From a virus, in the IMG/VR virus record IMGVR_UViG_3300025896_000120, positions 1-31,663 of that record: a DNA stretch of 31,663 nucleotides. One strand, written 5' to 3'. Both the position numbers and the translations under genes were made by a program. Of the stretch, positions 1-31,663 are shown piece after piece. The notes beneath the pieces were generated by a model. It did not search any database. It had not been told where the DNA came from and saw only the letters and a list, made by a program, of their open reading frames with translations. Within the stretch, counting starts at the first letter, position 1, and each line of letters starts with the position of its first letter.

Positions 1-986
1 AAATTCTCTGGGGTTGCAACTTCACCTTTAAGATTGATACCAATACCAGTTTCACCTTGAATACCCTGAGGACCTTGTGGGCCAGTATCGCCAGTTATAC
101 CTTGAATGCCCTGTTCACCCTGTGGGCCCTGCGGTCCTTGTGGTCCTTGATCACCAGTTGCACCAGTTGCACCTGTATCTCCTTGTGGGCCCTGCGGTCC
201 TTGAAAGCCCTGTTCACCTTGAATGCCTTGTGGGCCCTGTGGGCCTTCAATACCTTGAGGTCCGGTAGCACCAGTTGCGCCAGTGTCACCAGTATCCCCT
301 TTAATGCCCTGTTCACCTTGAATGCCTTGTGGGCCTTGAGGTCCTTGAGGTCCTGTATCTTTTGCAGTCCACGATAAATTACCTGAACCATTTGTTTGCA
401 ATACATATGAATTGGATCCACCTGCAACATGCAAGTTAGCAACCGCAATTGCGATATTTGCAAAGGTACCTTCAACATTAGCAGCATTCAAATGTGTAAG
501 TTGTGAACCATCACCTGATAAGTTACCACTTACGCTGATGCCATTTGGACCTGAACTGATTGTTGAATTACCAAGATAAATTGTATTGCCACTTAAATAC
601 AAATCTTTCCAGCGATGAGTTGCACTACCAAGATTGTAAACAAGATTTCCTGTTGGAATCATGTTGCTTGATATATTGCCATTCAAATAAGTTGGCATAT
701 AAGCAGCAACGTTAGCATTGCCATATTGTTCAGGTAAACCAGTTAACTGACTGCCGTTACCAATAAAATAGTTTGCAGTAATGTTACCACTAACTGACAT
801 TGCGTTTGTAGTTGCAATTGATATATTACCAGTAGCATTAGAAACTTGAATATTATTGCCAGCAGTAATATTCTGAACACCAGTTGTACTGACTGCTCTT
901 GAAACTTCCAATGAGATATTACTTTTCGCAGTGATGCTAACTTCAATGGATTTATTCTCTGAATTTATTGTTATTTGTTGAGCCAT
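1..986 (-). CDS. Collagen-like tail fibre, N-terminal part (runs off the left edge)
   Basis: This is the start of a receptor-binding tail fibre. It begins [13 protein letters not shown] at 986 and stays open to base 1. The first 210 or so residues are Asn/Gly/Thr-rich beta-structured repeats of the type found in phage fibre shafts, including a [13 protein letters not shown] module near residue 200. From about residue 211 (base 356 downward) it becomes a collagen-like Gly-X-Y run (GPQGPQG, GIQGEQG, GDTGATG) and then a GEVATPENL segment. The reading frame continues exactly into the minus-strand fibre at 31537-30253, so a circular join would give one protein of about 752 residues. It lies 1 bp after a BppU-like gene. 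The role as a fibre is certain at family level; the receptor is unknown. Confidence 0.85.
13..138. repeat. Terminal direct repeat, left copy (126 bp)
   Basis: Bases 13-138 are identical to 31538-31663. The flanking bases 1-12 match 31526-31537 except at positions 6 and 12, both synonymous third-codon positions (Glu and Thr). A perfect overlap of this length between contig ends is typical of a de Bruijn graph assembly of a circular molecule. The repeat lies in a collagen-like coding region, so a true internal repeat is also possible. Confidence 0.9.
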
Positions 987-987
987 T

Positions 988-1476
988 TTAGTTTACAACT
1001 CCATCACTGCGAATTAAGAATAGCAAGAATACTTGCTCATCAAATGCTGGTGTTGTTCCAACACTTGGAAAACTTAGTTTAATTCTACCACTAAAGCAAA
1101 CTGGATCATTGACTGCAATGTTTAGTTCAGGATCATCTGCCATTACATTCCAAGTTGCATCGTCAATTACAAGAGTAAACTTGCCTTGAGCATCAATACG
1201 ATTGGTAATTGTCATTGAGATAGGTATTGCACCTGGATAATCAAAGATGTTGAATTCAAGACCATATCTGCCGTCTTGAAGATCAGTGATTGTTCTGCGG
1301 ATTATTTGGGCATCAATCGTAACACCAGTTAAGTCAATGGGAGTTGTGACTCCATTAACATTGGTGCTCCAAGTTTGATTCCAAAAGTCTTTTTGATTGT
1401 ACACAAGTTCTTGTGCTAAGATTTGTCCATCAAATCCCGCAACTTGGGTAAGGGTGTCGTTGGCGAATTTTGCCAT
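988..1476 (-). CDS. BppU-like baseplate/fibre adaptor (second copy)
   Basis: Protein of 162 aa starting [14 protein letters not shown]. This start is chosen over an upstream ATG at 1533 because an AGGAG ribosome-binding site lies just before it. Residues 20-60 (a Gln/Asn-rich strand, then [12 protein letters not shown]) resemble the immunoglobulin-like N-terminal domain of phage upper baseplate proteins (BppU type), which anchor fibres to the tail tip. A similar protein is encoded at 4162-4635. Each copy sits immediately upstream of a fibre gene (986 here, 4160 there), which supports a role as adaptor for that fibre. The assignment rests on motif resemblance only. Confidence 0.55.
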
Positions 1477-1559
1477 TTTTAGTTCTCCTCTGCTGTCTCG
1501 CATGTTGACCCCAAATGCGCCACTTCGCATCAAGGGTGTCTATATCTATTTATGCTACG

Positions 1560-2891
1560 TTAAATTGGTTTGGTTACTGCATTCCAAACACTACTTGTAT
1601 CAGTTAATGTACTTGAAGTTACTGCTATAGTAGGAGAAGTAAAAATCAAGGTGCTAGTTGTTAGTGAAATTGATCCAGTTGATAATGTTTGTGAACTGTT
1701 ACTATATCTACAAAGATAAGTATTCGTCAAATATACAATTGCATAAACTCCACGTTTTGGAATAGCACCACTACCGGGTAATTTAAAAACCCAAGTTTCC
1801 AACGTTGATCCGGGTGAAGCAAACGTTGTAACATATAAAAAGTTATTTTTAAATGCAATACCTCTAGGATTCATTTCACGATTATCAACTGAGATTTGAT
1901 TAGCAAACAATAATTGATCAGTTTGTGAAATTCCCATCACGATAGTTTTGGATGCACCAGCCAAACTAATCTCTTTTGTAATATATATGTTGCCGGAACT
2001 ATCAAATACAGCACCTTTAACAATACCATCTCCAGTAATTTGTTTTTGTCGTAAAATTGTTCCGCTACTATTAAACACATAATAACCAGAATCATATACG
2101 GCACATACGTAATTGCCATCACAACTTAATGCAAATGTATCAGGAAAAGTAGTAGTATTACTTATTTTTTTTTGCCAAACGAATGTTCCATTTGAACTAA
2201 ATTTGAAAATATAAGAACCAACTATCGCATCCTGATAAAAAGCATAAACATCTCCTGCGCTATCAACGGTAACACTTCTAACTGATCTAGATATATATTG
2301 ACCAGAATTTGGCTCGGTTATGCTTTTTGACCATTGAACAGTACCGCTAGAATTAAGTTTTATAATAATCCCAGAATAAATTTGATTAGATTGTGTAAAA
2401 CCACTTATATAACTATTACCATCAGAAGTACAAGCCACATCAATTGCATCAGTGTTTGATCCAAGATATTTTTGCCACAATAAATTTCCTGATGAATTAT
2501 ATCTTGCTGCAATTGCAGATACTTGCGAAGTTGTTGGATTTAATGCTTTACCAATTGCAACTACATTATTAAGACTATCAATAGATGAACTATAAAATGA
2601 TGAATCTAAAGCAGGGGTAGGAGTGACCCTATTTTGTAAAACCTTATTGAAACTTACAATGCCTTCGCTATTAAGTTTTGTTAACAAGGCTTGATCTTGA
2701 GCACCGCCGGCAGTTTGTTCTTGATCAGTTGAAGGAAAATAAACATTATTATTTGAATCAACAAGAACACCAAATACTTGATCTATTTGTAGGCTAGTTG
2801 ATCCAACAGTAATCCAACCTTTACCGTTAATACCTGCTGATAATCCCAATGCTTGTTTACTGAATGCACCGATTGTTGTTGTTAATGGCAT
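1560..2891 (-). CDS. Tail-associated beta-propeller protein (SBBP-like repeats)
   Basis: Protein of 443 aa with at least five repeats of about 45 residues. Each has a Gly/Asp-rich turn followed by strands such as NSSGNLLWQKYLG, NSSGTVQWSKSI, SSNGTFVWQKKI and NSSGTILRQKQI. This pattern is typical of SBBP/quinoprotein-like beta-propellers. The last 65 or so residues are Ser/Thr-rich beta structure without that repeat. It sits between fibre genes in the adhesion cluster, so it is probably a virion surface protein that binds host polysaccharide or protein. No catalytic motif is visible. It lies 15 bp downstream of the preceding fibre gene. Fold is fairly secure; ligand is unknown. Confidence 0.6.
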   Translation of the reverse strand: MPLTTTIGAFSKQALGLSAGINGKGWITVGSTSLQIDQVFGVLVDSNNNVYFPSTDQEQTAGGAQDQALLTKLNSEGIVSFNKVLQNRVTPTPALDSSFYSSSIDSLNNVVAIGKALNPTTSQVSAIAARYNSSGNLLWQKYLGSNTDAIDVACTSDGNSYISGFTQSNQIYSGIIIKLNSSGTVQWSKSITEPNSGQYISRSVRSVTVDSAGDVYAFYQDAIVGSYIFKFSSNGTFVWQKKISNTTTFPDTFALSCDGNYVCAVYDSGYYVFNSSGTILRQKQITGDGIVKGAVFDSSGNIYITKEISLAGASKTIVMGISQTDQLLFANQISVDNREMNPRGIAFKNNFLYVTTFASPGSTLETWVFKLPGSGAIPKRGVYAIVYLTNTYLCRYSNSSQTLSTGSISLTTSTLIFTSPTIAVTSSTLTDTSSVWNAVTKPI

Positions 2892-2906
2892 ATTTTATTT
2901 GTTATC

Positions 2907-4160
2907 TTAAATAAATGAATTGAAACTACCTAAGACAGTAAAAGCATTTGTAGCGGTTTTAATAAATGTATAATTAAAACAAGCAATACTATTTGCATAA
3001 AGAGAAGAATTGCTTGGGGCAGCACTATCAATATATTTTACAGTTTGAGCAGTCCCATCAATTTTTATTGATGTTGGCCAATATCTTCCAACACCCATAG
3101 TAGATAACAATGCAACAGTTACGCTTTTTCCAGTTGGAACAGCATTATCAAAAGTTACTATTGAATTGCCTCTGAAATTGATAATTGAATTTCCAGTAGA
3201 AGAAACTGTGTAAAATTGAACAGCACCATCTAAAATATTCCAATCAACATTACCTGTTAATGCAGCAGTTTGAATACTGGCTTTTTCAAAGCCTTGCTGA
3301 ATCTGAGTTGTACCGTTAACCGAAAGTGTATCAAATATTGCATTACCTGTTAAACTTCCAATTACGCTTCCAGTAACAGATAAATTTGCAACACTTAATG
3401 TATCTGAATTTTTATCATAAGTAAAGCCAGGGTCTCCACCAAAGATACCTGCATTATTAAATTGTACTTGTGAATTAGCACCACCTGGAATTCCGTTACC
3501 TGGTAAAATATTACCTGCTTGTGGCATCCATGTTAAGTTACCTGTACCATCAGTTTGTAAAACATAACCATTAGTACCACCAGTAAGTTTAACAGTATTG
3601 CTATTACCTAAATTAAGATTGCCGCCACTATACGTAACATTTGGAATACCATCAATAAGATTTCCATTGTTGAACTGTAATGATCCAGTTGGTCCCAATG
3701 CTGCTAAAGTTTGGAAACTAATAATACCGTTGCCATCTGTTCTTAGATATTGACCATCACTGCCGCCAGCAATTCTAAGATCAGTAATTGCCCCCAAATT
3801 ACCACCATTACTGAGGTTAATTGATTTTGCATCTACATTACCAAACAAAGATAAGTTACCAGTACTGGTTACATTACCAACAATAAGATTTCCGGTAGCA
3901 TTGATTGAACCAACATTAATTGAAGGTACACCCAATGAACCAATTGCGCTATTGAAAGTAAATGCCATATTGCTTTCAAATAAGCCGGCATTATTAAAAA
4001 TTACTTGACCATTGCCCGCTCCCCCTTGTGGAGGAAATGCAGCAAAGCCAGCAAACACAGTTAGGTCAGTTGAAACAGGATTAACTACCATTTGATTGGT
4101 AGCCACTGTCATTGTACTTGAGAATGAATTAACTGTAAATTGTAAGTTAACTTCAGACAT
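2907..4160 (-). CDS. Tail fibre protein
   Basis: Protein of 417 aa starting MSEVNLQFTVNSFSSTM, rich in Asn, Gly, Thr and Ser. It contains repeated shaft modules: two GGANSQVQFNNAGIFGG-type segments and GTNGYVLQTDGTGNLTW / GGSDGQYLRTDGNG units. The same modules recur in the collagen-like fibre (around 30.3-30.5 kb and 0.4 kb), showing shared ancestry and domain shuffling. The C-terminal 130 residues (QQGFEKASIQTAALTGNV onward) are non-repetitive and are the likely head domain. The gene starts 1 bp after the BppU-like gene at 4162-4635, consistent with an adaptor/fibre pair. Confidence 0.75.
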   Translation of the reverse strand: MSEVNLQFTVNSFSSTMTVATNQMVVNPVSTDLTVFAGFAAFPPQGGAGNGQVIFNNAGLFESNMAFTFNSAIGSLGVPSINVGSINATGNLIVGNVTSTGNLSLFGNVDAKSINLSNGGNLGAITDLRIAGGSDGQYLRTDGNGIISFQTLAALGPTGSLQFNNGNLIDGIPNVTYSGGNLNLGNSNTVKLTGGTNGYVLQTDGTGNLTWMPQAGNILPGNGIPGGANSQVQFNNAGIFGGDPGFTYDKNSDTLSVANLSVTGSVIGSLTGNAIFDTLSVNGTTQIQQGFEKASIQTAALTGNVDWNILDGAVQFYTVSSTGNSIINFRGNSIVTFDNAVPTGKSVTVALLSTMGVGRYWPTSIKIDGTAQTVKYIDSAAPSNSSLYANSIACFNYTFIKTATNAFTVLGSFNSFI

Positions 4161-4161
4161 T

Positions 4162-4635
4162 TTAGATGTACCTTATGATCAAGCCAATCGGTTCTTTATT
4201 TACATCACTTAATGAACTTAATCCATCAGTGCGTGTAACTGTAAGAGTAACAACTGCAAGCAATGCAGGACTTGCATCAATACCAATTGTCTGTGAACCA
4301 TTGATTGTTGATGGGATATATAAGTATCCAACCCCTGCTGCTCCGTTTGTAACTGCTGCTGCTAACCCAGAAGGTGCAGTTGGTTGTGGGCTTAACAATG
4401 TTAAATTGGTAAGATTAACAGTAGTTGAAGTTGCAGTTGGACTATCGTAAGTTAATACAGTAGTATACCATTTGCACGTTGGTACTAATGTCCAACCTGT
4501 AATATTAACAGCGGCACCCGAACTATCTTTAAAGGTAAATGGAAAGGTATAACTCTCACCATTGTATATCTCAACACACTGAAGTGGAGCGCCTGCGATA
4601 GTTGCAGTTTTTGCGCCGTTAAGTAATAAACTCAT
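4162..4635 (-). CDS. BppU-like baseplate/fibre adaptor (first copy)
   Basis: Protein of 157 aa. Residues 20-55 (VEIYNGESYTFPFTFKD then AAVNITGWTLVPTCKW) match the pattern of the Ig-like N-terminal domain of BppU-type upper baseplate proteins: a strand, 'D-x-x-G-x-x-x-x-I/L-T-G', then a long strand. The remainder is Thr/Ala-rich predicted beta structure. A strong AGGAGATATAAAA ribosome-binding region precedes the start. It follows the large tail-tip gene and precedes a fibre gene by 1 bp, so it probably links the fibre to the tail tip. It is a paralogue in layout, and weakly in sequence, of 988-1476. Confidence 0.55.
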   Translation of the reverse strand: MSLLLNGAKTATIAGAPLQCVEIYNGESYTFPFTFKDSSGAAVNITGWTLVPTCKWYTTVLTYDSPTATSTTVNLTNLTLLSPQPTAPSGLAAAVTNGAAGVGYLYIPSTINGSQTIGIDASPALLAVVTLTVTRTDGLSSLSDVNKEPIGLIIRYI

Positions 4636-4659
4636 TTTTATATCTCCTATTTGTATTTA

Positions 4660-7600
4660 TCAACCCTTGAACTCTGTGATTGCAAGTGATTTTCTGCCTG
4701 CAAAAGTAGTTACTGGGGTTGATGGATTGTTTAAATTTCCTGCTACTAAAATAAACTTTACTGGAACACCTGCCAAATATGCACCTGTTTTTATTGTTGC
4801 TGCAACTGGAATATTGTTTGGCAATTGATCTTGTACTGCTTGTGTAGTATTATCATATGAACTATTTGGGCTTGATCCAAAGTTCCAAATTCTATAGGTA
4901 TCCCAAAAAGCAATAACTTGAAAAACTTGACTTGCATCATTAACATCCCAAACTAATGGTGGACTTGTTATTACATTATTGTAAAAGATATTTTCGCCCA
5001 TCAAATAAAACTTACCATCAAATTGTTTACAAAGATTATAAGTGCCAGTAAATGGACTTGGTTGACTTGTCCAAGTAGTACCATTACTTGAATAAACAAT
5101 TTCACCTTCAGCACCTGCAGCAAAATTATCGTTATAAACATTAAAGTAATTTGCAACACCGCGCAAACTAGTATTAGCCGCACCCGTATATCTTACTGTC
5201 CAATTGTTTGTATCTGGAGTAGTCACGATCTTGCTAACACGATTACCACCTGCAGGATAACTATCACCAACTGCTATCCAAAGATTACTGGTTGCATTCC
5301 AAGTTAATCCATACATTGCAAAAGTACTGCCACCTGATGCATAACTGTTTGTCCAAGTTGTTCCATTGGTTGAATTTGCAACCAAGAAACTATTACCAAT
5401 TGCCATAAATGTTGTGCCGTTAAATGCAACACATAATAATCCATTTTTGCTTGTTTGATTTAATCTTGTAGTCCAAGTAATACCATCTGAACTTGTCATG
5501 ATAAAAGCAGTGCCACCAGTTACTGGACCACTTAAGATTCCACCAACTGCAACAAACAAGTTTAAACTTGTAACATAGATAATGTCATAAATTGTTTTGC
5601 CTGCAAAATCAGTTGGCGTTGTTGCTGCTGTCCAATTGTTATAACCAGTTGCGCTATAAAACATCTTGCCATTTGCGCCACCAACCACATACATATTTGG
5701 TTTAGCAGCACATGCATTTAATTGATCCGTACTAGTAAACACTGATGAATAGCAACTTAGTTCATGTGCTGTTGGATCTGGACTTGGAACAATTGCACCT
5801 AACATCATGATATTATTAGTGGTAACCATTAAGAAACCATTTGTTCCTGTACATAAACCACGAACAGTTTTTCTAAAATAATCATTTGCCATATAAACTT
5901 CTGAAACTAAACTGTTAGTTTGAGTTGCACTATATGCACTGATGCCAACATCAAGTTGTATCTGATTAGTTGCTTTGCCACCAAAGTCACTACCATTTTC
6001 TGCAGGAGTAATACCACATGTTAATACACTGCCTCTTGTATTTGCACTGTATAGTTTAAATGTATCTGAGTAAACAACTGCCTGACTTAAAGTTTGTTCG
6101 CACAATGTTCTTGCTGCTGGCTGAGTTGGTGCCCATGATTGGCTTGTTGTTCCACTGAATGCACTCTTTGTTGTTTGAGTAATCGCACGAACAGCCCAAT
6201 AATAAGTACTTGGTTGAAATCCAACTACGCTAGTGGTTTCAATATCACCCGCAGTATATACAGGAGTTGTACTGTTGGTTTGTGTGTCCCACAATTTATA
6301 ATTGTTATCAACTATAGTTGGAGTAGGACCATACCAAAACTCCATTGCAATCACACTACCTGGATTTGGAATAATACATTGCACATCAAATGTATTTGAT
6401 TCTGTATTGATGTTAGTTATTGTTGGTGCTGCTGGTGTTCCAATTATTGTTGGATCAGTAATGCCTGTGTTTGCAGCAGGTTGATAATCATCAATATTGA
6501 TATTTTCATATACTTGATTATTGTATTCAATTAAGGTTAAACTTACACCAAGTGAACCATCTTCTGCTTTGGCTTCTTGAACTTGCTCAACACGAAACAA
6601 CTTATCTGGATTCGTTAGGTTCGCTGGGAATGGGCCCCAACCATATACTGGATGACGTACTCTAACAACATCACCTGCATCAATTTGAATACCCGAGTAG
6701 TCCATCCCAAAACTAACAATCAAGTCTTCACGACTTTGAATCAATCTGCGAGTAGCCAAATACTGTGCTTGAACCGAGTTGTTTACTAATGGTAACTGAA
6801 CAGTAAGTTTATTGATTGGTTCATTTGGATTCTGATCTTCTGTTGGAAGATAAACAAAACTATAATCTGATTGATCTTTGATCTTGCTATTTGGGAACTG
6901 ACTTTCAACAACATTGAATGAACTATTCAAATCAATTGGAGTTACATTAACACCGCTGGTAATGTTACTAGAATCAATAATAAACAAATCATCATATGTG
7001 GTATAATCCAAATAACTTTGATTCATTACCACTGCCCATTTGGCAACACTTTCATCCCATTGCAACCAACTGTCGCAACTGTCAACCATTGTTTGAAGAT
7101 TCTGTAAGCAAGTTTGACCTGTATTAACTGGGCCATTAATACGATATCTTGGTTGCGTTGCGCTTGATCCATCAACTGCTTTATAAGAAATCAATTGATC
7201 ACTATAAGTGTTTAAACTTTCAAGGCTTCCTGCATCAACTAAACTTGTTGGAATACCACAACCATAACGAGCATTGGTCAAGTAATCATAAATAACTTCA
7301 CCTGGCTTTGTTAAACTATTTGTTACTTTGATTTTAAACTGATCAAGGTTAGTGATACCTGCATCTTGATTGTAAATCATTTTAACAACCGCAAATGCTG
7401 TACGATACATAGTTGGTGATTTACCAGTTGATGTATAACGTGAACTATTCCAACGTTGATCAGGAGTAATTTGACTATCGCTTAATAAGTTAATTGCAGT
7501 AGTTGCAGTGTTGGCACCTAAACTACTACCATTACGATATAAATAAACTTCAAGATAACCTGCGCATTTGGTATCAGTTTCCCCATTGCTATTGATCCAA

Positions 7601-8043
7601 GCAGTTACTTTTGTTTTATCTGCTCCACCAAACACCAATTGCTTATCACCCCAAAATATATCAGAATTTGTTAAACTATTTACATTACCCAATGAAAGAG
7701 TGCCTGTATCAGTGACTTCACATAAAGCCATAACCCACCACATGGTCTTTTGATCTGTGCTGATCTTAGCATCAACTAAGATTGGACTTACAAATGCTGA
7801 ACCATAAACAATACCTAACTTGTTATCAGTTGCTGGACTTAATTGAATTCTTGAACCTGCTTGTGCTGCTGCACTTGTACCTGAAGCACTTGGAGAACTT
7901 GAGGTATCACGTTTTGAAATCAAACTTGAAATCACGCTGGTTGCAAGAACACGAACTCCCAAGTTAACTGCGGCTACACCAAATGCTGATGTAATACCAA
8001 CTGCTCCTGCTACAAATGATGCTATTGCTGTGAATATAGGCAT
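4660..8043 (-). CDS. Large tail-tip / central hub protein with C-terminal beta-propeller
   Basis: This 1127-aa protein is the likely central tail-tip (J-like) protein. Residues 1-45 are hydrophobic, followed by a Ser-rich linker and a segment reading LGIVYGSAFVSPILVDAKIS that is typical of siphovirus tail hub proteins. Residues of about 60-520 form the hub. Residues of about 525-640 look like a fibronectin-III-type domain (PAAPTITNINTESNTFDV). From about 740 to 1080 there are repeats containing SSDGITW, STNGTTW and SSNGTTW, the signature of Asp-box/BNR-like beta-propellers. Its position after the minor tail genes and before the fibres fits host recognition. No catalytic site is evident in the propeller. 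Confidence 0.75.
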   Translation of the reverse strand: MPIFTAIASFVAGAVGITSAFGVAAVNLGVRVLATSVISSLISKRDTSSSPSASGTSAAAQAGSRIQLSPATDNKLGIVYGSAFVSPILVDAKISTDQKTMWWVMALCEVTDTGTLSLGNVNSLTNSDIFWGDKQLVFGGADKTKVTAWINSNGETDTKCAGYLEVYLYRNGSSLGANTATTAINLLSDSQITPDQRWNSSRYTSTGKSPTMYRTAFAVVKMIYNQDAGITNLDQFKIKVTNSLTKPGEVIYDYLTNARYGCGIPTSLVDAGSLESLNTYSDQLISYKAVDGSSATQPRYRINGPVNTGQTCLQNLQTMVDSCDSWLQWDESVAKWAVVMNQSYLDYTTYDDLFIIDSSNITSGVNVTPIDLNSSFNVVESQFPNSKIKDQSDYSFVYLPTEDQNPNEPINKLTVQLPLVNNSVQAQYLATRRLIQSREDLIVSFGMDYSGIQIDAGDVVRVRHPVYGWGPFPANLTNPDKLFRVEQVQEAKAEDGSLGVSLTLIEYNNQVYENINIDDYQPAANTGITDPTIIGTPAAPTITNINTESNTFDVQCIIPNPGSVIAMEFWYGPTPTIVDNNYKLWDTQTNSTTPVYTAGDIETTSVVGFQPSTYYWAVRAITQTTKSAFSGTTSQSWAPTQPAARTLCEQTLSQAVVYSDTFKLYSANTRGSVLTCGITPAENGSDFGGKATNQIQLDVGISAYSATQTNSLVSEVYMANDYFRKTVRGLCTGTNGFLMVTTNNIMMLGAIVPSPDPTAHELSCYSSVFTSTDQLNACAAKPNMYVVGGANGKMFYSATGYNNWTAATTPTDFAGKTIYDIIYVTSLNLFVAVGGILSGPVTGGTAFIMTSSDGITWTTRLNQTSKNGLLCVAFNGTTFMAIGNSFLVANSTNGTTWTNSYASGGSTFAMYGLTWNATSNLWIAVGDSYPAGGNRVSKIVTTPDTNNWTVRYTGAANTSLRGVANYFNVYNDNFAAGAEGEIVYSSNGTTWTSQPSPFTGTYNLCKQFDGKFYLMGENIFYNNVITSPPLVWDVNDASQVFQVIAFWDTYRIWNFGSSPNSSYDNTTQAVQDQLPNNIPVAATIKTGAYLAGVPVKFILVAGNLNNPSTPVTTFAGRKSLAITEFKG

Positions 8044-8048
8044 TTAAT

Positions 8049-8501
8049 TTATTCTCCTTGATACCAAGTTTCTTCTATCTTCTCATATCCAAATCTTGAA
8101 TAATCAAGATCAGGACTATTTGTCATTTTACTTATTGTCCAAAAGGAAAGCATTCCTCTATTATGTAGACTTCTTGCATGATCACTATATTCCTTAATCA
8201 AACGATAGCCTGCTGATGAACCTCTATGTTCTGGTTCAACCCAATAACTTACTTCTTTCAATACACGAATTGATTCATCCCATATATTTAAGTCAATTAC
8301 TCCCAGCAACATTCCAATTGGTTGATTGTCTTTAACAGCAATCATGGCTAAGCCTGCACCAGCGATAATATGACTAACAACTTCAAGTAAACGTTCTCGT
8401 GTACATGAACTAAATCTTTCAACTGGTGTTGCATCTTTATAATGCATTAACATTTCAACTAAATGATTAATGTCATGCTTGGTTGCTTGTCTAATTTCCA
8501 A
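8049..8501 (-). CDS. GNAT-family N-acetyltransferase
   Basis: Protein of 150 aa with the GNAT fold. Residues 1-20 (MEIRQATKHDINHLVEM) are the usual first strand and helix. Motif A lies at 84-104, with EVSYWVEPEHRG followed by R93-G-S-S-A-G98, matching the Q/R-x-x-G-x-G/A acetyl-CoA pyrophosphate loop. The C-terminal FGYEKIEETWYQGE is a typical terminal strand. It is encoded 1 bp after one minor tail gene and 5 bp before the tail-tip gene, where lambda encodes gpK and gpI. The substrate is unknown. Acetylation of a tail protein or of a host target are both possible. Confidence 0.85.
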   Translation of the reverse strand: MEIRQATKHDINHLVEMLMHYKDATPVERFSSCTRERLLEVVSHIIAGAGLAMIAVKDNQPIGMLLGVIDLNIWDESIRVLKEVSYWVEPEHRGSSAGYRLIKEYSDHARSLHNRGMLSFWTISKMTNSPDLDYSRFGYEKIEETWYQGE

Positions 8502-8502
8502 C

Positions 8503-9114
8503 TTATTTTCCTTGATTGGTTACTGCTGCACCAAAGTCAAAATAAGCATTTGTAAGATTTGGCACATTGGTCATTGTAGTATCAAATGTTGATGGAGCAC
8601 CTTCATATTCATTCCAATGATTTGGACTTGTTTGTCTACCAGCAATACGATTTTCTAATACTGTTTTATATGAACTGCAATTAACAACAATTGTAAATAC
8701 ATCATTTCTATTATCGGTATCTAAATCTTCGCTGATTGTATAACTTGTTATGATACCATTGAATCGTAATACAGTATTTACCAAATTATAATTGTTATCA
8801 TAAAAGCCGCGATAAACTTCAATCAAACTACCTTTAAGTTTGGTTGCCATTACAATGTAAATGTTCTCGCTTCCAATGCCACTTAAAGTTATAGCAGTAT
8901 CAAAACTGGTAACACGAATATCTCGTTGTTGTGAACCAACATTAAGCAAACCACCTAATGCCAAATAAACTGTACCATTGATGGTTTCATTTTTATAACT
9001 TGAACTAAAAGTATAAACGCTGGTTGTATTATCCTGATTATAGATAGTCATTTTTACAAATTCAGCATTCAATACTTTTGAAGTATTATCAACCTGTGGA
9101 ATGTATGTACTCAT
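8503..9114 (-). CDS. Minor tail / hub-associated protein
   Basis: Protein of 203 aa, beta-rich, starting MSTYIPQVDNTSKVLNAEFVKM. It contains GIGSENIYIVMATKLKGSLIEVYRG and FNGIITSYTISEDLD, which resemble the strand pattern of siphovirus minor tail proteins that join the distal tail to the hub (DUF2163-like, by impression only). The C-terminal part carries SSYKTVLENRIAGRQTSPNHW, a feature shared by many tail hub adaptors. It overlaps the start of the gene at 9111-9329 by 4 bp (ATGA coupling), indicating co-translation with the tail genes. Confidence 0.5.
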   Translation of the reverse strand: MSTYIPQVDNTSKVLNAEFVKMTIYNQDNTTSVYTFSSSYKNETINGTVYLALGGLLNVGSQQRDIRVTSFDTAITLSGIGSENIYIVMATKLKGSLIEVYRGFYDNNYNLVNTVLRFNGIITSYTISEDLDTDNRNDVFTIVVNCSSYKTVLENRIAGRQTSPNHWNEYEGAPSTFDTTMTNVPNLTNAYFDFGAAVTNQGK

Positions 9115-9329
9115 AGTATTGTTTGTTGTGCGCAGTTAAGGCATTCAGTGCCTGTTAATGGATTACCACATCCATCACACTTTGGTTTCGTTTGTTCAAA
9201 TACATCACCAATTGATTCTGCTGATGAAGCAATTGCTGGTTGTGCTACAAAACTATGACCAAACTCTCTTGTTGGAAATTTGATCGGTGATTCATTTGAA
9301 ATCATTGGATCGTCTATTAAACTTATCAT
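9111..9329 (-). CDS. Small four-cysteine (zinc-ribbon or Fe-S) tail-module protein
   Basis: Protein of 72 aa. The first 50 residues lack recognisable features. The C-terminus has C51-x2-C54-x8-C63-x2-C66 (CDGCGNPLTGTECLNC), a compact zinc-ribbon-like knuckle pair. It overlaps both neighbours by 4 bp, with ATGA junctions on each side, so it is clearly part of the tail operon. In lambda, the minor tail protein gpL binds an Fe-S cluster through cysteines and is encoded nearby. This small protein could supply an equivalent metal site as a separate chain. Function is unproven. Confidence 0.6.
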   Translation of the reverse strand: MISLIDDPMISNESPIKFPTREFGHSFVAQPAIASSAESIGDVFEQTKPKCDGCGNPLTGTECLNCAQQTIL

Positions 9330-10009
9330 GCTAACCCCACATATTCATATAGTTCAAAATCACTTGACCATTCAATCAATGCATTACCTGTTAACACATT
9401 GCCTTGGTAAGTTGTTCCGCCTACTATTAATTTATACGTAGGCATGTTGGGGCAAAACATTCTGAACTGACAAGCGTTACCAACAATGATTGAATTGCCA
9501 CCTACTGGATTTGTTAAGATGTTTGGTCTACCAGTTGTTACTGTAACAGTACCACTTGATCCTCTTACAACTTGCGAACTAACTGTAAATGGGTAAGGGT
9601 TGGTTCCAATCTGAATTAAATCATTTGGCTCAAACAAAACTGCTGTTGAGGGCAAGACTGGCAAGTTAGTTAATGTCAACTGATTACCAACAAAACTTGA
9701 AACAGTGATTGTATTCAATTGCGAAAGAGTTGCAGTACCTTGATAACGAAAAATCCAACTTAATGATGGCAAATTGCTAAATGTAATTATTTCAGGCAAG
9801 ACACGATCTAATCTATCAACTGCTTCTAACACGCTACGAGCAGTACCATAACGTAAATTGTTTGGAAGTGAAACTGTAAAGCGCCATGGATTAGTTGTAG
9901 GTGTTTCACTAACTCTTGGGATTTCATTTCTTGTATATTGAATACCAACCATCTTACGACGATTAATCGTAAGTTGATTTGAATTGTTAATTATTGTTTG
10001 TAATGACAT
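9326..10009 (-). CDS. Minor tail protein (distal tail region)
   Basis: Protein of 227 aa directly downstream of the tape measure gene. The N-terminus includes MVGIQYTRNEIPRVSETPTT followed by NPWRFTVSLPNNLRYGTARS, a pattern seen in siphovirus minor tail proteins encoded just after the tape measure. The rest is Val/Thr-rich beta structure ending WSSDFELYEYVGLA. By position it corresponds to the distal tail or lambda M/L-type protein that caps the tube and holds the tip. It overlaps the next gene by 4 bp. Identity is inferred mainly from gene order. Confidence 0.55.
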   Translation of the reverse strand: MSLQTIINNSNQLTINRRKMVGIQYTRNEIPRVSETPTTNPWRFTVSLPNNLRYGTARSVLEAVDRLDRVLPEIITFSNLPSLSWIFRYQGTATLSQLNTITVSSFVGNQLTLTNLPVLPSTAVLFEPNDLIQIGTNPYPFTVSSQVVRGSSGTVTVTTGRPNILTNPVGGNSIIVGNACQFRMFCPNMPTYKLIVGGTTYQGNVLTGNALIEWSSDFELYEYVGLA

Positions 10010-10018
10010 TGTTTATCC

Positions 10019-12484
10019 TTATCTTGCTCTATATGGTAATTCTTTTTGCGCTGCTTGAACAGTTCCAAGCAATGCTCTACGATTTTCTGAGAACATTTGA
10101 GCAACTGATTTGCTATCAATGGCACTGATATTATATGTATTATAGGTATTATTAACAGCACCACCACCATTTGGAATGATTGTTCCAGCAGTCTTTGGTA
10201 TAAACATTTCAGGTCCACGTTCACCAACAATACTTGGCTTGTTTACTGGAGGATTTCCACCATTTGCAAAACCAAGTAATCCTTTACCAAAGTCCCAGGC
10301 TGTACTTAAAAAATCACCAATGCCGCCACCACTTGCAGCAGCACCTGCTCCACCTGCTGCTTTACCAATACCACCCATTGCTGCGGCAACTGAACCAATT
10401 GCATTCTTTAATTCTGCTTTCAACAATTCTTTAATTAAACTGTCAACTAAACTCTTGAAACTGATCTTACCATTATCAACCAATTGATTGATTGCACTAT
10501 CAACAAAGTTAGTAAACGCACCAAACTGTTGACTTGCTAAGTTGGCTGCATTAGTTGCTTGTGAAACATAATCATTAAAGGCTTTGTTCCAACCAGTTGA
10601 AAATTCACGTGAATATTTGTATTGTTCATCACGATTTCTTTTAGTCATTGCAATTTGTTTATCGTAACCTGCAACAACTTCATCACTCATCATCTTTTGT
10701 GCGTCAACTGTCAATAAGGTATTATCTCTTATTTCTTTTAAAGCCTGATTGCGTTTTTCTTCAATATCAAAAATTTGATTGCCTGTTTCAATTTGGTAAT
10801 CATTCATACCGCGCATTGATTTTTCTAAATCATACCGTTTTTCAATTGTTTTATTTGCTTCTTGTAGTGGTTTAACAACTGATTTATAACTTTCAGTTAA
10901 TGCTTCACCTTGTTTGGTTGCATATTCTTCCATCTGATTGACTTCTTCAAGTCTGGCAGCAAATTGATCAAGAACCATAATACGTTGTTGATAGCCATCA
11001 GTGGCAACTTGCACACGCTGGATATCAGCAGCAAGACCTTCTTTAACCTTTTTGATTTCATTATCATATGCAGCAATAACCTTTGGACTTGCATTCTCAG
11101 TTGAATTTAAATATGCAATTTTGGCTTGAGTTAACTTATCAACCTCTGCTTTATTTTTTGCAGTGATATCAAGTTCAGCACGTTTCATTGCAATTGCATA
11201 ATCACTCTTACCAAGTAATTGAGTTTCTGCATTAATTGTTTCAATTGCTGCTTTATTTTGAAGTTGGTATGCTTTACCTAATTCACCAATTGCTTTTACT
11301 TGTTTTGCAGTTGCATCAATTACTTCACGCTGAGCAGCACCTTGTTTTTTAATTTCTTCACTACGTTGCCCATGAGTTGAATTCTTCATTGCCTCTTGCA
11401 AACGTCTATCGGCTTCAGCAGCCTTATCACTAAAGCCAGCAAAGTTTTTAAGTTCTTTCCAATATAAGGCTGCTGCGGTTGCGGCTGCGGTAAATACTAC
11501 CACAACTGATTGCATCTTTGTTCCGATATAAGCAATCCATTCTCCGACTGCTGGGAATATAGTAACCAAACGACCAAGTTGAACACCAACCCATGCCATT
11601 GCATCAGAAAATAAAGCGCCTACTCTAGAAACAGTTGTAAAACGCAAACTTAAATTCAAAAATACACTTGAAACAGTTTCAGCGGCTAAACCTAAAGTTG
11701 CTAATCCACTTGCAATTGCTGCAATTACTCTACCAAAAACAAATAATGATGCTGCGGCTGCTGCTATAATTAATAAAAATTTAACAACATTTTTAATAAC
11801 TTCAATGCTGGAATTCAATCCGCTAACCATATCAAGCAATGGTTCAATCGCACTCAATAATGCAATTTTAAAATCACCGATTGTTTTTTCTAACTTGTCT
11901 TGAACAGCAGCGGCTTTTGCAATTGATGCTGCATATTGTTGACTATCAATACTGGCTTGAGCAAATCCAGCACCAACGCCTCTGATATCAACACCTCTAA
12001 AACTTTTACCTAATAAATCAACAGTAAGACCAAGTCGTTTACTATTACTATCAATTTTGCTTAAACCATCAATGGTTCTCTTAAGTAAATCTTCTTCACT
12101 TAATGTAGCAAGATCATTTAAACTTATTCCAATTTCATTAAATGCATCTTGGGCTTTTGCACTACCCTGAGCAGCATCATCAATTGTTTGAACTAATTTT
12201 AATAAGCCTTTTTGTGCGCTATCAACTTCACCACCGTTTGCTTGTACTGCTTTTCCAAATGCCAACACAGTACCAACAGCAACATTACTTGCAGTGGCAA
12301 CGTCTGATATTGCATCAGCATATGATAGGGCACTTGATAATAAAGAAGTAAAACCAATACTTGCTACGGCAGTTTTAAGACCACCAAATGAAGTTGTTAG
12401 TTTACCAAGGTTTTGTTGTAATGATGTTAAATTTCGTTGTGCTTGTGATGTTTCAACACCAACTGTATAGGTTAAATCAGCCAT
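10019..12484 (-). CDS. Tail tape measure protein
   Basis: This 821-aa protein sets tail length and threads through the tail tube. The N-terminus is MADLTYTVGVETSQAQRNL. Long Ala/Lys/Glu-rich predicted coiled coils fill residues of about 350-640. Hydrophobic segments lie at about 231-268 and 325-342, as expected for a protein that enters the host membrane. The C-terminal region at about 740-775, with ANGGNPPVNKPSIVGERGPE followed by MFIPKTAGTIIPN, is the conserved end of lambda-type tape measures. At this length, similar to lambda gpH, a tail of roughly lambda length is expected. It follows the tail chaperone and gp10-like genes. Confidence 0.92.
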   Translation of the reverse strand: MADLTYTVGVETSQAQRNLTSLQQNLGKLTTSFGGLKTAVASIGFTSLLSSALSYADAISDVATASNVAVGTVLAFGKAVQANGGEVDSAQKGLLKLVQTIDDAAQGSAKAQDAFNEIGISLNDLATLSEEDLLKRTIDGLSKIDSNSKRLGLTVDLLGKSFRGVDIRGVGAGFAQASIDSQQYAASIAKAAAVQDKLEKTIGDFKIALLSAIEPLLDMVSGLNSSIEVIKNVVKFLLIIAAAAASLFVFGRVIAAIASGLATLGLAAETVSSVFLNLSLRFTTVSRVGALFSDAMAWVGVQLGRLVTIFPAVGEWIAYIGTKMQSVVVVFTAAATAAALYWKELKNFAGFSDKAAEADRRLQEAMKNSTHGQRSEEIKKQGAAQREVIDATAKQVKAIGELGKAYQLQNKAAIETINAETQLLGKSDYAIAMKRAELDITAKNKAEVDKLTQAKIAYLNSTENASPKVIAAYDNEIKKVKEGLAADIQRVQVATDGYQQRIMVLDQFAARLEEVNQMEEYATKQGEALTESYKSVVKPLQEANKTIEKRYDLEKSMRGMNDYQIETGNQIFDIEEKRNQALKEIRDNTLLTVDAQKMMSDEVVAGYDKQIAMTKRNRDEQYKYSREFSTGWNKAFNDYVSQATNAANLASQQFGAFTNFVDSAINQLVDNGKISFKSLVDSLIKELLKAELKNAIGSVAAAMGGIGKAAGGAGAAASGGGIGDFLSTAWDFGKGLLGFANGGNPPVNKPSIVGERGPEMFIPKTAGTIIPNGGGAVNNTYNTYNISAIDSKSVAQMFSENRRALLGTVQAAQKELPYRAR

Positions 12485-12487
12485 GAA

Positions 12488-12790
12488 TTATTTTCCTGTT
12501 ATAATTTGTCTACTACGTTTTGCGATAAAATCTTCAGTAGGCTTTGACATACCATGTGGTGCTTGTTTACTATAACCTTCATCCAAACGTTGAGCATAAG
12601 GATAAGAGGCTTTGATTTCCTCTTTAGCCTTATTGAAAGTTGTTTTTTTACGAGCATTTCCACTTTTTACAGGAGTAATATCTTTATAAAAATTGAATGC
12701 CTCTTGTGGCAATTGATCCAACTTCTTTTGTATCTTTGCAAGACTTGAAGTTATGTTATCTTTAATCAGCAATTCAAATTTTATACTCAT
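12488..12790 (-). CDS. HK97 gp10-like tail/neck completion protein
   Basis: Protein of 100 aa. The segment TPVKSGNARKKTTFNKAKEEI followed by YPYAQRLDEGYSKQAPHGM and TEDFI matches the HK97 gp10-like family, whose members have the pattern 'TP-V-x-S-G-x-x-R' then 'Y-A-x-R-x-x-x-G'. These proteins usually sit in the neck or tail-completion complex. Here the gene lies between the tail chaperones and the tape measure rather than beside the connector genes, which is a less common place. The start is 1 bp after the preceding stop. Confidence 0.65.
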   Translation of the reverse strand: MSIKFELLIKDNITSSLAKIQKKLDQLPQEAFNFYKDITPVKSGNARKKTTFNKAKEEIKASYPYAQRLDEGYSKQAPHGMSKPTEDFIAKRSRQIITGK

Positions 12791-12791
12791 T

Positions 12792-13037
12792 TTAATCCCT
12801 TACTTTTTTTATCATCTCAGCCATTTCGTCAACAGAGAAATTTTCTGCGACCTGACCGTTTGCTTTCTTTTCATGATAATTGTAAAAACTTTTTGCAGCA
12901 TCAAGGATATAAAGATCAAATGTTGTTGCTGATTCTAACACATGACTTGGTAGCATTTTGTAACGTTCTGCTATCGCATCAATTGTTAGAATCAGGCCCA
13001 TCTCTGATCCATTAATATCAATTTTGCCGCTGGTTAC
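12792..13037 (-). CDS. Tail assembly chaperone, T extension made by -1 frameshift
   Basis: In the -1 frame relative to the upstream chaperone, reading is open from 13037 (V-T-S-G-K-I-D-I-N-G-S-E) into MGLILTIDAIAERYKML and onward to the stop at 12792. This adds 81 residues to the 98 of the upstream protein, for a predicted fusion of 179 aa, equivalent to lambda gpGT. The LTIDAIAERYKMLPSHVLES motif is characteristic of this T part. An internal ATG at 13001 exists but has no convincing need, since the slippery site explains expression. The fusion recruits the tape measure during tail assembly. Confidence 0.88.
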   Translation of the reverse strand, partial: VTSGKIDINGSEMGLILTIDAIAERYKMLPSHVLESATTFDLYILDAAKSFYNYHEKKANGQVAENFSVDEMAEMIKKVRD

Positions 13038-13330
13038 TTTCCCAGCATCTCAGTTACTTTAGTAATTGCTCTCATCAAAACATTAGTTGGAAGCATTACA
13101 TCATCGGTAAGAACGGGTTTACCATTCTCATCTAAGATTAGGGTTTTTACAATATCAATTATGTTACCAGTATTTTCTTGTGTTGCGCTGGCCAATTTCA
13201 TAAAGATGTCCATTGGTTGACGATCCCATGTATGGAATTCAATTGGCTCTTTAAATTCTTTGATTGTTTCTGCATCATCTAGTTGCACTAGAATCAATTG
13301 CGGTTTTGCGGTTAGTTGTGATAATTTCAT
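13034..13330 (-). CDS. Tail assembly chaperone (gpG-like)
   Basis: Protein of 98 aa, MKLSQLTAKPQLILVQLDD to TEMLGK. It sits directly before the frameshifted T part and upstream of the tape measure gene, as in lambda. The stop codon TAA follows immediately after a GGGAAAG heptamer. It overlaps the gene at 13327-13518 by 4 bp (ATGA). The sequence is conserved in style (IEFHTWDRQPMDIFMKLAS) with tail assembly chaperones of lambda-like phages. Acts in the cytoplasm with the tape measure and tube subunit and is not expected in the virion. Confidence 0.85.
   Translation of the reverse strand: MKLSQLTAKPQLILVQLDDAETIKEFKEPIEFHTWDRQPMDIFMKLASATQENTGNIIDIVKTLILDENGKPVLTDDVMLPTNVLMRAITKVTEMLGK
13037..13043 (-). 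promoter_or_regulatory. Programmed -1 ribosomal frameshift site GGGAAAG
   Basis: On the minus strand the last codons read CTG GGA AAG TAA. The heptamer G-GGA-AAG is the same slippery sequence used by lambda G/T. Slippage moves the ribosome into the frame of the T extension, avoiding the adjacent stop. No obvious downstream pseudoknot was identified by eye. Confidence 0.9.
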
Positions 13331-13518
13331 TTGTTATTGTCCTCTTTTAATTGGTTTAATAAAGCAATACGAAAACTATTTTTCGCTTTTAATTGCTTAA
13401 CTGTATTTAGCATTTCTTCAAGCATGGGTGCTTGCTTTACTTCATCTGCTATTAATGCATCTAATTTTTGTTCATTTGTTTTAATCCAAACTCTGTCTGG
13501 TTTTTTGTCCTCATTCAT
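13327..13518 (-). CDS. Small helical protein of unknown function upstream of the tail chaperone
   Basis: Protein of 63 aa, MNEDKKPDRVWIKTNEQK to KEDNNK. It is highly charged and probably one or two helices (EEMLNTVKQLKAKNSFRIAL). I do not recognise a family. It is the first gene after an intrinsic terminator and is translationally coupled to the chaperone gene by a 4-bp ATGA overlap, so a role in tail assembly is plausible. Confidence 0.6.
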   Translation of the reverse strand: MNEDKKPDRVWIKTNEQKLDALIADEVKQAPMLEEMLNTVKQLKAKNSFRIALLNQLKEDNNK

Positions 13519-13533
13519 TTGTTTTCCTAAGAT

Positions 13534-13565
13534 AAAAAAATAGGGATGCGTTTAACATCCCTATT
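13534..13565 (-). terminator. Intrinsic terminator after the major tail protein gene
   Basis: A perfect 10-bp stem (13539-13548 with 13556-13565, loop 7 nt) reads AATAGGGATG/CATCCCTATT. On the minus strand it is followed by a run of seven T residues (13534-13540). It lies between the major tail protein gene and the chaperone genes and would reduce downstream transcription, giving more tube protein than chaperone and tape measure. Confidence 0.85.
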
Positions 13566-13568
13566 ATT

Positions 13569-13590
13569 AAGTGTAATTAAACTTACACTT
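13569..13590 (-). other. Hairpin overlapping the tail-tube stop codon
   Basis: An 8-bp inverted repeat (AAGTGTAA / TTACACTT, loop 6 nt) covers the stop codon of the major tail protein gene, just before the terminator hairpin. It may protect the 3' end of the upstream mRNA. Confidence 0.5.
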
Positions 13591-14062
13591 TACCAACTGT
13601 TAGTGGACCATCAACAGCGATTGTTAATGGTGTTACCCAAACTGGTGCGTCTGGACTTACTGTTGGAGCCAAGTTTGTTAAGAACCCAGTACCTGAATAG
13701 AAGTAAGCATTTGCGCCTACGCCATTCAAATAAATCTTGAAGTCAACAGTTTGTTTGTTGATTGAAACACTAGCAACACCAAGTGCAGCCGCTGTATTAG
13801 CAGTTGCAGTTACGTTACCAAAATATGCTTCATTGTCAATAACAACGTTTGTTGAGATTTCATTATCTGCTGGTGTACTTAATTTACGAGTATCAACATC
13901 ACTAAATGTAATGTAAGAATATACACCAGTACTGTTAGTAACGGTAACATCTTGCACAAACGGAAGTGCTATTGATACGCTTGAATTTGCAAGGTTAGCC
14001 CCTACCAATCCAATGTGAATGACTGGTTGTGTACCAGTCGTGTTAGTTGTAATGCGTGCCAT
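13583..14062 (-). CDS. Major tail (tube) protein
   Basis: Protein of 159 aa, beta-rich and Thr/Val/Asn-rich, MARITTNTTGTQPVIHIGLV to PLTVGKV. A strong AAGGAG ribosome-binding site precedes the start and an intrinsic terminator follows the stop, both fitting a highly expressed structural gene. It lies after the connector genes and before the chaperone genes, the standard place for the tube subunit. No signature motif was seen, so the call rests on position, size and composition. Confidence 0.7.
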   Translation of the reverse strand: MARITTNTTGTQPVIHIGLVGANLANSSVSIALPFVQDVTVTNSTGVYSYITFSDVDTRKLSTPADNEISTNVVIDNEAYFGNVTATANTAAALGVASVSINKQTVDFKIYLNGVGANAYFYSGTGFLTNLAPTVSPDAPVWVTPLTIAVDGPLTVGKV

Positions 14063-14086
14063 TGTAATTTCTCCTTGTGTAATGGT

Positions 14087-14485
14087 TTATTGGAATTCTA
14101 ATCTAGTTAAACTAAAACTATAAGTTCTGTATTCTGCTCTATTAAGATAAGTTTGCTGCATGGTATATTCACGTTTGTGGTATCCATTCAATAAAACATT
14201 ATCATTGATAATATCAGTAATTGCTTTCTCGGCTTTTGGTTTGTTAATATCATCTTGAAAGGTAACCAATATGATAAACATTTGGTCACTACTTTCATAA
14301 ATGTTTCCTCCATAATTTACCGCAAGTGAATAAGGTGAACGATTTGCCTCAGAAGGGTCATTGATATATATACCATGACGATTTACTTCCTTGTTAACCG
14401 CATACTCTTGAAATATTTCAAAACCCGTTTTAAGTTTTTTGAAATACTCAGCCACTTGTTCAGTCGTGATTAATGGACTTGCCAT
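14087..14485 (-). CDS. Tail terminator / tail completion protein
   Basis: Protein of 132 aa, alpha/beta, MASPLITTEQVAEYFKKLK to SFSLTRLEFQ. The pattern of an N-terminal helix, a strand FIILVTFQDD, a helix KPKAEKAITDIIND and final strands YRTYSFSLTRLEF resembles siphovirus tail terminators (lambda gpU/HK97 gp10 neighbourhood type). It directly abuts the preceding connector gene and precedes the tube gene by 24 bp. The role is inferred from the gene order and predicted fold. Confidence 0.55.
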   Translation of the reverse strand: MASPLITTEQVAEYFKKLKTGFEIFQEYAVNKEVNRHGIYINDPSEANRSPYSLAVNYGGNIYESSDQMFIILVTFQDDINKPKAEKAITDIINDNVLLNGYHKREYTMQQTYLNRAEYRTYSFSLTRLEFQ

Positions 14486-15004
14486 TTAGAAATATCTCCT
14501 GTCACCCTGAAAGAAATCAACGTCTGCTTGATAATTTTCTTCAAGTTTAGAAATAAACCCATCTTGAAACAAATCATAGAAGTTTGATAGTTGTGTTGCC
14601 TTTTCGTATTCTGTGAGATAGCGAGCAATGCTATGATCATAGTTTACTTTATCAACTTCATTGATGTTTGAAACATCGGTTACTAAACTTTCGTAAAATA
14701 TTGCAATTGCTTTAAAGCAATCCAAACGAATTAAGGTTTGATCTGTTTTCACTAACTGACTTGGATTGAATGCCGAAACAATCTTTCCTTGTGCATTGTT
14801 CTTGAAATACCAAGCACCCCAAGTATTTTCTACATACTTTGGCCACCAACCAAACTCCAATTGATATAAAATCTCTTGTGAGCCTACATGAAAATAAGTG
14901 TCCCAATCAACTCCAAGACTTGCAGCACGTTTTTCAGCCGCTGGGTCATAGAACTGAATATCAGTTACTGTTGCTGTTGAAATTCTTTGAAATGGAACAC
15001 TCAT
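14486..15004 (-). CDS. Head-tail connector (adaptor-like) protein
   Basis: Protein of 172 aa, mostly helical. It contains FQRISTATVTDIQFYDPAAE, a WDTYFHVGSQEILYQLEF helix, and RLDCFKAIAIFYESLVTDVSN. The gene follows the major capsid gene and precedes the tail terminator, where gp6/adaptor-type connectors occur. The acidic, aromatic C-terminus (DVDFFQGDRRYF) may contact the portal or the next ring. A ribosome-binding AGGAG lies upstream. Confidence 0.55.
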   Translation of the reverse strand: MSVPFQRISTATVTDIQFYDPAAEKRAASLGVDWDTYFHVGSQEILYQLEFGWWPKYVENTWGAWYFKNNAQGKIVSAFNPSQLVKTDQTLIRLDCFKAIAIFYESLVTDVSNINEVDKVNYDHSIARYLTEYEKATQLSNFYDLFQDGFISKLEENYQADVDFFQGDRRYF

Positions 15005-15035
15005 TTAATTCTCCTATAGTATTTGTTTGCTTTGA

Positions 15036-16034
15036 TTAGACTGTGAACAATTGAACGTTAATTGCACCACCACGACGCAAATCACCTGCGCCAGAACCAA
15101 AGTAACCAATACCAGTTAACCACATTTGCAATCCACCAGGCTTCTCGCCCATCTTGATCTCAAGACCCTGTTTCATAACAGTGTAAATTGCTTGATCGCC
15201 AACATAGCCACCAACAAGAACTTCTGAACCTAAACCACCTACTGTACGAGTAGCAGTTGATAAGAAGGTTGTGAACATTACCATGCAACCATAGATGTTT
15301 TCAATCTTGCCGCTTGATAACAATTCGTTACCTAGATCGGATAGATTTGAACCACCGGTTTGACTAATAGCACCACCAGTTAATTCGCCTAATAGACGGA
15401 ACTGAGTATCTTGATCAAGGATCAATGCTGGTGAACCTGGTAGACGAGCCTTTTTCCAGTTTAACTTAACGTTACGAACTAGTTCTAGAACTGAAGTTGA
15501 AGTAAAGCCTGGCTCAACTGCTGTTGGGGTTTCACCAATTGCCATTAGATCCATTGCGCCTAGTTGCTTAACACGTGCGAAACCATCAGCACTTGTTGAA
15601 TAGTATTCATTGCCTGCATCAACTTTGAATGACAAGAATGCGCCAGCAACACGTTGATCAACTTTCTCTGCGAAAGATTCACCTAGTTCAGCACCAAGAG
15701 TTGCTGCTAAGTTGAATGCGGTTGTGAAACCATAGAATACGTCAAATGCAGTTGCTGCTGCTGTTGGGCTAGCAGTAATTGAATTTTGACCTAGTGCTGG
15801 GTTTTGCTCTGAAGCATTACCAGAAACATTACCACCACTACCAGCAGGATTGTAGTCCTGATATGTAATTGGAGCGAATGTTGGGATCTCAAATACGTTA
15901 CCTTGAGTTGGAGTAACAACTGTAGTTAAGTTAACTAGACCAGTTGACTCGTGTACTGCACGAATAGCGAAGTTTGCAATTGCTTTTTCAAAGCCGAAGC
16001 CTTCGTCGTTTGAACCACCTAAAATATAAGCCAT
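15036..16034 (-). CDS. Major capsid protein
   Basis: Protein of 332 aa, MAYILGGSNDEGFGFEKAIA to GGAINVQLFTV. Ala/Gly/Thr-rich with segments typical of HK97-fold capsid proteins of aquatic phages: NLTTVVTPTQGNVFEIPTFA early, an AFNLAATLGAELGESFAEKV helix, and a C-terminal LEIKMGEKPGGLQMWLTGIG strand set. It follows the scaffold-like gene, and an AAAGGA ribosome-binding site precedes the start. Codon choice in this gene looks more regular than in the tail genes, consistent with high expression. No N-terminal delta domain or protease is encoded nearby. Confidence 0.85.
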   Translation of the reverse strand: MAYILGGSNDEGFGFEKAIANFAIRAVHESTGLVNLTTVVTPTQGNVFEIPTFAPITYQDYNPAGSGGNVSGNASEQNPALGQNSITASPTAAATAFDVFYGFTTAFNLAATLGAELGESFAEKVDQRVAGAFLSFKVDAGNEYYSTSADGFARVKQLGAMDLMAIGETPTAVEPGFTSTSVLELVRNVKLNWKKARLPGSPALILDQDTQFRLLGELTGGAISQTGGSNLSDLGNELLSSGKIENIYGCMVMFTTFLSTATRTVGGLGSEVLVGGYVGDQAIYTVMKQGLEIKMGEKPGGLQMWLTGIGYFGSGAGDLRRGGAINVQLFTV

Positions 16035-16064
16035 TTTAATTTTCCTTTAAATGAATGTTGGCAA

Positions 16065-16850
16065 TCAGAATATCTTTTTATTTACCATAGAATTGGAAAC
16101 TTGAATGTTTGTACCCTTTAATCCAACGTTCTTTCCTAGACCATTTCGTTGTGCCCAAGCATTGAATGCTGCGGGGTCGCGAGTATAATCAGGGATAGCA
16201 TCGTCGGGAGCACCTGCGAAGTTACCTTGTCCTGGTCGTAAACCTGATCCACTGTTAGATATATTCTGTTTAAGAAGTTTAGGATTACCCTTTGCAACTT
16301 CTTCTACTAACCCTTGGATCGTTAAAGGCGTACCATCTTGTGAGTATCGTTGTTGACCTTTAGTGTTTATGATATTATAAGTACCATCTTCATTCCATTG
16401 AATGTTAGACTTTACTTTTGTCATAGCATAATCAGTTAGATCACTGTCAAATTTCTCACCCATTGCACTGCGAATATCACCATCTAATTCTTTCTCACGA
16501 AGAACTTGTTCTTGGATTGCAAGTTTTGATTGCAATGCGCTAAACTGTTCTTGAAGATCAGTAGTAGTGGTTCTACCTTGCTTTGGTTGATTATCTACCT
16601 TTGGTTGTGCGGAACCACCGAGTTGTTGACCTGCGCCAACTCTTGCTGCCCATGCTGCTGCGGCTTCAACACTATCAAACTGTGTCCCTGCTGCTGCACT
16701 TAGAGCATTAAGAATTCCCTGAGTTTGAGCCTTACGGATCGCACCTGGGTTTACTTGCGCTTGTCCTTCAGTGTTTTGACTTGCATCAAGGTTATCTGCT
16801 ACCTGGCTAACGTTGCCAACGCTATTAATTTCGTTTTTGAAATCACTCAT
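16065..16850 (-). CDS. Scaffold-like head assembly protein
   Basis: Protein of 261 aa, Gln/Asn/Ala-rich. A predicted coiled coil (LQEQFSALQSKLAIQEQVLREKEL, about residues 99-123) lies in the middle, with disordered flanks and a basic C-terminus (SMVNKKIF). Placement between portal/Dps and the capsid gene, composition and coiled coil all fit a scaffolding protein. No capsid protease domain is visible, so the scaffold may be removed without cleavage or by another route. An 82-bp leader precedes it. Confidence 0.65.
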   Translation of the reverse strand: MSDFKNEINSVGNVSQVADNLDASQNTEGQAQVNPGAIRKAQTQGILNALSAAAGTQFDSVEAAAAWAARVGAGQQLGGSAQPKVDNQPKQGRTTTTDLQEQFSALQSKLAIQEQVLREKELDGDIRSAMGEKFDSDLTDYAMTKVKSNIQWNEDGTYNIINTKGQQRYSQDGTPLTIQGLVEEVAKGNPKLLKQNISNSGSGLRPGQGNFAGAPDDAIPDYTRDPAAFNAWAQRNGLGKNVGLKGTNIQVSNSMVNKKIF

Positions 16851-16933
16851 TTTTTAAAGTTCCTTAGTTAAGACTATAACGGAGTCACCGATAGGATTAA
16901 TTTGTTCTACAAACAGTATTTATCTTTTTGTAT

Positions 16934-17368
16934 TTACTCTGGTTGAAGAGTTGCCCTCAATTGCCAATGCCACTTACCATGCTGGCTTTGTCTATCTGCA
17001 ATAAAGTTTGCAATTCCATTTTCTCTTTCTTTTGTTGCTTCATCAAACAAATCTTTTAAAAATTTAAGGATCTTGTCATTGTCTTCCAACAATTCTTTAA
17101 CCATTAAATTTAATTTTGGTATCTTGGTTTGTTCAGTCAAAATACTCAATTCTGCAAAACGACTTAATGATCCTGGAGCAAATTCATCTAATGTTCTGAT
17201 GTGTTCTGCAATAGTATCATGTGCGCTATATGTGTCTGTGTAAATCTCACCAAAGAACTCGTGAAATTGACTGAACAACATTCCTTCTGTGTTCCAGTGA
17301 AAGGCTTGCGCCTTTGTGGTAAAAACTATATTGGTTCCTAAATATTTTTTTAATGAATCTGCTAACAT
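16934..17368 (-). CDS. Dps-like ferritin (DNA-protecting, iron-binding)
   Basis: A 144-aa protein when started at MLADSLKKYLG, chosen because an AGGA site lies 7 nt upstream; an in-frame ATG at 17392 would overlap the portal gene and add 8 residues. It has the Dps signature: H24-W-N-T-E-G, H36, D51, E55, with the usual spacings of 12, 15 and 19 residues. The Asp expected four residues after H36 is Gly40, followed by Glu41. Four of the five ferroxidase residues are therefore present. IAEHIRTLDEFAPGS also matches the family. A Lys-rich DNA-binding tail like that of E. coli Dps is absent. The gene starts 1 bp after the portal stop. Confidence 0.9.
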   Translation of the reverse strand: MLADSLKKYLGTNIVFTTKAQAFHWNTEGMLFSQFHEFFGEIYTDTYSAHDTIAEHIRTLDEFAPGSLSRFAELSILTEQTKIPKLNLMVKELLEDNDKILKFLKDLFDEATKERENGIANFIADRQSQHGKWHWQLRATLQPE

Positions 17369-17369
17369 G

Positions 17370-18932
17370 TTATCTTCCTGATGCTTGTCCAACCAACTGA
17401 TCTGCCACTGGATTGTAACTTGACTGACCAGTATAAGTTATACCTGTTCCTAAGCCCGAATAAAGTTCTGTTTCTTCCATCTCATCGGTTTCTTGAGTTC
17501 CTTTAATTGGAACTTGAATACCTAAATCGCGTGTATAACTTCCCATGTGTTCTTCTGATACAATATCTTGATACTCTTGTGGTAACGTTGGCATTGTCGC
17601 GGTTACATATTCATTTACTTCTTCAGGTGGGCAAAGCAATGCAACTAACTCTTTAACAATCAATCCTTGAATGATTGGATTATCACCAGCAAGAGTTTTT
17701 GCATGGTTCAATAATGCCAAACGATAATCGGTATCGCTTGCTTCATAATCAGTATCATAATGCACTTCACCAGCCCAACGCATATCCATAAATCTTGCAG
17801 CAAAGGTCCAAATTTGTTCTTCACAAATTTCCATTAATCTGGCTTTTGCTCTTGCAAGTTTATGAACATTACGGCGTTCTTCAATCATTGATACACCAGA
17901 AACTGCTGTAACAACATTCTTGCGTAAGCCACCAAAGCCAAGAAGTTTTTCTAACTGTTCAAGGATATCTTGTTGTTTGTCAATAATCATTTGAACATCT
18001 TGAGTATCAATTTTGATTGATTCAATTTGTCCTTGGGTTGCTCTTACAATTGCACCTGCATGTGCTGGCACTTTGATACCTGGATCAGCACGAATGATTG
18101 TTTTTGCAAATTGAATTGATTGGTATGCTTCGCACTCTAATTTATAATGCTCACGTTGTGCATCACTTGCTGCATCAATATCACTGATACCAACATCAGT
18201 TCTACGTGGATCTCTGCGACCATATGCAATGAAACCAGGGATAGCCATACCAGGAGGAAAGGTACCTTTGTCTAATAATTCTGCAGGACCTTCTGAGTTG
18301 TTGTCTTTTATAACTTTCCAACTTTCCCAACTTGATGGAGTTGTTGAGTCACCTAAGCGATATATTTTAAAATATACACAATCATGTTCTTCAAACTCTC
18401 TAACCTTAACATACTTTAATAATTGACGACCACCATAGAATTCAAAGTTCCAATCTAACACATCCATTGGACTTACAACGCACACATATGGACGACCAAG
18501 ATTACCTTCTTCTTGTTGAGGCATATCAACAAATACCCAAGCATAACCAAATATACTTGATACTTGACCAACTTGTTCCATAACACCAGTTAAACTGTTG
18601 TTGGTCATATTTGCATCTAATTGCAAAAGTTCAGCCCAGTCAGTTAGTTCTTCATCAACTGGAACACCCTGCGGAGTTGCAAATCTTAAGTCACGTTTTA
18701 TGCCCGGTTCAAATACATAATTGTTTAATGTATCAACGATATAACGGCAAATAGGCTGTGCAACAGTATGAGTGATTACATCAATATGAATCTTTTCATC
18801 TTCGCTTGGGCGCTTCTTACGTGCTTGTCTTTTGAATGCTGTTCCACCAAGATATGCCAACTGATAGTCGGCCATTGTTTGGTAGATCGCAGTGTAGATT
18901 GCGCTGCGATGTAGTAAATCTTTGTTCCTCAT
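17370..18932 (-). CDS. Portal protein
   Basis: A 520-aa protein, MRNKDLLHRSAIYTAIYQTM to NPVADQLVGQASGR. Features include an N-terminal YTAIYQTMADYQLAYLGGTA, a central GFIAYGRRDPRRTDVGISDI with helix-rich AASDAQREHYKLECEAY, a tunnel-loop-like region GGLRKNVVTAVSGVSMIEER, and a C-terminal ARFMDMRWAGEVHYDTDYEA. These patterns occur in siphovirus portals of about 450-550 residues. It lies between the terminase/HNH genes and the capsid genes. It forms the dodecameric DNA channel. An AAGGAA site precedes the start. Confidence 0.88.
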   Translation of the reverse strand: MRNKDLLHRSAIYTAIYQTMADYQLAYLGGTAFKRQARKKRPSEDEKIHIDVITHTVAQPICRYIVDTLNNYVFEPGIKRDLRFATPQGVPVDEELTDWAELLQLDANMTNNSLTGVMEQVGQVSSIFGYAWVFVDMPQQEEGNLGRPYVCVVSPMDVLDWNFEFYGGRQLLKYVKVREFEEHDCVYFKIYRLGDSTTPSSWESWKVIKDNNSEGPAELLDKGTFPPGMAIPGFIAYGRRDPRRTDVGISDIDAASDAQREHYKLECEAYQSIQFAKTIIRADPGIKVPAHAGAIVRATQGQIESIKIDTQDVQMIIDKQQDILEQLEKLLGFGGLRKNVVTAVSGVSMIEERRNVHKLARAKARLMEICEEQIWTFAARFMDMRWAGEVHYDTDYEASDTDYRLALLNHAKTLAGDNPIIQGLIVKELVALLCPPEEVNEYVTATMPTLPQEYQDIVSEEHMGSYTRDLGIQVPIKGTQETDEMEETELYSGLGTGITYTGQSSYNPVADQLVGQASGR

Positions 18933-19022
18933 TTTGTTTCCTTAAGTTTGCATTGATGCGCTATTGCCAAACTGGCACCGCAGATAAGTGTAATCATAAT
19001 ATGTATTTAGTCTTTGTAAAAA

Positions 19023-19445
19023 TTAAACCTTTTGGCTACATTTATCATTATGAAACCTTCCGAGGATACCTGGAATACCATGATAACCACAGTGAGGACA
19101 CGTTTGAAAATATTTAGGGTTTTTACTAACAACACCAGCACTGCCTTTTTTGCTCATGCTTTCCCCTTTATTCTTATAAGTTCCTGCAACTAAATGATCA
19201 GGATTAACACAATCGTAATTGTTACACACATGATGAACAACTTTGCCCTCTATATCTTGACCAATAAGTTTTAATGCAACACGATGGGCTGTTTGCATTT
19301 TGCCTTGGTATCTAAAGAATCCAAAGCCAATGTTATTCTTTGCTGCTGTCCACAAATAGCAATCAGTTACTGGGTCATGTTTAATATGACTGTCAAAGTA
19401 AGATTGATAATCTGCTTCTGTTGCATTTCTTGATCGTGTTGCCAT
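19023..19445 (-). CDS. HNH endonuclease with C-terminal zinc knuckle
   Basis: Protein of 140 aa. The HNH core is AHRVALKL (53-60), then H71-H72-V-C-N-N-Y-D-C79 and N81-P-D-H84-L, the common phage HNH3-type pattern. A C-terminal metal motif C116-x2-C119-x12-H132-x3-C136 follows. It sits between the large terminase and portal genes. HNH proteins next to TerL are known to assist cohesive-end cleavage in HK97-like phages, but the family also includes homing endonucleases; both are possible here. A near-perfect hairpin separates it from the TerL gene, and an AGGA site precedes its start. Confidence 0.88.
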   Translation of the reverse strand: MATRSRNATEADYQSYFDSHIKHDPVTDCYLWTAAKNNIGFGFFRYQGKMQTAHRVALKLIGQDIEGKVVHHVCNNYDCVNPDHLVAGTYKNKGESMSKKGSAGVVSKNPKYFQTCPHCGYHGIPGILGRFHNDKCSQKV

Positions 19446-19454
19446 AATGTTCCT

Positions 19455-19496
19455 AAGTTATTTTATTTATCATTAAAGATAAATGATGAATAACTT
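19455..19496 (-). other. Intercistronic inverted repeat between TerL and HNH genes
   Basis: Arms 19455-19471 and 19478-19496 can pair over 17 bp with a 2-nt bulge and a 6-nt loop. The structure includes the first base of the TerL stop and ends a few nucleotides before the HNH ribosome-binding site. It is AT-rich and has no T-run, so it is more likely an mRNA stability or translation-control element than a terminator. Confidence 0.6.
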
Positions 19497-20926
19497 TACC
19501 AAGTTTGGTAATCATTTTCTTGTTCACCGTCTGTGGTTAATAATTCTTCCCAAGTTGGACCACCAGCATAAAGAGGACTAACTGGTAAATGTTCGCCACC
19601 AGGCTTCTTATAAAATCTTGTATCACTGGTAACATAATCTTGTTCAAGCCCAGTATCATGTCTAATAGGAAACAAGTGATGAATCAAATATCGTAAACTA
19701 TCTCCCAAACCATCTATATGAGCATAGGCTTGTTCAGTATATTTGACTAACTTTTTACGAGTACCATCTTCAAAATGATAGGTTGATAATGATTCTAATA
19801 ATCGTTCATCATCTGGATTAATAATCAGTCTACCTTGATTGATAAAAGCATTTGAGGTATTGTCTGTATCTGCTATCAATGGATTACTATTACGATTGTT
19901 TATGATTGCAAAGCCATACTTTTCAAGAATGGTTCTATCAGTAATACCAAACGCACTGGTAGTATCTCTGTTTACTTGAGTACCTGACATATCAATTACA
20001 CTATTGATTCTTCTTCTTGGAAAGTCTTGTCTGATTGCTTGTGCGATACCTTCAGTTGAACAATCATTGATGGCATATGATTTTAATATTTCAATCTCAC
20101 CATTAGGTTTATAGGGGTTCTTTACTTGAGCAACCACAGCGCACATTACTCGCTTGTTAAAGTCATGCCCTGAATATAAGTCGCCACCAAGATCAACAAC
20201 AGGTTTGCAAAACTTATGTTTATCCCATGCATAAAAGAACTGATCGCTAATCGTTTCAAAACTGCACATGTAATCACTGGCAAACTTCATTGGACTTAAT
20301 ATCTTTTTCTGATCAAGAATATACTTTAAGTTACCTGCTCGCATTTGCTCATAGTTATAATGCCTAACTATAAACTGATCTGGCAGTTTGTTCGCTGCTT
20401 TGAACAATGAATATAAAGGTCCATTACCATGTGGGGTTGATATAACAATCAAACGACCTGCACTATTTGGATCATTAACTGATGGGCGAAGTCTATTGGT
20501 TATCTCTTGTAATGAATCTTCAGTATACAAACTTGCTTCGTCTGCAATCCAAATTGAAGCATTCATACCACGAAGATTTTCTCTTTGTTCTGCACTTTTG
20601 CAACGGATAAAGATATCATTGGGGAACCTAATGGTCATGTTAGAATTATTAATATCCTTATCGGCAATATTAAAGTATTCTTTACAAGTGCGCTTGAGTG
20701 GTTCCCATATTAATGTTGAGATCATGCCCATGGTTGGAGCAGAGTAAACGATATCACGATTCATATGATACTTGGGATCACTTGCAAATATTGGAAGTGC
20801 AAGTGCTGCAAGAAATGTTTTACCTGATCCTACTGGAACAATGTTGATTGAATGTTTGCGAGTGTTTAACCAATCATTAAAGATTGTAGTTTGCTCACCA
20901 TACAAATTGATTGGATAAGTTTTCAT
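19496..20926 (-). CDS. Terminase large subunit
   Basis: A 476-aa packaging motor. The ATPase domain has Walker A VPVGSGKT (G33-x-G-K-T37), Walker B IWIADEA with D129-E130, and a coupling motif ISTP (163-165). The nuclease domain has acidic residues in DLYSGHDF (about 245), VIDMSG (about 310) and HIDGLGDSLRYL (about 405-420). Length and motif order are normal for the family. It starts immediately after the stop of the fused small-subunit gene. It pumps DNA through the portal and cuts the genome during packaging. The headful versus cos mechanism cannot be decided by eye. Confidence 0.95.
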   Translation of the reverse strand: MKTYPINLYGEQTTIFNDWLNTRKHSINIVPVGSGKTFLAALALPIFASDPKYHMNRDIVYSAPTMGMISTLIWEPLKRTCKEYFNIADKDINNSNMTIRFPNDIFIRCKSAEQRENLRGMNASIWIADEASLYTEDSLQEITNRLRPSVNDPNSAGRLIVISTPHGNGPLYSLFKAANKLPDQFIVRHYNYEQMRAGNLKYILDQKKILSPMKFASDYMCSFETISDQFFYAWDKHKFCKPVVDLGGDLYSGHDFNKRVMCAVVAQVKNPYKPNGEIEILKSYAINDCSTEGIAQAIRQDFPRRRINSVIDMSGTQVNRDTTSAFGITDRTILEKYGFAIINNRNSNPLIADTDNTSNAFINQGRLIINPDDERLLESLSTYHFEDGTRKKLVKYTEQAYAHIDGLGDSLRYLIHHLFPIRHDTGLEQDYVTSDTRFYKKPGGEHLPVSPLYAGGPTWEELLTTDGEQENDYQTW

Positions 20927-21583
20927 TTATAATAGAGTGTTTGACTTCCACTCTGGAAGTTCTACTGGGGTAAACACCAATTGAACTTGCATTGTTTCAC
21001 CGTTGCTGGTAACGTCTAATGCTTGTTTATCTGCAATAACTTTACTTAGGATCATGTTCTGATATTTTTGAATAACATAAAGATCACCTGATAAGCGGGC
21101 TCTATGATAATCTTCAGCAATACCCTGTTCAAATGGAACATCAACTTGAGCGATTGCATCTAATAAACTTGTGGCTGATAACTTTTGGGTTGCTCCAAGT
21201 TTGCGCCCTGAATTGGCTCGTTTTCCCCCACGACCCTTCTTTGGCGTTTGATCAATTTGATTATTTTTCATAGGTGTTTCCATAGTTCTTTTCCTACTTT
21301 GTTTTGGTGGTCCATCTGCATTACTTCTATTGAAACTCATTATGTTATTTTTTGCATTTGATTCCATTAACAATCGGGATTCAAGTTTGCGCATATCTTT
21401 GCTTTCACCCGTTTCAATAATTGAGCGTTCCCATTCTTCTGGGTTGGCAAGTATCATGGGCTTTACTATTTCACTTGAACAAATGTATCCATCATTGATA
21501 TGACAATCCTTAGCGGTACGTGAACCAATGTACCACATACCAGTTGGTTTATGAATCCATTTGTAAACAAATGCTTGGGTCAT
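20927..21583 (-). CDS. GIY-YIG nuclease domain fused to small terminase-like subunit
   Basis: A 218-aa two-part protein. Residues 1-80 match phage GIY-YIG nucleases: F5-V-Y7-K-W (GIY equivalent), W17-Y18-I-G20 (YIG equivalent), R22, DGYICSSEIVKPMI, and E68 in RKLESRLLMES with N79/N80 nearby. Residues of about 113-218 look like a small terminase: a basic KGRGGKRANSGRKLG entry, an ATQKLSATSLLDAIA helix, FEQGIAEDYHRARLSGDLYV, and QKYQNMILSKVIADK. It is followed with no gap by the large terminase gene, the usual TerS position. The linker at 85-112 is basic and polar. Both domains appear intact. Confidence 0.8.
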   Translation of the reverse strand: MTQAFVYKWIHKPTGMWYIGSRTAKDCHINDGYICSSEIVKPMILANPEEWERSIIETGESKDMRKLESRLLMESNAKNNIMSFNRSNADGPPKQSRKRTMETPMKNNQIDQTPKKGRGGKRANSGRKLGATQKLSATSLLDAIAQVDVPFEQGIAEDYHRARLSGDLYVIQKYQNMILSKVIADKQALDVTSNGETMQVQLVFTPVELPEWKSNTLL

Positions 21584-21936
21584 GCAAATACTTCTACATA
21601 GTCTGCAGGATTATCTTCTGGATCTAACCCATCCCACAATGTATTATCTGCTAATCTGCGAAACTTTTTTGCACCTGTATTCTTAAGCAAATGTTGATTG
21701 TCTTTGCCCCATTGCAATTTCAATTGCTTGTATCTATTATCACCAAGCATAATCTTGATTTGAGTTGCAGCATCTGTTTCTGACCAGTTGGCATCCCATT
21801 TTGAGTCTTTGATCTTTTCAATAAACTCCAAGCAAATATCTAATTCCATTTCGGAAAGATACTTGGAAAACTCAACAATCATTCTGTCTAATGCACGACA
21901 ATGGCTGGTGTTTGGACGATCAATTAATTGTCGCAT
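21580..21936 (-). CDS. Unrecognised protein upstream of the terminase genes
   Basis: Protein of 118 aa, MRQLIDRPNTSHCRALDRMI to DPADYVEVFA-like acidic end. It is mixed helical, with MELDICLEFIEKIKDSKWDA and YKQLKLQWGKDNQHLLKN, and a basic patch AKKFRRLAD. It overlaps the gene before it by 17 bp and the terminase fusion by 4 bp (ATGA), so it is translationally coupled to packaging genes. I do not recognise the family. A role in DNA recognition or packaging is plausible only from context. Confidence 0.65.
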   Translation of the reverse strand: MRQLIDRPNTSHCRALDRMIVEFSKYLSEMELDICLEFIEKIKDSKWDANWSETDAATQIKIMLGDNRYKQLKLQWGKDNQHLLKNTGAKKFRRLADNTLWDGLDPEDNPADYVEVFA

Positions 21937-22165
21937 TTTTATACTCCACTAAATTTGCTTCTTGAACTAGGGCTCCCAATATTTCATACACTGCTTTTAA
22001 GCCCATGAGTTTTTGATCTCTACCCATTTCTTCATCTTGTGGTAATTCAAGATCCATTAAATGAATGATAGAGTTTTTGATATCATTCATTAATGGTTCA
22101 AGACTACACCATGTGATTGAGTCTGGTCCTTTAACCAGTTTGTAATTTGTTTGTGTTGGATTCAT
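21920..22165 (-). CDS. Small helical protein of unknown function
   Basis: Protein of 81 aa with a predicted long helix (SLEPLMNDIKNSIIHLMDLEL and GLKAVYEILGALVQEANLVE). It begins at an ATGA overlap with the small protein gene at 22162-22314 and ends inside the next gene. No family recognised. The run of coupled small genes leading into the terminase suggests one translational unit. Confidence 0.65.
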   Translation of the reverse strand: MNPTQTNYKLVKGPDSITWCSLEPLMNDIKNSIIHLMDLELPQDEEMGRDQKLMGLKAVYEILGALVQEANLVEYKNATIN

Positions 22166-22314
22166 TTGTTTTTTGGTTTAGGTTTTTCTTTATATCCAGC
22201 AGCGTATATTGCACGACCCTGTGCTTCTGCTTCTGCTTTTGTTTTATACATTTTACCAGAGGTGCCCCATTGATAAAATGTTTCTCCGTTTTTGCTTATT
22301 CTATGTACTGGCAT
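22162..22314 (-). CDS. Conserved 50-aa phage protein (YQWG...GRAIYAAGYKEK type)
   Basis: A short gene, 50 aa, MPVHRISKNGETFYQWGTSG followed by KMYKTKAEAEAQGRAIYAAG. It begins at TAATG with the preceding gene and ends in an ATGA overlap with the next. Proteins of this size and pattern ('F/Y-x-W-G-x-S-G-K-x-Y-K-T-K-A-E-A-E-x-Q-G-R-A-I') are common near packaging genes in environmental phages, but their function is not established. The Lys/Pro-rich tail (KEKPKPKNK) may contact nucleic acid. Confidence 0.8.
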   Translation of the reverse strand: MPVHRISKNGETFYQWGTSGKMYKTKAEAEAQGRAIYAAGYKEKPKPKNK

Positions 22315-22763
22315 TATTCTTCCTCTTGTTCTTTATTTATCTTTAACTGTTTAGTACAGACCAAACCATGTTTTTTAACTACATCAGGGTCTTGTACAGT
22401 AATACCGCAATCTTGGCATTTGAACCCCAATTCTTTCCAGTGTTTCTTTCTATCTAATCCATACAATGTTGCAAAATTTGTAGGTGGTAATTCATTTGGT
22501 ATTGGCATATTAAATAATAATCCTCGTTGTTTTGTATCGGTGATAGAAATAATTCGTTCAATGCGGCCCAATGGCTTTTGACCGGGATAATCTGTCCAGT
22601 CTTGATCAAGTATTCTATAATTGTTTTGATGCGGTCTGCCTGACGAAGGCTTTTTGACTTTACCTATTTTTTTAATTTTAGGTCTAACTCTTTCAATCGC
22701 TCTTTGCCTTACTTCAGGGTCAGTGGAACGAGGTCTTCCGCGTTTTGGTTTGTTTAAGTCCAT
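22314..22763 (-). CDS. Basic protein with AT-hook-like motif and C2HC zinc finger
   Basis: Protein of 149 aa. The N-terminus contains KPKRGRPRS (residues 5-13), an AT-hook-like core, with a second GRP at 42-44 in a Lys/Arg-rich stretch (25-45). The C-terminus has C116-x2-C119-x12-H132-x3-C136, the same spacing as in the HNH protein at 19023-19445. It is therefore probably a DNA-binding protein, perhaps a late regulator or packaging accessory. It has no clear ribosome-binding site; an ATAAATAATC sequence lies just upstream of the ATG, so a leader-poor start is possible. Confidence 0.7.
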   Translation of the reverse strand: MDLNKPKRGRPRSTDPEVRQRAIERVRPKIKKIGKVKKPSSGRPHQNNYRILDQDWTDYPGQKPLGRIERIISITDTKQRGLLFNMPIPNELPPTNFATLYGLDRKKHWKELGFKCQDCGITVQDPDVVKKHGLVCTKQLKINKEQEEE

Positions 22764-22798
22764 AATGATTATTTATTTTATTCATTATGAACCTGAGA

Positions 22799-22972
22799 TT
22801 AACTTAAGTCTTGCCAGTCTTTACCATTGTACTTTAAACACATTTCCCAAATAGATTTCTTTGTATGCCAAACAATCTTATAACTGCCTGGCAAACAGTT
22901 TTTTAAGATTTGATCTATTGTGTCTAATGAAAATTCACGATTGACTATGTGAAGGATAGTTAACTGTTTCAT
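22799..22972 (-). CDS. Short protein of unknown function (57 aa)
   Basis: A 57-aa gene, MKQLTILHIVNREFSLDTID followed by QILKNCLPGSYKIVWHTKKS and an end KDWQDLS. It begins in a 4-bp ATGA overlap with the gene at 22969-23385, which supports real translation. Predicted alpha/beta. No family recognised. Confidence 0.7.
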   Translation of the reverse strand: MKQLTILHIVNREFSLDTIDQILKNCLPGSYKIVWHTKKSIWEMCLKYNGKDWQDLS

Positions 22973-23385
22973 TTTTTAGTCATTTGATTAACTATATCAT
23001 CATGCAAATAATTAACCTTTTGTGTCTTATCGTTTGCTTTAAGCAATGCTCTTGGGTCTAGCATTTCCATCATTTCATCTTCAAGATAACTTTCGCTTTC
23101 TTCAAGATATTCATTAACTTGATCTGGATCTAAAATATGTTTGTACACTTCAAACAATGCAGGCAAATCGCTGATTAGCAAATCACTTGAATTTTTCTCT
23201 GACATCATTTCGCAAATATTATCCACATCAATTAATGTTTGAATTACTTCGCCACCAATATCAATTGTTTGCCAAATTTGACGCAATGATTGAATATTGT
23301 TTTCATCTATTGTTATATTGAATACGTAGCCTTCTTGATAGTCAGCATGCTTTACGGTTACCAAACGAAAGATTCTTTTAGTCAT
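22969..23385 (-). CDS. Acidic protein of unknown function
   Basis: Protein of 138 aa when started at MTKRIFRLVTVK, chosen because its ATG overlaps the preceding stop as TAATG; an in-frame ATG four codons upstream is less well placed. It has a basic N-terminus, beta-like NITIDENN, and a strongly acidic C-terminal half (YLEESESYLEDEMMEMLD). No family recognised. It is coupled on both sides to neighbouring small genes. Confidence 0.7.
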   Translation of the reverse strand: MTKRIFRLVTVKHADYQEGYVFNITIDENNIQSLRQIWQTIDIGGEVIQTLIDVDNICEMMSEKNSSDLLISDLPALFEVYKHILDPDQVNEYLEESESYLEDEMMEMLDPRALLKANDKTQKVNYLHDDIVNQMTKK

Positions 23386-23813
23386 TAGCGCACCCACAGA
23401 TTTTCAGTAAACATTATGGTATCTAATGTTGAATTCTTTTGTAAGTCTATCTTTAAATCTTTGATTGCATCCACGATACCAACAAAGGTGTTAATGATCA
23501 TTTGCAAGTGTTGGGCTTGTACTTCACTCAAGTCCCGTTGATTACCAAACATTGTGTTGTTTAATGTTCCGCTGATAAATGACTGCGGTGAGTTGTGCTT
23601 TTTAAACTTACTGTGAAATGGCAAACTTGAATTGGGCTTTGTAAACCATTTCACAAGATCCTTAATATCGGCATTTGTGCTTAATGAAAGTTCACACATG
23701 TAGGATTGAATTCCAATGATCTGCGCTATTAGGTAATCCCAATCTTTTTGTTCAATTGTCATATAATTTGTAGTTGCGGTTGTTTGTTTTAAATCGTAAT
23801 ATATTTGTATCAT
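23385..23813 (-). CDS. Unrecognised helical protein
   Basis: Protein of 142 aa, mostly helical (WDYLIAQIIGIQSYMCELSL and VQAQHLQMIINTFVGIVDAI). A GGGAG ribosome-binding sequence 7 nt before the ATG at 23813 supports this start. It follows a 66-bp gap, one of the larger gaps in this operon. No family recognised. Confidence 0.7.
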   Translation of the reverse strand: MIQIYYDLKQTTATTNYMTIEQKDWDYLIAQIIGIQSYMCELSLSTNADIKDLVKWFTKPNSSLPFHSKFKKHNSPQSFISGTLNNTMFGNQRDLSEVQAQHLQMIINTFVGIVDAIKDLKIDLQKNSTLDTIMFTENLWVR

Positions 23814-23879
23814 TATAGCACTCCCTATACTATTATTTAACGTATTATGGGTAAAAGTGTGGTATAAGGGTACTTTTTC

Positions 23880-24098
23880 TTACCTTTTCTTCTTTGAGTT
23901 TCGTTCTAAATGATACTGCTTGCATTTTTGTTTTTTAAAGTCTTGAAACGTTATTTTCTTATCCAAGCCCCGTTCAAGCCATTCTTGATGCCATTTACTA
24001 ATCAGTTGTAAACTGGGTTGTTCTTTTCTAATACGTCTAACTAGATTTTTACTCAAGTCATTAGTTGGACTGATTGCTCCTGTAAATTTACCCGACAT
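23880..24098 (-). CDS. Small basic protein of unknown function
   Basis: Protein of 72 aa, very basic, ending NSKKKR. It has helical LQLISKWHQEWLERGLD. AAGGA precedes the start. It could bind nucleic acid, but no family is recognised. Confidence 0.65.
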   Translation of the reverse strand: MSGKFTGAISPTNDLSKNLVRRIRKEQPSLQLISKWHQEWLERGLDKKITFQDFKKQKCKQYHLERNSKKKR

Positions 24099-24107
24099 GT
24101 TGATTCC

Positions 24108-24491
24108 TTATAATAAACTGGCTCTGCCTACTCTAGCAGCATATAAACTTTTTAATTCCATTTCTTCGTTTGGATCTTTCCAAATGTTTGGATCAGAATT
24201 ACAATGCGTAAGCATAATTTCATAATAACTTTCTACTGTATCAGAATCAATTGCTTGTGCTAATGTTTTAGGATCATACCAAGCCCAATCTATATGACTA
24301 CGCAATCTAAATTTATCTGAGTTTTTTGATAGGTATACATTCTTATTAATAACCAAATAAGCATTATATTCTGTTACAGTAAATTTAGTTGTAGTATGCA
24401 ATTTAATTGCATCATATTTTACTTTGTATCTATAATCTTTAAACCAAACACGCACTGGTTTCAGCCAGGGACTTCCATAGGGATTTGCCAT
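24108..24491 (-). CDS. Unrecognised protein (MANPYGSPWLKP...)
   Basis: A 127-aa protein when started at MANPYGSPWLKPVRVWFKDY, supported by a consensus AAGGAGG 8 nt upstream; the ATG at 24539 would overlap the previous gene by 47 bp. Trp/Tyr-rich N-terminal half with strands (KLHTTTKFTVTEYNAYLVIN), then helices. It begins 1 nt after the previous stop and is probably co-expressed with it. No family recognised. The strong ribosome-binding site suggests abundant product. Confidence 0.75.
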   Translation of the reverse strand: MANPYGSPWLKPVRVWFKDYRYKVKYDAIKLHTTTKFTVTEYNAYLVINKNVYLSKNSDKFRLRSHIDWAWYDPKTLAQAIDSDTVESYYEIMLTHCNSDPNIWKDPNEEMELKSLYAARVGRASLL

Positions 24492-24492
24492 A

Positions 24493-25230
24493 TTATTCTT
24501 CCTCCTTAATATCTCGTTCAAACGCACCAGTGAAATCAAACATAGTTTGTTTAGTTGTTAGATCATCCGTCAATTCAATCACATAAGGTTCATCAAGCAT
24601 ATAAAGAACTGCTGTCATATGTTTACCAAAATCATAGATACCTATGATTGCATTTTTAAGATTAGTTTTATGTGCATCTTCAATCTTCCATCTTCTTGGG
24701 TTGTAACGTAATCTACCCGTAAAGAATTTTGCTTCTTTTGGGCAGTTAGCACCTATCTCAATTAATATATCAGTTAGATGTTTGTTATCAGTATTACGCA
24801 ATGACCTAAATGTTTCATCAATTGAAGATGTAAGACTTGAACGTAAGAAAATAGAAAACTTCTTGTCGTTTTCATCTTTGATTGAAATGTATGCTGTCAT
24901 TCTATCAGTTCTTTTACCTCTGCGTATTTCATTTACACTGATATTAATTTTATCGTAATAATCTTCCAATGAGATTTTTCTTGGGATATTTTTGGGTTGA
25001 ACAATCTCTGGTCCATGATGCCTTGTTTTTGCCTTTGAATCACTAAGGGGTTTAGAGGAAATTAGCGCCGAAGGCGCTTTAACACTTTCATTAGAAGGGT
25101 CCGAAGGACCAGTGCTTTGCTGAAGTGTACTATCACTATTACTATAACTACAACTACTATTAATGTAGTTGTAGTTATAGTACACTTCAGCAGCATTTAA
25201 TACAGGTTGGCTATTTGTTAATTTTGTCAT
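24493..25230 (-). CDS. First gene of the late operon, unknown function; N-terminal region overlies strong hairpins
   Basis: Protein of 245 aa. Residues 1-70 are low-complexity (Tyr/Asn/Ser repeats such as VYYNYNYINSSCSYSNS, then Ser/Pro), and residues of about 80-245 are a folded alpha/beta region (ISLEDYYDKINISVNEIRR, IFLRSSLTSSIDETFRSLRN, FFTGRLRYNPRRWKIED, GAFERDIKEEE). The gene follows the late promoter and a leader of about 130 nt. Three DNA/RNA hairpins lie inside the low-complexity part. No family recognised; the RGKRTDRMTAYISI and RYNPRRWK patches suggest nucleic-acid binding, as a guess. Confidence 0.7.
   Translation of the reverse strand: MTKLTNSQPVLNAAEVYYNYNYINSSCSYSNSDSTLQQSTGPSDPSNESVKAPSALISSKPLSDSKAKTRHHGPEIVQPKNIPRKISLEDYYDKINISVNEIRRGKRTDRMTAYISIKDENDKKFSIFLRSSLTSSIDETFRSLRNTDNKHLTDILIEIGANCPKEAKFFTGRLRYNPRRWKIEDAHKTNLKNAIIGIYDFGKHMTAVLYMLDEPYVIELTDDLTTKQTMFDFTGAFERDIKEEE
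25064..25078 (-). other. GC hairpin AGCGCC-TTC-GGCGCT
   Basis: A perfect 6-bp stem with a 3-nt loop inside the first late gene. Its core CCTTCGG is repeated in the hairpin at 25098-25110. This is unusually GC-rich for the surrounding AT-rich DNA. Without a T-run it is not a classical terminator. Confidence 0.65.
25098..25110 (-). other. GC hairpin GGTCC-TTC-GGACC
   Basis: A perfect 5-bp stem with the same TTC loop and CCTTCGG core as 25064-25078. It lies 19 nt upstream (in transcript order) of that hairpin and just downstream of a large inverted repeat. Confidence 0.65.
25119..25191 (-). repeat. Long inverted repeat in the first late gene
   Basis: An 18-bp perfect stem (25140-25157 with 25165-25182) encloses a 7-nt loop. 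An outer 15-bp match (25119-25133 with 25177-25191) is offset by a 12-nt insert in the left arm made of CACTAT/TACTAT units. Either pairing gives a very stable hairpin or cruciform. It encodes the Tyr/Asn/Ser-rich stretch of the protein, so coding seems secondary to structure here. Confidence 0.8.
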
Positions 25231-25363
25231 TTGATTTATCCTTTATAATATGACACCCTAATAATCTCTTTTAGCGAAGATGATGCCCACTGCGCTAACA
25301 ATGGGCATCCGATTACAAAGGTAATTTACGTCACGCTGGACTCTTAAAACAGCGTAACAGTAT
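25231..25363 (-). promoter_or_regulatory. Structured 5' leader of the late operon
   Basis: From the predicted start of transcription near 25363 to the ATG at 25230. It holds two hairpins: ACGCTG/CAGCGT (25333-25338 with 25350-25355, loop 11 nt) and GATGCCCA/TGGGCATC (25282-25289 with 25302-25309, loop 12 nt). AAGGA lies before the start codon. No open reading frame of note. With the hairpins inside the first gene, this gives five structured elements in the first 300 nt of the transcript. Confidence 0.6.
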
Positions 25364-25369
25364 TTATGC

Positions 25370-25398
25370 ATTGTATAGGAAATGCTGGCCTATGTCAA
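25370..25398 (-). promoter_or_regulatory. Sigma70-type promoter for the minus-strand operon
   Basis: On the minus strand TTGACA (25398-25393) is followed after exactly 17 nt by TACAAT (25375-25370). It is divergent from the plus-strand promoters and is the only strong consensus promoter I found for the 30-kb minus operon. Confidence 0.8.
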
Positions 25399-25426
25399 GT
25401 TTTTTTGCATTTTTGACAACATTTGG

Positions 25427-25491
25427 GTAGGTTGACATTAAATCCAATCTAACATATACTCACTATTCTTTCTTAATTACTTGGAGTTCAA
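25427..25491 (+). repeat. Duplicated promoter/leader module, copy 1
   Basis: This 65-nt module and 25662-25726 have the same layout at an offset of 235 nt. Both carry GTAGGTTGAC at the -35 region, and the last 28 nt (25464-25491, including TTGGAG) are identical to 25699-25726. Confidence 0.9.
25432..25460 (+). promoter_or_regulatory. Early promoter 1
   Basis: TTGACA (25432-25437), 17-nt spacer, TATACT (25455-25460). A near-consensus sigma70 promoter pointing into the 52-aa gene at 25493. Confidence 0.88.
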
Positions 25492-25492
25492 A

Positions 25493-25651
25493 ATGACTAC
25501 TGCTCTTAAACATCTTCTTGATTTGCGTGAAATGATTGACAACCAAATGTTTGCAGAAAATTGCACAGAGGAGCAATTTTGTTTGATGGAAGATATGTTC
25601 ATCACGTGTCAGTCTGCAATTGATGAAATTACACAAGAAGTTGTTGCGTAA
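25493..25651 (+). CDS. Early small acidic protein (52 aa)
   Basis: A short gene, MTTALKHLLDLREMIDNQMF followed by AENCTEEQFCLMEDMFITC and an end EITQEVVA. It is acidic, probably two helices, with three cysteines. A TTGGAG ribosome-binding site 7 nt upstream is identical to that of the next gene. First gene of the early operon. No family recognised. Confidence 0.8.
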   Translation: MTTALKHLLDLREMIDNQMFAENCTEEQFCLMEDMFITCQSAIDEITQEVVA

Positions 25652-25661
25652 ATACAACATA

Positions 25662-25726
25662 GTAGGTTGACGATAAATCAATTGTGTAATATAATGTTTA
25701 TTCTTTCTTAATTACTTGGAGTTCAA
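25662..25726 (+). repeat. Duplicated promoter/leader module, copy 2
   Basis: Second copy of the module described at 25427-25491, placed between the first and second early genes. Confidence 0.9.
25667..25695 (+). promoter_or_regulatory. Early promoter 2
   Basis: TTGACG (25667-25672), 17-nt spacer, TATAAT (25690-25695). It gives the downstream early genes their own start in addition to read-through from promoter 1. Confidence 0.88.
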
Positions 25727-25727
25727 C

Positions 25728-26063
25728 ATGCTAGTTGCTACAAAGTCTCAAGACCAAATCAACACAGAATGTCGCAACCGTGAAAAAGCACGCCGCATTG
25801 AAGAAAAAATCAAGTTGCTTGAAGAATATAATTCAAGCCAAGATTTGTTCAATGAACTTGCTCAAGCAATCAATACATTGTCCAATGACGAATCAACTGA
25901 TGACTTCAGCGTAGGAGACGAGTATAATTATGGTACTGACTATGAAATTGATTTATTGTTAGAACTCACCAGTGACTTGCGTTGGTTCACTCGTCTTGAC
26001 AGAAAAGATGATGATAAAACTATCAATGAGTTCAATTTAAACTACTTGCGGGAATATTTTTAA
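25728..26063 (+). CDS. Early acidic helical protein
   Basis: A 111-aa protein from the ATG at 25728, which has the TTGGAG site 7 nt upstream; a TTG codon at 25716 is part of that ribosome-binding region, not a start. The N-terminal half is a charged helix (CRNREKARRIEEKIKLLEEY). The C-terminal half is strongly acidic (NDESTDDFSVGDEYNYGTDY). Composition would suit a DNA mimic or an inhibitor of a host protein, but no family is recognised. Confidence 0.8.
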   Translation: MLVATKSQDQINTECRNREKARRIEEKIKLLEEYNSSQDLFNELAQAINTLSNDESTDDFSVGDEYNYGTDYEIDLLLELTSDLRWFTRLDRKDDDKTINEFNLNYLREYF

Positions 26064-26078
26064 TTTTAGGAGTAACAA

Positions 26079-26267
26079 ATGACTGATTCTATGTTTGAGC
26101 GTCTTAACAGAAATACTATTTTGGGATTGCTTGATCAAATTGATGAGCATGTATACAACCTCAATCGTACACGCGGGCAAGATTGTTTAGAATATATTGA
26201 TGAGATTGAAAATCTGTTAGAAGTATTGCGGGCTCGTGCTTGGCAAGAAATTGAATCAAAAGCATAA
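26079..26267 (+). CDS. Early small helical protein
   Basis: A 62-aa protein, MTDSMFERLNRNTILGLLDQ to WQEIESKA, probably a helical hairpin. TAGGAG precedes the ATG. It is 15 bp after the previous gene. No family recognised. Confidence 0.75.
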   Translation: MTDSMFERLNRNTILGLLDQIDEHVYNLNRTRGQDCLEYIDEIENLLEVLRARAWQEIESKA

Positions 26268-26293
26268 CTAGTATCACCTAATGAGGAATTCTA

Positions 26294-26506
26294 ATGCGAG
26301 TATTATTAACCTTTTTGATTACACTGATTACAACTGGATGCGCTGGCTACGTTGAAATTGTTGGTGGCTATTATGATCGTCGCGATCCATGTCAGAATGC
26401 TATCAATGATCCCAACTGGACAATGCCAAACTTTTGTGGTGGCAGCCGCACAACACTTGTTACACGCAAAGTTGGTAATGTGTATTATACAAAGGTGCTG
26501 CCATGA
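26294..26506 (+). CDS. Early lipoprotein
   Basis: A 70-aa protein with a short signal peptide: M-R-V at the start, hydrophobic LLTFLITLITT, then G15-C16, a lipobox-like cleavage site (ITTGC; Thr at -3 is not ideal). The mature part is about 55 residues with two further cysteines (DPCQ and NFCGG) that could form a disulfide. It is expressed from early promoters. Small early lipoproteins of phages such as T5 (Llp) and T1/phi80 (Cor) block their own receptor. This would be a good functional guess, but there is no sequence match that I can claim. Confidence 0.75.
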   Translation: MRVLLTFLITLITTGCAGYVEIVGGYYDRRDPCQNAINDPNWTMPNFCGGSRTTLVTRKVGNVYYTKVLP

Positions 26507-26784
26507 ATGATGAGTTGTTCAGTAAATTGTACCAATGTACAGTAGAAAGAACTTACCGAAAGGTAAACATATTCAGTCAAGTACCAATGTATGTTGGACC
26601 TAAAAGTAATCAATTGCCCTTTCAACAAGAAGATGTTGTTGCGATTTATATGCCAGAATCACGGGTAGATAAGTTGATCTGTGAAGCAACTAAGTCAGAA
26701 CGGGAAAGAGAAATCAGAAAACAAAATCCTCAATTAAATGAATTGTACATACAATATCAAATGATGTTGAATTTGTACAAATAA
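26503..26784 (+). CDS. Last early protein, unknown function
   Basis: A 93-aa protein coupled to the lipoprotein gene by a 4-bp ATGA overlap. It starts MNDELFSKLYQCTVERTYRK and ends with a charged helix (EATKSEREREIRKQNPQLNE and onward). No signal peptide. The coupling hints that it acts with the lipoprotein or is needed in similar amounts. No family recognised. Confidence 0.75.
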   Translation: MNDELFSKLYQCTVERTYRKVNIFSQVPMYVGPKSNQLPFQQEDVVAIYMPESRVDKLICEATKSEREREIRKQNPQLNELYIQYQMMLNLYK

Positions 26785-26810
26785 AAAAAAGAGCAGACGG
26801 TAAAGTCTGC
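26783..26810 (-). terminator. Minus-strand intrinsic terminator
   Basis: Stem GCAGAC/GTCTGC (26793-26798 with 26805-26810, loop 6 nt) followed on the minus strand by TC and a run of eight T residues (26783-26790). It is the second stop for late transcripts and overlaps the stop codon of the last early gene. Confidence 0.75.
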
Positions 26811-26813
26811 CCC

Positions 26814-26834
26814 AAAAATCTATTTTAGATTTTT
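26814..26834. other. AT-rich inverted repeat between the convergent operons
   Basis: Perfect 9-bp arms AAAAATCTA/TAGATTTTT with a 3-nt loop. It could be a weak bidirectional terminator. The rest of 26785-27007 contains no gene that I can support; a loose 7-bp inverted repeat (26950-26956 with 26992-26998) is also present. Confidence 0.45.
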
Positions 26835-26906
26835 AATGTAAAAAGAATGAACACATGATTATTTAAATGCTTGAAAAACAAATAGAGAATACTAAAGTAT
26901 AATAGG

Positions 26907-26937
26907 AAAAGCCCAGACTTTTGATCTGGGCTTTTTT
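26907..26937. terminator. Bidirectional intrinsic terminator
   Basis: Stem GCCCAGA/TCTGGGC (26911-26917 with 26925-26931, loop 7 nt), extended by A-T pairs on both sides and flanked by A-run and T-run. It works on both strands and separates the convergent early (plus) and late (minus) operons. Confidence 0.88.
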
Positions 26938-27007
26938 ACTAACGGAAAGTATGAGGTTTAAAAAGGAAATCATTATGGCGTAATAATCTGCCCTCATACA
27001 TAGATAT

Positions 27008-27226
27008 TTATCTTCTTTGAGTTTCGTTTATTTTTTGTTCAATACGGTCCAATTGCTTTTGCATTGCCTCAATAGATTTACCATATGCTTCTTGTTGGTT
27101 GATTGACACAGCCAATTTCTTATCAACTGCACTAACCGTATCACTCATTGAAACATACCCTGTACCACCCAAACTACAAGCACCAATAATTATCCAAGTT
27201 AATTGGCTTGTTGAAAAATCAACCAT
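27008..27226 (-). CDS. Small membrane protein, holin candidate
   Basis: A 72-aa protein started at MVDFSTSQLTW, chosen because an AGGAGG site precedes it; the ATG at 27283 would add an extra 19 residues overlapping the neighbour. One membrane segment lies at residues 9-27 (LTWIIIGACSLGGTGYV), followed by a charged coiled coil (AVDKKLAVSINQQEAYGKSI and beyond). It is the last gene of the late operon. Topology and position fit a holin or lysis-associated membrane protein, but no endolysin is next to it. Confidence 0.6.
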   Translation of the reverse strand: MVDFSTSQLTWIIIGACSLGGTGYVSMSDTVSAVDKKLAVSINQQEAYGKSIEAMQKQLDRIEQKINETQRR

Positions 27227-27416
27227 TTGATTGCTCCTCCTCAACAACGTTAAAGAATGTGCGGGCTTCTTGTCTAGTGTCAAAGTAATACCAACCTTGT
27301 ATTGGATAGGTATAAGTATCCTTTAATTCCACAACAAGCACGGTATTATCAACAAACGATACCATTTGTCCAAATTGAAGTTGATCATCAATAACTGCGT
27401 AAAATCCATTTTCCAT
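27219..27416 (-). CDS. Small protein of unknown function near the end of the late operon
   Basis: A 65-aa protein, MENGFYAVIDDQLQFGQMVS to VVEEEQSNG. Beta-rich with GWYYFDTRQEARTFF. It overlaps the membrane-protein gene by 8 bp and supplies that gene's ribosome-binding site within its last codons. No family recognised. Confidence 0.65.
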   Translation of the reverse strand: MENGFYAVIDDQLQFGQMVSFVDNTVLVVELKDTYTYPIQGWYYFDTRQEARTFFNVVEEEQSNG

Positions 27417-27419
27417 AAA

Positions 27420-29906
27420 TTATCCTGTAACTGTCCAGTTCTTTATTCTGGCTGCATGAGTATTTAGTTTTCTAAATTGAACCGATAATCCGCTGCCTGA
27501 AGTTCCTGGAAGTTTTAATGTTACATTATTTGTACTTACTGCGGTAACATAATTTGCATAAGTTATTGTCCCGCTTGAACTTGCAGTCAATGTGATTGGT
27601 GCACCACCCGGAGTCAATGATAATTTAAAATAGCCACCTGATCTTGAGTTAACTGAATAATAAGTTTGGTTAACAGTTAATCCTGGGTTAACAGTAAATG
27701 CTGTAAATCCAAACATGATACCATCGCCCGGCTCAATCGCATTGAATGATGGAACTTGAAATTCACTAGTTGAACTTAAAAAGTTTGCAGTAAGCGAATT
27801 AGTACCATTACCATATGCATACATACCAACTAATACTCCAGTAGTACTTGATGCATCAACACTATTAATACTAATAGTTGCTGCTGAAACAGTAACTGCA
27901 GTATCTGCACCAGGATTACTAGAAATAGTTAATGTTTGTGTAGTTGCTGCAACTCCAAGGTTCGCACAAATTGTTTCTAATGCATCTTTGTTTAAAAGGT
28001 TAGTTGCATAACTGTGAGTTAATTTTAATCCAGTAATACCAACTGCACTTAATGAAACCGCACCTGAAGTAAACGCTGCCGGTGAAGTTGTTACATTTGA
28101 ACAATTATATGTAGGTATTGAAATTAAAGCAGGGCAAGTTGTAAATAATGTTGTAATATTTGTTGCCTTTGAAGTATCTAATCCAGGTGCTTTAATTAAT
28201 GATGTACAACCATTAAACATATTTGTAAAATTTGTCATGTTTGCAGTATTAAGATCAGGCACTGTTATAATTTTTGACGTATTAAACATGCTTGTAGCCT
28301 GTGTGGCTTTTGACATATCAAATGCTGGAATAGTACTTAAGTTTTGAGTACTAGCAAACATTGAATTAAAGTTAACTGAATTGCTTGTATTATATAATGG
28401 AACTGAAGTTAATGCAGTACAACCATTAAATGCACTAATAAAAGTAGTTACATTTGCAGTATCCATAGTTGGTGCAACTTTTAAATTTACACAATTTGAA
28501 AAGGTACTATCTAAACCACTATTTTTAGTAGTTGTTAAATTACCAACAGTCTCAAGAGAAGTGCAACCACTTAAAAAACCAGTTAAAAAGTTTACATTTT
28601 CTAAATTCAAATCCGGAACTGTTTTTAATGAAATACAACCTGAAAAAGTTGTAACGGCTGCATTAACTTTTGAAAAATTAAAATTTGGAATTTTAGTTAA
28701 TGATGTACAATTTAAAAACATATTTGTAATAGTAACAACATTGGAAGTATATACCATATCAAATAATGGAACGGTTTCCAATGCTCTGCATCCACTAAAC
28801 ATACTTGTAAAAGTAGCATTGGTTTTAGTATTATATAATGGAACTGATTTTAAACTTACACAACCTGAAAACATACTAGACATATCATTAGCATTAATTG
28901 TATCTAAATATGGTGCATTAACCAAACTTGAACAACCATTAAAAAATGAATTGAATGAAGTACTACCACCTAAATTTAAGATTTTAATTTGGCTTGCATC
29001 AACTAATTTCGTGCAAGTATTGTAAGCAAGTGCTAATGAACTGGCATTTCTAAAAGTAATTGCAGGAGCAATTGCCATATTATAGCATTGTGCAAACATG
29101 TTTGTTCCACTATCACATTGAGTTGGTATTGTTGGAAATTGTGATAAACTATAACAGTTTTGAAACATAGTACTTCCACCAAATGAACTTGCACTTGTTG
29201 GTGGTAAACTTGGCAGATAAACTAAACTAAAGCAACTTGCAAACATACCATTTGCAGCATTCCAATTATCAGGTCCAGCAAGAACCGGAACACTTTTTAA
29301 TGCAGGCAAAGTCATAAACATATAATTGAAAAAACCTGTAGAATTTGCAGCAGTTTTTATAATTGATGCTTGCTCTAATAGTGAGAATGAAATAACTGGA
29401 CTTGAACCCGCAATAGTATAAGTTGTTAAATTTGGAGAACCTACTGCAATATCTAACCATTTTGCTGTATATGCTGGAAGTGCAGGAACGTTAATAAACT
29501 TTTTATTTAAATCAACTACTGTTAACAATCCCGCTCCAACAGGAGTTACAGTAACAATAACTTGTTTGTAACCACGGGTTGAGATAGTTGAATTTGAAAT
29601 TGTTGAATAGGTATAATTATATTGTGCAGTTGCTCCAGTTGCATAAGTTTGTGGTGCAGTACCATCGCCCCAATCAACCTGAAAACTGCCTGTAGGAACA
29701 GTTGCACTCAATGCTACATAATTACTAGCATTATCATGAACTGCATGTAATCCAACAAACTTTTGATCAGATGTTGAAATGGTTGGCAATGTTAGCCAAT
29801 CACTTGGTCTTGTATAAGTGTTTGATGGGCTAGTTAAACTAAATGAACGTGAAGGAGGAATATCCTTTGATCCAATAGTTTTTTGACTTGTATATGCAAC
29901 AGTCAT
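27420..29906 (-). CDS. BspA-like leucine-rich-repeat adhesion protein
   Basis: A large 828-aa protein. Residues of about 60-130 carry a PKD-like strand set with FQVDWGDG (W79-G-D-G82). Residues of about 190-640 hold about 17 repeats of 23-24 residues with consensus M-F-x-x-C-x-x-L-x-x-x-P-x-x-x-T/S (for example SMFSGCVSLKSVPLYNT, NMFNGCTSLIKAPGLDT), the BspA/DUF285-type leucine-rich repeat. The C-terminal 180 residues are beta-rich. BspA-type repeats occur in bacterial and protozoan surface adhesins; in a phage tail cluster it is most likely a receptor-binding or decoration protein. Its start overlaps the preceding stop as TAATG. Confidence 0.85.
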   Translation of the reverse strand: MTVAYTSQKTIGSKDIPPSRSFSLTSPSNTYTRPSDWLTLPTISTSDQKFVGLHAVHDNASNYVALSATVPTGSFQVDWGDGTAPQTYATGATAQYNYTYSTISNSTISTRGYKQVIVTVTPVGAGLLTVVDLNKKFINVPALPAYTAKWLDIAVGSPNLTTYTIAGSSPVISFSLLEQASIIKTAANSTGFFNYMFMTLPALKSVPVLAGPDNWNAANGMFASCFSLVYLPSLPPTSASSFGGSTMFQNCYSLSQFPTIPTQCDSGTNMFAQCYNMAIAPAITFRNASSLALAYNTCTKLVDASQIKILNLGGSTSFNSFFNGCSSLVNAPYLDTINANDMSSMFSGCVSLKSVPLYNTKTNATFTSMFSGCRALETVPLFDMVYTSNVVTITNMFLNCTSLTKIPNFNFSKVNAAVTTFSGCISLKTVPDLNLENVNFLTGFLSGCTSLETVGNLTTTKNSGLDSTFSNCVNLKVAPTMDTANVTTFISAFNGCTALTSVPLYNTSNSVNFNSMFASTQNLSTIPAFDMSKATQATSMFNTSKIITVPDLNTANMTNFTNMFNGCTSLIKAPGLDTSKATNITTLFTTCPALISIPTYNCSNVTTSPAAFTSGAVSLSAVGITGLKLTHSYATNLLNKDALETICANLGVAATTQTLTISSNPGADTAVTVSAATISINSVDASSTTGVLVGMYAYGNGTNSLTANFLSSTSEFQVPSFNAIEPGDGIMFGFTAFTVNPGLTVNQTYYSVNSRSGGYFKLSLTPGGAPITLTASSSGTITYANYVTAVSTNNVTLKLPGTSGSGLSVQFRKLNTHAARIKNWTVTG

Positions 29907-30232
29907 TATGCAATCTCCGAACCAAACAATCCAAAAGAAACGTTTGCAGTACCTGCATAAACAGTAACAATATCAGTAGTTGCTAATGCAACACCAATTG
30001 TTAAAAACAATGTATCATTTGAGTTTACATATGTTTCATATACAATATAATGTTGCAAGGCAAGAGCAGCACCTGCTGGTCTTACTGCAACTCTAACTGT
30101 TGTTGTAACTCCTTGGTTACAAATTGTTAATGTACTTGCTACTGCTTGAGTAGCACTTGGTACGGTGTATAATGTGGTAGCAGTGGTCGCTGCTGGAACT
30201 ACTTGACCTAAAACTTTATATGAACTAGCCAT
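29906..30232 (-). CDS. Small conserved virion-type beta protein
   Basis: A 108-aa protein, MASSYKVLGQVVPAATTATT followed by LYTVPSATQAVASTLTICNQ, with RVAVRPAGAALALQHYIVYE and an end FGLFGSEIA. This pattern (YKVLGQ..P..T..TLYTVP, then VAVRPAG, ending FGLFGSE) is frequent in environmental tailed phages near fibre genes and is likely a small structural or fibre-associated protein. It lies 20 bp after the collagen-like fibre gene. Exact function unknown. Confidence 0.7.
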   Translation of the reverse strand: MASSYKVLGQVVPAATTATTLYTVPSATQAVASTLTICNQGVTTTVRVAVRPAGAALALQHYIVYETYVNSNDTLFLTIGVALATTDIVTVYAGTANVSFGLFGSEIA

Positions 30233-30252
30233 TTCTTTTTCCTTAAATTATT

Positions 30253-31663
30253 TTACATTCCTGCAAGCAAGAATGGATTGAATGTTTCACCTGCTCCACC
30301 ACCGCCACCTGATTGTGCTACCCAAGAAAGATTTCCTGAGCCATCTGTTTGTAATACATAACTTGAACTACCACCAGCAATCTTGATTGTACTTACACTA
30401 CCTAATGATAAGTTTGAACCATCAAATGTAACATTACTTATCCCACCAAAGGCACCTGAATTGTTAAATTGTAGTTGAGTATTAGCACCACCTGGGGTAC
30501 CTGAACCACCGCCACCAGCAGCAGCAAATACGCCATTGCCATAAAGAACTTGGCTTGCATTACCATTTAAATTCACAGTTGCAATATTGCCTAAGCCAAC
30601 AACATTACCAACTGCTACTGCATTTGCTGTTGTAGCAAAATTAGCAAGATTAACTGTACCACTGATATTTGCAGCATTTACTGAATAAGCAGTTCCTGCA
30701 GTGATTGCATAAGTTGCATTTGCTACAGTACCACTTACATTTGCACCCGTTACTGCATTTGCTGTTGTGGCAAATGTTGCAAGTCCTACTGCACCTGATA
30801 CATTTGAACCTGATACTGAGAATGCAGTACCAGCAAAGTTTGCATAGTTAGCATCATAAGCAGGTAAGTTAATCCATTGAGTATTAAAATTAGTTGAATC
30901 TACTTTACTAAGAACTTGACCAGCAGTACCACCTGCAGCAACACCTGGACCAGTTGCACCAGTTGCACCAGTTGCACCAGTTGCACCTGTAGCACCATCA
31001 GCGCCTTTGGCTGCCATTTTAGTCCAATAGGTTGTATTAGTTGGTAAATTTGAAATACTTGCAACTTTATTTACATAACTCTCACCAGAATAAACAACCA
31101 CATCATATGGAGAATAGAAATAATAATTAACCCAATCACCTAAAAATCTAAAACCTTGTCCAGCACTACCAGTAGCACCCGTTGCTCCTGTAGCACCTGT
31201 AGCACCCGTCGCTCCTTGAATACCTTGAATACCTCGTTCACCTTGAATACCTTGAATGCCTTGTGAGCCTTGAGGACCAGTTGCACCTGTAGCACCAGTT
31301 GGTCCAGTGTCACCAGTAATACCCTGAATACCTTGTGGTCCCTGTGCGCCAGTTGCGCCAGTATCTCCTTGTGGACCTTGTGCGCCAGTTGCGCCAGTAT
31401 CTCCTTGTGGTCCCTGTGGACCTACAATTTGTCCAACATCAATCCACTGAGTACTATCCCAAGTATATAAATTACCAGTGCTTGTAACAACATAACTATC
31501 ACCTTGAACATTACCAGTTGTTGGTAAATTTTCTGGAGTTGCAACTTCACCTTTAAGATTGATACCAATACCAGTTTCACCTTGAATACCCTGAGGACCT
31601 TGTGGGCCAGTATCGCCAGTTATACCTTGAATGCCCTGTTCACCCTGTGGGCCCTGCGGTCCT
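30253..31663 (-). CDS. Collagen-like tail fibre, C-terminal part (enters from the right edge)
   Basis: Minus-strand frame open from 31663 to a stop at 30253; an internal Met at 31101 is not the real start. From the edge it contains the [10 protein letters not shown] domain, Gly-X-Y repeats (about 31430-31160), a carbohydrate-binding-like module ([21 protein letters not shown], about 31140-31070), a second collagen run GATGATG, and repeated [17 protein letters not shown] shaft units. It ends with a [18 protein letters not shown] and [13 protein letters not shown] module and the tip [11 protein letters not shown]. It joins in frame to the fibre beginning at 986 if the molecule is circular. Confidence 0.85.
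31538..31663. repeat. Terminal direct repeat, right copy (126 bp)
   Basis: Exact match to bases 13-138. The offset is 31,525 bp, which is the implied circular genome length. Confidence 0.9.

Follow-up and report, generated by a model that had tools for sequence, protein, structure and literature searches.

The window analysed here, a stretch of 31,663 nucleotides from a 31.7-kb virus record, carries a tailed-phage structural module on the minus strand (Table 1). At its packaging locus, a single ORF (ATG 21581-21583, stop 20927-20929, minus strand) joins an N-terminal GIY-YIG nuclease domain, through a basic linker, to a domain that probably corresponds to the small terminase subunit, TerS. 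The gene of the large subunit, TerL, adjoins the stop codon of this fused gene with zero gap, and directly behind it lies an HNH endonuclease gene that was kept in 57 of 58 related loci. The profile of this HNH family, which includes a zinc-ribbon-like segment at its C-terminal end, matches many of the GIY-YIG proteins studied here in their tails. On the upstream side, the stop codon of the conserved gene U118 and the start codon of the fused gene share bases (ATGA), and a second conserved gene, U81, follows. Elsewhere in the window, a Dps/ferritin-like protein, recognised by reading, adjoins the portal gene (16934-17392 (-)), and a GNAT-acetyltransferase-like ORF is located inside the tail module (8049-8501 (-)). 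The ORF at 27420-29906 (-) encodes 828 aa with repeated MFxxCxSLxxxP units resembling BspA-like repeats, the one at 30253-31101 (-) contains a collagen-like GATGATG stretch and is probably fibre-related, and low-complexity ORFs are also present at 95-487 (-).

Table 1. Features of the packaging locus, with their positions in the window.
Feature	Position	Strand	Support or remark
Portal protein	17370..18932	-	phrog_145, E 2e-25
HNH endonuclease gene behind TerL	19023..19445	-	Pfam HNH_3; phrog_3593, E 7e-19
TerL, large terminase	19496..20926	-	phrog_2, E 1.7e-32; Pfam Terminase_6N
Fused gene, GIY-YIG nuclease domain and small-terminase-like domain	20927..21583	-	single open frame, 218 aa
TerS-family domain, residues 117-218	20930..21235	-	family HMM, 140 bits
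Basic linker, residues 92-116	21236..21310	-	low confidence, pLDDT about 50
Internal ATG (Met101)	21281..21283	-	invariant in the three fused genes
GIY-YIG nuclease domain, residues 1-91	21311..21583	-	phrog_314; AlphaFold2 model and 1ln0; invariant residues
U118, conserved 118-aa gene upstream of the fused gene	21580..21936	-	
U81, conserved 81-aa gene, upstream	21920..22165	-	

The first-pass annotation had described one intact gene with a GIY-YIG half and a C-terminal TerS-family half, and this description was borne out. A search for the same fusion in other phages recovered it, in frame and as a single ORF, in L001 (100% identity), which is probably the same virus sampled again, in L002 (88%) and in L003 (70%). 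Since the frame is open in these three further contigs, two of which come from clearly different viruses, a frameshift or assembly artefact that would hide two separate genes was rejected. The carriers of the fusion are a small set of uncultured phages. The length of the linker differs among the fused relatives. A scan of genome contigs found no such fusion, the full 218-aa protein had no match in sequence searches of the PDB and Pfam, and no published GIY-YIG/TerS fusion was found in a literature search covering the accessible text of papers available without subscription.

Residues 1-91 matched the PHROG homing endonuclease family phrog_314 with an E value of 6e-12. The Pfam family SegE_GIY-YIG (PF19835) scored 14.5 bits against a gathering score of 25 and, being below threshold, points to the nearest subfamily only; its best E value among relatives was 0.0036. 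Matches of the GIY profile to PDB sequences were at chance level. An AlphaFold2 model of the fused protein, built from a 49-row alignment, gave block pLDDT values of 86-95 over residues 1-80, arranged in the order strand-strand-helix-strand-helix. The nearest solved structure was I-TevI, 1ln0 (Z 7.5, rmsd 3.0, 81 residues; Foldseek, VIA-align), and the remaining nearest structures were likewise all GIY-YIG nucleases. The structure prediction proposed as a check in the earlier reading therefore confirmed the fold of the nuclease half, a SegE/I-TevI-type GIY-YIG domain; it did not confirm a TerS fold for the other half.

The two parts of the GIY...YIG motif lie at the expected spacing of about 10 residues (V6-Y7 and Y18-I19-G20), the first motif reading FVY and not GIY. 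The hallmark residues Y7, Y18, G20, R22 and E68, all pointed out previously, were invariant in eight relatives. The conserved asparagine had been placed at N79/80, and these were the wrong residues: N85, invariant in the same eight relatives, fits the I-TevI-type asparagine better. In I-TevI numbering the catalytic arginine is found at G+8, whereas the candidate residue R22, despite its invariance, stands at G+2.

The C-terminal half belongs to a family whose ORF directly preceded TerL in each of the 53 distinct loci compared (related loci with >700 nt of upstream sequence), abutting or overlapping TerL in most of them. It was the only significant copy of the family in the window, and the family was likewise single-copy in seven further contigs, including that of L003. 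The family shares a basic GGxRPGxGRKxGS segment and a conserved C-terminal FxFPTxELPDW; in the fused gene, these are accompanied by three predicted helices, the motifs reading GRGGKR..GRK and FxxxELPxW. The match to the PHROG 'terminase small subunit' family phrog_18735 was weak (best E 0.004, with 13 of 49 members at E <=0.1). The model of this half consisted of three helices with a mean pLDDT of 68 and no fold match, and no typical HTH was detected in it. Profile comparison with the PDB, the fold search, NCBIfam and Pfam gave no informative match, nor did tblastn of family members and of the family consensus against 50,697 phages. The annotated TerS of Vibrio phage 1.082.O did not align to the TerS profile, nor did the ORFs that precede TerL in three other phages. 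A search near terS for repeats that might be candidate binding sites of TerS yielded only short imperfect ones in the upstream genes.

The earlier assignment of a small-terminase-like half before TerL thus stood as regards position, while its fold went unconfirmed, and we identify this half as TerS mainly by position. It might instead be another conserved protein of the packaging locus, the true TerS being, for example, U118. This would fit the outcome that no confident fold and no PDB or Pfam match was obtained for the C-terminal half, and U118 and U81 are likewise conserved upstream; the PHROG scan was uninformative as to U118. However, the direct adjacency to TerL throughout the loci is a feature of the C-half family, whereas in the case of U118 cargo genes often intervene; moreover, the weak PHROG TerS matches were confined to this family, and the half contains the basic segment, in the form GGARPGAGRK. 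We regard a different identity of the C-terminal half as quite improbable.

GIY-YIG genes of the same family were found in several arrangements at the terS locus of relatives, fused to terS, on its 5' side, on its 3' side or absent, although the relatives were otherwise collinear. A separate gene was located 5' of terS, often overlapping it, in L004, L005, L035, L093 and L097, and between terS and TerL in L006, L009/L010, L096 and L142; in most close relatives, TerS was unfused and its vicinity was free of GIY genes. The fused GIY domains and four of the five free-standing 5'-adjacent ones formed one clade (support 99/92), with the 3'-adjacent ones apart. The tails of 17 of 55 GIY proteins matched the zinc-ribbon-bearing HNH profile above the inclusion threshold; the fused ones end in TerS.

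A different kind of tail was observed in L004, where the free-standing GIY-YIG gene (L004:213-743 (+)) ends in a truncated TerS-like segment and overlaps, in another frame, a complete terS (L004:712-1101 (+)). The similarity of this tail to TerS reached 38 bits (E 4e-12; hhalign E 1e-10). It is closest to the TerS of L038 (36%) and is devoid of the C-terminal FPxxELxDW segment. Together with the fused genes, it indicates that GIY and TerS have been joined in two different forms. Comparable TerS-like relics were sought in the tails of L035, L093, L097 and L005, and were not significant beyond the GRK-G motif. Glycosyltransferase-like and DNA-methyltransferase-like cargo also flanks terS in some relatives (L005:4080-4748, L073:2617-4050, L018:923-2068 (+)), and the presence of cargo genes on either side of terS marks the locus as an insertion hot spot.

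Both halves of the fused gene are under strong purifying selection. Between the window, L002 and L003, the GIY half gave dN/dS values of about 0.06-0.11 at nearly saturated synonymous sites, and the TerS half about 0.03 where an estimate was possible. Values this low in both halves are unlike those of a decaying passenger; the fused gene keeps under selection a nuclease domain that is presumably active.

The comparison of the window with L002 revealed a very uneven divergence. Residue identity amounted to 95% in the TerS half and 80% in the GIY half, against 62% in TerL, 57% in the HNH protein and 56% in U118. The median TerS identity at this TerL distance is 40%, and the excess of TerS over TerL identity in this pair was the largest among 1,953 locus pairs. 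At the nucleotide level, the ATG of the fused gene marks a step in identity, from about 60% to 83%, which is lost again around the TerL start. The contrast with TerL and U118 indicates that terS moved between divergent phages. The dS values differed within the gene, being about 2.1 between the GIY halves and about 0.9 between the TerS halves (with the linker tract). The GIY half is thus the older in divergence, and the recently exchanged tract corresponds to the linker and TerS, not clearly to the nuclease or the whole gene. The three fused loci were scattered over three separate places in the TerL tree. In the TerS tree, the fused halves were close but did not form one clade, the unfused TerS of L006 nesting among them (AU p 0.017), which suggests mixed histories of fusion, splitting and recombination. 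It is possible that a single fusion was followed by splitting and recombination, or that fusion occurred repeatedly.

We propose that a homing-endonuclease module settled at terS, became fused to it and acts in homing with an essential passenger, and we give this reading a probability of about 0.55. The possibility that a homing nuclease was captured and spreads together with its host gene had been raised from the first reading of the DNA, and it is now well supported by the same GIY lineage standing free beside terS in relatives, by the horizontal movement of the TerS half between phages with divergent TerL and by the purifying selection on both halves. In the proposed mechanism, the SegE/I-TevI-type GIY-YIG module of a free-standing homing endonuclease beside terS would have been joined in frame to the N-terminus of TerS, which would occupy the place of the C-terminal DNA-binding tail of such endonucleases. 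Guided by the TerS half or by the linker, the nuclease would reach DNA in terS or close to it and there cut or nick the alleles of related, co-infecting phages; the fused allele would then be copied into the cut terS by repair. The host gene being essential, loss of the nuclease would entail loss of TerS, unless recombination parted the two. We infer cleavage, the target site, the targeting by TerS and the packaging function, the last of which the TerS half would supply. Targeting through TerS is attractive because the pac site of P22 lies inside terS (PMC9611059).

A tentative extension of this proposal, by analogy with P22, is that the nuclease addresses itself: TerS, whose natural binding site may be situated within terS or close to it, would guide the GIY-YIG domain to terS alleles and so both start packaging and spread its own gene. 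If this were the case, the truncated TerS tail of L004 would represent a second, separately arisen TerS used purely for targeting.

A homing gene that brings its phage no benefit usually decays, yet the purifying selection observed here is strong, so that the nuclease may be domesticated instead of homing. The GIY domain would then make or bias the initial packaging cut, as also considered in the earlier reading, or trim ends, after the binding of TerS, which would agree with the selection on the nuclease half and with the retention of the fusion across three divergent TerL backgrounds. Precedents exist in the HK97 HNH protein, which helps terminase to cut cos (PMC10448857), and in the modulation of the TerL nuclease by TerS (PMC9611059). 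We nevertheless find a domesticated packaging nuclease doubtful: the majority of close relatives manage packaging with a TerS that is not fused and has no GIY gene in its neighbourhood, TerL and the conserved HNH gene already provide nucleases, and GIY genes appear and vanish at the terS locus. The joining could also have been accidental and near-neutral, a stop codon being lost between a 5'-adjacent homing gene and terS and the resulting N-terminal extension being tolerated. The overlapping 5'-adjacent GIY genes of L004, L035, L005 and L093 illustrate a suitable starting point, and internal initiation at Met101 could possibly bypass the nuclease half and make TerS alone. This methionine aligns with the start codon of the unfused L006 TerS, and in the window it is preceded by a fair SD: the energy of -4.7 compares with a median of -5.4 at starts and surpasses about 92% of internal ATGs in strength. 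The energy was -2.9 in L002 and -1.3 in L003, and because the SD is weak in these two, a second start yielding TerS beside the fusion is only suggestive. As the invariant active-site residues and the low dN/dS of the GIY half over a near-saturated dS also speak against mere tolerance, an accidental joining appears unlikely.

A further reading takes the fused protein as a weapon against competitors, the TerS half steering the nuclease to the packaging sites of co-infecting phages or satellites. The phage ICP1 offers a model in Odn (Gp88), in which a homing-derived GIY-YIG-superfamily domain is combined with a satellite replication-initiator domain (PMC8263062), and origin-directed nucleases have arisen repeatedly (PMC8263062, PMC10448857). 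The L004 protein, with its TerS-like tail lacking the FPxxELxDW segment beside a complete TerS, would suit such a role. The window, however, has no TerS besides the fused one, which means that the phage's own packaging site would be hit too, and we consider this function very unlikely. The resemblance to Odn resides in the joining of a homing nuclease domain to a DNA-recognition domain; the domain order is opposite, the recognition domain derives from a replication protein there and a packaging protein here, and here it continues to be a protein of the phage itself, one that is probably essential.

The homing reading is closest to the I-TevI/SegE-type endonucleases of T4-like phages, which share the N-terminal GIY-YIG domain, flexible linker and C-terminal module, residues 3-88 of the model aligning to I-TevI. 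I-TevI itself is described as nuclease, linker and DNA-binding domain in PMC10448857. The difference is that the C-terminal module is here the TerS-family protein of the phage and not a dedicated tail, so that host gene and nuclease form one ORF. Compared with phage TerS proteins, which are DNA recognition factors, the nuclease residing in TerL (PMC9611059), the C-terminal half is similarly small, basic, helical and encoded directly upstream of TerL, but it bears an N-terminal nuclease domain and no typical HTH was detected in it. The HNH packaging proteins of the HK97 gp74 type are also homing-type nucleases at a terminase locus; they differ by their nuclease fold and by being encoded by a separate gene, and the present phage group possesses, besides the fused gene, an HNH gene of its own.

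According to PMC10448857, T5orf172/GIY-like homing genes are found near terminase genes in 35% of neighbourhoods, where they are commonest, T5orf172-type genes bracket exchanged modules, and homing genes arranged in islands lie on the flanks of essential modules, terminase among them, and mobilise these. In those islands nuclease and cargo are neighbours, whereas here they are fused. The clustering of homing nucleases beside terminase genes was already known; within the literature covered, the fusion of one to TerS is what is new here. Opinions differ on whether the nucleases of terminase loci are parasites or belong to the packaging machine (PMC10448857). A nuclease placed on the sole TerS would combine both roles in one polypeptide, which makes the question testable by a single active-site mutant. 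The arrangement also suggests that the part of the targeting domain of a homing nuclease can be played by a packaging-recognition protein. Since the host gene is probably essential, such a nuclease could hardly be lost without harm, and the fusion suggests a route by which a selfish nuclease may tie itself to an essential viral gene.
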